Below, in pieces: positions 1 through 64,000 of a stretch of 64,000 bases of DNA (the first letter of the stretch is position 1; each line of letters begins with the position of its first letter). A program made the translations under genes and the position numbers. This stretch comes from Bryobacterales bacterium. GTDB lineage: Bacteria > Acidobacteriota > Terriglobia > Bryobacterales > UBA6623. The notes under the pieces were generated by a model. It saw only the letters and a program-made list of their open reading frames with translations, searched no databases and was not told where the DNA came from. The stretch spans positions 1 to 64,000 of the forward strand of contig JAPPMB010000147.1 in assembly GCA_028819255.1 (NCBI GenBank), written 5' to 3'.

Positions 1-316
1 GGTTTCCGATTGCCACTCCCCACGGCACGATCCCATCGAGTCGCCCCATTGCTTCCTCAGCTACGTTCCACTCCGCTTCCGATTGATCCCAGTTCTGTAC
101 GACGTCTCCCACGTGGGTGACGAACAGGATGTTCTCGCTCTCCACGTGTTCCGCAACCCATTGAGTCTGGGCGTGGAAGATCTCAGGGTGTTTCTCACTG
201 TAGAACTGAGTGTCGGGCAGCATGACGATGGAGAAACGCTCGGTCGGGCTCGCGCAGGCGGTGAGGAGGCAAACGAGCCCGGCGATCAAGACCTGGTTCG
301 ATCGGCTTGCTGACAT
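1..316 (-). CDS. Calcineurin-like metallophosphoesterase lipoprotein, C-terminus outside the window
   Basis: The gene runs off the left edge, so only the first 105 residues are visible. It opens at ATG 316-314 with a short lipoprotein signal ending in LTAC. The three N-terminal metal-site blocks of the calcineurin-like phosphoesterase family then follow in order: LPDTQFY, THVGDVVQNW and, at the very edge, an IGN that would start the GN(H/D) block. These residues normally bind a two-metal centre that cleaves phosphoesters. The lipobox suggests anchoring in the periplasm. The substrate cannot be told, because the histidine-rich C-terminal half is missing. The reading frame is clean over the visible part, unlike the broken genes that follow. 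Confidence 0.75.
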   Translation of the reverse strand, partial: MSASRSNQVLIAGLVCLLTACASPTERFSIVMLPDTQFYSEKHPEIFHAQTQWVAEHVESENILFVTHVGDVVQNWDQSEAEWNVAEEAMGRLDGIVPWGVAIGN

Positions 317-495
317 GGGCCCGTTATATCACGATCTGTCGCGCCTTCAACTACGAAGGCGCTTCACCCAAAGCCTGAGACACGAAGCTACTAGCCACAC
401 TCCGACCGACAAGGCGGAAGACCATCGCGAGAGTCACATGCTCGGCTCCGATCCACCCTCAGGCGTGGCCCCAAATCCCTTCCAAGGAGTCCACG

Positions 496-924
496 ATGCG
501 AGCTCTCATCCTTCTCTGCCTATTGATCGCGACGCCCGCGTTCGCGGCCGATTGGGTTGATTTGCTCGACAGCAAGACTCTTCAGGGCTGGAGACAGCAC
601 AATGGCACTACCACCTCCCGCGGCGGCGGCGGCGCGATCGTCGGTGAGACCGCCGAAGCCAGCCCCAATTCCTTCCTCTGCACCACCAGAGACTACGGCG
701 ACTTCGAAATGGAGTTCGACGTCGAAGTCCACGACAGGAGGCTCAACACCGGCATACATCCTCGGGCTACTGTTGCCCTGCAACGCCGCATCGTCCCGCG
801 AATCGGCACTGATCCGTGGGCGAGAGCGTCTCTCATCGAAACGCTCAGAGCCCTGAGGGAAATGGAAGCGACGATCCCGCAAGATTCCAGACTCGCGGCC
901 TTGGAGGGGCGGACCGCCAGGTGA
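496..924 (+). pseudogene. Truncated DUF1080 (3-keto-disaccharide hydrolase-like) fragment
   Basis: An ATG at 496 starts a typical Sec signal (MRALILLCLLIATPAFA). The first strands of a DUF1080 domain follow: WVDLLDSKTLQGW, GGGGAIVGETAEASPNSFLC and DFEMEFDVEV. Homology stops at about residue 85, at LNTGI, where the family normally continues for another 120 residues or so. The remaining 55 residues, rich in Arg, Leu and Glu, do not look like DUF1080 and seem to be read-through into unrelated DNA after a deletion. DUF1080 proteins act on plant-type or 3-keto sugars at the cell surface. The fragment could still be made and exported, but it lacks most of the jelly-roll fold, so it is called a remnant. 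Confidence 0.6.
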
Positions 925-1010
925 GAACAGCGATGCCCACTGCCGCATTGTGAGCTCTCTGGCTCAAGCAGTGAGCATGGGCGGTATTCTGGTCTGCGAG
1001 GAGTGACCGG

Positions 1011-2233
1011 ATGAGGACGAGCGAACTCGCGAGCCGTATACGCCTCGGTGGGGATGGAGGACTTGAGCTCAAGGAAGTCCACTTCAGGGACCGGAGGGTC
1101 GGAGGTCTCAGGCAGGCGGACCTTGCGGACGACCTCGCGGCAATTGCCAACTCGCGAGGAGGCCTCTTGGTCCTAGGAGTTGACGACGAGGCCCGAAGGG
1201 TGACCGGGATTCCGCCGGACCGGCTGGATGCCGTGGAGAGTCTTGTGCAGGAGGTATGCAACGACTCGATCGAGCCTCGACTGGACGCAGGCATCTGTCG
1301 GTGGGAGCCGCCCTCGAGAAGCCCAGCGTTTCGGGACCGGTTCTGGTGGTCGAGGTTCCGCGGAGCCTCTACATCCACCGGAGTCCCGGAGGCTACCTCC
1401 GACGGATCGGCAGTTCCAAGCACCACATCGAACCCTCGGCACTGCAGCGACTAGTGATGCTGAGGGCACGTTCCGGCATCATGGCGTTCGACGAGTCTCC
1501 GATTCCCAGGACCGGACCCGAGGATCTTGAGAGATCCGCTGCGGAGCGCTTCGTGAGCGAGGAGGCCGACTTCGATGTCGCTGTGCGCAAGCTGGGGCTG
1601 ATTGTCGAGGATCCCGAAGGCGTCGCGCGGCTGTCCGTGGCAGGCGTCCTGATTTGCACATCGAGGCCACAGCTATGGCTGCGAGCGGAGTACATTCAGG
1701 CGGTCTTCTACGCCGGTGACCGGGGGGATGATCACTACCAGATCGACGCCAGCGATTGCATGGGCCCGCCTGATGCGCAGGTCAGCGGAGCGTTCGACTT
1801 CGTCCGGCGCAACATGCGAATCGGCGCCGTCAAGCGTCTGGGGCGCGAAGACGTTCCGCAATACAGTGAGAAGGCCGTCTTCGAGGCCCTGGTGAACGCG
1901 GTCGCCCACCGGGACTACTTCATCTACGGGAGCAGGATCAGGCTCCACATGTTCGCCGACCGGATCGAACTGTCCGTGCCCGGCGGGTTGGCAACTACGC
2001 TGACTCCCGACGCGCTCCATCTGCGCCAGGCAACGCGGAATCCGCTCGTCGTTTCCCTCCCGGCCAGATGTCCGCGCCCGGATGCTCCGCGCCAGAAGTT
2101 CATGGAGGTTCGCGGCGACGGCGTTCCACGGATTCGCAGAGAGACCCAGAAGCTCACCGGGCACCTGCCCGAATACACCTTGATCGACGACAGCGAACTG
2201 CGTCTGGTTCTGCCCGCGGCCGTCCCGTTCTAG
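1011..2233 (+). pseudogene. Frameshifted AlbA_2/Schlafen-type ATP-binding regulator
   Basis: The frame opening at ATG 1011, behind an AGGAG 7 nt upstream, encodes the N-terminal AlbA_2 domain (LELKEVHF, then AIANSRGGLLVLGVDDEARRV). At about 1300-1325 the homology moves to another frame. That frame continues with VLVVEVPRSLYIHRSPGGY, the central region, and a GHKL-like ATP-binding part (EALVNAVAHRDY, then EVRGDGVPRI) ending at the stop at 2233. Intact proteins of this family are about 400-480 residues and are usually DNA-binding transcriptional regulators or defence-related. One frameshift separates the two halves here, so no full-length product is expected unless this is a sequencing error or the frame is recoded. 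Confidence 0.65.
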
Positions 2234-2460
2234 CCAAGTGCCGGTCGGCCTGCCCTTGCCTGGGCTCGATGCCTGTCCGGCCCGGGCATCCTCGGACTCC
2301 CCCTCCTCCCCTGTCCCAGCAGGGATCCGCCGCGATGGACGTGCGTCGAGGCGATCATGGCCTGTGCAATATTCTTGATGCACTCATGAAAGTCGCCAAG
2401 GTGTTACCCGTTGCTGATCGTCGACTGGCCTCTCGCCGGTGGGCAGCCTCTCGATCCAAG

Positions 2461-4053
2461 ATGCACATTCCAATTGGACCCGAAGAGTCCGGCTGCCGGC
2501 GAGGCTGTGACCCAATCAAGTTCGCCCTAGACCTCCTTGCGCCGGACGGCAGCCTGCCCAAGGCGCTCTTCGTCCTGGCATGGGCCATCGGGCTGGTTTT
2601 CCTAGTCGGCTGCTCGCGCCAGGAGTCCGCGTCCCGGCCCAACATCCTGATCCTGATGTCCGACAACCACTCGTGGAACCACGTCGGGTGCTACGGGGAC
2701 GCGTCGGTCAGGACACCCAATATGGACGGTGTGGCGGCTGAGGGTGTGAGATTCACCCATGCGTTCTGCCCGGCGCCTTCGTGCACTCCGGCTCGCGCCG
2801 CGATGCTGACTGGCCAGGACATCTGGAGGCTTGAGGAGGGCGCCAACCTCTGGGGCACGCTGCCAAGCCGATTCACGGTCTACACGGACCTGCTGGAGGA
2901 GGCGGGATACCTAGTCGGCTACGAGGGCAAGGGATGGGGCCCCGGAAGCTTCGAGGCCGGAGGGTGGACCCGGAACCCGGCGGGCACGCGCTACGGTTCG
3001 TTCGAAGAGTTCTACAACGAACTGGATCGCGGCCAGCCGTTCTGCTACTGGTTCAGCTCGCGGGACCCCCACCGGCCGTATCGCAGCGAGGGTGCCCAGG
3101 AGGCGGGAGTCGACGTGGAGTCCATCCACGTCCCGCCCTATCTTCCGGACATTCCCGAGGTCCGGGGGGACATCGCCGACTACTACGCCGAGATCGAGCA
3201 CTTCGACGCTCAGGTCGGAGAGCACCTTTCCCTCCTGTCCGAGTTCGGCGAGACTGACGGCACCGTCGTCATCATTGCGAGCGACAACGGATGGCAGATG
3301 CCCCGGGGACTGGCCAACCTGTACGACGCCGGCACGCGCCTGCCCCTGATCGTGTCGCATCCCGACGAGTTTCCCGGAGGTCGGGTGGTCGACGACTTCG
3401 TGAGTCTGGCGGACCTCGCGCCAACGCTCCTCGAGCTCGCCGGGCTTCCCATACCGTCAGGCGTCACGGCAAAGAGCCTCCTGCCCGTCCTCAGGTCGGA
3501 TCAGTCCGGGCAGGTGGACCCGGAGCGCTCCTTCGTCGTGACCGCCCGGGAAAGACATGCGTTCGTCCGGAAGGGCGGCGCAGGCTATCCGGGCCGAGCG
3601 CTGCGCACACGCGACTTTCTCTATGTTCGGAACTACGCGCCGGACCTGTGGCCGGCCGGGGACCCGCCGCTCTACGGAGACGTGGACGCGCACATGCTGC
3701 ACTATCCGTCGCCGACCAAGATCTTCCTCCTGCAGCGGCGCGACGATCCGGAGACCGCTCCTATGTTCGAACTCGCCTTCTCCAAGCGCCCCGCGGAAGA
3801 GCTCTATGACCTAGCCAAGGATCCCCACCAGATGGCGAACGTCGCTTCGAATCCCTCGTACGAATCCGCGAGAGAGCGACTCGCAGCTCAGCTCAGGCAG
3901 CATCTCGAGAGTACCGGCGACCCGAGGGAGGTCGGCGGCGAGATGAAGTGGGAGGGGGGCCAGTACTTCAAGGAGTCGGACATGACGCCGGAGCCGAGCC
4001 CCGAGGCGATCGAAGCCCTCGGCCTCGACGAGCGCTACAGCTATCTGGAATAG
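2461..4053 (+). CDS. Sulfatase, S1 family, formylglycine-dependent lipoprotein
   Basis: This is a type I sulfatase of about 530 residues that hydrolyses sulfate esters. A hydrophobic stretch ends in a lipobox (LVGC, Cys51), so it is probably lipidated and exported. The active-site signature C108-T-P-A-R112 is perfect for conversion of Cys to formylglycine. The C-terminal metal and active-site block ASDNGWQMP and the ELYDLAKDP tail are also present. The N-terminal metal motif reads SDN where most family members have DD. The start is uncertain: ATG 2461 is the last ATG before the signal, and ATG 2386 is possible. It stands alone, but the window also has an exported formylglycine-generating enzyme (45732-46691) that could mature it, and two further sulfatases. 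The true substrate is unknown. Confidence 0.88.
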   Translation: MHIPIGPEESGCRRGCDPIKFALDLLAPDGSLPKALFVLAWAIGLVFLVGCSRQESASRPNILILMSDNHSWNHVGCYGDASVRTPNMDGVAAEGVRFTHAFCPAPSCTPARAAMLTGQDIWRLEEGANLWGTLPSRFTVYTDLLEEAGYLVGYEGKGWGPGSFEAGGWTRNPAGTRYGSFEEFYNELDRGQPFCYWFSSRDPHRPYRSEGAQEAGVDVESIHVPPYLPDIPEVRGDIADYYAEIEHFDAQVGEHLSLLSEFGETDGTVVIIASDNGWQMPRGLANLYDAGTRLPLIVSHPDEFPGGRVVDDFVSLADLAPTLLELAGLPIPSGVTAKSLLPVLRSDQSGQVDPERSFVVTARERHAFVRKGGAGYPGRALRTRDFLYVRNYAPDLWPAGDPPLYGDVDAHMLHYPSPTKIFLLQRRDDPETAPMFELAFSKRPAEELYDLAKDPHQMANVASNPSYESARERLAAQLRQHLESTGDPREVGGEMKWEGGQYFKESDMTPEPSPEAIEALGLDERYSYLE

Positions 4054-4349
4054 GCGTGCTCCGTCTCTTCCGGGAGGTCCGCCTTCCTGTCTGCGTTCAG
4101 GTGCCGGCTTTCTCGACCCCGGTCACCCCAAGCCCCTGAACCCGTGGACTCGAGCTGCCGAGAGGCCTGCGGTGGTCCGTGGAATCGCCGGGCTGCGGCC
4201 AACCCTCTGGCGGCGGGCCGTCGGCAAGCAAGCGGCATGTGTGCAATCCGCTACTGTTTGGTGAGGCCACAGTGCCGAGGGATCGGGACCACCGGATTGG
4301 GTGACTTCCAGTAGACTCGGCAAGGGCGCGAACACCGGCAGGCGATGTG

Positions 4350-5783
4350 ATGGACGAAACCCAGCAAAGCGACCTGATGATGACGCCGCAGGCGATGCGG
4401 CGATTGGCAGCCAAGGCGACGGAGATCCTCGTCGAACGCATCGGCGGCCTCGACGACGCGAAGGCTTGGGATGGCGAGTTTCGCGAGGTGCTGGAGGAAC
4501 AGCTGGGCGGACCGCCGCCGGAGGCCGGCCAGCCTGCCGAGGAGGTGCTGGAACTTGCGGTGCGGCAGGCGCTCCGGTACGCGGCACGGCTTGACCATCC
4601 CCGATTCTTCGGCTTCGTCCCCTCCTCGCCCACGTGGCCGGCCGTGGTCGCGGACTTTCTGGCCGCGGGCTTCAACATCAATTCGTGCACCTGGCTGGTG
4701 GCGAGCGGAACTGGCCAGTTGGAACTCACGGTCACAGACTGGATGCGCGGGTGGATCGGCTTTCCGGAGACCGGGGGCGGGCTCTTGACGAGCGGCAGTT
4801 CGGCGGCCAGCGTCGAGGCCATGGCGGTGGCGCGGGAGGCGGCGGGACATCCGGAGCGCCCCGCCGTGTACATGAGCGATCAGAGCCACGGCGCCTTGAA
4901 GCGGGCGGCCTTGATCGCCGGCGTGCGCCGGGAGCACATCCGTTTGGTGCCCACCGAGGACGACTTCCGAATCGACTTGGATGCGTTGACACGTCTGATG
5001 GCGCGCGACCGTGACGACGGGTTGCGGCCCGTCGCCGTGTGCGCCAACGCGGGAACGGCCAGCACGGGCTCCATCGATCCCTTGGCTTCAATGGCTGACC
5101 TTTGCGGGCGGGAAGGCATCTGGCTCCACGCCGACGCCGCATACGGCGGCTTCGCCCTGGTGACTCAGCCGGGTCGGGAACTGCTCGACGGAATCGAGCG
5201 GGTGGATTCCGTGAGCATGGATGCGCACAAGTGGTTCTTCCAGCCTTACGAGGCGGGTGCGCTCATGGTGAGAGACAGGCGGCATCTGGAGAGGGCGTTC
5301 GCCATCGGCAACGATGTCCTACAGGACACGGTGTGGGGCGCGAACCACCCCAATTTCGCCGACCGGGGCCAGCAACTGAGCCGGTCGGCGCACGCGCTGA
5401 AGATCTGGATGTCCGTGCGGACCTTCGGGATGGCGAGGTTTCGGGCCGCGATACAGCAGGGGCTGGACCTGGCGCGCCGTGCCGCGGCCCACATTGACGA
5501 ATGTCCGCTGCTGGAATTGATGGCTCCGGTGACGCTCGGCATCGTGTGCTTCCGGGTCAACCCGGCCAGCAGCGCCTGCGACGAGGGAACCTTGGAAGAG
5601 CTTAATCGGCAGGTGCTGGCACACGTCTTCTGGGGCGAATTGGCGTTCCTATCGTCCACTTCACTAAAAGGCGTCTTCTCCCTGCGGATGTGCATCCTGA
5701 ACCACACAACGACATGGGACGACGTGCGCAGGACGCTTGAGACAGTTGCGGACCACGGCCGGGCGGCCTTGGCGGAACAGTGA
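4350..5783 (+). CDS. Group II pyridoxal-phosphate amino-acid decarboxylase
   Basis: This 477-residue protein belongs to the aromatic-L-amino-acid/glutamate decarboxylase superfamily (PLP fold type I). Visible marks are TSGSSAASVEAM, which grips the phosphate, the HADAAYGG block whose Asp contacts the pyridine nitrogen, and the Schiff-base lysine K294 in SMDAHKWFFQPYEAG. The length and the HKW context fit aromatic amino-acid decarboxylases better than short glutamate decarboxylases, but the substrate is not settled. A GTG directly precedes ATG 4350 and could also start translation. There is no operon partner: about 290 nt separate it from the sulfatase upstream. A TAGACT hexamer about 30 nt upstream of the start is a possible -10. 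Confidence 0.85.
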   Translation: MDETQQSDLMMTPQAMRRLAAKATEILVERIGGLDDAKAWDGEFREVLEEQLGGPPPEAGQPAEEVLELAVRQALRYAARLDHPRFFGFVPSSPTWPAVVADFLAAGFNINSCTWLVASGTGQLELTVTDWMRGWIGFPETGGGLLTSGSSAASVEAMAVAREAAGHPERPAVYMSDQSHGALKRAALIAGVRREHIRLVPTEDDFRIDLDALTRLMARDRDDGLRPVAVCANAGTASTGSIDPLASMADLCGREGIWLHADAAYGGFALVTQPGRELLDGIERVDSVSMDAHKWFFQPYEAGALMVRDRRHLERAFAIGNDVLQDTVWGANHPNFADRGQQLSRSAHALKIWMSVRTFGMARFRAAIQQGLDLARRAAAHIDECPLLELMAPVTLGIVCFRVNPASSACDEGTLEELNRQVLAHVFWGELAFLSSTSLKGVFSLRMCILNHTTTWDDVRRTLETVADHGRAALAEQ

Positions 5784-6272
5784 GGGAACGACACCCTCCG
5801 GGCGTGGTAAGCGGTGGTGCGACGACCTCGACAGCCTCGGCTAAGGTCTGGCCCCGCGGGTGCTTTGGCTGCAGCCGGAGCGCCGAAGGGATCGGATCGC
5901 GGATCACGAAAAGCGAGGGCAGGCCGGCAATCGATGCCTTCCAGGCAGGCTCCGGGTAGAGGCTGCGGACTCCCGCTGAGTCCCCGGTCCCGTCCGCAGG
6001 ACCGCCACGAAGCAATGCCGCGGACCGAGTCCGAAGGGTTGGCGGGCTCCGGCATCGGACTCATCGACGACCACGTGCCCCACGATGTCCCGGCCCGTCG
6101 AGAAACGACTTCTCAGCGTGGCGTCACGGTAGCTGAACCCCAAAGGAGCATTTCCGAGCGTTGTCGACGGTGCGGTCGGGACGGCAGGCACATCGAAACA
6201 GCTTCGGTCTACCACGAATTCGTCGGCGACCACGCTTTCGACGGTAGTCATCTCGACATCTGAGTCGGGTTG
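5784..6272. other. Gap with no recognised gene; weak minus-strand coding traces
   Basis: No family is recognisable here. A minus-strand frame at 5904-6251 would give 115 residues. A second minus frame further left contains IAGLPSLFVIRDPIPSAL, which looks protein-like. A decayed two-frame gene is possible, but codon use and homology do not decide it. Confidence 0.25.
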
Positions 6273-6653
6273 CTACTCCCGGGCTCTGCGGGCCTGACGG
6301 AACGACTGGATGGCAAAGGCCAGGAAGGCCGTCAGGTCGGCCGCCATCACGGTCTTCGCGACCGCCGCCAGCGGGTTCTCGATCTCGCTGCCGAGCAGAA
6401 GCCGGACGGCGTCGGGCACGCCGCCGATGGACCCGAGAATGCCGAGAAGCGCCACGGCCGCCGCAGCGTGCATGGGGTGCTTGGGTGAGGCCAAGCGGGC
6501 AGCGACCGCCCCCAGGACAACGAGAACGACGCCGAACGGCACGGGAATGAGGGCTGTCAGGCTGGCCTGACCGCTGACCGCGTACATGGCGGCGCCGAGG
6601 ACGATCAGCGCCGCTCCGCAGACGGTCGAGAGGCGGGGCATGTCGGTTGTCAT
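6273..6653 (-). CDS. Small integral membrane protein of unknown function
   Basis: The protein has 126 residues with four hydrophobic segments, roughly 9-28, 32-50, 61-80 and 94-115, and a short basic tail (SFRQARRARE). It looks like a small inner-membrane protein. No catalytic motif is visible and the family is not recognised. A decayed partial copy of its C-terminal half lies at 10034-10141 on the opposite strand, next to gyrB, so this family has been duplicated or moved locally. It has no operon partner. Confidence 0.6.
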   Translation of the reverse strand: MTTDMPRLSTVCGAALIVLGAAMYAVSGQASLTALIPVPFGVVLVVLGAVAARLASPKHPMHAAAAVALLGILGSIGGVPDAVRLLLGSEIENPLAAVAKTVMAADLTAFLAFAIQSFRQARRARE

Positions 6654-6939
6654 GAAGCCTCATTGTACGGCCCGTCACTCGCGCATGCCGGGCCGGACCG
6701 GCGCGGCATGCCCCGAAACCAATTCGTAACCGAATTGTCACCAAAGCTTTCCATTCCCGTATCGGGATCGGCATCTTGTCCATCCACGGTGGGGAACAAG
6801 CAGCAATCGTCCCGGCCGTTTCGGCGGGCCGTCGGCGAGCCTCGGATCCTCGCTGCCTGGCAGGCATGCGCGGACGGCAGGCCGTCCAGGAGATGCAGAC
6901 CGTCGAATCGCGCCGGCGCCGGCCCGAAAGGAGGAATCC

Positions 6940-8068
6940 ATGGAACGGAAACTTGCGTACTTCAACCGCCACCCTGGGATCGCCGACAAGTACCTCACGG
7001 GCGTCTCGTTGCACAGTCACACGCAGCTCTCGCAGGAGAATGGCCTTAGTCTCGGGCAGCACCTGACGGCATTCGGTCCGTCAGCGGACCTGGTGAGGAA
7101 AGCCCACGAACGCTGCGGCGGCAAGACGCTGGAAGAGGACCTGTCACGCATGTGGTGGACGCCGCCGCTGGCGCCTAGGCAGGCCCTCGACGTCGAGGCG
7201 CGCCAGATCGAGGACAGGCTGGGCCTGGCTCCCATCGTGTCGCTCTCGGACCACGATTCGATCGATGCGCCGATACAGCTCCAGGCTCTTGGGCGGTACG
7301 GAGCGATCCCGGTCTCTGTGGAGTGGGCGGTCCCGTTCCGCGACACGTACTTCCATGAGGGAATCCACAACCTTCCGTCCTGCAGGGCCGAGGCCGGCAT
7401 GGAGGAGATGGCGCGCTACACCGCAGCTGCCCGGGCTCGCGCGCTCCCCGAGATGATGGCCTCGTTCCATGGTGACCCGGAGTGCCTGATCGTGCTGGAC
7501 CATCCGTTCTGGGATCAGCCCAAGATCGGGGAGGGGCTCCATGAGGCGCGGCTTCTGGAGTTCGTGGACCGGTTGGTTCCGGCCATGGATTCACGCCCTG
7601 GAGATCAACGGACTCCGGGACTGGCGGGAGAACCGGCTCACGATCGCCCTATCCAAGCGCTGTGCCGTGCCCCTGATCTCGGGCGGCGACCGGCACGGAC
7701 GCGAGCCGAACGCCACGCTGAACCTGACCAACGCGACGACTTTCGGCGAAATCGCCCGCGAAGTCCGCCGTGGGCGCAGTCAGGTCGTGCTCATCCCGCA
7801 GTACCGGGGGCCATTGGGCCTGCGGATCATTGAGAACTTCACAGAAATCGTCAGCGAGGCGCCCGACCACGGTCTGGGTTGGACCCACTGGACCCAGCGG
7901 GTCTTCCGGCGCTGCGACGACGGCCACGTCCGGTCGCTGCACACGATGTGCAAGGCCAAGCCCCCGATGACGCTGCGGGCTGTGACCTCGACGTTCCGCA
8001 TGCTCAGCCACCGACGCATCCGGCCGGCGCTGGGGTGGGCCATGCCGCAATCCAGGGAACTGGTGTAG
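6940..8068 (+). pseudogene. PHP-domain metal-dependent phosphoesterase, broken by one frameshift
   Basis: A very strong ribosome site (AAAGGAGG, 5 nt before ATG 6940) leads into a PHP-type protein. Its metal-binding blocks are LHSHTQLS, SLSDHDSID and VLDHPFWDQP. At about 7586 the frame is lost. Removing one A from the CCATGG there restores HALEINGLRDWREN, ISGGDRHGREPN and the rest to the stop at 8068, giving a protein of about 375 residues. PHP enzymes hydrolyse phosphoesters through a three-metal centre. The next gene, a glycosyltransferase, follows 32 nt later and is also frameshifted, so the two looked like an operon. The disruption could be real decay or a base-calling error. Confidence 0.7.
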
Positions 8069-8100
8069 ACACTGCCCGAATCCTGCCCAGACGCCGGGCG

Positions 8101-9299
8101 ATGCCCTCGCATTGCATATCTGCCCGACACCTTCCATGAAGTCAACGGGGTTGCTCGGACAGCGCGCCAGCTGACCGCCTACGCAGTGCGCAGGGGCCTG
8201 CCCTTCCTGTGCATCCGGCCCGGGGCCTCGTACCGGCAGTGGCCGGAGAAGTCCGTCGAGAACATCGAACTGCCGAGGAGCCGCCTGTCGGTCAGGATCG
8301 AGGAGGACCTGTGCCAGGATCTCGCGATACTGCGCCACCTGCGGCGGGTCCGGGAACGCTTTCGCGTCTTTCGGCCGGACGTGGTGCATGTGACGTCGAT
8401 GGGCGACTTCGGGCTGCTCGGTCTGAGGCTCGCGCGCGAGTTCGACCTGCCCGTGGTCATGGCCTGGCACACCAACGTGCACGAGTACGCGGCTTGGAGG
8501 TTCGAGAAGGCGGCGTCTCTCGTCCCTGCCGGAGCAAGGTCGGTGATGGCCGGCGGGATCGAAAGGCTGGCGCTGGCCGTGTCGATCTGGTTCTACCGCA
8601 AGGCGGCTGTGGGCCTGGCTCCCAACTCGGAGCTGGTCGACCTGCTGCGCAGCGGCACGCGGAAACCGGCGTACCTCATGGAGCGAGGGGTCGATACGGT
8701 GCTCTTCGACCCGTCCCGGCGGGAGAGGGGGGCGGGCCGGATCGCGTTCGGCTATGTAGGCCGGCTCAGTACGGAAAAGAACCTGCGGCTGCTCGGGCGG
8801 CTTGAGGACGCCTTGCTTGCGGAAGGGCTCGACGACTTTCGCTTCGAGATCGTGGGGCACGGCTCTGAGCGGGAGTGGCTGCAGGCCAATCTGAGACGGA
8901 CGTGTCTCCGCGGCGTGCTCCACGGCAAGGATCTGGCGCAGGCCTGCGCCAACATGGACACCTTCCTGTTCCCGTCCCGCACGGACACCTACGGCAAACG
9001 TCGTCTGGGAGGCCATGGCGTCCGGCATACCTGTCGTGGTGACGGACGGCGGCGGGCCGAAGTTCATCCTCCGCGACGGCGAGACCGGCTTGGTCAGCCG
9101 CTCAGACGATGCGTTCGTCCGGAACGCAATCGCGCTGTACCGCGACCCCGATAGGCGTGCGCTGATGGGTCGGGCTGCCCGGCTGGCTGCGCTCCGTCAG
9201 TCCTGGGACGCGGTCTTTGACAAGCTCTACTCCGAGGCGTATACCGCAGCTGTCGGGGCGGAGCGCGGAGTTCCCACGACCGCCGCCCGGGCAAATTGA
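8101..9299 (+). pseudogene. GT4-type glycosyltransferase, broken by two frameshifts
   Basis: The reading is a GT-B glycosyltransferase resembling the GT4 family. The N-terminus RIAYLPDTFHEVNGVARTA is in a frame with no ordinary start. Deleting one C after ATG 8101 makes it begin at that ATG. The centre holds the acceptor-domain HTNVHEYA and the donor-domain start FGYVGRLSTEKNL. At about 8994 an extra A in a run of three breaks TDTYG away from NVVWEAMASGIPVVVTDGGG, the conserved E-x7-E region that binds the sugar nucleotide. The repaired protein would be about 398 residues. It sits 32 nt after the PHP-domain gene. Members with this layout usually act in cell-envelope glycolipid or polysaccharide synthesis. 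Confidence 0.7.
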
Positions 9300-9349
9300 T
9301 GGGCCATCTCTCGCGCGGTCGACATGCTTCGCTGTCTGGCTCGGCGGCC

Positions 9350-9591
9350 TCATTCCTGGAGGCGGTCCGCGACGTCGTGCCGCCCGGCGACGGAACGGTG
9401 CTCCCGAAGTTTGATCTGGGGCAGCCTGCGCCAAGCATCAAGACTCTGGGCCCGATTCTTCAGATTGCCGCAGGCAAGTTCACCCAGGACTATGGGGTCC
9501 ATCCAGGCCCGGGAACCCTCAAGAGGCCGAATGAGTGTGGGGTTCGGACCTTGAAGGTGATCAATTCGCACGCTGGGTCCGCGAGAATCAT
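9350..9591 (-). pseudogene. VapC (PIN-domain) toxin relic
   Basis: Reading leftward from ATG 9591, MILAD matches the start of a VapC toxin. After a frameshift the expected second half of the first block follows (PSVRIDHLQG, compare T/SVWIDHL). Then comes WMDPIVLGELACGNLKNRAQ, the conserved block with the second acidic residue. Similarity ends at about LPQ, so the C-terminal half with the last PIN acidic residues is gone. No VapB partner is visible. An intact vapBC pair of a different subtype is at 62210-62829. Confidence 0.6.
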
Positions 9592-9650
9592 CCCCAGAGC
9601 CTCCGCCGTGGAATGTACTCAGCCTCGGGGTCGGATCCAACGGCCTGAAT

Positions 9651-9866
9651 CTACTCTTCAGCGGCCAAAGCCTCGCAGTCACCGGTCGTCGCACGTACGA
9701 TGTGGTCGAACCGCGCCGCAGCCGCAGTCGCGAGATCGGATTCCGGTTCAAGGACGTCCCGGAACTCGACGCCAACCTCCACCGCTGGCCGTGGCCGCTT
9801 CACGACCCCACTCTCGATGGCATCCATGAGGGAGAAACCGCTCTCCGTCGACGGAAACGGCGTGCC
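9651..9866 (-). pseudogene. Relic of a DEAD/DEAH restriction-type helicase
   Basis: About 70 codons remain. The stretch GTPFPSTESGFSLMDAIESGVVKRPR resembles the part of type III restriction-like helicases where the sequence passes from the beta-strand region into SLxDAIExGIVKIPRVPV. No Walker motifs or nuclease domain remain. It is flanked by the VapC relic and the membrane-protein relic, so this is probably the end state of a lost defence or mobile island. Confidence 0.4.
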
Positions 9867-10033
9867 TTCGGCGTAGCTTGAGCCACGCAGAAAGCTCCCT
9901 CGAGCGTACCCTCGACGACGTTCGGGGAGACTCGCCGGTTGCAGACGATGAGACCGCCCAGCCAGTCTGGCTGCCTTATCCCCGTGCCGTTCGGCGTTGG
10001 TCCTGTTGCCTTGGAGATGGCCGGTGACGTATT

Positions 10034-10141
10034 GGATCCATCGGCGGCGGGATTGAGAACGTAATGGCGGCCAATCTCGCGGCCTTGATGGAGTCCGCCA
10101 TCCAGTCGTTCCGTCGGGCCCGCAAGGCCCGGCGGCAGCGA
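10034..10141 (+). pseudogene. Decayed partial copy of the small membrane protein at 6273-6653
   Basis: The translated piece GSIGGGIENVMAANLAALMES followed by AIQSFRRARKARR aligns with the C-terminal half of the protein at 6273-6653 (GSIGG, EIEN, VMAADLTAF, AIQSFRQARRAR), with two internal deletions. It runs up to the 3' end of gyrB on the other strand. It lacks the first two membrane segments and has no stop until it is inside gyrB, so it is not a working gene. Confidence 0.6.
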
Positions 10142-10147
10142 CGCGGC

Positions 10148-13740
<3,593 letters not shown>

Positions 13741-13835
13741 TGGCTTCCTTCCCCCACAGCATGCACGGGGTCCGCAATGCACCAAGTACTGCGTCCGTTC
13801 AGATTCTCCCTAATCCCTCTCGTAGTAGTAGGGCC

Positions 13836-13962
13836 TGTGGATTCGTGGATCAATTGCCGAAGTCCTTAGTCTGCAAGCCTGTGCGGGGGCGCGACGTTGT
13901 GGAAAACGCACCGCCGGGCTTGTGGAAACGAGGCTGACCGCAACTTTCCACAGGTATTCACA
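13836..13962. promoter_or_regulatory. Cluster of DnaA-box-like 9-mers, candidate oriC part
   Basis: Six 9-mers within 127 bp match the DnaA box (TTATNCACA or its complement) at seven or eight of nine positions: TGTGGATTC at 13836, CGTGGATCA at 13844, TGTGGAAAA at 13898, TGTGGAAAC at 13921, CTTTCCACA at 13944 and GTATTCACA at 13954. The first four point one way and the last two the other. They fill the centre of the dnaA-dnaN spacer, a classical place for oriC or for DnaA autoregulation. No 9/9 match is present. The rest of the spacer (13741-14158) shows no gene. Confidence 0.6.
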
Positions 13963-14154
13963 GGGCTTGCTACGACCGTACGGTGGATACTCCAGTATAG
14001 CCGAATTCACGGGGCTCGTGTCGGGCTCTCCGCAGGGTCTTGGGGGCCTGACTCTGGGCGGCGGCCAATCACCCCAGCGTCCGCGTCGGGGCACCGCCGG
14101 AATGGAACGGGCGCTTTGCCCGAGTTCCTTGTGAATGCGGTTGGTTATCGGCCC

Positions 14155-14172
14155 CCTATCACTGCTGATAGG
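14155..14172 (-). terminator. Hairpin spanning the dnaA stop codon
   Basis: Perfect 7-bp stem CCTATCA/TGATAGG with a CTGC loop, overlapping the TGA of dnaA. There is no U-tract after it, so if it ends transcription it is not a classical intrinsic terminator. It may instead stabilise the 3' end or separate dnaA from dnaN expression. Confidence 0.3.
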
Positions 14173-15493
14173 CGGAAGAATGCGGAGGATCCAGCCTCGC
14201 TCTAAGGTCGTCCACACGCACTCGCAGTTTCTCGTCAGCGGTTAAATTCTCTTCTGTTTTTCTGATTCCGTGCATCACAGTCGTGTGATGTTTCTTGAAT
14301 GACCGCCCGATCTCGGAAAGGGAGGCATTGGTTAATTGCTTGCACAGGTACATCGCAATCTGCCGCGGTCCCGAGACCTCCCTGGTGTTGTTCCTGGCGT
14401 CGAGCTGCGCGACCGGCACCTTGAACTCCGTGGCAACGGCATGCTTGATTCTGTCGATGCCCGGACCATCGGGCTGCGGCCTCGGAAGCCCGCCCACGAC
14501 GTTCCGGACCATGTTGAGGGTGATCTGCCGATTGATGAACTGGGCCCTCGCGATCAGTGTGTTCAGCACCCCCTCCAGCTCCCTGATGTTGGAGTGGAGA
14601 TGCGTGGCGATGTAGCTGCGCACGTCCTCCGGCAGCAGCACGCCCGCCTCCTCCGACTTGCGGTCCAGGATCGCCATCTTGGTCTCGAGGTCCGGAGGCA
14701 GCATGTCGACCATCAGCCCCCAGGAGAAGCGCGACTTGAGCCGCCCCACCAGGCCCGGGATGGCCTCAGGGTCCGAGTCGCTGGAGATGACAATCTGCTT
14801 GCCGCGGTTGTGCAGGGCGTTGAACGTGTGGAAGAACTCCTCCTGTGTGCGCTCCTTCGAGCCGATGATCTGGATGTCGTCGACCAGCAGCACGTCCGCC
14901 GTTCGGAAGCGCTGGTGGAAACTCCGCATGTTGTTGAAACGAATGGACTTGATCATCTCATTCATGAACTCTTCGGCGGAAATGTAGGTCACCCGCATCG
15001 AGGGGTCGGAGCGGTGAAGGGAGTTTCCGATCGCATGCAGCAGGTGCGTCTTGCCCATGCCGACGCCGGAGTACAGGTACAACGGATTGTAGGCTTGACC
15101 CGGCCTGGTCACTACAGCTTGCGCGGCAGCGTGGGCGAACTCGTTGCAGGCGCCCACCACGAACCTCTCGAACCTGTACTTGGGGTTGAACGGAGAGGGC
15201 TTCGGATCGAACTCGAAGGACCGCTGGACGAGCCGCGGCTCAGGGGCCTCGGTCTCGATGGCGAGCGAGCGGATGTCCATGCCGATCGTGCGTGCGGCGT
15301 TCACGATCGCGGACCCGAGCTCGGACTCCACCCAGCCCTGCACGTCGCTGTTCGGCGCGACGAGATGCAGCCGCTTGTCGGCTGCGACGTGGCTGAAGCG
15401 AACGGGTGCGAGCCAGTTCCTGTAGCTCTCCTTGCTCATCGTAGGGCGAATCGTCGCCTGAATGCGGTTCCACTTGGTCATCTTGGTCGCCAT
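14159..15493 (-). CDS. dnaA: Chromosomal replication initiator DnaA
   Basis: The 444-residue initiator opens origin DNA as an ATP-bound filament. Domain I starts at WNRIQATIRPTMSKESYRNWL. Domain II is short. Domain III has Walker A (GVGMGKTHLL), Walker B (VLLVDDIQII) and the sensor region FSWGLMVDMLPPD. Domain IV carries the DnaA signature GPRQIAMYLCKQLTNASLSEIG with the HHTTVMHG helix that reads DnaA boxes. The start is ATG 15493; an upstream Shine-Dalgarno is weak. It is the first gene of a leftward dnaA-dnaN-gyrB set. A+T-rich DNA lies upstream and DnaA-box-like sites lie downstream. Confidence 0.97.
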   Translation of the reverse strand: MATKMTKWNRIQATIRPTMSKESYRNWLAPVRFSHVAADKRLHLVAPNSDVQGWVESELGSAIVNAARTIGMDIRSLAIETEAPEPRLVQRSFEFDPKPSPFNPKYRFERFVVGACNEFAHAAAQAVVTRPGQAYNPLYLYSGVGMGKTHLLHAIGNSLHRSDPSMRVTYISAEEFMNEMIKSIRFNNMRSFHQRFRTADVLLVDDIQIIGSKERTQEEFFHTFNALHNRGKQIVISSDSDPEAIPGLVGRLKSRFSWGLMVDMLPPDLETKMAILDRKSEEAGVLLPEDVRSYIATHLHSNIRELEGVLNTLIARAQFINRQITLNMVRNVVGGLPRPQPDGPGIDRIKHAVATEFKVPVAQLDARNNTREVSGPRQIAMYLCKQLTNASLSEIGRSFKKHHTTVMHGIRKTEENLTADEKLRVRVDDLRARLDPPHSSAYQQ

Positions 15494-15604
15494 CTAAGGA
15501 AAAAAAGTTGACCGCTCTAGGAATCAGTCGGGTTGACTTGTGTGATTCCCGGAGTCGGCTGATCGCTGACAGTCACCATAGATTAGCAGATAACCTCGGA
15601 TGGT

Positions 15605-15710
15605 ATGCAAGACATTCCTGCCCCAAAACAATGTGTTACAATTTGATTAGCGCCAATCAATTTATCATTGTTTGAATCAAACTAATGTGATGTTGTGTCA
15701 TTCGGAACGG
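15605..15710. promoter_or_regulatory. A+T-rich patch with dyads upstream of dnaA
   Basis: This stretch is much richer in A and T than its surroundings. It contains an inverted repeat TTGATT-AGCGCC-AATCAA (15643-15660) and the 11-bp palindrome TTTGAATCAAA (15671-15681). It may be a DNA-unwinding element, a regulator site for dnaA, or both. A weak minus-strand promoter guess is TTGCAT (15605-15610) with TAATCT (15580-15585), but the 19-bp spacing is long. Confidence 0.4.
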
Positions 15711-15832
15711 GAATGCCCTGATTCCGGATTCCGGCCTCGCATCCCCCGACTTGGCCCGACCGGGGCGAAGACGCCCGAATCCGGGCTGGGCTCGCATGCT
15801 GAACGGGCCCACAGGCCGGGACACGGGCCTCA

Positions 15833-15893
15833 CCGGCGGCGGACCGCCGGGCCTCCGGGCTCCCCGCGAATCCGGACGCGACTGCCGTCCGGA
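15833..15893 (-). terminator. Two G+C-rich hairpins directly after larE
   Basis: A perfect 8-bp stem TCCGGACG/CGTCCGGA with a 7-nt loop (15871-15893) begins right after the larE stop codon. A second stem CCGGCGG/CCGCCGG (15833-15850) follows. Neither has a U-run, so the pair probably limits read-through toward dnaA by structure or with Rho. Confidence 0.4.
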
Positions 15894-16739
15894 TCAGTGC
15901 AGGATGCGGAACGCCCCGGTCGTGGACTCCGGCAGGACCTCGTTCAGCGAGCCCTGACGGTAGCCGGCTAGGTCCAGCGTGACGTACTTGAACCCAAGGC
16001 CCCGGAACACCCTCACGAACTTGTCGGCCATCTCGGGGTCGAGCGCTCTGGGCAGCTCGTCCCTGCCGACCTCGATGCGGGCCAGCTCGCCGTGGTGGCG
16101 GACGCGGAACACGCGGAATCCGAGCTGGACCAGCGCCTCCTCCCCCTCCTCGACCGCCTTGACCTTCTCGCGCGTCACGCGCGATCCGTAGGGAATGCGC
16201 GAACTGAGGCAGGCGGCGGCCGGGCGGTCCCATGTCGGCAGCCCGGCCTCGCGGGAGAGCGACCGGATCTCCGACTTCGCCAGATCCGCCTCGAGCAGCG
16301 GAGCCCTCACCGCGTGCGTCCGCGCGGCCCTGTGGCCCGGCCGGAAGTCCTGCGTGTCGTCCTTGTTCACCCCGTAGGCGATCGTCGAGACTCCGAGATC
16401 CCGGCCGATCTCGTTCATGCGCCGGAACAGCTCGTCCTTGCAGTGGAAGCAGCGGTTCGGATCATTGCGCGCGTAGTCCGGATTGTCGAACTCGCCGGTC
16501 GCGACCATGCGGTGGCGGATGCCGTAGCGCCGGGCGAAGTCCACCGCGTCGCGCTTGTGCGACTCAGGGATGGATGCCGAGTCCGCCGTGACCGCGAGAG
16601 CGTCCCCGCCGAGCACCCGGTTCGCTGCCCAGGCCAGGTACGCCGAGTCGGTCCCTCCCGAGTAGGCGATGAGCACCCGGCCCATCCCGGCCAGCAGGTC
16701 GAAGAGCCTAGTCTGCTTCTGCTCCAGTGCGGAATCCAC
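15894..16739 (-). CDS. larE: LarE-type ATP-dependent sacrificial sulfur transferase
   Basis: This 281-residue protein is an ATP pyrophosphatase-fold sulfur transferase. LarE adenylates pyridinium dicarboxylate and donates its own cysteine sulfur while building the nickel-pincer cofactor. The P-loop SGGTDS is at about 27-32 and NRCFHCK at about 96-101. Cys177 in PAAACLSSRIPYG sits where the sacrificial cysteine is found. The start is GTG 16739, with TATAAT only 9 nt upstream, so the mRNA may be leaderless. No larA, larB or larC is nearby, so the cofactor user must be elsewhere or the protein may serve another thiolation. The hairpins after the stop suggest a single-gene transcript. Confidence 0.85.
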   Translation of the reverse strand: MDSALEQKQTRLFDLLAGMGRVLIAYSGGTDSAYLAWAANRVLGGDALAVTADSASIPESHKRDAVDFARRYGIRHRMVATGEFDNPDYARNDPNRCFHCKDELFRRMNEIGRDLGVSTIAYGVNKDDTQDFRPGHRAARTHAVRAPLLEADLAKSEIRSLSREAGLPTWDRPAAACLSSRIPYGSRVTREKVKAVEEGEEALVQLGFRVFRVRHHGELARIEVGRDELPRALDPEMADKFVRVFRGLGFKYVTLDLAGYRQGSLNEVLPESTTGAFRILH

Positions 16740-16748
16740 TCGGAGCCC

Positions 16749-16754
16749 ATTATA
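16749..16754 (-). promoter_or_regulatory. -10 hexamer TATAAT of larE
   Basis: A perfect TATAAT ends 9 nt before the GTG start of larE, which puts the likely transcription start at or within a few bases of the start codon. No clear -35 is visible. Confidence 0.5.
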
Positions 16755-16788
16755 TAGGCCTCTGCCGGCAGCGCCGCTCCGAGCCGCG

Positions 16789-18066
16789 TCAGTCGCCGAA
16801 GTACGACGAGCCTCCGGTGAGATGGCGCCGGCAGACCTCCTCGTTCAGCTCGATCCCCAGGCCGGGCCTGTCGGTGAGCTCGTAATGGCCGTTGCGGTAG
16901 AACGGCCCGTCGCGCTCGATCAGGTCGTCCCAGTGCTCGAGCTCGACCGAATCAGACTCCAGCGCCACGAAGGAGCGGATCGCTGCGCAGGCGTGCGCGT
17001 TCGCCACCGTGCCGACCGGCGTGCACATGTTGTGGCAGGCGAAGGTGATGTAGTACTGGTCGGCCCAGTCGGCGATCCTCTTCGTCTCCAGCAGCCCGCC
17101 CGCCTTTTGCGGGTCCGGCTGGAGAATGTCGGCCGCCTGCTTCTCGATGAACGGCCGGAACGTCTGCCGTGTGTACAGGTTCTCGCCCGTGCAGGTCGGC
17201 ACCGCGCATTCCGAGGTGAAGCGCGCCATCGCGTCCGCGTTCTGCGGGGGAATGGGGTCCTCGATGAACCACAGGCCGAGATCCTCGACCATGCGGCTGA
17301 ACGAGAGGGCGTCGGCGTAGTTGTAGCTGAAGTGCAGGTCGATGCCGAGCGGGTAGTGCTCGCCCAGACGTTCCCGTATCGCCACGAGGATCGCCCGCCA
17401 CTGCTTCATCTCCAGAGACGTGATCCCCCGGTTCCAGATCTCGCCGCGGTAGCGGAAGGGCTCGCCCCGGATCGCGCGGCCGCGGCTTTCCCAGTCCATG
17501 TCGAACTTCGTCGCAAGAAAGCCGTATTCGAGCGACTTCTCGGCTTCCGCGACCCATGCGGCCGGATCCGGCGTCTGCGGCGAGCCGGTGTCGTGGTAGA
17601 TCAGCACCTTGTCCCGGAAGCGTCCGCCCAGCAGCACGTACACCGGCACGCCGAGGATCTTTCCGGCCAGATCCCACAGCGCGGTCTCCAAGCCGCTGAT
17701 CGCGCTCGGCAAGGATCCGGTCCACGAGCCGTGCCCCAGCTGCGCTTCCGCCATCTTGGTCGCCAGATAGTCCACCTGCAGCGGATCCTCCCCCTGCAGA
17801 ATCTCCTCGAAGGAGCGGACGTGGCTCAGGATCCCGTCGCGGTTGTACGACTCCCCGATGCCGTATAGGTCCGAGTCGGTCTCGATCCTGATCAGATGGG
17901 CCGGGTACTTGATGTGGACCGAGGCGGTCCTGATCCCGGTGATCTTGACCTTGCCCAGCATGCTCTCCGCCGCCGGGTGGGCGCGCAGCACCTGCGGGAC
18001 ATGGCCGGCAAGTGAAGCCAGTCCGCCCCAGAGGCCGGCCTGGAGGAATCGACGCCGTTCGAGCAT
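16789..18066 (-). CDS. Enolase-superfamily (mandelate racemase/muconate lactonizing type) enzyme, exported
   Basis: A protein of 425 residues with a twin-arginine-like N-terminus (ERRRFLQAGLWGGLASLAG), so it is probably exported folded. The barrel holds the three metal ligands in order: Asp in GIDLHFSYN, Glu in LWFIEDPIPP and Glu in CTGENLYT. The QPDPQKAGGL strand follows and a histidine in ACHNMCTP is a likely general base. These enzymes abstract a proton alpha to a carboxylate. Sugar-acid dehydratases such as galactonate or gluconate dehydratase are the commonest function for this pattern, but the substrate is not determined. It is a periplasmic candidate in a sugar-degrading context, and DUF6807 is transcribed divergently from it. 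A TATGAT lies 6 nt upstream of the ATG. Confidence 0.82.
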   Translation of the reverse strand: MLERRRFLQAGLWGGLASLAGHVPQVLRAHPAAESMLGKVKITGIRTASVHIKYPAHLIRIETDSDLYGIGESYNRDGILSHVRSFEEILQGEDPLQVDYLATKMAEAQLGHGSWTGSLPSAISGLETALWDLAGKILGVPVYVLLGGRFRDKVLIYHDTGSPQTPDPAAWVAEAEKSLEYGFLATKFDMDWESRGRAIRGEPFRYRGEIWNRGITSLEMKQWRAILVAIRERLGEHYPLGIDLHFSYNYADALSFSRMVEDLGLWFIEDPIPPQNADAMARFTSECAVPTCTGENLYTRQTFRPFIEKQAADILQPDPQKAGGLLETKRIADWADQYYITFACHNMCTPVGTVANAHACAAIRSFVALESDSVELEHWDDLIERDGPFYRNGHYELTDRPGLGIELNEEVCRRHLTGGSSYFGD

Positions 18067-18072
18067 GCCAGC

Positions 18073-18078
18073 ATCATA
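18073..18078 (-). promoter_or_regulatory. -10 hexamer TATGAT of the enolase-superfamily gene
   Basis: TATGAT ends 6 nt before ATG 18066, so the mRNA probably starts at the initiation codon. The divergent DUF6807 gene has its own TATAAT at 18104-18109, so two opposite promoters share this 70-bp spacer. Confidence 0.45.
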
Positions 18079-18103
18079 TCCGAGACCGGCTGCCGCGGGG
18101 CGC

Positions 18104-18109
18104 TATAAT
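18104..18109 (+). promoter_or_regulatory. -10 hexamer TATAAT of the DUF6807 gene
   Basis: A perfect TATAAT lies 30 nt upstream of GTG 18140, leaving a short leader of about 24 nt. No convincing -35 is present. Confidence 0.45.
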
Positions 18110-18139
18110 CCGCCTCGCACCGGAAGGTGCGTCCGCCCC

Positions 18140-19087
18140 GTGCGTGTTCTTTCCCTGGCTCTCGTTCTGGTGTGCGGCTGCGGGCCCGCGCCCGAAAGTG
18201 CGGAGCCTATTGCGGAGTCCCGCATCGAGGTGGTCCGGGAGGTCGGCGGCTTTGCCGTCCGCGAGGCCGGCAGGCCGGTGCTGTTCTATCAGCTGGAGCC
18301 GCGTTCGATGGACGGCAGGTACGAACGCTCCAACTACGTCCATCCCCTCTACGGGCTGGACGGCGAGGTCCTCACCGAGGACTTTCCGGATGATCACCGC
18401 CACCACCGGGGAGTCTTCTGGACCTGGCACCAGGTCTTGGTCGGCGACGTCCGTGCGGGGGATCCCTGGCTGGCCCGCGACTTCTCGTGGAGAGTTCGGG
18501 ACGCCGGCGTCCTGCCTGAAGGAAACGGGCTGCGCGTGAGGCATCGCTGGCATTCCCCGGACTTCGGCGCCGGCGAGGAGCCCATCTTGGAGGAGACGGC
18601 GGAGCTCGTGGTCCATCCCGCGGACGGGACCTCGCGACTGATCGACTTCAGCATCCGGCTCGTGCCGCTGCAGGAGGATGTGCGCCTGGGCGGTTCCGAG
18701 GACGACAAGGGCTACGGAGGATTCTCGGTGCGCGTCGCCGCGCTCGAGGGCTTGCGCTTCGAGGCATCCGGCGGTCCCGTCGAGCCGCAGCGCCTGCCCG
18801 TCGAGGCCGGCGACTGGGTGGATTTCTCGGCCGACTTCGCCCGCACCGGCCGGCCGAGCGGAGTGGCCGTGATCGTGCATCCCACTTCGGCCGGCTATCC
18901 CCAGCCGTGGGTTCTGCGTTCGCCGGCGACTCCCAGCATGCAGAATCCGGTCTGGCCCGGATCCGCCCCGGCGGTCCTGGCCCGCGGCGAGGAAACCAGG
19001 CTCCGCTACCGGCTCGTCGTTCATCGCGGACCCGCCTCGAGCGTGGACCTTGATGCGTTCGCCGCCGACTTCGCTGCGATTCCGTAG
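18140..19087 (+). CDS. DUF6807 (PmoA-like) lipoprotein
   Basis: A protein of 315 residues that starts at GTG 18140 with a hydrophobic signal ending LVCGC, a plausible lipobox. The body shows the DUF6807 hallmark EDFPDDHRHHRGVFWTWH and later HPTSAGYPQPWVLR, as in proteins often mislabelled methane oxygenase PmoA. The family is common in sugar-degrading gene sets of Planctomycetes, Verrucomicrobia and Acidobacteria and occurs beside Gfo/Idh and DUF1080 genes. The true activity is unknown; the histidine cluster could bind metal or sugar. It is divergent from the enolase-superfamily enzyme. Confidence 0.78.
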   Translation: MRVLSLALVLVCGCGPAPESAEPIAESRIEVVREVGGFAVREAGRPVLFYQLEPRSMDGRYERSNYVHPLYGLDGEVLTEDFPDDHRHHRGVFWTWHQVLVGDVRAGDPWLARDFSWRVRDAGVLPEGNGLRVRHRWHSPDFGAGEEPILEETAELVVHPADGTSRLIDFSIRLVPLQEDVRLGGSEDDKGYGGFSVRVAALEGLRFEASGGPVEPQRLPVEAGDWVDFSADFARTGRPSGVAVIVHPTSAGYPQPWVLRSPATPSMQNPVWPGSAPAVLARGEETRLRYRLVVHRGPASSVDLDAFAADFAAIP

Positions 19088-19101
19088 GGCGCCGGATCGT
19101 C

Positions 19102-20397
19102 TCAGCGCTTGACCAGCCCCTCTTCCGCCGTCCAGACGACCTCGCCCGACACGATGGTCGCGGTCGGTCCGCCGCGGAACTCCGTGCCGTCGAACGGGGA
19201 GTTCCGGCTCTTCGAAAGCGTGTTGTTCACACTGAACGTCCACTCGCGCTCGGTCGAGAAGAGGGTGACGTCGGCCTCCCTGCCCGGCCGGAGCCGTCCG
19301 TGGTCGAGTCCCAGGCAGTCGCTGGCCGCGTTGGTGAACAGCTGGACAAGCCGGGGCAGATCCATGGTGCCGGTGTGATAAAGGTTCTCCAAGGCCAGGC
19401 CGAGGGCGGTCTCCAGCCCGGTCACGCCGAATGGACAGCGCTCGAACTCCTGCATCTTGGTGTGCCCGGTGTGGGGCGCGTGATCCGTCGCGATGCAGTC
19501 GATGGTGCCGTCGGCGAGGCCCTCGATGGAGGCGTCGATGTCCCGCTGGGTCCTCAGGGGCGGCTTCATCTTGAAGTTCGAGTCGTACCCGGGGATCCGC
19601 TCGTCGGTGAGGGCGAAGTGATGGGGCGTGACCTCCGAAGTGACCGGAATGCCGAGGGACTTCGCGTGCCGCACCATCGCGATCGAACTGGCCGTGGAGA
19701 TGTGGGCGATGTGGATCCGGGCTCCCGTGTCCGCAGCCAGGATGATGTCGCGCGCCACCATCACGTCCTCGGCACACGACGGGAGGCCTCCCAGGCCCAG
19801 CCTCATGCTCTGGATCCCCTCGTGGATGTCCCCTCCGCAACTTAGGTTCAGGTCCTCGCAGTGGTCGATGACCGTGATCCCGAAGGAGGCGGCGTACTTC
19901 ATGGCCCGCCGCATCAGCCCGGAGTTCATGACCGGGATCCCGTCGTCGCTGATCGCGACGGCGCCCTCGGCGTGCATCGCGCCGATGTCGGCCAGCCGCT
20001 CCCCCTTGCTGCCCTTGGAGATCGCTCCGATGGGGTGGATGTGGACGGCCGCTGTCCGGCGCGCGCGCTCCACGATGAAGCTCGTGACCTGCGCCGAGTC
20101 GTTGACCGGGAAGGTGTTCGGCATGCAGCAGACCGACGTGAAGCCTCCGGCCGCCGCGGCGCGCGAACCGCTCTCGATGGTTTCGGCGTGCTCGATCCCC
20201 GGCTCTCTCAGATGCACGTGGATGTCGACGAATCCGGGCGCGACGATCTGGCCTTCCGCCTCCAGCACCCTCGCGTCCGGGCATTCGATCCGCGGCTCGA
20301 TCGCGACGATGCTGGCGCCGTCGATGAGCACGTCCCGCTTCGCGTCGAGTCCGGTCGCCGGGTCGATCGCCCTTCCGTTTCGAATCAGCAGGCGCAT
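19102..20397 (-). CDS. pyrC: Dihydroorotase
   Basis: Type I amidohydrolase of 431 residues that closes carbamoyl-aspartate to dihydroorotate in pyrimidine synthesis. The metal-binding DIHVHLREPG comes after the N-terminal sheet. IDHCEDLNL and HIAHISTASS supply later histidines, and the catalytic Asp is in ATDHAPHTGH. The C-terminal small sheet includes VSGEVVW. The carboxylated lysine common in other amidohydrolases is not obvious in this type. The start is ATG 20397. The pyrB stop lies 13 nt upstream of it, so the two genes form a pyrBC operon. Confidence 0.95.
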   Translation of the reverse strand: MRLLIRNGRAIDPATGLDAKRDVLIDGASIVAIEPRIECPDARVLEAEGQIVAPGFVDIHVHLREPGIEHAETIESGSRAAAAGGFTSVCCMPNTFPVNDSAQVTSFIVERARRTAAVHIHPIGAISKGSKGERLADIGAMHAEGAVAISDDGIPVMNSGLMRRAMKYAASFGITVIDHCEDLNLSCGGDIHEGIQSMRLGLGGLPSCAEDVMVARDIILAADTGARIHIAHISTASSIAMVRHAKSLGIPVTSEVTPHHFALTDERIPGYDSNFKMKPPLRTQRDIDASIEGLADGTIDCIATDHAPHTGHTKMQEFERCPFGVTGLETALGLALENLYHTGTMDLPRLVQLFTNAASDCLGLDHGRLRPGREADVTLFSTEREWTFSVNNTLSKSRNSPFDGTEFRGGPTATIVSGEVVWTAEEGLVKR

Positions 20398-20410
20398 GCC
20401 GGGTTCCGTC

Positions 20411-21334
20411 CTACTCCTCGCAGACCCATTCCAGGACAGCCATCCGGATCGCTACGCCGTTCTCGACCTGGCTCAGGATCATGGACCGCTGCGAGTCGGC
20501 TACCTCGCTCGAGATCTCGCGGCCGCGGTTGATCGGGCCGGGATGGAGCACGATCGCGTCCGGCTTCGCCAGTCCCACGTGCTCCAGGGACAGCCCGTAG
20601 TAGCGGAAGTACTCGCCCTTCGGGAAGACTTCGACGTTCTGGCGCTCCAGCTGCACCCTCAGCATCATGATCACGTCGGCGTCGCGCACGGCCTCGCGCA
20701 TCTGGTGGGTCAGGCGGATCCCCGGGCCGAGCCGGGTGAGGTTCCGCGAGACCGTTGTTGCCGGTCCGCAGACTACGATGTCGGCACCGAATTTCGAGAG
20801 CAGGTGGAGGTTGGAGCGCGCCACCCTGGAATGGGCGATGTCGCCGATGATCGCCACCCGCAGGCCGACCAGGGAGCCCTTGACCTCGAGAATCGTCAGT
20901 GCGTCCAGCAGCGCCTGCGTCGGATGCTCGTGGAGTCCGTCGCCGGCGTTGATCATGGCCGTGGAGAGGTACCGCGACAGGAAGTGCGGGGCTCCGGAAG
21001 CGGCGTGCCGCATCACGATGATGTCGGGATTCATGGCCGCCAGCGTGTTCAGCGTGTCCACGAGGGATTCACCCTTGGCTAGGCTGGTGCCCAGCGCGGA
21101 GATGCTGATCGTGTCGGCGCCGAGGCGTTTCGCGGCGATCTCGAAGCTTGTCCGCGTTCGGGTCGACGGCTCGAAGAACAGGTTGACGATTGAGCGGCCG
21201 CGCAGCGTGGTCAGCTTCTCGGTGCGGCGAACCGCCTTGTAGAAGCGGCCGCGCTCGAGCAGGTGCTCGATCTCCGGTCGCTGCAGGTCTTCGATGCCGA
21301 GGAGGTTCCGGGGGTTCGGGCCGATGGAATGCAA
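20411..21334 (-). CDS. pyrB: Aspartate carbamoyltransferase catalytic subunit
   Basis: The catalytic subunit joins carbamoyl phosphate to aspartate. The carbamoyl-phosphate loop FFEPSTRTRTSFE, then HPTQALLDALTI and the C-terminal LHPGPINRG are all present. The start is not ATG. TTG 21334 gives 307 residues, the usual size, with GAGAGG 12 nt upstream. A TATGAT at 21362-21367 would start the mRNA near 21355, which makes the other in-frame TTG (21358) unlikely. No regulatory subunit pyrI and no PyrR site is seen. It forms an operon with pyrC 13 nt downstream. Confidence 0.94.
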   Translation of the reverse strand: MHSIGPNPRNLLGIEDLQRPEIEHLLERGRFYKAVRRTEKLTTLRGRSIVNLFFEPSTRTRTSFEIAAKRLGADTISISALGTSLAKGESLVDTLNTLAAMNPDIIVMRHAASGAPHFLSRYLSTAMINAGDGLHEHPTQALLDALTILEVKGSLVGLRVAIIGDIAHSRVARSNLHLLSKFGADIVVCGPATTVSRNLTRLGPGIRLTHQMREAVRDADVIMMLRVQLERQNVEVFPKGEYFRYYGLSLEHVGLAKPDAIVLHPGPINRGREISSEVADSQRSMILSQVENGVAIRMAVLEWVCEE

Positions 21335-21425
21335 ATCAGGCGCGAGCCTCTCTAGCAACCAATCATAGCGAGTTGCCGTGCAGGCAGGTCGACGGCGATG
21401 GCGGCCGCCCGGGGCGCGCCACGTC

Positions 21426-22952
21426 TCAGAACGGTGCGGGCCGGGCGAGGGCCGCCGCAATCGAGTCCACGAGGTGTCGTGTGGAAGAGGACGCCAGCCC
21501 GAAGTGGTTCGCGAAGATCGCGAAGGCCAGCGTCCTCCCGCCGCTGCCGCTCGCATAGCCGGACAGCGCCAGCACGTGGGACATCGAACCGGTCTTGGCG
21601 CGGATCCTACCCTCGCCGGCGGTCCGCCTGAACCGCCAGTCGAGCGTGCCGTCCCGACCGGCAACGGGAAGACTGTCCAGGTACGCCTCGCGCTCCGGGA
21701 GATTCCACATGTGTTCCAGAAGTCGCACCATGGCCGCCGGCGAGACGAGATTGTGGCGCGACAGGCCCGAGCCGTCCCGCAGGAAGAACTCCGTGGATCC
21801 CAGCCCCGCCTCGGCAAGGAACCTGCGCATGCTGGCCGTCGCTGCTTCCCTGCTGCCGATCCCGGACTCGTGCAGGGCAACCTCCCGCATCAGGATCTCG
21901 GCGTGGAGGTTCTGGCTCTCCTTGTTCACGACCCGAATCGCCTCCTGCAGCGGGACGGACTGCAGTTCGGCGATCGTCGCCCCTCCGGCCGGCGGCCGCC
22001 AGCCCGACCCCGAGCGCAGGCTGCGCAGGCGGTCGGGCAGCAGGAGCTGCGACCTTGCGCGGCCGTCGATCACGACGCCGGCCGCCTCCAGCGCCTTCTT
22101 GAGCGCCAGGGCCGCATAGCGCGCGGGATCGCTGGCGGCGAGCCGGAGTGTCCGGCCGCGGGAACGCGACGCGATCTGGCCGCCCAGCACCACCTCTCCG
22201 GGGCGGTCCCCCCGGCGCGCCGTCAGGCTGCGGCCCACATGCCTGCCCGCCATCGTCAGCGTGCGGTTCGCCAGCTCGTAGAAGCCCAGCAGCGGGAGGA
22301 CGCGCACACGGGCCGGGCCGCCCGTTGCGCCCGGGAGCACGCGCACGTCGATGCGATTGTCGTTGAAGACGAGGGCGCCCACGGCGCTGCCGTATCCCTG
22401 CAGGGTGTCGGCGTGCGACCAGCCTCGCGTGTAGGGCTGCCAAACATAGCGCGAGCCGTCTCCGATCACGTCGCCGGAAACCCTGCCGATGCCGCGGTCC
22501 CGGACGGCGTCGGCGAGGCCGCGCATGGGCTGGAGGCGGTCCGGGCGGAATTCGTCGCGCTTTCGAAACGGGAGCGCCCGCGAGGACAGGTTCGGGTCGC
22601 CGCCTCCGACAAGCCGGAGATCGCCGTGCAGGACGCCGGCCTCGTCGACCTTGCCGCCGGTCGCCAGGATCGTCGTGAACCGATGGTCGGCGCCCAATCG
22701 GCTCAGGGCCAGCGCCGTGGAGAAGAGCTTCGCGTTGGACGCCGGAAGAAACAGCTTGTCCCTGTTCCGTTCGTAGACCGTCTCGCCCGTCCCGAGGTCG
22801 CGGACGAAAATTCCCCAGAGCGTCCGCCCGGCGGCGGGCCGCGCGAGGAGGTCGTCGATGACCTGGGCCGTGTCGGGCTGGGGCTGCGTCTCCTGGGCAG
22901 TCGCGCCCAGCGCAGCCAGACACAGCAGGAGGAGGGAACGTCGCGCCTGCAT
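21426..22952 (-). CDS. dacB: D-alanyl-D-alanine carboxypeptidase/endopeptidase, PBP4 family
   Basis: A penicillin-binding protein of family S13, 508 residues, that trims or cuts peptidoglycan crosslinks in the periplasm. The signal MQARRSLLLLCLAALGATAQ is followed by the serine motif S72-N-A-K75, the S-x-N triad in DGSGLSRHN, and KTG in AKTGSMSHV. A region of about 200 residues between the first two motifs is the extra domain typical of this class. ATG 22952 is chosen over TTG 22967. It follows hemB by 7 nt and is probably cotranscribed. No membrane anchor other than the signal is seen. Confidence 0.92.
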   Translation of the reverse strand: MQARRSLLLLCLAALGATAQETQPQPDTAQVIDDLLARPAAGRTLWGIFVRDLGTGETVYERNRDKLFLPASNAKLFSTALALSRLGADHRFTTILATGGKVDEAGVLHGDLRLVGGGDPNLSSRALPFRKRDEFRPDRLQPMRGLADAVRDRGIGRVSGDVIGDGSRYVWQPYTRGWSHADTLQGYGSAVGALVFNDNRIDVRVLPGATGGPARVRVLPLLGFYELANRTLTMAGRHVGRSLTARRGDRPGEVVLGGQIASRSRGRTLRLAASDPARYAALALKKALEAAGVVIDGRARSQLLLPDRLRSLRSGSGWRPPAGGATIAELQSVPLQEAIRVVNKESQNLHAEILMREVALHESGIGSREAATASMRRFLAEAGLGSTEFFLRDGSGLSRHNLVSPAAMVRLLEHMWNLPEREAYLDSLPVAGRDGTLDWRFRRTAGEGRIRAKTGSMSHVLALSGYASGSGGRTLAFAIFANHFGLASSSTRHLVDSIAAALARPAPF

Positions 22953-22959
22953 CCCGAAC

Positions 22960-23931
22960 TCAGGCAAGCGTCCGCGCCGCGTCCTTGGCGAAGTAGGTCA
23001 GGATGAAGTCCGCGCCGGCGCGCTTGATGCACAGCAGGCTTTCGAGCATCGACCGCTCGGGATCCAGCCAGCCGTTGCGGGCCGCAGCCTTGAGCATCGC
23101 GAACTCCCCGCTCACCTGGTAGGCGGCCGCCGGGACGTCAAGCGCCGTCTTGGCGTGGTAGAGAACATCGAGGTACGGCATCGCCGGCTTCACCATGATC
23201 ATGTCGGCGCCCTCCTCGAGGTCCAGCCTGATCTCCTTCATGGCCTCGCGGTGGTTGGCGGGGTCCATCTGGTAGCTCCGGCGGTCGCCGAACTGCGGCG
23301 CGGACTGGGCCGCGTCGCGGAACGGTCCGTAGAACGACGAGGCGTACTTGGCGGCGTAGGAGAGGATCGGCACGCGCTCGAACCCGGCTTGGTCGAGCAC
23401 CGCCCGGATGGCGCCCACCCGGCCGTCCATCATGTCGGAGGGAGCGATGACGTCGGCACCGGCCATCACCTGCGACAGGGCGGTCCTTGCCAGGAGCTCG
23501 ACGCTGGCATCGTTGACGACGTCTCCGTCCTCGACGACCCCGCAGTGTCCGTGGTCCGTGTATTCGCACAGGCAGGTGTCGGCGATGACCAGCAGGCCGG
23601 GCACCTCGCGCTTGAGGGCGCGGATGGCCTCCTGGACGATTCCGCATTCCTCGTAGCCGCCCGTGCCGAGGGCGTCCTTGCGGGGCGGGATTCCGAACAC
23701 GATCACGCCCGGAATGCCAAGACCGGCAACCTCCCGGCATTCCTCGACAAGGCAGTCCACCGAGAGGTTGCAGACGCCCGGCATCGACTCGATGGGAACG
23801 CGCACGCCTTCGCCTGGACAGACGAATAGGGGATAGACAAAGTCGAGAGGGGAGAGACCGGCTTCCCGCACCAGGGAACGGAGTGCCTCGCTGCCGCGCA
23901 GCCTCCTCGGACGATGGACGGGGAAGGCCAC
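22960..23931 (-). CDS. hemB: Delta-aminolevulinic acid dehydratase (porphobilinogen synthase)
   Basis: The enzyme condenses two 5-aminolevulinates to porphobilinogen in heme synthesis. Key parts are the zinc-type cysteine cluster [14 protein letters not shown], the active lysine in [15 protein letters not shown] and the second lysine in [10 protein letters not shown]. The length (323 residues) is usual. Two GTG codons lie at 23937 and 23931. The TAGAAT hexamer (23938-23943) abuts the first, so an mRNA starting 7 nt later would begin at the second. GTG 23931 is therefore chosen, giving [13 protein letters not shown]. dacB follows after 7 nt. Confidence 0.94.
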
Positions 23932-23937
23932 AGCCAC

Positions 23938-23943
23938 ATTCTA
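23938..23943 (-). promoter_or_regulatory. -10 hexamer TAGAAT of hemB
   Basis: TAGAAT directly abuts GTG 23937 and lies 6 nt from GTG 23931. It points to a leaderless hemB mRNA and decides the start codon. Confidence 0.45.
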
Positions 23944-24361
23944 GCGACGCCGTACTGGTTCGCTCCCGCAACGCGGCCGCACCGGTGCCGGCGGGGTAGC
24001 GCATGGCGCCCTGCAGGTCTCCGCGAACGGCCCGACCCCGTCGACGCGCCGGGATACTGCCAATACTGCGGGTCATGAGTGCGGAACCGGCCGGCATCTT
24101 GGCAGCGCGCACTGCTCTGGCGGCCCACAGCCTGCCCTCTGAGGGATGAAGCGGGCGGAACTGGCCGCGATCCGGCGAACCGGGTCGGCGCACTGGAGCG
24201 ACGGCAGGCACACTTGGGGGGGATCAAGGGAGCATGACTGTTCTCCGCCGCGGATTGCGCGGCAAGGAGAAAGCGTCCCCGCTCTGAGCCCGGCCGACCC
24301 CTTGGCTGTAATTCAGCGCCCCAGCGATCGCTTGTAGGGCTTGAGGCCATGCCATGGGAGG
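23944..24361. other. 418-nt gap, nothing recognised
   Basis: The spacer is between divergent-facing 5' and 3' ends of hemB and the Cache protein gene. No gene, RNA or repeat is seen. Confidence 0.4.
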
Positions 24362-26266
24362 CTATTGGGCTCCGTCCCGGTAGTAGCCTGCGCCGATCAG
24401 GGTCGGAAGGCCTTGGATCACGACCCTCTTGATCAGACTCGTCTTGACTTCGGACAGGCCCGAGGCGGGATTGGGTGCCCGATAGTAGACGAACGCCTCC
24501 CCGAAGATTTCGCCGACGCGCACAAAGTCTCGGCCGCCGAACGGATCAGCGCCGTCGGGCCGCAACTCGGAGCCCGTCGCGTTGGACCCGCTGTGGCGGC
24601 CGGCCCCGGTGAACAGGGCGTTGCCGTGCGTGTCAAGGCCGAACAGGTAGATTGAGCCTTCCCGCCATCGCGGATCCGATTCGAGGGTGACGGTACCGAA
24701 GTAGCCCTGCGTCGCGAACGCCGTCGCAGCGCAGCGGACAAGGCTCTGCAGGGTGCTCTCGCTCGGGTCGGCCTCCAGGGAGGCGGCGTTTACGGACTCG
24801 CCGTAGCACGTGCCCGGCCGAGCCGGGTCGTAGATGCCGGCTCCGACGACCGCCCTCTGTCCGTTCCAGTCGATCTCCACGACATAGGTGCTCTTCGGTT
24901 CGGACCGTCCGGTGACGAAGTTCGTGAACGAATAGTGCAGCCAGGCAGACCTTCCGTGGGACATGACGCGGTGAAGCTCGAAGAAGTAGTCGGTGCCGAA
25001 ATTGTCGACGAGGACTCGGTGTCTCCCTTCGTCCTCGGGGGTGGGGGGAAACACGGGCGCGTTGGAGAGTGGCTCCCCGTCAGCCTGCGAGATCAGGTTG
25101 ACAAAGATGTAGTACTGGCCGTGGCGCCAGCGCGGGTCCTCGTGGAACGCACGGTAGGCCTCCTCCTCGCCCTGCTCCTTTACGTACTCCGCCGCACACC
25201 GCACGTACGCTTGGACGTCCCGCCTGTTCCGGATTCCCAGGGCCGTGACCATGTGGTCCTCGCAGGGCGGCTCCACAGCGTCGGTCCGTGAGGCCCGGGG
25301 GTACGCCGCCCCGACGATGAGCGGGACTCCATGCGCGACAGCGCGCTTGAGCACCGCGACCTTGGCCTGGTCCCTCCCGGTGCGCGGGTCCCGGCCCATG
25401 TAGTAGATGACCGCCTCCCCGAAGGTGTCTCCGACACTGACCATGTTTCGGCCGCCAAACTGGTCCATGGGGTCACTCTTGCCGCCCCATTCGTGCAGGG
25501 CCCGGCCGTTCACGCGCACAGGGCTGCCGCTCAGGACCTGGTTGCCCGACAGGTCCATCGCGAAGACGTAGCTCGCCCCGCGACGCCACCGGGGGCTGCT
25601 TTCCAGCTCGCCCTTGGCGGAGAAGCCCTTCTCCTCCACGAGCTGCGCTGCGCAGCGGACGAACTGGTGCAGGGACGCTTCGCTTGGCGCCGTTGCCAGG
25701 GCCGTCGCGTTCACTTCCTCGGCACTGCAGGCGCCAGGGATTTCGGGCGAATAGACTCCGGCCCCGATCACCGCTCGCCGGCTGTCCCACTCGACCTCGA
25801 TGACGAACGAGGCCTTCGGTTCGTTCCGTCCGGTCTGCGGGTTGCGGAAGGAGTAGTACAGCCAGCCGGAATCCACAAGCGACATCAGGCGATTGGTCTC
25901 GTCCGCAAGGTCACCACCTAGGCTGTCAGCCACGGCCGTAACGAAGGTCCCCTCCAACGAGGGGTCAGGCGGGAAGACGATCGTGAGCGGCTGGTCCGCG
26001 GCCTTCCCGATCTCGTCGACGAAGACGTACGTGGGGCCGTGCCTCCAGCGAGCGTCCTCGTGGAATGCCCTGCGCGCCTCCTCTTGACCATGTGTTTCCA
26101 GATAGGCTGCCGCGCAGTGAACGAAGGCCTGTACGTCGCTTGCCGTCTGAACGGCTCGAGCGGAGATCCTGTGCTCGGCGCACAGGGCCTCGCTCGACCC
26201 GTGCGCCGGCGCAAGGAGACACAACAGCAGGGCGGCAGTTGCAGCAAGTGTGACGATCCTCGGCAT
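24362..26266 (-). CDS. Secreted protein of four tandem Cache-like (sCache_2 type) domains
   Basis: The 634-residue protein has a Sec signal (MPRIVTLAATAALLLCLLAPAHG) and four repeats of about 145-155 residues in an A-B-A-B order. A repeats cover about 25-185 and 340-490. They share QAFVHCAAAYL or QAYVRCAAEYV, a WRHG-Y-FV strand, and then GR-EPK-SFVIEVEW with GAGVYxPxxPGxC. B repeats cover about 190-335 and 495-634 and share FVRCAA, RWRxGxxYxF, DPFGGR and VKxxxxKR. The PK..-V-E-W-GAGVY end matches sCache_2 domains, which normally sense small ligands outside the cell in front of a signalling domain. No transmembrane or output domain is present, so this may be a free or cell-surface ligand binder. 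The repeated Cys pairs suggest disulfides. No partner gene is adjacent. Confidence 0.72.
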   Translation of the reverse strand: MPRIVTLAATAALLLCLLAPAHGSSEALCAEHRISARAVQTASDVQAFVHCAAAYLETHGQEEARRAFHEDARWRHGPTYVFVDEIGKAADQPLTIVFPPDPSLEGTFVTAVADSLGGDLADETNRLMSLVDSGWLYYSFRNPQTGRNEPKASFVIEVEWDSRRAVIGAGVYSPEIPGACSAEEVNATALATAPSEASLHQFVRCAAQLVEEKGFSAKGELESSPRWRRGASYVFAMDLSGNQVLSGSPVRVNGRALHEWGGKSDPMDQFGGRNMVSVGDTFGEAVIYYMGRDPRTGRDQAKVAVLKRAVAHGVPLIVGAAYPRASRTDAVEPPCEDHMVTALGIRNRRDVQAYVRCAAEYVKEQGEEEAYRAFHEDPRWRHGQYYIFVNLISQADGEPLSNAPVFPPTPEDEGRHRVLVDNFGTDYFFELHRVMSHGRSAWLHYSFTNFVTGRSEPKSTYVVEIDWNGQRAVVGAGIYDPARPGTCYGESVNAASLEADPSESTLQSLVRCAATAFATQGYFGTVTLESDPRWREGSIYLFGLDTHGNALFTGAGRHSGSNATGSELRPDGADPFGGRDFVRVGEIFGEAFVYYRAPNPASGLSEVKTSLIKRVVIQGLPTLIGAGYYRDGAQ

Positions 26267-26280
26267 GGGGCTAGCCTAAC

Positions 26281-26640
26281 AGTTGTTCCCATTCCGGACA
26301 AGGTCCTGAAGATTCATGATCGATGCTGGGGTCTCGTGTCTTTAGTTCATTGGGCCTATCATGCATGTATTCAGATCAAGAAATGGGCTGTGCCATTAGA
26401 CTGTTTCTCACAAATCCAATCGATCATGATCTTGTGAGAGACGAGATGGAACATGGATCACATTTTATGACTTCCGATAAAGAAATCCACCATGATCACC
26501 ACACAGAATGAACACAGTGAGAAACACAGATCAAAATCTCACTCTAGGTTTTGTAGTCCCATAGTCCGGGAAAATCACAACGATTATATCTCAACAACCA
26601 CGATGGTATTCCGAGTATATCCGTTGGAGACAGCTGCTCC
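26281..26640. promoter_or_regulatory. A+T-rich, GATC-dense region between divergent genes
   Basis: Against a very G+C-rich background this block is strikingly A+T-rich. It carries seven GATC sites within 215 bp (first bases at 26318, 26374, 26422, 26428, 26456, 26494 and 26529), the palindrome GATCATGATC at 26422-26431 and three ATGATC copies. The Cache gene points left and yebC points right, so it is a divergent promoter region. The rest of the spacer to 26952 has a likely -10 (TATTCT within TGGTATTCT at about 26891-26899) for yebC and no gene. Function is unknown. Confidence 0.45.
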
Positions 26641-26952
26641 CGTGTCGAATGGAGCAAGTGATCGGTACGTCTCGTTGTCCATTGCCCGGACGATTTCGGG
26701 TGCGAAACTGGCGTTGTCAGTATTGCGACCGTGATCGCTGCGGAACGGATTTCGCTCGCTTGATGCCTTTAGCGCACCGCCGGAACGTGCCGTGCCCGAT
26801 GGAATCGCGCTCCTTTGCCGACGGCACGGGCGACTGTGCCTGGGAGGCCCCGGACAGCCGCAGGACTCCCGGTCCGGCTCACGCCGGGGTCTGGTATTCT
26901 CTAACCAGATTCGGTGGCGCGTCATCGCTCGCTGCCGTCTGAGGCGAAGCAG

Positions 26953-27702
26953 ATGTCCGGGCACTCGAAATGGGCGACCATCAAGCACAAGAAGGCTGCC
27001 ACCGACGCAAAGCGGGGCAAGGTCTTCACGCGCCTCATCCGGGAGATTCAGGTCGCGGCGCGAGAGGGCGGCCCCGACCAGGACTCCAACCCGAGATTGC
27101 GAACGGCAGTCGCTGCCGCGAAGGCCCAGTCCATGCCCGGCGACAACATCAAGCGGGCGATCATGCGAGGGAGCGGACAGCTGGAGGGGGAGACCTACTC
27201 GGAGATCACCTTTGAGGGCTACGCGCCCGCCGGCGTGGCCGTGCTGGTCGAGACGGTCACCGACAACCGCAACCGTACCGTGGCGGAGCTGCGTCACATC
27301 TTTTCCAAGAACGGCGGAAACCTCGGCGAGAACGGGTGCGTTTCCTGGATCTTCCACACGCAGAGCCTGATCGTGGTTCCGAAGGAGGCCGCGAGCGAGG
27401 ACGAGCTGCTCGACATCGCCCTCCTGTCCGGAGCAGACGACCTCCGGGACGACGGCGACCATTGGTCCATCCACTCCGAGCCCAATGTCCACAGCGATGT
27501 CCTCTCCGCGGTCACGGATGCAGGGATCGAGCCGCTGACGGCGGAGATCGCAAGGGTTCCGGAGAATACCGTTCGGGTCCAGGGCAAGCAGGCTGGGAGC
27601 GTCATCCGCATGATCGAGAAGCTCGAGGATCAGGACGATGTACAGAACGTCTTTGCGAACTTCGACATCGACGACAAGGAGCTCGAGGCGCTCTCCGCCT
27701 GA
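26953..27702 (+). CDS. yebC: YebC/PmpR family translation or transcription factor
   Basis: A protein of 249 residues starting with the invariant MSGHSKWATIKHKKAATDAKRGK, followed by FEGYAPAGVA and VTDNRNRTVAELRHIFSKNGG, the hallmarks of the family. Members help ribosomes pass polyproline stretches or act as DNA-binding regulators, depending on lineage. The start ATG 26953 is fixed by that N-terminus. The stop TGA is immediately followed by the GTG of ruvC, so the two are translationally coupled, the common yebC-ruvC order. Confidence 0.95.
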   Translation: MSGHSKWATIKHKKAATDAKRGKVFTRLIREIQVAAREGGPDQDSNPRLRTAVAAAKAQSMPGDNIKRAIMRGSGQLEGETYSEITFEGYAPAGVAVLVETVTDNRNRTVAELRHIFSKNGGNLGENGCVSWIFHTQSLIVVPKEAASEDELLDIALLSGADDLRDDGDHWSIHSEPNVHSDVLSAVTDAGIEPLTAEIARVPENTVRVQGKQAGSVIRMIEKLEDQDDVQNVFANFDIDDKELEALSA

Positions 27703-28203
27703 GTGGCGGCCGTGTTGAGGATTCTCGGAATCGACTGCGGCTCGCGCATCACCGGGTACGGGGTGATCGAGAGCGACGGACGGTCACAGCGGGCCGTGGC
27801 GTATGGTGCGATCCGGGTGCCGGCCGGCCCTGACCTGGGAAAGCGCCTTTGCGTCGTGGCCGAGGGCATCGGGCAAGTCCTGGAAGCTTGGGAGCCGGAC
27901 GAGGCTGCGGTCGAGGACGTCTTTACCGGCTTGAACGTGCGCAGCGCTCTCGTGCTGGCGCACGTTCGGGGCGTGGCGATGATGTGTGCTGCGAAGGCGG
28001 GTCTCTGCGTGGCCAGCTACACTGCGGCGCAGGTCAAGGGCAGCGTGTCGGGACACGGAAGCGCAGGCAAGGAGCAGGTCCGGCTGATGGTGAGGACTCT
28101 GCTGGGCGTGCGGGAAGAGATTCGACCGCTCGACGCCTCGGACGCTCTGGCCGTCGCCTACTGCCACGCCAATCTGCGCAATTCGCGCCGGGGAAGGGGC
28201 TGA
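27703..28203 (+). CDS. ruvC: Holliday junction resolvase RuvC
   Basis: The endonuclease cuts four-way junctions during recombinational repair. The 166-residue protein has the first acidic residue in LGIDCGSRITGYG, the second in AAVEDVFTG and the pair in DASDALAVAYCH, completing the RNase H-like metal site. The start is GTG 27703, directly on the TGA of yebC. ruvA and ruvB do not follow in this window, so the Ruv branch-migration genes lie elsewhere. The next gene starts 4 nt after the stop. Confidence 0.94.
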   Translation: MAAVLRILGIDCGSRITGYGVIESDGRSQRAVAYGAIRVPAGPDLGKRLCVVAEGIGQVLEAWEPDEAAVEDVFTGLNVRSALVLAHVRGVAMMCAAKAGLCVASYTAAQVKGSVSGHGSAGKEQVRLMVRTLLGVREEIRPLDASDALAVAYCHANLRNSRRGRG

Positions 28204-28207
28204 GGCC

Positions 28208-28828
28208 GTGCTGGGGAAATGGCTTGGGGTGGGCGTGCTGGCGGCGATGCAGCTGCTGGCGGCGGATGCGATTCGCTTTGAGCGTCATTTCCCAGGTGCT
28301 GTCCCGGAGCGCTTCGAGGTCCGCCTCAGCCAGGACGGGACTGCGGTCTACACGGAGGCCGGGGAACACGCCCTGGAGCTGCCGGTCGGACCGCGTGCGG
28401 CCGGAAGGGTCTTCGAGCTGGCGGCGAAGCTCGACTTCTTCTCCAGACCGCTGCGCAGCCGGCGCAAGGTGGCATCAACCGGACGCAAGCTTCTCCGCTA
28501 CGAGTCGGGCGGAGACGTACGCGGAGAGGCCGAATTCGATTACTCCGAAGATTCCAACGCCAGGGAGATCGCTTCGTGGTTCATCAAGCTATGCGAGACG
28601 CATCAGCATCTGCAGGAGCTGGAGCGGGTCTTCCGGTTTGACCGGCTTGGCGTCAACCAGGCCCTGGTCAACCTGGACCAGGCCTACGAGCGCGACCGGG
28701 TCGTCGCCGCGGAACTGCTCGTGCCGATACTCGGCCGCATTGCCGGGCACGACCGGATTGTGCATTTGGCCCGAGCGAGGGCCGAGGGGTTGCTTGAGAA
28801 GATCCGGCGAACGCAACACGAGCAATAA
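28208..28828 (+). CDS. Secreted protein of unknown function in the yebC-ruvC operon
   Basis: GTG 28208 begins a 206-residue protein with a signal-like hydrophobic start (WLGVGVLAAMQLLAADA). It then has beta-rich segments (RFEVRLSQDGTAVYTEAG) and a helical, Arg/Glu-rich C-terminal half. No family or active site is recognised. It starts 4 nt after ruvC, so it is cotranscribed, but a role in recombination is unlikely if it is exported. It could be a lineage-specific envelope protein. Confidence 0.6.
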   Translation: MLGKWLGVGVLAAMQLLAADAIRFERHFPGAVPERFEVRLSQDGTAVYTEAGEHALELPVGPRAAGRVFELAAKLDFFSRPLRSRRKVASTGRKLLRYESGGDVRGEAEFDYSEDSNAREIASWFIKLCETHQHLQELERVFRFDRLGVNQALVNLDQAYERDRVVAAELLVPILGRIAGHDRIVHLARARAEGLLEKIRRTQHEQ

Positions 28829-28866
28829 CTGCTAGGCAGTCAATCACTTACAGGTGAAGCGTCAGC

Positions 28867-29748
28867 CTACTCAGGCGGTCCGACGATGCGGTCGTAGATG
28901 GCTGCCAGTTCGTCTTGGGACGAGTAGGCGATCTCCAGGCAGCCCCTCTCGGCGCTGCGCTGCCGGAGACGGACTGGGGTTTGAAGGACGCGCTCGAGTT
29001 CCTCGATTGCGGCCGCCACGTTCGGGTCAACGGTCCGCCGGTTCCGCGGGCGCGCAGGACGCAGGACCTTGCGGACCATCTTCTCCACTTCCCGGACGGA
29101 GAGCCGCGAGCGGGCGGCGTGTTCCGCAAGTGTCTCCTGGTCGCTGGGCCGGTCGAGCGGGAGCAGCGCCCGGGCGTGCCCCATCTGAAGCCTGCGCTCG
29201 CGGACCAGCTTCTGCACGGAGGCGGGAAGCCGGAGCAGGCGCAGGTGGTTCGTAATCGACGCACGGCTCATCCCCGTGCGGACGGCGAGCTCCTCATGGA
29301 TCAGGTGCAGGTCCTCGACCATGCGGTCGAGGGCCAGCGCGACTTCGATCGGATTGAGATCCTCGCGCTGGACGTTCTCGATGAGCGTGACCTCCAGGAG
29401 CTTGTCGGGCGCGATGTCGCGGACGATGCCCGGTACGGTCTTCAGTCCGGCCAGGCGGCAGGCTTTGAGCCGGCGCTCTCCGACGACGAGCGTGTAGCGG
29501 TCGCCGGCCGGGCTTACCAGGACTGGCTGGAGGACCCCGTCCGAGCGGATCGAAGCGGCGAGCTCCCGCAGGGCCTCGGCATTGAAGTCGATGCGGGGCT
29601 GGACCGGATTGGGGTCGATCCTCGCTATCGGAATCTCGATGACGGCCTGAGCCGAATCAGGTTCCGGCTTCTCAGCCTGGGGCAGGAGTGCTCCGAGCCC
29701 TCTTCCCAACGCCTGGTGCCGGACTGGTCTAGCTGATGGTTTCGCCAT
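28867..29748 (-). CDS. parB: Chromosome-partitioning protein ParB
   Basis: A CTP-dependent DNA clamp of 293 residues that loads at parS and spreads. The N-terminus binds ParA ([10 protein letters not shown]). The CTP-binding motifs are GERRLKA and [12 protein letters not shown], and a helix-turn-helix ([21 protein letters not shown]) reads parS. The C-terminal dimer segment is [12 protein letters not shown]. It overlaps the parA end by 20 nt, so it is read with parA. Two perfect parS sites lie just upstream of parA. Confidence 0.95.
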
Positions 29749-30550
29749 GTGTTGAATGGTCCTCCGTGGGTGTCTTGGAGCGCCGGCTGCGGACCCGAGC
29801 CAGGATCTCCCGGGCGGCGGCGAGGTAGGACTCGGCGCCTTTGGAGCGAATATCGTACTGGAGAATCGGCTTGCCGTGGCTGGGGGCTTCAGCGAGTCGG
29901 ACGTTGCGCGGGATCACGGTGTCGAGGACGAGGCCGTTGAAATGGGCTCGAAGCTCGCTGTCGACCTGCTTCGTCAGAGTCGTCCGCCTGTCGTACATCG
30001 TCAGAAGGATGCCCTCGACCGAGAGACTGGGATTCACCGACGCCTTCACGGAGTCCAGCGTGCGCATGATCGCAGAAATGCCCTCGAGGGCGAAGTACTC
30101 GCAATGCATGGGGATGAGCACTGTGTCCGTGGCGGCCAGTGCGTTGAGGGTAAGCAGATCCAGGGCCGGCGGGCAGTCGAGAATGACGAAGTCGTGCGGG
30201 AGCGCTGTTTCCCCGCGCAGGCCGCGGAGGCGGACGGCGCGACCATGCTCAAGAGCGAGTTCGACGTTGGCCCCGGCGAGATCGGGACTGGCCGGTACGG
30301 CATCGAGACCGTCGAAGGCGGTCTGCACAATCGCATCCTGAAGAGGGGCTTCGCCAATGAGCACTTCATAGAGGCTCGGACGCGCGGCGCCCGGGAGAAT
30401 GCCCACTCCGCTCGTGGCGTTGCACTGCGGATCACAGTCCACAAGCAGCACCCGGCAATCGGCGGCGGCGAAGGCGGCGGCGAGGTTGATCGCCGTCGTA
30501 GTCTTCCCTACGCCACCCTTCTGGTTGGCGATGGCGATCCAGTCGGCCAC
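29729..30550 (-). CDS. parA: Chromosome-partitioning ATPase ParA (Soj type)
   Basis: A Walker ATPase of the MinD/ParA group, about 273 residues, that moves ParB-bound origins. The deviant Walker A is in [18 protein letters not shown], with [10 protein letters not shown] and [17 protein letters not shown] after it. GTG 30550 is chosen because it gives [13 protein letters not shown], as in other Soj proteins. TTG 30589, right beside the first parS, would add 13 residues. The gene is promoter-proximal to parB and the parS sites lie where its promoter should be, so the operon may be autoregulated by ParB. Confidence 0.93.
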
Positions 30551-30589
30551 GGGCTGCCCGTCCCGTTCAGCGTACCATGACAGCACCAA

Positions 30590-30605
30590 TGTTTCACGTG
30601 AAACA
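30590..30605. promoter_or_regulatory. parS site 1
   Basis: A perfect 16-bp parS palindrome, TGTTTCACGTGAAACA, which is the consensus bound by ParB. It begins right next to the most distal possible parA start and overlaps the likely parA promoter. Confidence 0.92.
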
Positions 30606-30615
30606 TCTCCGTTAG

Positions 30616-30631
30616 TGTTTCACGTGAAACA
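30616..30631. promoter_or_regulatory. parS site 2
   Basis: A second perfect TGTTTCACGTGAAACA, 26 bp centre to centre from the first. The tandem pair would nucleate ParB spreading and may also control parA-parB transcription. Confidence 0.92.
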
Positions 30632-31229
30632 TTGAGTCGAAGCGTGACCGATGCTGCTCGACGCCGGAATCCAAACTTGCTGCGCTCCGAGCCTCTTGGA
30701 TGCGATTCACAGGTCGCGATTCCGCTCCGGTCTGGCAGGAAGTGCTGCGGCGGGCGTTCAGGCTCGCCAACGATGCCGGGATCCAGAGGTGAACGACCCG
30801 ACCCGCCGCCCACCGGGAGGCTTGGCCAGGGCTCCTGGCGGCCTCCGCCGCAAGTTGGGGAAGACTGTAGGGTGCACTGCCTGCTAGCAGGCGCGGGCGG
30901 CCAATGCGCAACGCTCGTGCGGAACTGTGACACCGGCCCGCCAACTGGGTGGAACGACTGAGACCATCGTGGGCCAGTGCAGGACTCTACGGACAGGACT
31001 GCATCCTTGGACCAGACGGGATGCGCGGACGCGTCTCCGGCGCCAATGCAACGCCTGCCGGCCCAGCTCCCAACCACTGTTTTCAAAATACGAGGAGTTC
31101 GGTTTCAGTTGCGGGAAACGCTGAGTCGATCATCACAGGCAACATTAAGGAAATCGTGGCGGGCGAGCTCGTCTTCGACCTCATTCGCATCGTCAAGCCA
31201 GCCAGCTGGCCAAAAGGGGGACTACTGCC
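30632..31229. other. Nearly 600 nt without a recognised gene
   Basis: The stretch lies upstream of parA and upstream of the ribbon-helix-helix gene. Several frames stay open, but none shows a family motif. It begins the debris zone that separates parA from rsmG. Confidence 0.4.
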
Positions 31230-31463
31230 ATGGCGACGTTAACGATCCATATACCGGATGTCCATCGAGATCGTTTGGCGGCGATGGCTAAGCAACGCGG
31301 CGTGAGCATGAACAAGCTAGTGGATGAACTCTCCATCCGGGCGTTGACCGAGCACGACACCGAGATGCGTTTCCGACTGCGAGCTGCCCTAGGGGGAGTC
31401 GAGCGCGGACTTGCAGTGCTCGACAAACTGGATCCCATGTATTCGCCAGCCAAAGACCCGTGA
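31230..31463 (+). CDS. Ribbon-helix-helix antitoxin-like DNA-binding protein, orphan
   Basis: A protein of 77 residues that starts with a beta-strand and two helices typical of MetJ/Arc or HicB-type binders (ATLTIHIPDVHRDRLAAMAK, then GVSMNKLVDELSIRAL). Such proteins dimerise to bind an operator and neutralise a toxin with the C-terminal tail. The tail here (about residues 45-77) is present, but no PIN, HicA or other toxin follows: the next 400 nt hold only stops and an IS remnant. It is probably a relic of a toxin-antitoxin pair, or an orphan regulator. Confidence 0.65.
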   Translation: MATLTIHIPDVHRDRLAAMAKQRGVSMNKLVDELSIRALTEHDTEMRFRLRAALGGVERGLAVLDKLDPMYSPAKDP

Positions 31464-31870
31464 GGCTCGGAAATCTTGCACTAGGCTGTTGTGGGACTGA
31501 GCACTAGGACCGCGGCACGAACCTCGAAGGTGTCGGCGGCCGCTTCGATCGAAAGAATTTCATACTTTAGTGGTTTCTGAGAGGGGACCATAGGGGATAG
31601 TGTCGGCGTGGACCTTGCCACGCACGAATTCCCAATCGGAGTGGTTCACCGCTTATCTGCTACGAATCGGACTGCGAAAGGTCTTTCAGGGGGGAGCCGG
31701 CCTTGGACTCCGGGGCCGGGCGGCGCCACGACCGCTTGCCGCTTGGCGGCCTTGCGCCGTGACGAAAGTTGGGGCATCGCCGCCTTTCCTCCCACATGGA
31801 TGAATACGTGAGCATCAAGGCTCACGCGACGGGGTAACAAGAAGGATAAGCCCTTTCTTATCATATAGTT
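31464..31870. other. About 400 nt with no recognised gene
   Basis: No toxin gene follows the ribbon-helix-helix protein. The spacer shows no inverted repeats that could mark an intact mobile element. Confidence 0.35.
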
Positions 31871-32224
31871 AGAATTGAAGAATCGAAGACCCACCGGGAC
31901 CTCGCCGAGGCTTGCGAGCCCCAGGCCGAGGCACAGCAGCAACTGGCGGAACTCATGGTAGCGCGCCACACTCTGGTCGAGGCTCTCGAGTCTCTGAGCA
32001 AAGCTTCGACGGAGTATGGCGAAGAGGCGAGGAACAGCATCAAGTCGAGCATCGAAACGCTGCAGCAGGGGATCACGGGTCTCGACGCCAAGATCGCGAC
32101 CCTGATCCGGAGCGATCAGGGGCTCCGCCGGCGCTCGGAGATCATCCAGTCGGTGCCCGCTTGCGGCCCCGAGACCCCCGCGGCGCTGTGCGGGGAGATG
32201 CCGGAGCTCGGCACCATCTTGTAC
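31871..32224 (+). pseudogene. IS110-family transposase remnant
   Basis: In one frame the reading EALESLSKASTEYG, IKSSIETLQQGITGLDAKIA, SDQGLRRRSEIIQSVPACG and ALCGEMPELG matches the centre of IS110-family transposases. There a coiled coil with LDAEIAxLI is followed by SVPGxGPxTAAxLLAELPELG at the start of the Transposase_20 domain. The N-terminal DEDD half and everything after ELG are missing. No terminal inverted repeats are expected for IS110, so the original ends cannot be placed. It sits between rsmG and parA, genes that usually adjoin. Confidence 0.6.
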
Positions 32225-32400
32225 CGTGACCCGCGCAGCAGGGATCCAAGGTCGGCATGGGATTCGGCACGACCTGCGGACGGGTCGGTGCGTCCGACCC
32301 AATGCTCTGCCGGACGGGCAGAGCGGCGTGCCCGTCAGACGAGGCTGGGCGCGCTTGCAATTCTGATCGCCGCCCAATCCGCGGTCAGTCGCCGTCCGCG

Positions 32401-32982
32401 TCACCGACCAGCCTCTCCCAGCCACAGCCGCCGGGCCGTGCTCCAGGGGACGTCCCGGCTCTCCCAGGCGCGGAACAAGGCGTCATCAGGCTGGTCCGTT
32501 CCCAGAATGGCCACTCGCACGGCCCGGCCTGCCAGATCGGGCAGAACCCGGGACGGGGCAACCGCCCTGAGCAGCGCCCAGTCCGCCGTACCAGTCCAGT
32601 CTGCGATCCGGCAGGCGGCGACCCGCACATTCGGCAGATCCAACGAGGCCTGTCGCAGGAATGCCGCCTTCCTGCGTTTCGACTCGACGAGTGTGACGAG
32701 GGACTCGGGCCGCAGCACCGCCACGGGGAGTCCCGGGAAGCCCGCCCCCGAGCCCACGTCGACCATCGATGCGGCCGGTGGCAACTCCCTGTGCACGAAC
32801 GCCGCCTCGCCAAAGTGCCTGCGCGCGACCTGGACCGCCCCTGTGATCCGTGTCAGGTTCATGCGGCGGTTCCATCGCTCCAGGAGTGCATGGTGGGCCG
32901 CGAGCCGCTCGATCTGGCTGTCCGACGCGGCGATGCCGATCTCGTCAAGCGCCGTGCGCAGCGCACGTTCGAACGTCGTCAC
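32401..32982 (-). CDS. rsmG: 16S rRNA (guanine527-N7)-methyltransferase RsmG
   Basis: The 193-residue enzyme methylates G527 of 16S rRNA using S-adenosylmethionine. The motif [19 protein letters not shown] binds the cofactor, NLTRITG is upstream, and [12 protein letters not shown] follows, as in RsmG/GidB. Loss of this gene can give streptomycin resistance in other bacteria. It overlaps the end of mnmG by 4 nt (ATGA), so it is coupled to mnmG. In many genomes parA-parB would come next, but about 1.8 kb of debris intervenes. Confidence 0.93.
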
Positions 32983-34826
32983 GTTCCCAGGTGCATGTCC
33001 AGAATCGTGAGGGCGGCCGGCGTGATGCCGGGGATCCGGCCAGCCTGTCCGAGAGTTCGCGGCCTGACCCTTTCCATCTTCTCGACGACCTCGTTGGAAA
33101 GACCCGGAAGGCCGCGGTATCGGAATCTCGAGGGAATGCGGCGGGATTCAGCCCGCTTCATTCGATCGATCTGGCGCCGCTGTCGTTCGAGGTATCCCGA
33201 GTACTTGAACTCGGTCTCGATCGCTTTCCAGTCGGCTCTTCGGAGACCGTCACCCAATCCGGCCGGAAACACGTGGCGGAGCTGTTCCAGGCTCACCTGC
33301 GGGCGCCTCAGCAGGAGTCCCAGGCTCACGCGGCCGCCGCTGGGCGGCGAAATCTCGCGAAAAACGGGGCTCGACAGCGCGGGCCTGCACTGCTCCAGGA
33401 ACCGTGCCACGGATTCGCGCGCCCTGCGGGCGGCCTCGAAGCGCTCCCAGTCCTCGTCGCGGACGGTGCCGGCCCGGCGTCCGATGGGCGTGAGGCGGCT
33501 GTCGGCATTGTCGATTCTCAAGTGCAGGCGGAATTCCGCCCTGGACGTGAACATCCGGTACGGCTCGTCCGTGCCCTTCGTCACCAGATCGTCGATCATG
33601 ATTCCGATGTAGGCGTCCGTGCGAGCCAGCACGATCGGGTCGGAGCCGCCGAGGGCGCATGCGGCGTTGATGCCCGCGAGCAGCCCCTGGCCGGCGGCCT
33701 CCTCGTACCCGGTCGTGCCGTTGATCTGTCCGGCCAGGTAGAGGCCCGGAATCCTCTTCGTCTCCAGTGTGGGAAGCAACTCGGTCGCGTCCACGGAGTC
33801 GTACTCGATCGCGTAGCCCGGACGGATCATCTCCGCGCGGTTCAGCCCCGGCACCGAGGCGACCATCGCCGCCTGGACGTCGATCGGCATGCTGGTTGAC
33901 ATGCCGTTGACGTAGACCTCGTTCGTGTCGAGGCCCTCGGGCTCGAGGAAGATCTGGTGGCGGATGCGATTGGGGAACTTGACGATCTTGTCCTCGATGG
34001 ACGGACAGTAGCGGGGGCCCACCCCCTCGATCTGTCCGCTGTAGAGCGGGGAACGGCGCAGGCTCTCGGACAGGATGCGATGCGTCTTCTCGTTGGTGTA
34101 GGCAATGTGACACTCGATCTGCGGTCGATCGATCGAGTCGGTCGCGAACGAGAACGGAGTGGGCTCGGCGTCTCCTGGCTGTGCCTCGAAGGCCGTCCAG
34201 TCAATCGTCCGCCCGTCCAGCCGCGGCGGAGTCCCGGTCTTGAGCCTGCAGCATCGAAACCCTTTGTTTCTAAGTACTTCACCCAGCATCACCGACGCCG
34301 GCTCCCCGCTCCGGCCCGCCGGGTAGGTGCGTTCGCCGATGTGCACCAGACCGTTCAGGAAGGTTCCGGTGGTGATCACCACCGCCCGGGCCGAGAGCCT
34401 CCTGCCGTCGAGCAGATCGACTCCTGCAATCCTTCCGCCGTCGAGAACCAGGTCGATGACCTCAGCCTGCTTGATCTCCAGGTTGGGCTCGCCCTCCAAG
34501 AGCTGCTTCATCCGCACGCGGTACTGTTTCTTGTCGCACTGGGCGCGCGGCGACCAGACCGCGGGACCCCGGCTGGTGTTGAGGAGCCGGAACTGGATGC
34601 CGACGTCATCGGTCACCCGGCCCATGATGCCGCCCAGGGCGTCGATCTCCCGGACCAGGTGGCCCTTGGCAATGCCCCCGACGGCCGGATTGCAGGACAT
34701 CTGCGCGACCAAGTCGAGGTTGAGCGTCGCCAGGGCGACCCTGGCGCCGATCCTCGCAGCCGCCACCGCGGCCTCGCAGCCGGCGTGGCCGGCGCCCACC
34801 ACGACGATGTCGTACCGCTCCGACAT
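32979..34826 (-). CDS. mnmG: tRNA uridine 5-carboxymethylaminomethyl modification enzyme MnmG
   Basis: An FAD enzyme of 615 residues that, with MnmE, modifies the wobble uridine of some tRNAs. The FAD loop [13 protein letters not shown] starts at residue 7. [21 protein letters not shown], the folate/FAD region with [29 protein letters not shown], and the C-terminal [15 protein letters not shown] with [10 protein letters not shown] are all present. The start is ATG 34826 with GGGGGAG upstream. It is followed by rsmG with a 4-nt overlap. It faces away from purD, and the two share a -10 region. Confidence 0.96.
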
Positions 34827-34840
34827 GCTGCTCCCCCTGT

Positions 34841-34847
34841 TATTCTA
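34841..34847. promoter_or_regulatory. Overlapping divergent -10 elements for purD and mnmG
   Basis: On the plus strand TATTCT (34841-34846) is a -10 candidate for purD. On the minus strand the same bases shifted by one read TAGAAT, a -10 candidate for mnmG. A single near-symmetrical hexamer may therefore start transcription both ways. Confidence 0.45.
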
Positions 34848-34893
34848 GGCAGTTGCTGCGGGCCTGCTAGGCCGGCAGGCGCCAGGGCGGCCG

Positions 34894-36177
34894 ATGAAGG
34901 TACTAGTCGTTGGTGGGGGAGGCCGCGAGCACGCAATCGCCTGGCGAATCGCCCAGGATCCGGCTGTGCGTCAGGTCTACTGCGTGCCCGGCAACGCAGG
35001 CGCAATGGCGGACGTGTCCTGCATTCCCGGCAACATCATGGATGCCCGCGAAATGCTCTCGCTTGCAGCCTCCCTGGGCGTTGACCTGACTGTGATCGGA
35101 CCGGAAGCGCCACTGGTCGAGGGGATCGCGGACACGTTCCGGTCCGCAGGGCATGCGGTCGTCGGCCCATCGGCCGCCGGCGCGCGGCTCGAGGGCAGCA
35201 AGGCGTTCGCCAAGGATTTCATGGCCGATAACGGCATTCCCACCGCGCGCTCCGCGTTGCTAGAGGACCTGGCGGATGTGGAACGCACGATCGGGCGCTT
35301 CGGCTATCCCGTGGTGCTCAAGGCCGACGGTCTGGCCGCCGGAAAAGGCGTGGTCATCGCGGAGGACGAGAAAGCGGCCGGTCTCACGGCGCGCGAGATG
35401 CTGACAGGCCAGATGGTCGGCGGCGCCGGCCGGCGGATCGTGGTGGAGGAGTGCCTTCGAGGCGTGGAGGTCAGCTTCATCGTCCTCAGTGACGGCGCCT
35501 CGTTCTGCGCTCTTCCCGTGACCCGGGATCACAAGCGGGCCTTCAACGGGGATCTCGGGCCGAACACCGGGGGCATGGGAGCCTACAGCGACGCCTCGAT
35601 TCTTTCCGAGGAGATGCGTGGCCGCATCGTCGAGAAGGTCGTCGAGCCCACGCTGGCCGGCATGCACCGCCGGGGCACGCCCTTCGAGGGGTTCCTCTAT
35701 TGCGGGCTGATGCTCACGGACGACGGGCCGAAAGTTCTGGAGTTCAATGTCCGGCTGGGCGACCCGGAGACGCAGCCTCTTCTGTACCGCCTCGAGGGTG
35801 GCTTTGCCGAGTGTCTCGCCGGCGCGGCGCGGGGCGCATTGGACTCCTCGCTCGTCCATGCCTCCGACCTGTCCACGGCCTGCGTGGTGATGGCCGCGGG
35901 CGGATATCCGGGTGCCTACCCGAAGGGCAAGCCGATCCGCGGCATCCGCGAGGCGGAGCAGACCGGGGCGAAGGTGTTTCACGCCGGAACCGCCTTCTCG
36001 GGCGGGCTTCCGGTCACCGCCGGCGGCCGCGTGCTCGGTGTGACCGCCCGGGGCGAGGGGCTCCATCGGGCGCTTGACAACGCCTATGCGGCCACGCGAC
36101 TCGTTCACTTCGACGGGGTTCACTACCGCACGGACATCGGCCGGCCCGGTTACCAGGACGACAGGGCGGGGAACTGA
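34894..36177 (+). CDS. purD: Phosphoribosylamine-glycine ligase
   Basis: An ATP-grasp ligase of 427 residues that makes glycinamide ribonucleotide in purine synthesis. The N-terminal GGGGREHAIAWRI, VIGPEAPLVEGIAD, GPNTGGMGAYS, the ATP-grasp metal block EFNVRLGDPETQ and the C-terminal VLGVTARG are present. The start is ATG 34894. The Gfo/Idh gene begins 14 nt after the stop, so they may be cotranscribed. Confidence 0.96.
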   Translation: MKVLVVGGGGREHAIAWRIAQDPAVRQVYCVPGNAGAMADVSCIPGNIMDAREMLSLAASLGVDLTVIGPEAPLVEGIADTFRSAGHAVVGPSAAGARLEGSKAFAKDFMADNGIPTARSALLEDLADVERTIGRFGYPVVLKADGLAAGKGVVIAEDEKAAGLTAREMLTGQMVGGAGRRIVVEECLRGVEVSFIVLSDGASFCALPVTRDHKRAFNGDLGPNTGGMGAYSDASILSEEMRGRIVEKVVEPTLAGMHRRGTPFEGFLYCGLMLTDDGPKVLEFNVRLGDPETQPLLYRLEGGFAECLAGAARGALDSSLVHASDLSTACVVMAAGGYPGAYPKGKPIRGIREAEQTGAKVFHAGTAFSGGLPVTAGGRVLGVTARGEGLHRALDNAYAATRLVHFDGVHYRTDIGRPGYQDDRAGN

Positions 36178-36191
36178 GGAAGTCAGGGGCC

Positions 36192-37205
36192 ATGCGGGTC
36201 GGTCTGGTCGGAACCGGGGCAATTTCCCACAAGCACGCCGAGAGCTATGACGCGATCGGCTACGATCTCGTGGCCTGCTCCAACCGCGGGCGCGCGAAGG
36301 GGGAGGCATTTGCCGCGAAGTACGGCTGTACCTTCGAGCCCGACTACCGGGACCTGTGCGCGAGGGCCGACATCGACTATGTCGACGTATGCACCTTTCC
36401 GGATTCGCATGTCGATATCTGCCGTGCCGCCGCTGACCGGGGCAAGCATGTCCTGCTGCAGAAACCCATGGCCCTGACGCTGGCCGAATGCCGGGAGATG
36501 ATCGAGATCTGCCGCAAGGCCGGCGTCGGCCTCGGCGTAGTCAGCCAGCACCGCTTCGACGAGTGCTCGATGTTTCTCAGGAAGGCCATCGAAGACGGCC
36601 GCCTTGGCCGGCTCCTCCAGGTCGACGGGTACGTCAAGTGGCATCGGCCGCAGTCCTACTACGATCCTCCCGGCAAGGGCGCCTGGGCGGTCGAGGGCGG
36701 GGGCGCTCTCATCAACCAGGGCATTCACACCGCCGACGTGATGCAGTACCTCGGCGGACCGGTGAGGCTCGCCTACGCCCGCTGGCAGCTCGCCGCCGCT
36801 CACCGCATGGAGTCCGAAGACCTCGTCAACGCGGTCCTCGAGTACGAGAACGGTGCCGGAGGCGTTCTGCAGGCCGCGACCGCAGTGTGGCCGGGATATC
36901 CCGAGCGGATCGAGGTCCACGGCGTCCGGGGCACGGCAGTCATCACCGGAGACCAGCTGACCGCCTGGGACGTCGAGGGCGACGCCGGGGACGATGCCCC
37001 GCTCTCCGCCGGCGTCGATTCCGGGGCCGCGGATCCGATGGCGATCTCCATCGAGAACCTCCAGCGCCAGTTCCGGGACTTCGGCGCGGCGGTCGCCGGC
37101 GGCCGCGAGCCGCTTGTCAGCGGGGAAGAGGGGCTGGCCGCGCTGCGGCTCGTCCTTGGCGTCTATCAGTCGGCCCGCGACGGCAGGCCTGTCGAGCTGT
37201 TGTAG
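36192..37205 (+). CDS. Gfo/Idh/MocA family oxidoreductase
   Basis: A protein of 337 residues with an N-terminal Rossmann domain (GLVGTGAISHKHA) and the catalytic region QKPMALTLAE, where the usual EKP is QKP. The later block EGGGALINQGIHTADVMQYLGG carries the histidine that shuttles protons. These enzymes use NAD(P) to oxidise sugars or cyclitols, and the partner substrate is not readable here. It follows purD by 14 nt, with no obvious pathway link. The C-terminal VSGEEGLAALRLVLGVYQSA helix is typical. A hairpin-rich leader for greA lies downstream. Confidence 0.86.
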   Translation: MRVGLVGTGAISHKHAESYDAIGYDLVACSNRGRAKGEAFAAKYGCTFEPDYRDLCARADIDYVDVCTFPDSHVDICRAAADRGKHVLLQKPMALTLAECREMIEICRKAGVGLGVVSQHRFDECSMFLRKAIEDGRLGRLLQVDGYVKWHRPQSYYDPPGKGAWAVEGGGALINQGIHTADVMQYLGGPVRLAYARWQLAAAHRMESEDLVNAVLEYENGAGGVLQAATAVWPGYPERIEVHGVRGTAVITGDQLTAWDVEGDAGDDAPLSAGVDSGAADPMAISIENLQRQFRDFGAAVAGGREPLVSGEEGLAALRLVLGVYQSARDGRPVELL

Positions 37206-37226
37206 CGGGAACCCCCGGACAGGGAC

Positions 37227-37330
37227 TATAATTTCCAGATAGGGCTGTGCGGTGTCCCGCGGTGATGCGGGAAAGGCCGGAGCCATTCCGGCGATTCTCA
37301 ACGACTGGGCCGTGCAACCCTTTTCTGACC
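37227..37330 (+). promoter_or_regulatory. greA promoter and two-hairpin 5' leader
   Basis: TATAAT at 37227-37232 predicts an mRNA starting near 37239 and a leader of about 90 nt. The leader has two perfect hairpins: CCCGC/GCGGG (37256-37271, loop GGTGAT) and GCCGGA/TCCGGC (37276-37292, loop GCCAT). A TTTT run follows near 37320. An ATG at 37265 is open and in frame with greA. The leader could tune greA by attenuation or RNA binding. Confidence 0.4.
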
Positions 37331-37798
37331 ATGGAGTTAGGCATCATCAAGAAGCTTGAGGCGGATATCCGGGAAATCGAGTCGGAGCTCCATGACAGGC
37401 TTCCCAAGGAGATCCAGACGGCCCGCGAGCTCGGGGACCTCAGCGAGAACGCCGAATACGCAGCAGCCAAGGAACGGCAGCGCCTCCTCGGGGCCAGAAT
37501 GACGCAGCTGACCCAGCGGCTCGCGCGGCTCAAGCTGATCGACCTCTCAAAGATTCCGACCGACACTGTGGGCCTGGGCTCCACGGTGGTCCTTGAGGAT
37601 CTCGACACCGGCCACGAGATCACCTACCATCTCGTGACAAGCGAGGAGTCGGACGTGCCGGCAGGCCGCATATCCACGTCCTCGCCGATCGGCCGGTCGC
37701 TGCTCGGGAAACGGGACGGGGATATCGCGGAGGTGCGCACGCCCCGGGGCCGCAAGGAGTTCGAGATCCTCAGCCTCGCGACGATCCACGCCCGGTAG
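37331..37798 (+). CDS. greA: Transcription elongation factor GreA
   Basis: The factor binds RNA polymerase's secondary channel and promotes cleavage of backtracked RNA. The 155-residue chain has the N-terminal coiled coil (ELHDRLPKEIQTARELGDLSENAEYAAAKERQ), with the acidic GDLSENAEY tip, then the FKBP-like C-domain with VVLEDLDTG and SSPIGRSLLGKRDGD. ATG 37331 is chosen to start it, although an in-frame ATG at 37265 would add 22 residues. A leader with two hairpins precedes it. Confidence 0.92.
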   Translation: MELGIIKKLEADIREIESELHDRLPKEIQTARELGDLSENAEYAAAKERQRLLGARMTQLTQRLARLKLIDLSKIPTDTVGLGSTVVLEDLDTGHEITYHLVTSEESDVPAGRISTSSPIGRSLLGKRDGDIAEVRTPRGRKEFEILSLATIHAR

Positions 37799-37822
37799 CC
37801 GGGGGAAAGCAGGGCGCACGCT

Positions 37823-38509
37823 ATGTCGTTCACAAGGGCAATCGGCAAGGCCTTCGGCCTGGTGCTGACCCAGCTGGTGCGCCTGCTGACGCTCAGCGGC
37901 GTTCATCCCAACGCCCTGACGCTGATCGGCCTGGTTGTCAACGGCGTCGCCGCCTGGATCCTCGCCCGCGGGGAGTTCCTCTACGGGGGCCTGGTCATTC
38001 TCTGCGCCGCGGTGTTCGATCTGACGGACGGAGCCGTCGCCCGGAACGCCAACAAGGTCACGCGGTTCGGAGCCTTCCTCGACTCCGTGATGGACCGGTA
38101 TTCGGACCTGATCATCCTGACCGGTCTGCTGGTGCACTACGCCCGCATCGACCGGTTCAGCTACATCGTCCTTACGGCGGTCGTGATGATCGGCTCCGTG
38201 CTTGTGAGCTACAGCCGCGCCCGGGCGGAGAACCTCATTCCGTCCTGCAAGGTGGGCTTCCTCGAGCGGCCCGAGCGCATCGTGCTGCTCATCATCGGCA
38301 GCCTGTTCGACAGAATGGCGGCAGTCCTGTGGGTCATGGCGTTCCTCTCCAACCTCACCGTCGTGCACCGCATCGTCCACACATGGAAGGAGAGCCGGCG
38401 GGTGCGGCAGGCCGAGCACGCCGCCGCCGGAGCCGAGAACCAGGACGCCTCGCTCAACTCGGCGCCGGCCGGTCAGGCCGAACTCCAGGAGGGCTACAGG
38501 TCCGCCTGA
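37823..38509 (+). CDS. CDP-alcohol phosphatidyltransferase
   Basis: An integral membrane enzyme of 228 residues with about six hydrophobic segments. It carries the family signature D-G-x2-A-R-x8-G-x3-D-x3-D without a change in DGAVARNANKVTRFGAFLD and its next Asp. The enzyme transfers a CDP-linked lipid head group to an alcohol. PgsA, phosphatidylinositol-phosphate synthase and archaetidyl types cannot be told apart from this. Its last 30 residues are hydrophilic. It starts 24 nt after greA. Confidence 0.86.
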   Translation: MSFTRAIGKAFGLVLTQLVRLLTLSGVHPNALTLIGLVVNGVAAWILARGEFLYGGLVILCAAVFDLTDGAVARNANKVTRFGAFLDSVMDRYSDLIILTGLLVHYARIDRFSYIVLTAVVMIGSVLVSYSRARAENLIPSCKVGFLERPERIVLLIIGSLFDRMAAVLWVMAFLSNLTVVHRIVHTWKESRRVRQAEHAAAGAENQDASLNSAPAGQAELQEGYRSA

Positions 38510-38530
38510 GTCCCCGAGGTCCGTCGAGGC

Positions 38531-40321
38531 CTACCGGAGCAGCCGGTTCAGGCTGAATGCGGCGCTGATCAGCCCCAGATGCGTGAACGCCTGCGGGAAG
38601 TTGCCCAGAGCCTGCCCGCTGGGCCCAATCTGCTCCGCATACAGGCCCAGCGGGTTGGCGTAGGTGAGCATCTTCTCGAAGATCAGCCGCGCGTCGTCGA
38701 TGCGGCCTGCCCGGGCAAGGGCCTCCACCAGCCAGAACGTGCACACGCTGAATGTGCCTTCCGATCCCGACAGGCCGTCGCCGGCCCCCCTGCCGATCTC
38801 ATAGCGGTAGACGAGCGAGTCGGAAACCAAGTCCTCCATCGTCCTGTCCAGCGTGGCTAGCATGCGGGGGTCGGACGGCGAAATGAAGCGCACCAGCGGC
38901 ATCAGGAGGTTGCTCGCGTCCAGGGCGTCGGCGCCGTAGTACTGAACGAAGGTCTTCCGGCGCGGGTTCCAGCCGTTCTTCATGACGGACTCGTAGATGC
39001 GGTCCCGGGTGCTGCGCAGCCACTCGCGGTTGTTCGGCAGGCCGCGCTTGAACGCCAGTCGCAGACCGCGGTCGAGCGCCACCCAGCACTGCATCTTCGA
39101 GTACACGAACTGCCGCCGCGCGGACCGCACCTCCCAGATGCCCTCGTCCGGCGACTCCCAGTGGCGGGCCACCCACCGCAGCATCCTGCGGATCCTAATC
39201 CAAAGGTCGTACGACACGGGCGTGACCCACTTGTCATAGAGGTAGACGGAGTCGATCAGCTCGCCGTAGATGTCGAGCTGCAGCTGCTCCGCCGCCGCGT
39301 TGCCGATCCGGACGGGGCCTGACCCACGGTATCCCTCGAGGTGCGGCAGTTCGACCTCCGGGATCTCCGGCGTGCCGTCGATCCGGTACATGATCTGCAG
39401 CGGCCCGGTGAGGGCCTCCTTCTCCTGCACGCGGGTCTCCAGCCAGTGCATGAAGTTGGCCGCCTCGTCCTGGTACCCGAGTCGGAGAAAGGCATAGATC
39501 GTGAACGCGGCGTCCCGGATCCACGTGTAGCGGTAGTCCCAGTTGCGGACCCCGCCGATCTCCTCCGGAAGACTTGATGTCGGCGCCGCCACAATCGCGC
39601 CCGTGGGTTCGAAGGTCAGCAGCTTGAGTGCGAGAGCGCTCCGCTCGACCATCTCTCGCCAGCGGCCTTCGTAGCGTCCCTTGCTCAGCCACATGCGCCA
39701 GAACCTTGTCGTCTGGCGCAGAGCCTCCTCGCCGTCCGTCCGCTTTTCCAGAATGTTCCTTCGCCTGCCCTGACGAAACGCGAAGACCATTCTCTGGCCC
39801 GGTTCCAGTGTGAATCGGGCGTAGACGCCGCTGCCGTTACGACGCAGGGGGACCGGGCTCTGGAGCGCGAAAGTCGCCCCGGGGCACTCGAAGACCGCGC
39901 CGCCCTTCCGCACGAAGACCCGATGCTCCGACCGCGCGTAGTCGTAGGCCGGTCTGCAGTCGAGCCGGCACGGCAGCGTGCCCCGGACCGACTGGACGAT
40001 CCTCAAGATCTCGTGGTGCTCCTTCGGCGCACCGTTCGGAGCGATGGGCATGAAGTCGATGACTTCGCCGACTCCCTCGTGGCTGAGGAAGCGGGTGATC
40101 AGGATGTTGGTGTCAGGCTGATACAGCTGGCGGCGGGAGCTTTCGTGCCGCGTGGCGATCCTGAAGAATCCGCCCTTCCGCTCGTCGAGAATGGAAGCGA
40201 ATACGCTTGGCGAGTCGAAGTGCGGCAGGCAGCACCAGTCGATGGAGCCGTCGTTCGAGACCAGGGCGACGGAATGCAGGTCGCCGATAACGCCGTACGA
40301 CTCGATGGGCTTGTAGGGCAT
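38531..40321 (-). CDS. Glycoside hydrolase family 15 protein (glucoamylase/trehalase-like)
   Basis: A 596-residue inverting glycosidase with no signal peptide, so it is cytoplasmic. The start [29 protein letters not shown] is the typical GH15 N-terminal sheet. The barrel has [19 protein letters not shown], close to the substrate region. [19 protein letters not shown] is near the end, and its Glu is a likely catalytic residue. Such bacterial proteins include mycobacterial-type trehalases and alpha-glucosidases. The likely substrate is trehalose or a maltodextrin, not settled here. No trehalose genes are adjacent. An extended -10, TGGTAGAAT, lies about 60 nt upstream of the ATG. Confidence 0.88.
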
Positions 40322-40500
40322 GGACTCCGGGAATGGTGCGACAGGTGGCCGGCCGGCTCGAACGGCGCCTTGTTGACGGCGAGATTCTACCAAGACAGCG
40401 GTCCGGCAGCGCGAGCGCGGGCCTGTGATAGACTCCGGGAAACGGTCGCTGTTTCCGCGGCCGCAGTGCCCGGCTCCGTCCCGGCCGAGGTGTTCCCGCC

Positions 40501-42480
<1,980 letters not shown>

Positions 42481-42516
42481 GCGGGGAGGCCGACATCCGG
42501 CGTCGCGCCCGCGTGC

Positions 42517-42522
42517 TAGATT
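42517..42522 (+). promoter_or_regulatory. -10 hexamer TAGATT of alr
   Basis: TAGATT, preceded by TGC (extended -10), ends 8 nt before ATG 42531. This predicts a leaderless or nearly leaderless alr mRNA and argues against the in-frame GTG at 42513, which would lie in the promoter. Confidence 0.45.
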
Positions 42523-42530
42523 CGGACCTG

Positions 42531-43697
42531 ATGCGCTGCCGGGCGATCGTCGACTTGGGGGCGCTCGTGCACAACTTCCGCCATCTGTCCGCCCTCGCCG
42601 GCGGCCGGACCGTTCCACTGTGCGTCGTCAAGGCCGACGGGTACGGTCACGGCGCGCTGCCTGTGGGCAGGGCGCTCGCAGCCGCCGGCAACCGCCATCT
42701 CGCGGTCGCCACGCTGGAGGAGGCGGCCGAACTGCAGGACGGGGGCCTTGACGGCTCGATCCTCGTTCTGGGCGGCTTCGAGCGTGGAGAGGAGCGGGAA
42801 GCCGCGCACCGGGGCATTGAGCCGCTCGTGGGGTCGATCGGACAGCTGAGAGGCTGGGCCGCCGAGGCTCGCCGATTGCGTCGCCGGCTGCCTTGCCACC
42901 TCCTTCTGAACACCGGGATGAACCGACTGGGAGTGGACCTCGATCCCCTGGACCGTGAAGGCACGGCGCGGTTCCTCGAAGTGCTGGGCGGTTGCGACTG
43001 GCTCGATCCTCGCGGGGTTGCGATGCACTACGCCTCATCGGAGGACTTCGAATCCGGCCAGGCACAGCGGCAGGCGGAGCTGTTCGGCAGGCAGCTGGCG
43101 GTGCTCCGGGACGCCGGGATCAAGCCGCGGCACGTGCATGCCGACAACACTGCCGCCGTGATGTACAGAGGCGTGACCGTGCCTCGTGGTCGCCGGGCTG
43201 CGGCCATGGTGCGACCCGGGCTCGGCCTCTACGGATACGTCAAGCCGCCGATTGGCCGCAGCAGTCCCTCCGGGCGCCAGCTGCGGCCCGTTCTGGAATG
43301 GCGGGCGCGCCTGTGTTCCCTGAGAGAGGTTCCGGCGGGCTCCCCGCTGGGGTACGGCGCGACGTTCGTCGCCCCAAGGCGGATGCGGGTCGGCGTCCTG
43401 TCCGCCGGCTACGGGGACGGGCTGGACTGGCGCCTGTCGAATCGCGGGGCCGTGTCCGTCCGCGGGTCCCGATGCCCGATCGTGGGCGAGGTCAGCATGG
43501 ACTTCACCATCGTCGATCTGGCGGCGGCTCCTCGCGCCCGGGAAGGCGACGAGGCGGTGCTGCTGGGCGCCGAGCCCTACGATGCCCAGGGCATGGCCGC
43601 GCTGACGGGAGGCATTCCCTACGAGCTGCTCTGCAGAATCTCGGCTCGCGTGAAGCGACAGTACGTCAATGGCCCGGCTGGCCAATCACCATGCTGA
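42531..43697 (+). CDS. alr: Alanine racemase
   Basis: A PLP enzyme of 388 residues that makes D-alanine for peptidoglycan. The Schiff-base lysine is in VVKADGYGHGA. The second base, a tyrosine, is in SAGYGDGLDWRLSNRG. The HADNTAA block holds the ring-binding region. ATG 42531 is chosen because it follows a -10 by 8 nt; GTG 42513 would lie inside the promoter. It follows argS by 50 nt. Its 3' end overlaps the convergent gene by 32 nt. Confidence 0.94.
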   Translation: MRCRAIVDLGALVHNFRHLSALAGGRTVPLCVVKADGYGHGALPVGRALAAAGNRHLAVATLEEAAELQDGGLDGSILVLGGFERGEEREAAHRGIEPLVGSIGQLRGWAAEARRLRRRLPCHLLLNTGMNRLGVDLDPLDREGTARFLEVLGGCDWLDPRGVAMHYASSEDFESGQAQRQAELFGRQLAVLRDAGIKPRHVHADNTAAVMYRGVTVPRGRRAAAMVRPGLGLYGYVKPPIGRSSPSGRQLRPVLEWRARLCSLREVPAGSPLGYGATFVAPRRMRVGVLSAGYGDGLDWRLSNRGAVSVRGSRCPIVGEVSMDFTIVDLAAAPRAREGDEAVLLGAEPYDAQGMAALTGGIPYELLCRISARVKRQYVNGPAGQSPC

Positions 43698-45645
43698 CCT
43701 GGTTGCTCAGCCTGCCGCCGGCCCGAATCGACAGGCTGGCGCTCCCCGGACTTGCATCGGACGGGACGGCAACCTCGACGATGTAGATTCCAATGTATCC
43801 GGGAGCCAGGTGCGAGGCGACGACCCGTGCGGGACTGCCTGCCAGGAACGCCTCGACGACAGCCATCGTGCGCGGCGGGTCGTCCAGTCTGGATGGCACG
43901 CCCGCGGGCCAGGACGGCGCAACCTCTCCAAGGCCCGTCGCCATGACCAGGACGCTGGCGCCGGGCCGGGCCGGCCGGCTCCAGCCGATCAGCCCTCCAG
44001 TTCCGGCATCCAGGATCAAAGGCTCGCCGGAGACGATGAACACCGCCGGCGAGACCTCCCGCAGCGGCAGTTCCACGACATGCCTCGGTCCGCCGACATC
44101 GAGGTGCAGCTGCAGGGACCTGCCTTCGACGTCGAACGGCACCTGCAACTGGGTGCGGTCCAGTCCGGCATCGAGGATGGGCACGGGGTGTCCGTCCGCG
44201 TTGGCCCGGACCGCCCGCGCCCCCAGGACTGTGAGCAGGCTGCCGGGTGCGACAGGCCGCGCCGTCAGGTCGGCGGCGCTGAGGACACGCAGAGCCCGGT
44301 CGGCTTGGGGCGTCCGCGTCCAGAAGATCCCGTGTCCGGGCATCGCGACGTACAGTCGGCCGCGCAGCGGCTCGACGACCAGATCGGCGATCTCTCCGGC
44401 GGGGAGGTCTCCCGCAATCCTGGTCCATGTGCCCGTCGGGCTTGGCTGCCGCAGATCGACGTGGGCAAAATAGATGCCCGCGGGACCGGCCACGTACGCG
44501 GTGCTTCCTTCCGGATGCCCCTGCACGGAGGTCCAGGCCGATTCAGGCAGGTTCCCGCTGATGTCGAGCCAGGATTTTCCGCCATCGGTCGAGCGCAGGA
44601 CCCGCCTGCCCGCCAGGGCCAGGCCGGTTGTCGACGTGCCTGGTTCGGCCCACAGGCGGGTGATTCCTTCACCGTCGGGGTCCGTCCAGGAGGGCATCCA
44701 GGAAGCCCCCTCCTCGTCCGACACCCACAGACGGCCGTTCGAGGTTCCGGCCCAGAGGCGGCCGTTGGATGCGAACGCGGTGATCGCATGCTGGGCGCAT
44801 GCGTGCGGCTCGCCGGCGCACGCGGTCAGGTCGCCGGAAATCGGCCTACCGTCTTTCCAAACGCGACGGGACACCTCGTATCCGGGCGGCGCCAGAGGAG
44901 TGCCGAGGGCCTCGGCCTGCTGGGGCTCCGGCACGGGGCCTGCCCGAGGCCGGACCTGTGAAGCCCGCCAGACCGGTCCTCCCGCCGTCCGGACGAGACC
45001 GAGCGCTCCGAACCGCGGGGATTCCGGAGTTGGCGTGGTCCCCGAGACGGGATTGCGGAACCGCGCCCGGGGGAAGTTGGGAAGGCTGCCGTTGAGGCTG
45101 GCCCACGTCTCGCCGGCATCGTGGGACTTCCAAAGCCCCATCGAGTTGCCAACGACGATGAACTCGGGATCGGCCGGCGAGATGGCCAGCACTGCCTGCC
45201 AGCGTCCGATCACGGACTCGCTCCCGAGAGCGGTCAGGTTGCTCCACTCGCCCCCGCCGTCGTCCGACCGGTAGAGGTGCTCGCCGAGAGCGTAGGAGAC
45301 GCCCGACCTGTAGGGATTGAGCAGCACTGCGGCCGGGCTGTTGCCGAGGGTTCCGGAATCGAGGGCTGCCCGGAGCTCGAGGTCATCGCGGGTCCCCCGG
45401 AGCCAAGACAGGCCCGCATCTTCGCTGACCCACAGCGAGTCGTCCTGCAGCGAGGCGTACAAGCGATGCCCGTCGGCGGAGAACCACGCGTCCTCGACCG
45501 GTCTCCCGACCGGTCCGGCGAAACCCGCCGCAATGCCCGTTCCGCCAATCCTCTTCCATCCAGCGCCCTGCAGCGACCATGCGGTGGACAGGGCGACTGC
45601 CAGGACCACGGCAGTGCGTACCGTCCGACTGCGTTGCGAGCACAT
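43666..45645 (-). CDS. Asp-box (BNR/VPS10-like) beta-propeller protein with a TIGR03437-like C-terminus
   Basis: A secreted protein of 659 residues with a signal (residues 1-29). The propeller region has at least five Asp-boxes of the S-x-D-x-G-x-x-W kind: SEDAGLSW, SDDGGGEW, SHDAGETW, SDEEGASW and STDGGKSW. From about residue 450 the style changes to ILDAGLDRTQLQVPFDV, GLGEVAPSWPAG, VEAFLAGSPARVVASHLAPGYIGIY and IRAGGRLSNQVSMVI. This matches the C-terminal domain TIGR03437 that is hugely expanded in Solibacter. Asp-box propellers bind sugars or proteins on the cell surface; an enzyme activity is not shown. Its 3' end overlaps alr by 32 nt. Confidence 0.8.
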   Translation of the reverse strand: MCSQRSRTVRTAVVLAVALSTAWSLQGAGWKRIGGTGIAAGFAGPVGRPVEDAWFSADGHRLYASLQDDSLWVSEDAGLSWLRGTRDDLELRAALDSGTLGNSPAAVLLNPYRSGVSYALGEHLYRSDDGGGEWSNLTALGSESVIGRWQAVLAISPADPEFIVVGNSMGLWKSHDAGETWASLNGSLPNFPRARFRNPVSGTTPTPESPRFGALGLVRTAGGPVWRASQVRPRAGPVPEPQQAEALGTPLAPPGYEVSRRVWKDGRPISGDLTACAGEPHACAQHAITAFASNGRLWAGTSNGRLWVSDEEGASWMPSWTDPDGEGITRLWAEPGTSTTGLALAGRRVLRSTDGGKSWLDISGNLPESAWTSVQGHPEGSTAYVAGPAGIYFAHVDLRQPSPTGTWTRIAGDLPAGEIADLVVEPLRGRLYVAMPGHGIFWTRTPQADRALRVLSAADLTARPVAPGSLLTVLGARAVRANADGHPVPILDAGLDRTQLQVPFDVEGRSLQLHLDVGGPRHVVELPLREVSPAVFIVSGEPLILDAGTGGLIGWSRPARPGASVLVMATGLGEVAPSWPAGVPSRLDDPPRTMAVVEAFLAGSPARVVASHLAPGYIGIYIVEVAVPSDASPGSASLSIRAGGRLSNQVSMVIGQPGH

Positions 45646-45718
45646 GAACAGGCAGCTCCGACCGGTTCGGAAGCCGCTCTACCTAGCGTAGCCCCACCTC
45701 GGGAAACGGGCTCTCGCC

Positions 45719-45724
45719 TATAAT
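45719..45724 (+). promoter_or_regulatory. -10 hexamer TATAAT of the formylglycine-generating enzyme gene
   Basis: A perfect TATAAT ends 7 nt before ATG 45732. The transcript would begin at the start codon, so this is a leaderless candidate. No -35 match is seen. Confidence 0.5.
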
Positions 45725-45731
45725 ACGGCGG

Positions 45732-46691
45732 ATGTCGAAAACGATCCTCGTCGTGGTGGCGCTAGCGGCTTGGACGGGAGCGGGCTGCAGTACCGGCGGC
45801 GACGGCTCGATCGCGGCTGCGGACGAAGCTGCGCAGCGCAACGCCGAGGCGATCCAGAGTTTTCCGTTCCGGTCGGCGCCGCCCGTCGACATTTCGGGCA
45901 TGGTTCTGATCGAGGGCGGCGAGTTCATGATGGGCACCGACGAGGGGTTTCCATTCGAAGGCCCCTCGCACCGCGTCTTTCTGGATCCGTTCTACATGGA
46001 CGAACACGAAGTGACCAACGGCCAGTACGCGATGTTCGCCGAATTCACCGGGCATGTCACCGAATCGGAGCGGCTGGGCTGGTCCGGGGTGTTCGACCCC
46101 AGCCGGAACGGCTGGACCAAGGGCGACGGCGCCGACTGGCGGCGGCCCCACGGCCCAGGCTCCACACATTTGGAAATGAAGGACTATCCGGTGGTGCATC
46201 TGTCCTGGCTCGACGCCGCCGCCTACTGCGACTGGCGCGGGGCTCGCCTGCCGACCGAGGCCGAGTTCGAGTACGCGGCGCGAGGGGGGATCGAGGGAGC
46301 CGCGTATGCTTGGGGCGACGAGCTCGCCCCCGGCGGGGTGCACCAGGCGAATCTCTGGCAGGGGACTTTCCCTGAGGTGGACCGGACACTCGACGGCTAC
46401 GGGAGCCACGCTCCCGTCAAGAAGTTCCCCCCCAACCGGTACGGCCTCTACGACATGACGGGCAACGTCTGGGAATGGGTCTACGACTGGTACCACCCGG
46501 CATACTTCGCCAACTCGCCAGTGAAGAATCCCCGCGGCCCGCAAGGCGGCGAACAGAAGGTCCAGCGAGGGGGGAGCTGGCTGTGCAGCGAGAACTACTG
46601 CCAAGGGTACCGGGTGGCTGCGCGGATGCTGACGGCTCCGGATTCCGGGCTCAACAACCTCGGCTTCCGCTGCGCCGCGAACGCGGAATAG
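45732..46691 (+). CDS. Exported formylglycine-generating enzyme (sulfatase-modifying factor)
   Basis: The copper-dependent enzyme converts the sulfatase active-site cysteine to formylglycine. The 319-residue protein starts with a lipoprotein signal (TGAGC, Cys19). It has the SUMF1 fold marks MVLIEGGEFMMGT, DPFYMDEHEVTNGQYAMF, RLPTEAEFEYAARGG, YDMTGNVWEW and GGSWLCSENYCQGYRVAARM. The last holds Cys285 and Cys290, which match the two active-site cysteines of human FGE (LCHKSYC). Many bacterial SUMF homologues lack them, so this one is probably a true FGE acting outside the cytoplasm. Sulfatases at 2461-4053, 60631-61992 and 63103-64000 are candidate substrates. Confidence 0.85.
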   Translation: MSKTILVVVALAAWTGAGCSTGGDGSIAAADEAAQRNAEAIQSFPFRSAPPVDISGMVLIEGGEFMMGTDEGFPFEGPSHRVFLDPFYMDEHEVTNGQYAMFAEFTGHVTESERLGWSGVFDPSRNGWTKGDGADWRRPHGPGSTHLEMKDYPVVHLSWLDAAAYCDWRGARLPTEAEFEYAARGGIEGAAYAWGDELAPGGVHQANLWQGTFPEVDRTLDGYGSHAPVKKFPPNRYGLYDMTGNVWEWVYDWYHPAYFANSPVKNPRGPQGGEQKVQRGGSWLCSENYCQGYRVAARMLTAPDSGLNNLGFRCAANAE

Positions 46692-46728
46692 ATGGCCGGC
46701 CTGCAGGACTATACGCGTCGCCCAGTCG

Positions 46729-47256
46729 TCAGGCAATCCGCTGATGGAATCTATCCAAGAGATTCACAAACGTCGGAGTGAAGCTCCAAGGCTCGATCTT
46801 CCTTGCTTCCAGGATGCTGGCTTTGGAAAGAAATCGAACTTCCGCGATATGTTCGCTGTCCACATCGACCTGACCGCTGCATGAGGCGCTGAACAGGGAA
46901 ACGAACTTTCCGCATTTTTCATCCTCCATGAATGTCTTGCCAAGCATCGCAACGCGATGCAGGGAGACTCCCAATTCCTGCCTCGCTCTCCTTTCAATCG
47001 CCTCGCGGTAGCTCTCCCCTGCGCTGACGTACGCAGCAACGGAGGATCCCCAGCAAAGGGGGTGCCGTTTCCTCGTCGGAGCCAGCCTCTGCAGGAGTAT
47101 TTCGGATTCTTCGTTGAGCAGGAAGAGATGGGCGACCCTGAAGTTCGCTCCCACTCGAAAGACCTCTGCCCGTCGAACCGTTCCCACCACGCTGTCCGTG
47201 CGGTCAACTGCATCGAGAACCTGATCGGTTCGGAAATCCGAGCTGGAGAGTGACAT
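46729..47256 (-). CDS. Nudix-fold protein with a degenerate Nudix box
   Basis: A 175-residue protein similar to isopentenyl-diphosphate isomerase/Orf17-type Nudix proteins (RVAHLFLLNEESEILLQRLAP, then AYVSAGESYREAIERRARQELGV). In a good Nudix box the pattern is G-x5-E-x7-R-E-U-x-E-E-x-G-U. Here the first Gly is Ala, the RE is RR, and the EE is QE, so the metal site is damaged and pyrophosphate hydrolysis may be weak or lost. ATG 47256 is chosen because upstream codons do not fit. An exact dyad lies 8 nt before the ATG. Confidence 0.75.
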   Translation of the reverse strand: MSLSSSDFRTDQVLDAVDRTDSVVGTVRRAEVFRVGANFRVAHLFLLNEESEILLQRLAPTRKRHPLCWGSSVAAYVSAGESYREAIERRARQELGVSLHRVAMLGKTFMEDEKCGKFVSLFSASCSGQVDVDSEHIAEVRFLSKASILEARKIEPWSFTPTFVNLLDRFHQRIA

Positions 47257-47263
47257 GTGGTTT

Positions 47264-47280
47264 CTGACAGCGCCTGTCAG
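47264..47280 (-). promoter_or_regulatory. Perfect dyad in the Nudix gene leader
   Basis: CTGACAG-CGC-CTGTCAG is a perfect 17-bp inverted repeat ending 7 nt before ATG 47256. A TATGCT -10 candidate at 47292-47297 would put it in the first bases of the mRNA, so it is an operator or a hairpin at the 5' end. Confidence 0.45.
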
Positions 47281-47395
47281 TCTGGACTCATAGCATACGA
47301 CAGCCTGACCGTTCTGTGACTCAGGGTTCCGACGGCATCCCGGGCCTCGATCCGGTGCAGAGCTGCGCAAAGCGGTTGCGCGGGTAGTCGCGACT

Positions 47396-47578
47396 GTGAG
47401 CGAGAAGCTGAGGCAGCGACACGCGGCGCCGGCCCGCCAAGTCGCCTCAGTGCTCGGTGTTTCGCGGCAAGCTGCCAGTCAGCGCCTAAGCGGAAGTGCG
47501 GTTCGGAAGCATGAACGGCTCGCGACCGTGCTCCTCACGCGGGAGGCTGCGGCTCGAAGCAAGGAGACGCGAGTTTGA
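47396..47578 (+). CDS. Possible small helix-turn-helix protein
   Basis: A short frame from GTG 47396 gives 60 residues with ASVLGVSRQAASQRLSG, which looks like a DNA-binding helix pair, and a basic tail. No family is recognised, no ribosome site is strong, and the region to 47864 holds nothing else clear. It may be a real small regulator or a piece of a decayed antitoxin. Confidence 0.3.
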   Translation: MSEKLRQRHAAPARQVASVLGVSRQAASQRLSGSAVRKHERLATVLLTREAAARSKETRV

Positions 47579-47864
47579 CGCCGGCACCTCCGAGCCTCGT
47601 CAATCAAGGCCGGATTCCGGGCCCTCCGGTTGGAACCTGGCTTGGCCGACACAACGGAACCTCGGAGCCAGTGGACAGGAAACCTCCGCGCATCGTGGCG
47701 ATCAGTCAACCATGAACTATGCCGAAGCGCCGACATTGCCCATGCCTGCCGTAGCTCACGCTCCGCAATTCTCTCGTTCGGCCGGGCGGAATCGCCTGAC
47801 ACAGCATGTCTGTTCGTATTGGAGTCGTCTGGCCTTCAGTCGGAACGGTCGGATCTCGGACGAA

Positions 47865-47913
47865 TTTGCCTGCAGGCAAAACTAACCTCGGCTGTTTTTG
47901 CCTACGGGCAAAA
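47865..47913 (+). promoter_or_regulatory. Twin palindromes at the promoter of the DUF4143 ATPase
   Basis: The first is a perfect 16-bp palindrome, TTTGCCTGCAGGCAAA (47865-47880). The second has TTTTGCC and GGCAAAA arms around TACG (47896-47913). Their centres are 32 bp apart, about three helical turns. The second overlaps a -35-like TTGCCT (47898) that stands 17 bp from the -10 TATTCT (47921-47926). They look like paired repressor operators on a promoter for the next gene. Confidence 0.6.
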
Positions 47914-47920
47914 CTTCTTG

Positions 47921-47926
47921 TATTCT
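47921..47926 (+). promoter_or_regulatory. -10 hexamer TATTCT of the DUF4143 ATPase gene
   Basis: TATTCT lies 17 bp after TTGCCT and ends 7 nt before ATG 47934, so the mRNA is predicted to start at the initiation codon. Confidence 0.5.
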
Positions 47927-47933
47927 GACGGTC

Positions 47934-49046
47934 ATGGAGCGTCGGTACCTCGCAGGCCAGGTCGAATCGGACCTGGTCCGGAAAATGGTGTTCGTCGCAG
48001 GTCCCCGGCAGGTCGGCAAGACGACACTGGGCCTCTCGCTCCCTGGGGCTCGCGCCGGATATCTGAACTGGGATGTCGCCGAGCATCGTGAGCGGATTCT
48101 GCGACGCCGGCTCCCTCCGGGGACGCTCTGGTTCTTCGACGAGATTCACAAGTACCGGACCTGGCGGAACTACCTCAAGGGACTGTACGACGGTCGCGCT
48201 CGGGGGCAGCGGATTCTCGTCACGGGCAGCGCAAGGCTCGACTGGCCCCGCTTTTCCGGAGACTCGCTGCAGGGTCGCCATCACCTGCTCCGGCTGCATC
48301 CGCTCTCCGTCGCCGAACTGGGCATCACCAGAACGGTGGATTTCACCCAGCTGCTGAGGCTGGGCGGCTTTCCCGAGCCGTTCTTTTCAGGCTCGGAGGA
48401 TGAGGCCCGGCGCTGGTCGCGAGAATACCGCAGCCTCTTGGTGCGCGAGGAGGTTGTGGCGCTGGAACGGGTCCAGGATCTCGGGAATCTTGAGCTGCTC
48501 GCACTGCGCCTTCCCGACCTCGTCGGGTCGCTGCTGTCCCTGAACGCCGTGAGGGAGGATCTGCAGGTCAGTCACAAGGCCGTCGGGAACTGGATGAGGG
48601 TGCTGGAAAGGCTGTACGCGGTGTTTCGCATTCCGCCCTTTGGAAGCCCGAGGATTCGGGCGATCAAGAAGGCCCCGAAACACTACCATTTCGACTGGTC
48701 GCTGGTCCCGGATGACGGCCCGCGGTTCGAGAATCTGGTCGCGAGTCACCTGCTCAAGTGGGTTCATTTCCAGCAGGACACGCTGGGGCGCGACCTTGAA
48801 CTGCGCTACTTTCGGGACAGGGATGGCCGGGAGGTCGACTTCATCGTTTCCGAGAGCGGCCGGCCGGTTCTCGCAGTCGAGTGCAAATGGTCGGATGCTC
48901 GGCCCGGTCGCAGTCTCCGCTACTGGAGAAAGCGGTTTCCCGACTGCCCGGCTTGGCAGCTGACAGCGAACAGCACTGCGGACTTCGTGACTCCCAGCGG
49001 AATTCGAGTCTGCCACGCCATGGAGTTCTTGAAGGGACTGGTCTAG
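47934..49046 (+). CDS. AAA_14/DUF4143 family ATPase
   Basis: A protein of 370 residues. The AAA part has Walker A (GPRQVGKTTLGL), Walker B with FFDEIHKYRTWRNYLKG, and the sensor TGSARLD. The C-terminal DUF4143 part ends in VDFIVSESGRPVLAVECKW, which resembles a D-x(n)-E-x-K nuclease-like motif. The family is widespread and of unsettled role; links to mobile or toxin-like elements are common. ATG 47934 is chosen because the promoter -10 is 7 nt upstream and an earlier ATG is inside the operators. Twin palindromes cover its promoter, so it is probably repressed by an unknown dimer. Confidence 0.85.
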   Translation: MERRYLAGQVESDLVRKMVFVAGPRQVGKTTLGLSLPGARAGYLNWDVAEHRERILRRRLPPGTLWFFDEIHKYRTWRNYLKGLYDGRARGQRILVTGSARLDWPRFSGDSLQGRHHLLRLHPLSVAELGITRTVDFTQLLRLGGFPEPFFSGSEDEARRWSREYRSLLVREEVVALERVQDLGNLELLALRLPDLVGSLLSLNAVREDLQVSHKAVGNWMRVLERLYAVFRIPPFGSPRIRAIKKAPKHYHFDWSLVPDDGPRFENLVASHLLKWVHFQQDTLGRDLELRYFRDRDGREVDFIVSESGRPVLAVECKWSDARPGRSLRYWRKRFPDCPAWQLTANSTADFVTPSGIRVCHAMEFLKGLV

Positions 49047-49301
49047 TTCCAAATACGATCCTTCAAGGAAAACGGCATGGGGCGCCGTCGAACGTCCTTG
49101 CCGTCACCGGGCCGCCTGTGCGATGAGTTATGGGACAGCGGCGTGCCATGGCGCCGGGTTCGCTCTCCCCGATGTTCAACCAGTTGCCATGCTCCGGCGC
49201 GGAATGGAACCCGATGCGCCCGGGCAGTCGCAGCTGCGCTCGACCGGCCGGCCCAGGTGCGGCCGGCCGCGTGCTGCAGGGGCGCTTGGCGCCCCCTCGG
49301 G

Positions 49302-49625
49302 CTATTGGATCGAGGAGCGGGCTGTCGGCACGACGCGGGTAACCACGCTGCGCTCGCGGTCCAGGAAATCCGGAATCTGCGGGGCGATCTCGTTCTTCCA
49401 GAATTCGCTCCCGTACACAGCCTCGTACAGCCGCTCGCGGTCAGCCTCGCTCTCAAAGCGTCGAACCCAGAAGAAGAGCGAGTCATCGGACTCGCCGCGG
49501 AAGCTGCCGATCACGACCATGCCCTGGGCGGTCTGGAACGGGATGATCTTCTCCTCCATCAGGCGGACCCATTCGTCCATCCTGCCCGGGCGCACTCTGT
49601 ACTGCCGCAATTCGAAGAAGGCCAT
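49302..49625 (-). CDS. NIPSNAP family protein
   Basis: A small protein of 107 residues with the ferredoxin-like fold of NIPSNAP/dimeric alpha-beta barrel proteins: FFELRQYRVRPGRMDEWVRLMEEKIIPFQTAQGM, then VGSFRGESDDSLFFWVRRFES. The family is often linked to monooxygenase or aldehyde chemistry but has no set function. The start is ATG 49625. No partner gene is visible. Upstream 49626-50073 has no gene. Confidence 0.8.
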   Translation of the reverse strand: MAFFELRQYRVRPGRMDEWVRLMEEKIIPFQTAQGMVVIGSFRGESDDSLFFWVRRFESEADRERLYEAVYGSEFWKNEIAPQIPDFLDRERSVVTRVVPTARSSIQ

Positions 49626-50073
49626 CTGTGTCGCTCCGTACGTTCCGCGCCCGGCCACCGGTTCTCCGCGGGCGCTGCGAACAGGAATCCACGATACCAG
49701 TTCCGAACGGCACGCCTCCTGCAGCTCCCGCGCTCCCTTGGCTTGCGACCGGCGAAGGCCAGAAACGACCACTCCAGCCCGACCAGCGGGAATCGCGAGA
49801 TGCCCTCCCGGATCCTCGCCGTGATTCCGATGCTGTCCCAGCCAGTGCTGGTCGGATTCCGCCGGCCGGTCAGATTCCCGAGCCCGCAGTGGATGACGGC
49901 TGCGCAGCCGTTCACCGAGACGAGCAGTCGAGGCGCACGGTGTTCACCCGGACAAGGTCGAAGACCGCGCAGCGCCGCTCACGGGAAAGACCGGGGTCGA
50001 ACGGGACGACAACCGTCCGACGTGCGGATGGCTGGCGTCCCGCAATCCGGCGATTGCGCTGGCGTGATGCCGG
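49626..50073. other. About 450 nt with no recognised gene
   Basis: The spacer between NIPSNAP and the large oxidoreductase has no clear gene. A minus-strand frame at 49559-49915 is open but shows no motif. Confidence 0.35.
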
Positions 50074-50078
50074 TCAGG

Positions 50079-54827
<4,749 letters not shown>

Positions 54828-55093
54828 GAGTCGTCCTCCTAGACCTGTTGGAGCTGTCCGGCTGCACCGTGCAGCCGCACAAATCCCGTGATCGGGGCGG
54901 CCCGGAAGACGGACCTTCCCCCGATAAGTATGATACAGGTGCGGGAGCCTCCAAGCAACGAGGCGGCCCCGCGAGGCAGGTTTGTACGCCCGCGCCCGCT
55001 CCGTGGCCCGGGGCCGCTCGGCCCCGATCCGGCGCACGCCGAAAGAGGGATGCCGACGCCCCTAGGTGTCCGGAAACGGGCGCGGCCGCCCGG

Positions 55094-56509
55094 TCAGGGC
55101 AGGTGCATGACCACCATCTTCGTCTCCGTCATCTCTTCGACCGCGTACTTGGGGCCTTCCTTCCCGAAGCCGCTCTCCTTGAGCCCGCCGTATGGCATCA
55201 GGTCCGCCCGCCACTGGGAGCCCCAGTTGATGTGGATGTTCCCGGAGTCGACCTCGCGGGCGAAGCGCATCGCGTTGTCGAGATTCTCGGTGAACACGGC
55301 CGCGGACAGCCCGTAGTTCGTGTCGTTCGCGCTTGCGATCGCCTCATCGACGGACTCGAACCGGGTGAACCCGACCGCCGGCCCGAAGAGCTCGTCGCAC
55401 GAGATCCTCATGTCGCTTCTGACGTCCGCCACGATGGCGGGCTGGACCACCGCGCGGTCGCGGGCGCCCCCAGCCACCAGCCGGCCCCCCGAGGAGGCGG
55501 CGTCGCGGATCCACTGCTCGACGCGCACCGCGTCGTCCTCCCGCACCATCGGCCCGACGTTGACGCTCTCGTCCAGTGGATTGCCCGTCGTGAGCGCCGA
55601 GACGCGCGGCTGGAGGCAGTCGAGAAGATCCCCGTAGACCTTCTCGTGGGTGAGGATGCGCTGGGCGCTGATGCACACCTGGCCCGCATTGGAATAGCCG
55701 GTCGCCACGATGGCGTTCGCCGCCTTCTCCAGGTCGGCGTCGGGCAGGACGATCACGGGAGAGTTGCTGCCGAGCTCCATCGTGACCTTCTTGAGGCCGG
55801 CCGCCCGGCAGATGGCCTCCCCGACGTCCCGGCTGCCGGTGAAGCTGATCTTGCGGATGCGCGGGTCCGCGCACAGCTGGCGCCCGATCTCGCTGCCCGA
55901 GCCCGTGACGACCTGGATGGCCTCCGGCGGGATCCCCGCGTCCAGCAGCAGCCGGGCGAACTTGAGCGCGACCAGCGGCGTGTCGGTCGCCGGCTTGAGG
56001 ATGGCGCTGTTGCCGGCGGCGAAGGCCGGGCCGATCTTGTGGCAGACGAGGTTCAGCGGAAAGTTGAACGGCGTGACCGCGAGCACCACGCCGCACGGCA
56101 CGCGAAGCGTGAATCCGAAGCGGTTTCCGGTGGCTGGAGCTCCGTCCAGCGGCACGACCTCGGATCCGAGGCGCTTGGCCTCCTCCGCCGAGCAGACGAT
56201 GGTCTCCCGCGCGCGGTCCACCTCCATGCGGGCCTCGGCGATGATCTTCCCCTCTTCCAGCGTGATGGTCCGGGCGAGGTCCTCCAGCCTCTCCTCCATC
56301 AGTGCGGCGGCCTTCATCAGCAGGTTCGAGCGCTCGTATCCGGACATCGCCTTGACCCGCTTCGCGCCGTCGACCGCAAAACCGACCGCCCGGTCGATGT
56401 CCGCGCCCGAGGCGCGGGGGACCGTGTCGACCTCGCTGCCGTCGAAGGGGTTCAGCACCGGGATCGCACCCGAGCCTGCGGCCCAGTCCCCGGCAATCAG
56501 CATTTCCAT
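55094..56509 (-). CDS. NAD(P)-dependent aldehyde dehydrogenase
   Basis: A class 3-like aldehyde dehydrogenase of 471 residues with no signal. The catalytic Cys is in GYSNAGQVCISAQR. The base Glu is in VTMELGSNSPV, and the NAD region is in TPFNFPLNLVCHKIGPAFAAGN. Close relatives include GapN, lactaldehyde and phosphonoacetaldehyde dehydrogenases. The substrate is not decided. The start is ATG 56509. It lies between the oxidoreductase and the TonB receptor without overlap. Confidence 0.88.
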   Translation of the reverse strand: MEMLIAGDWAAGSGAIPVLNPFDGSEVDTVPRASGADIDRAVGFAVDGAKRVKAMSGYERSNLLMKAAALMEERLEDLARTITLEEGKIIAEARMEVDRARETIVCSAEEAKRLGSEVVPLDGAPATGNRFGFTLRVPCGVVLAVTPFNFPLNLVCHKIGPAFAAGNSAILKPATDTPLVALKFARLLLDAGIPPEAIQVVTGSGSEIGRQLCADPRIRKISFTGSRDVGEAICRAAGLKKVTMELGSNSPVIVLPDADLEKAANAIVATGYSNAGQVCISAQRILTHEKVYGDLLDCLQPRVSALTTGNPLDESVNVGPMVREDDAVRVEQWIRDAASSGGRLVAGGARDRAVVQPAIVADVRSDMRISCDELFGPAVGFTRFESVDEAIASANDTNYGLSAAVFTENLDNAMRFAREVDSGNIHINWGSQWRADLMPYGGLKESGFGKEGPKYAVEEMTETKMVVMHLP

Positions 56510-56721
56510 TGCGTGCCTCCCGCGCCCCGGTCGGGCGCGAATAAGAAATCATGCCCAGTTCGCGCCGGGCTGTCAAGCAGGTCCGCGCCCAGGCGGGCGC
56601 ACCGCAGGTCAGCCCCGCGCCCTAAAGCCCGCTCTCATACAGGCCGAAGCGTCCCCACGCGGCCGACGGGCTGCGCACCGGCCTCGCCCCCGGAGTTCGG
56701 CCTGATTTCGGCCGCTGGCGT

Positions 56722-59700
56722 TCAGAACCTCACCCGCAGTCCGAGCTGCTGCTGGCGCGGAAGGCCCAGCGTGCTGGTGATCTTTCCCACGTCCGGACTC
56801 GAGAAGTTCGTGTTCGGCGTCCCGTACGACGGATGATTGGTCGCATTGAAGACCTCCCAGCGGAACTGCAGCCGGACCCGCTCGCTGATCTGGAAGTTCT
56901 TCATCAGGCCGACGTCCCAGTTGAAGATCCCGTCCTCCTGCAGCGAATTGCGCCCGAGGTTGCCGAACGTCGGGTTGCCGCTGGCGTCCACCGGGACCTC
57001 GAACGCCGCGGTGTTCAGCCACAGGTCGGGCGACGGGTTGCTCAGCCGGTGGTCGCCGACGACGTTCGGGCGCCAGGCGCCGACGCCGTTGGTGCCGAGG
57101 TTCGCGGTGGCATTGGCCAGCGTCAGGTCGTAGTACTGGCCCGACTGCATGCTGAGGATGCCGGTCATCTGCCAGCCGCCGAAGATGGCGTCGAGCACGC
57201 CGCCGCGGTTCAGGTACCTCTGTCCGTTGCCGAACGGCAGGTCGACGATGTAGCTGTTGACCCAGCGGTGGTTGGTGTCGTTGGTGGAGGGGCCGCGCTC
57301 GCAGGCGAAGCAGGTCAGATCCTGCGGACCGCCGTTGTCGCCGGAGACGAAGAGCTCCTGCGTCTGGCTCATCGCGCGCGACCAGGTGTAGGCGCTGGTG
57401 AAGGTGAACCCCCTCGAGAAGCGCTTCGTAAGGGTTGTCTCCAGTCCGTGATAGGAGGCGTGCGCCGCGGGCGAGCGGAAGGTCAGCCCGTTCAGCGACG
57501 GGAAGTACCGCCGGCGCTGGCGCGCGGTGCTCGGCGGGCCGATCCCCGGCGCGTTGATGTTGTAGGAGAACTGGATGTTCGAGGAGGTTGAGCCGACGTA
57601 CGCCGTCGTCAGCGCCATGGTGTCGTTGAGCTGGCGCTGGACGCTGAAGTTCCACTGGTACACCATCGGCATCGGAAACTCCTTCGACCAGGTGCGCATC
57701 ACCGAGTTCCTGGGCAGATCGTCCACCGAGGTGACGGGCGCGTTCAGGTCTCCCAGAAAGTCGGAAGGAAAGCCGTCCTTCAGCAGGAAGATGGGCGCGG
57801 ACCCGCTGCCGCGGGCGTTGACGGCGGCCACGAACGGGAAGTTGCGCAGCATGCGCGCGCTGGCCCCCAGGCCCTGCGAGCCGCCGTAGAAGACGCCGCC
57901 GCTAGAGCGGATCGTCCAGTTCGGGCCGGGCTGCCAGGCGAAGCCCAGGCGCGGGGCCCAGTTGTTTCTGTCGAAGCCGATCAGCGCCCGGTTCTCGATG
58001 CTGTCGCCGAGCTCGCCGGCGCGGATGACGCGGCCGAAGTCCGGACCGGGCTCGAACACGACCCGGTTCATGCGGTCCTGGTGCTCGATGTAGGGCGTTG
58101 TCAGCTCGTAGCGCACGCCCAGGTTCAGAGTGAGCGTCGGCGTGATCTTCCAGTCGTCCTGGAAGTAGAACATGTAGCTGTCGAACGTCATGTCCGCGTC
58201 GATCGTCGTTCCCGAACTGCCCCGGTCGACCCAGCCGAGCAGGGCGTCTCCGAAGGCAATCCCCGTGTAGCGGCCGTTGAAGCGGAACGTACCGGTCGCC
58301 TGCTGGGAACCCAGGATGTCGGCGAAGTCGTGCCGGATGTCGGCCCCCATCTTCAGGCTGTGGTTGCCGCGGATGACCGTGAGGTTGTCGAGGAACTGCC
58401 AGGTCTGGCTGACCTTGCCGTTCGGCAGGTTCGGGCTGCCGCCGAGACCGAGGTGGGCCAGCCCTCCGGTCAGCTGGATGCGCGGGAGTCCCAGGATGGA
58501 CGGATCCTCGTTGAGGCCCTTGAGTCCGAACTGTTCGTTGAGCTCGGACTGCGGAGCGGCCTGCTGAACCTTGTTGACCTTGAGCCACTTGTAGCCGAAG
58601 CGCACCTCGTTGATGAGGGTTGCCGAGAAGACGTGGGTCCAGGATGCGGCCAAATGGTCGCCGTCGTTGTCGTCCAGGCCGCGGTCGTTGCCGACGCCGC
58701 CCCTCGCGATCCCCTCGAGCGGCGCGGCGCGAAGGTTGTCGTAGCGGTAGTGGCTGTAGCGCACGAAGAAGTTGTCGCTGGCCGAAACGGTGTGGTCGTA
58801 GCGGAAGTCGAGCTGGTCCCGGTCGGTCTTCCAGGGGGGGTTGTTGACGAAGTTCCGCCGGGTGTTGTCGGCGAAGTTCGGGCTCGGGTACAGGGCGGCC
58901 AGCTGCTCGAACGACGAATCGAACCGCTCCGACGGGATGGTCTTGTTCGGGAACAGGCCGCCGAGGGGATCCTTGAGGTCGCCCAGGTTCGCCGTCTGGC
59001 TGAAGTCGCCCGAGCGCTCGGCCTGGGTCGGCACGATCACGATGTCCGACTGCGACTTGCGCAGCTTCCATGCCTCCCAGCTGGCGAAGAAGAAGGCCTT
59101 GTTCTTCCGGACCGGACCGCCGAAGGTCGCGCCGAACTGGTTCTGGCGCAGGACCTCAGGGTCGGCCTTGCCGTCGCCGTCGCGGTCGTTGCGCGCGAAG
59201 GCTTCCCGGGCGTCGAAGAAGTCGTTCCGCATGAACTCGTAGACGCTGCCGCGGAATTCGTTCGTGCCGCCGCGGATCGTCACGTTGACCACCGCGCCGG
59301 CGTTGCGGCCGTACTCGGCCGAGTAGTTGCTGGTCTGGATCTTGAACTCCTGAACAGCGTCCATCGACGGGATCATCGCCTGCGCCTTGCGGTCCTGCTG
59401 GCCCATGATCGTCGAGTTGTTGTCGATGCCGTCGATCAGGAAGTTGTTCTGGCCGGCCTGCTGTCCGTGGCTCAGGAAGCCGCCCCCGAGCCGCGCGTCG
59501 CCCAGGGGTCCGCGGTCGCGCCCGCCGATCTCGGGGACCACGCCGGCCGTCAGCTGGGCGAGCGACTGGTAGTTGCGGCCGCTGATGGGAAGATCCTCGA
59601 TCTCCTGGCGATCTACGGTGTAGTCAAGCGTCGCCGATTCGGTCTGCAGCAGCGGCGTTGCGCCCGTCACCTCAACGACCTCGACGAGGCTCCCGACTTC

Positions 59701-60021
59701 CAGCGTGAAGTCCAGGCCGATGCGGTCTCCGGCGTGAATCTGGACGCCGGATCGAACGGCCGTCTTGAAGCCGTCGGTTCCCACCGAGATCTCGTACATC
59801 CCCACCTTGAGGGGCCCCGAGACATACGTGCCGCTGGCGTTCGCCTGCTTCTCAACCGTGATTCCGGTGTTCATCTCCAGGATCGAAATGTTCGCGCCGG
59901 GGACAACCGCCCCTGTGGCGTCGGTGATCGTGCCCGCTATGACCCCCTGATCCTGCTGGGCCGGCATGGACGGGGCCAGCAGGAGGGCGACAACGAGGCT
60001 TGCGCCGACTCGGTTTCTCAT
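56722..60021 (-). CDS. TonB-dependent receptor, Oar-like, with a carboxypeptidase-regulatory-like N-terminus
   Basis: An outer-membrane transporter of 1099 residues. The signal (MRNRVGASLVVALLLAPSMPAQ) leads into a carboxypeptidase-regulatory-like domain (GVIAGTITDATGAVVPGANISI). The plug follows (DLPISGRNYQSLAQLTAGVVPEIGG, QNNFLIDGIDNNSTIMG), then a long beta-barrel and a C-terminal aromatic end (LGLRVRF). Such Oar-like receptors are expanded in Acidobacteria. The start is ATG 60021 behind AAGGAG. The substrate may be an oligosaccharide, given the sulfatase next to it, but this is inference. Confidence 0.9.
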   Translation of the reverse strand: MRNRVGASLVVALLLAPSMPAQQDQGVIAGTITDATGAVVPGANISILEMNTGITVEKQANASGTYVSGPLKVGMYEISVGTDGFKTAVRSGVQIHAGDRIGLDFTLEVGSLVEVVEVTGATPLLQTESATLDYTVDRQEIEDLPISGRNYQSLAQLTAGVVPEIGGRDRGPLGDARLGGGFLSHGQQAGQNNFLIDGIDNNSTIMGQQDRKAQAMIPSMDAVQEFKIQTSNYSAEYGRNAGAVVNVTIRGGTNEFRGSVYEFMRNDFFDAREAFARNDRDGDGKADPEVLRQNQFGATFGGPVRKNKAFFFASWEAWKLRKSQSDIVIVPTQAERSGDFSQTANLGDLKDPLGGLFPNKTIPSERFDSSFEQLAALYPSPNFADNTRRNFVNNPPWKTDRDQLDFRYDHTVSASDNFFVRYSHYRYDNLRAAPLEGIARGGVGNDRGLDDNDGDHLAASWTHVFSATLINEVRFGYKWLKVNKVQQAAPQSELNEQFGLKGLNEDPSILGLPRIQLTGGLAHLGLGGSPNLPNGKVSQTWQFLDNLTVIRGNHSLKMGADIRHDFADILGSQQATGTFRFNGRYTGIAFGDALLGWVDRGSSGTTIDADMTFDSYMFYFQDDWKITPTLTLNLGVRYELTTPYIEHQDRMNRVVFEPGPDFGRVIRAGELGDSIENRALIGFDRNNWAPRLGFAWQPGPNWTIRSSGGVFYGGSQGLGASARMLRNFPFVAAVNARGSGSAPIFLLKDGFPSDFLGDLNAPVTSVDDLPRNSVMRTWSKEFPMPMVYQWNFSVQRQLNDTMALTTAYVGSTSSNIQFSYNINAPGIGPPSTARQRRRYFPSLNGLTFRSPAAHASYHGLETTLTKRFSRGFTFTSAYTWSRAMSQTQELFVSGDNGGPQDLTCFACERGPSTNDTNHRWVNSYIVDLPFGNGQRYLNRGGVLDAIFGGWQMTGILSMQSGQYYDLTLANATANLGTNGVGAWRPNVVGDHRLSNPSPDLWLNTAAFEVPVDASGNPTFGNLGRNSLQEDGIFNWDVGLMKNFQISERVRLQFRWEVFNATNHPSYGTPNTNFSSPDVGKITSTLGLPRQQQLGLRVRF

Positions 60022-60630
60022 GGTCCACTCCTTCTCGTTTCTGTTCGGATCGCTGCACGAGCGACCCCATCGGAGGAAAGATTCGACATCGCCGCTGACG
60101 GACCGTTCACCGGGAAAGAACCATTCCCCGGCCTCGGCAACTTCTTGCCGTTCCGGGCGTCGGGAAGAGCTTTCTGCTCGGCGACCGGCACATCCAGCGT
60201 TGTCACTATTCTCAACCCGAGCCCGGTCAAAATTCGAGCGAATCCGAGCGGATCTCCCAAAAATCCCAAGGAGCTTCAGCCTTGAGGCGGCCGCGCGCCA
60301 ATCGGACGCCGCAGCGGACCACCGTTTCGCACATTGGTTCAGAGGTCGGAACTCCCGCGCACTTCCCGAAGGTCCCCGCTGCCCGACAGCCAAGCCGACA
60401 GGGCCGCGTGCTGCTCCCGGCGGTTGTTTCCCATCCGAACGCGGCGGGCCGCCAGCCGGTGGCTAAGCCGAGGCGCGGACCTCGGGCAACGGTGCGATCT
60501 CCAACTTCCCTGACTTGGGTTCCCTTCCGGATTCGGCAGAGCTCGCGACGAAGGCGGCCCTCACGCGGCGGGCGGGACCAGCTGGATCCTCGGGTGGCCG
60601 GTCCGGCCGGGCGCATGATCGTCCGACTCC
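60022..60630. other. About 600 nt with no recognised gene
   Basis: The spacer separates the receptor and the upstream sulfatase. No terminator, RNA or family match is visible. Confidence 0.35.
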
Positions 60631-61992
60631 TCAACCCTCCCCTGCCAGTGCGTCGATCGGTTTGCCGCCTGTCTCCTCCCACCATGCGAGTACGGCCCTG
60701 CGCATCTCTGCCACCCGCGGGGCGTGTTCCGGTCTGGCGGCCAGGTTGGATTGTTCCGTCGGATCGGCGTGGAGGTCGTACAGGTCTTCGGCGCCCTTCC
60801 GCCTCGCGGGATAGTCGGTCTCGATCCATTGGATCCGGAAGTAGTCTCGGTTGCGCGAGGCGACGACGTTCTGCACGAAGAAGATGTACTTCCAACGCTC
60901 TTCGCGAAGGTAGAGCGCGTAGATGTCCCGCTCGGGCCGCTCGTCGTTCTCTGTCACGAACGCCGGATAGATCGCGCCGAACAGGCGCTCGCGACCCTTG
61001 GGCGTCTCGCCCTCGATCATCGGCCGCAAGCTGTTCCCGGCCGCGGAGGCCGGGGTCTTCGCGCCGGCGTAGCTCAGAATCGTCGGATAGATGTCCAAGG
61101 TGCTGATCAGAGCGTCGAAACGCTGCCCGCCCTTGATCCCGGCGGGCCAGCTGAAGAACACCGGCGTGCGGACGCCCTTCTCGAAGGGCGAGCCTTTCGA
61201 CACCAGGCCATTGCACCAGCCGTTGTCGATGACGAACACGAACATCGTGTTCTCGTGGACTCCCTTCTCGTGCAGCTTCCGTTCGAGCTTTCCGACTCCG
61301 TCGTCCAGCCACGCCTCCATCGCCAGGCTCAGGTGTTCCTTTTCCCGGAACGATTCCCGACGGTCCTCGGCGATCCACGCAGGCACGGGAATCTCGTTCC
61401 TGTCGAACAGCGCGAGGTACTCCTCCGGCGGATCGTGCGGAAGGTGGGGGATCTTGGGAGCCCACCAGATGAACATCGGTCTTTGCCCCCCGACCTCGTC
61501 GATGAACGCGAACAGTTCGGCCTGTCCCTCGCGCACGAACGTGTCCGCCGATTGGCCTATGCCGTGCGTGAAGCCCATTTCCCGGGGATCGCCTTCCCAG
61601 TACTTGCCCTCGACGTAGGTCGCGTAGCCGGCGTCCCTCAGGAGCCTGGGCAACGAGTTCGCCGGGTCAAGCTTCTTGGTTCCGAAGTTGTGGTACACGC
61701 CTGTCTGGTGGGGCCAGCGGCCGCTGAGGAAGCTGGCCAGTGTCGGGTGGCAGCGCGACATCGGCAGGTGCCCGCGCGTGAAGACCGTGCCCGCCCGAGC
61801 CAGCCGATCGAGATTCGGCGTGTGCACGAACCCGTTGCCCATGAAGCCCAGGTGCTCGTTGTCGTGGTCGTCGGAAATGATGAAGACGATGTTCGGTTGC
61901 TCGCCGGCAAGGACACAGCCCACCAACGGCGCAGAAGCAATCACGGCAAGCAGGACCCAGACGTTTGTCGCTTGCTGAAGAAAACCGCTCAT
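60631..61992 (-). CDS. Sulfatase lipoprotein with a CxPxL active-site motif
   Basis: A 453-residue sulfatase with a lipobox LVGC (Cys26) after a hydrophobic signal. It has the metal blocks ISDDHDNEHLGFMG and VIDNGWCNG and the tail AEDLYDLHADPTEQSNL. The active site reads SRC81HPTLASFLSG, so the canonical C-x-P-x-R has Leu in place of Arg. Cys81 and Pro83 remain, so formylglycine could still form. The Arg normally helps stabilise it, so activity may differ or the motif may be a natural subfamily variant. It is upstream of the TonB receptor on the same strand, though about 600 nt away. A ribosome site GAGGTG is present. Confidence 0.88.
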   Translation of the reverse strand: MSGFLQQATNVWVLLAVIASAPLVGCVLAGEQPNIVFIISDDHDNEHLGFMGNGFVHTPNLDRLARAGTVFTRGHLPMSRCHPTLASFLSGRWPHQTGVYHNFGTKKLDPANSLPRLLRDAGYATYVEGKYWEGDPREMGFTHGIGQSADTFVREGQAELFAFIDEVGGQRPMFIWWAPKIPHLPHDPPEEYLALFDRNEIPVPAWIAEDRRESFREKEHLSLAMEAWLDDGVGKLERKLHEKGVHENTMFVFVIDNGWCNGLVSKGSPFEKGVRTPVFFSWPAGIKGGQRFDALISTLDIYPTILSYAGAKTPASAAGNSLRPMIEGETPKGRERLFGAIYPAFVTENDERPERDIYALYLREERWKYIFFVQNVVASRNRDYFRIQWIETDYPARRKGAEDLYDLHADPTEQSNLAARPEHAPRVAEMRRAVLAWWEETGGKPIDALAGEG

Positions 61993-62209
61993 TCATTCAC
62001 CTCGGCTCGGGAGTGAGCACATTGTATTCCCAAGGCACCCTCCTAGGAGCGGACGCGTCCTGAGAAAGCCGCTGTGTAAAGGACGGGAAGCCGGTAATGC
62101 TCGCCCCTCGACCGAGACGAATCCGCGAATCGCGCCCTTGGGGCCGTCTGTCGCGCCGCGGACTGGGCGCTGAGTGCGTCACAACGTCGTCGTCCAACCC
62201 TCCTGACGT

Positions 62210-62602
62210 TCAGACCGTCTCGACCCATGCGTGGATTCCGGGCACCTTCGCGAGCGCGGCGTCGCACGTCAGCAGAGTTCCTCTAAGCGCCTCTGCGAGC
62301 GCCAGATATGCTGCGTCGTAAGCGGTCGCGTTTTCCCGAAGTTCCCAAATCCGGTCGGCGAGCGCCAGATGAGCGTAGCGTTGGACCCTCAGATCCGCGA
62401 AATCCTCAAGGGCTTCGCCCGCACGGGCAGGCGTCATCTGCCCGGACTGCACAAGGCGGCGGAGCACATGCAGAACTTCAAGGTCGATCAAGTGTGGCGC
62501 ATGGAGCGTTTCGCCCTTCCGGCCGACGATTCGCGCAACTTTCTCGCCGGCTGTGGTCGCTAGGAGGAGCTCCACAGCGGCCGACGCATCGACGACGATC
62601 AC
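62210..62602 (-). CDS. vapC: VapC-type PIN-domain ribonuclease toxin
   Basis: A PIN domain of 130 residues with the expected acidic residues: Asp in VDASAAVELLL, Glu in IDLEVLHVLRR, Asp in TAYDAAYLALAEAL and Asp in LLTCDAALAK. VapC cleaves RNA, often tRNA or rRNA, until bound by VapB. The start is GTG 62602, overlapping the vapB stop as GTGA, so the pair is translationally coupled. It looks complete, unlike the VapC relic at 9350-9591. Confidence 0.9.
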   Translation of the reverse strand: MIVVDASAAVELLLATTAGEKVARIVGRKGETLHAPHLIDLEVLHVLRRLVQSGQMTPARAGEALEDFADLRVQRYAHLALADRIWELRENATAYDAAYLALAEALRGTLLTCDAALAKVPGIHAWVETV

Positions 62603-62829
62603 CGGCGTTCGCGCTGTTCCCGAATCAAGTCCGCAGGCCTCGGGCGCACCGATACTCGCTCCCGGGATCTCAACCGCTGCATCAGCTCGTCGGTCGTGGG
62701 ACGCTCGAGTCCACTCTGCAGTTCGGCGAGCGCGTATGCTGACAACGACATGCCAGCTAGGGCAGCTCTTGCCTTGAGCTTGCGATGCACCTCGGTCGGC
62801 ACATTCCGCAACTGAATCATGGTTGCCAT
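62599..62829 (-). CDS. vapB: VapB-type ribbon-helix-helix antitoxin
   Basis: A small DNA-binding partner of 76 residues: MIQLRNVPTEVHRKLKARAALAGMSLSAYALAELQ forms the ribbon-helix-helix. The tail RERVSVRPRPADLIREQRERR is the toxin-binding part. The start is ATG 62829. It is upstream of vapC with a 4-nt overlap and probably represses the pair with VapC as corepressor. Confidence 0.88.
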   Translation of the reverse strand: MATMIQLRNVPTEVHRKLKARAALAGMSLSAYALAELQSGLERPTTDELMQRLRSRERVSVRPRPADLIREQRERR

Positions 62830-63102
62830 GCTTCTAGTATGAACTCATCGCAATCGCATGTCCACTCCCTTCTCGCCCGCAGGGCCGCCGTCCCGGTCGC
62901 GACCCGCCGACGCATCGAGTTTCGAAACAGTTCGTGGCGCGGCTACGATTGCCTGGGTGGAGTCTCAGTCCCGGAACGGCCGGAGCCGCCGCGATGATCG
63001 GAACAGACGTCGACTCAGCGTTCAAACGGCCACGTGACTGGGACCGTACTTGCCGGAACGAACGCTTTGCCCTGCAGCAGTCAGCGGACCCGGCCTGCCC
63101 CG

Positions 63103-64000
63103 CTATTGCGGCCCCGGGTCGAGCGGGACGTAGTTGGCCGCGTCGGAGGCGTGATAGTGATTCGGCAGGAGTTCGGTGAGGCGGCGTCTCTCCTCGGGCA
63201 GGTCCCGGAACTGCATCACCTTCTTGCGTGAGCGACTTTGCGGCAGCATCGCCGCAAGCCTCCGCTTGGTCTCGGCGTGCTCTGGCACGTCCGCCAGGTT
63301 GTGCCACTCGTTCGGGTCGTTGTCGTGATCGTAGAGCTCTTCACCGTCCGGATAGCTCGTGAAACGCCAGCGCTCGGTGCGGACCGAGTTCCTGTCGGGC
63401 CCCATGGAGGTGATTGCCGGCTGGTCCCACTCGGCCTTGGGGTTCTCGAGCAGCGGTCGCAGGCTCTCGCCGTCGAGCTCCGCGCGCTCGGGCAAACCGG
63501 CCAGGTCGCTCAGGGTCGGGTAGATGTCGAGCAGCTCCGCAGTGCGGTCGCAGATCTCGCCCCTGGCCTCGACGCCGGGGCCCGCGAAGATGATCGGCAC
63601 CCGGCAGGAGCGTTCCCACAGAGTGAACTTGCGCCAGTGCCTCTTCTCGCCGAACTGCCAGCCATGGTCCGTCCACAGGACGATGATCGTGTTGTCGGCG
63701 TGAGGTCCCGAGTCCAGGGCCCTCAATACGCGCCCGACGTTGGCGTCGGCGAAGTTGATGCAGGCCAGGTAGGCGGCCACGACGCGCTGCCACTGGCCCG
63801 AGGACGTCACGTTGTCGTGGTCCCTGAAGCTGCGGGCCGAGGTCGAGGTGCTGATCGCCGCTTCGGGCACGTCTTCGAGGTCGTTCTCGAGATAGCTGGG
63901 GAGCTTGGTCTGGGCCTCAGGGAACTTGTCGAAATACTTCTGGGGCGCGTAGAACGGAAGGTGCGGTCGATAGAAGCCGCAAGCCAGGAAGAAGGGTCTC
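63103..64000 (-). CDS. Sulfatase, iduronate-2-sulfatase-like, N-terminus outside the window
   Basis: The last 298 residues of a sulfatase; the N-terminal active-site cysteine lies beyond the right edge and cannot be checked. The visible part has FFLACGFYRPHLPFYAPQKY, the metal block WTDHGWQFGEKRHWRKFTLWE, CRVPIIFAGPG, and a C-terminal tail with EELYDHDNDPNEWHNL. This fits the iduronate-2-sulfatase/choline-sulfatase-like branch. The full start and any signal are unknown. Confidence 0.88.
   Translation of the reverse strand, partial: RPFFLACGFYRPHLPFYAPQKYFDKFPEAQTKLPSYLENDLEDVPEAAISTSTSARSFRDHDNVTSSGQWQRVVAAYLACINFADANVGRVLRALDSGPHADNTIIVLWTDHGWQFGEKRHWRKFTLWERSCRVPIIFAGPGVEARGEICDRTAELLDIYPTLSDLAGLPERAELDGESLRPLLENPKAEWDQPAITSMGPDRNSVRTERWRFTSYPDGEELYDHDNDPNEWHNLADVPEHAETKRRLAAMLPQSRSRKKVMQFRDLPEERRRLTELLPNHYHASDAANYVPLDPGPQ

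Follow-up and report, generated by a model that had tools for sequence, protein, structure and literature searches.

Background

Cache domains have been described as the main extracellular sensors of prokaryotes, for which a transmembrane helix is the only route for passing on a signal (PMC4822843). Propionate is held in PscD (5g4y) via Tyr90, His103, Tyr143 and Lys156 (PMC5062169), and both PscD and Adeh_3718 (4k08) are single sCache_2 domains anchored to an MCP signalling part. Transducer-free, soluble Cache proteins nevertheless occur elsewhere, in single and quadruple form. Azospirillum WP_014188966 (154 aa, ‘cache domain-containing protein’) combines a signal peptide with sCache_2 and has neither a transmembrane segment nor an output domain, and its gene is followed directly by those for an ABC substrate-binding protein and a permease. 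Proteins from other Terriglobia (e.g. L217 from genome G446, 582 aa) possess a signal peptide and four sCache domains, again with no transmembrane segment.

The protein considered here is encoded in a 64,000 nucleotide contig segment from a Bryobacterales bacterium (the window, i.e. the whole stretch analysed). It shares its fold (Z 14.4-14.7), a Tyr-Tyr-Lys set and an extracytoplasmic location with PscD and Adeh_3718, but has four domains in tandem, is soluble, has His103 replaced and has gained paired cysteines. The Azospirillum protein differs from it in having one domain rather than four, no A/B alternation and no paired cysteines, while the L217-type proteins are approximately 30% identical to it and form a separate subfamily with one or two copies per genome, in which no fusion to a solute-binding protein (SBP) was seen. 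Because single and four-Cache soluble proteins exist elsewhere, the window protein is a variant and not a new kind, and the suggestion of a new type of binding protein, made in an earlier sequence-only reading, must be narrowed to that extent. What is new in its family is the presence, in a limited number of lineages, of cysteine-bearing AB pairs that have undergone amplification and fusion. We found no description of soluble tandem Cache proteins or Cache-SBP fusions in the open literature, which does not in itself prove that none exists, and the family is apparently undescribed.

Domain layout and predicted fold

The gene and its parts, all on the minus strand, are as follows (CDS from the ORF, Pfam and an AlphaFold2 model; signal peptide from hydropathy and sequence; downstream gap from six-frame reading and tblastn).

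24362..26266, minus: CDS, secreted ABAB tandem Cache protein, 634 aa
26195..26266, minus: signal peptide, approximately residues 1-24
25727..26182, minus: Cache domain A1, residues 29-180; Cys29/Cys51; predicted clamp Tyr80, Tyr138, Lys151
25277..25726, minus: Cache domain B1, residues 181-330; Cys180/Cys205; predicted clamp Tyr233, Tyr289, Lys302
24806..25264, minus: Cache domain A2, residues 335-487; Cys335/Cys357; predicted clamp Tyr386, Tyr445, Lys458
24374..24805, minus: Cache domain B2, residues 488-631; Cys487/Cys512; predicted clamp Tyr540, Tyr595, Lys608
23938..24361, minus: downstream gap, the site where orthologs run on into a Gly-rich linker and SBP_bac_5

Immediately downstream of the gene comes an intact hemB (22960-23937).

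The sequence-only reading had proposed four Cache repeats in A-B-A-B order behind a signal peptide, with no membrane or signalling segment, and both parts of this description are borne out. A1 and A2 are 49% identical and B1 and B2 41%, compared to 23-29% between A and B repeats. Local alignment scores reach 403 for A1-A2 (shuffle maximum 48), 286 for B1-B2 (shuffle maximum 58) and 90-108 for A-B pairs (shuffles at most 49), and since every repeat pair scores far above its shuffled controls the A-B-A-B order is real. Pfam returns dCache_2 (PF08269, 7e-14) and sCache_2 (PF17200, 5e-12), both above the curated cut-off (46.5 and 52 bits versus 25 and 26.5 in the sCache_2/dCache_2 test). An AlphaFold2 model built from 37 input sequences (pLDDT 84.4, pTM 0.86) consists of four alpha/beta Cache units. 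With Foldseek and VIA-align the nearest structures to A1 are 4k08 (Z 14.7; 2.9 A over 125 residues) and 5g4y (Z 14.4), the closest solved relatives by both sequence and fold, while B1 and B2 match other Cache ligand-binding domains at Z of approximately 10. Matches to Cache/PAS chains span model residues 11-146 (A1), 164-300 (B1) and 471-606 (B2), to which 28 is added to obtain protein numbering. By profile and by fold, the protein is a member of the Cache superfamily.

The sole strongly hydrophobic stretch lies near the N terminus (KD19 approximately 2.0), and the highest value after the signal peptide, 1.48, falls within a Cache beta strand. Hydropathy and Pfam thus reveal no membrane segment after the signal peptide and no output domain, and the protein has neither the transmembrane helices nor the cytoplasmic output domain of a Cache-type transmembrane receptor. 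A missed membrane segment was considered and ruled out by hydropathy, both for this protein and across 114 complete family ORFs, in which no transmembrane-like segments were found beyond six marginal scores at the last Cache strand. The signal peptide lacks a canonical lipobox (LLL precedes Cys16).

Predicted ligand pockets and paired cysteines

Pocket positions were placed by aligning the four repeats with 5g4y and 4k08. In every repeat a Tyr, a Tyr and a Lys align on PscD Tyr90, Tyr143 and Lys156. Over the family, these putative clamp positions are Y/Y/K in 98/94/98% of approximately 175 A repeats and in 92/96/94% of approximately 175 B repeats, and are shared by A and B although more than 70% of positions differ between the two repeat types. 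The position of His103 is Phe or Tyr in 91% of A repeats (Phe in both A1 and A2 of the window protein) and has no clear equivalent in B repeats. Three of the four PscD residues for C2/C3-carboxylates are consequently kept in all four domains, and because His103 is replaced in A and lacks a clear equivalent in B, specificity must differ from that of PscD; a PscD-like mode of working is possible, and we do not claim identical specificity. The Tyr/Lys residues could also be partly structural.

The family columns tested for the paired cysteines (29/51, 180/205, 335/357 and 487/512) are 97-100% Cys, and this pairing suggests four disulfides, which would fit an extracytoplasmic protein.

Fusion partners and the window copy

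The closest orthologs of the window protein are approximately 1200 aa long and consist of ABAB, a Gly-rich linker and, as their C-terminal half, SBP_bac_5 (PF00496), a domain that the window protein lacks and that occurs nowhere in its genome. In a tree of 48 ABAB proteins the window protein falls within this Cache4-SBP5 clade (support 100/100), of which it is the exception and in which it has the longest terminal branch (0.46). Since it is nested in a fully supported clade, loss is the simplest reading; the protein most likely derives from a Cache4-SBP_bac_5 fusion that lost its SBP half, a direction suggested by parsimony. The sequence-only reading needs correcting on this point too, the other members of the ortholog clade having SBP_bac_5 behind their fourth Cache domain. 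A leftover SBP half downstream of the gene was also considered and rejected, as six-frame reading of 23938..24361 and tblastn with the SBP half of an ortholog detected no remnant in the window.

The protein is not a family 5 ABC substrate-binding protein, having neither SBP_bac_5 nor a cognate permease. Cache-linked SBP_bac_5 occurs in 9 of the 11 genomes of the genus, alongside two further, Cache-free copies (G002 and G007) and one partial copy near the G004 Cache4-SBP5 fusion. No OppB/OppC-type permease was detected in these 11 genomes by OppC_N or BPD_transp_1_N, both of which were found in 11 of 14 control genomes; general BPD_transp_1 permeases are present in the genus. AB-SBP5 fusions also occur in a second genus (g62), besides other SBP_bac_5 proteins, and AB units are elsewhere fused to SBP_bac_3, Cu/Zn SOD and DUF192. 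Most paralogs of the window protein likewise lack an SBP half and are conserved.

Distribution of the family

Family members are present in all 11 genomes of the genus. The window protein's own genome encodes eight further full-length relatives, as well as partial ones, and two of the eight have two more Cache-like domains ahead of ABAB. Our survey of fetched loci yielded 125 non-redundant ORFs, including 70 AB, 40 ABAB and ten of a six-Cache type with an additional matched repeat in front; many long N-terminal ‘extensions’ were, by eye, merely upstream open frame. Among 396 Acidobacteriota genomes, the AB profile gave strong matches to the protein's own genome and, beyond it, only to four from a single further genus (g62, family f23). 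Of two weaker matches, one was to an MCP and one to a distantly related four-Cache protein. No plasmid relatives were found.

In the genome collection, matches came from MAGs assigned to Bryobacterales or to other Acidobacteriota, plus a single bin with the label Aminicenantes. A sponge origin is suggested by bin names rather than by sample records: the prefixes RHO, COS and APA match Rhopaloeides, Coscinoderma and Aplysina, all sponges studied in PMC8163846. Lineages with such names have approximately ten Cache-family genes per genome. The search for homologues and neighbours produced a large family and its fusions but no conserved neighbourhood, what was shared being only synteny between orthologs and gene families widespread in these genomes.

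Possible functions

Pockets conserved without a membrane or output segment, together with fusion to solute-binding proteins, lead us to propose soluble multi-site capture. The window protein would be secreted, soluble and probably disulfide-stabilised, with four sCache_2-type pockets, each of which may capture a small carboxylate-bearing ligand in the periplasm or outside the cell, so that the whole would serve for capture or carriage at several sites, in the manner of a solute-binding protein and not of a membrane receptor, having arisen when a Cache4-SBP_bac_5 fusion lost its SBP half. We give this combined reading an even chance. Of the roles raised by the sequence-only reading, that of ligand carrier or binding protein is the best supported, through the pocket residues and SBP fusions of close relatives, from which we infer binding. 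The family's fusion partners (SBP_bac_5, SBP_bac_3, Cu/Zn SOD and DUF192) are all soluble proteins of extracytoplasmic type, which favours capture, as does the placing of the Azospirillum single-Cache gene just ahead of ABC substrate-binding and permease genes. The lack of conserved neighbours or a cognate transporter counts against it and leaves no clue to the destination of a captured ligand.

A module for general attachment or targeting would account for the SOD and DUF192 fusions just as well as one for capture. Carbohydrate-binding modules tether proteins to polymers, and by analogy Cache pairs might tether themselves and their fused cargo to the envelope or a host matrix. With cargo this diverse and unrelated and no transporter linked, this is the main rival, and copies of 2, 4 or 6 Cache domains and the amplification to some ten genes per genome where MAG names are of sponge type are in keeping with it. 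However, a pure tether has no need of pocket residues that are almost invariant in every repeat, and we know of no polymer-binding Cache domain; we consider tethering doubtful, at perhaps one chance in four. Less probable still is a soluble sensor partner, which, once loaded with ligand, would dock on a chemoreceptor or membrane kinase in the way that LuxP and ChvE engage their receptors. Cache domains are sensor modules (PMC4822843), and stimulation of transmembrane receptors by SBPs is documented (PMC9602780), but no conserved receptor gene lies nearby, and all sCache_2/dCache_2 matches in the genome belong to the soluble family, leaving no membrane Cache receptor of that type.

The long terminal branch and the lost SBP half could alternatively mark a decaying remnant of the fusion with no present function. 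Against this, the frame is intact, all eight repeat cysteines and all twelve clamp residues are retained, and paralogs that lack the SBP half are mostly conserved. Moreover, pairwise comparison with an ortholog (dN 0.29, dS 1.03, dN/dS approximately 0.28, averaging both lineages) points to purifying selection on the gene. We therefore regard decay as very improbable.

Returning to capture, a broader and more tentative proposal, to which we give roughly a one in three chance, is that in sponge-symbiont Acidobacteriota Cache domains gave up their role as membrane sensors and became a soluble, mobile module for capture, with AB pairs multiplying and joining transporter-less SBPs and enzymes to form an undescribed class of secreted multi-ligand proteins handling host or community metabolites. 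If true, a family that keeps the ligand pocket, drops membrane and output parts and fuses to binding proteins and enzymes would represent a second use of the Cache fold, and would provide a molecular trait that can be tested in uncultured sponge-associated Acidobacteriota.

Other loci

Several further arrangements were observed. The G005 locus has its Cache4 and SBP5 halves out of frame with each other (L068:4822-6909 and 6800-8833, minus strand), reflecting a split gene or a sequence error, with an additional unmatched segment of approximately 100 aa ahead of the SBP domain. A degraded-looking hemB copy adjoins the Cache4-SBP5 fusion of G003 (L067:4018-4491, minus). A Cu/Zn superoxide dismutase domain (Sod_Cu, 3e-30) is joined to an AB pair at L185:6010-7437 (plus), and DUF192 to another at L084:7982-9361 (minus) in G008, of the same genus. 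A conserved N-terminal domain of approximately 215 aa, with no Pfam match and an AlphaFold2 pLDDT of 37, precedes the AB pair at L177, L157 and L192, and a fragment of it occurs in the window protein's own genome (L048). At L086:6988-8469 (minus), the last 142 aa form an Ig-like-looking tail after the AB pair, with a Gly/Glu-rich end and no Pfam match. The Azospirillum PQQ alcohol dehydrogenase clusters L233 and L235 hold a gene for a secreted single-Cache protein between pedF-type cytochrome and ABC substrate-binding genes. Finally, L069 and L071 (G014) carry four to five AB Cache genes in tandem arrays, a sign of local duplication.
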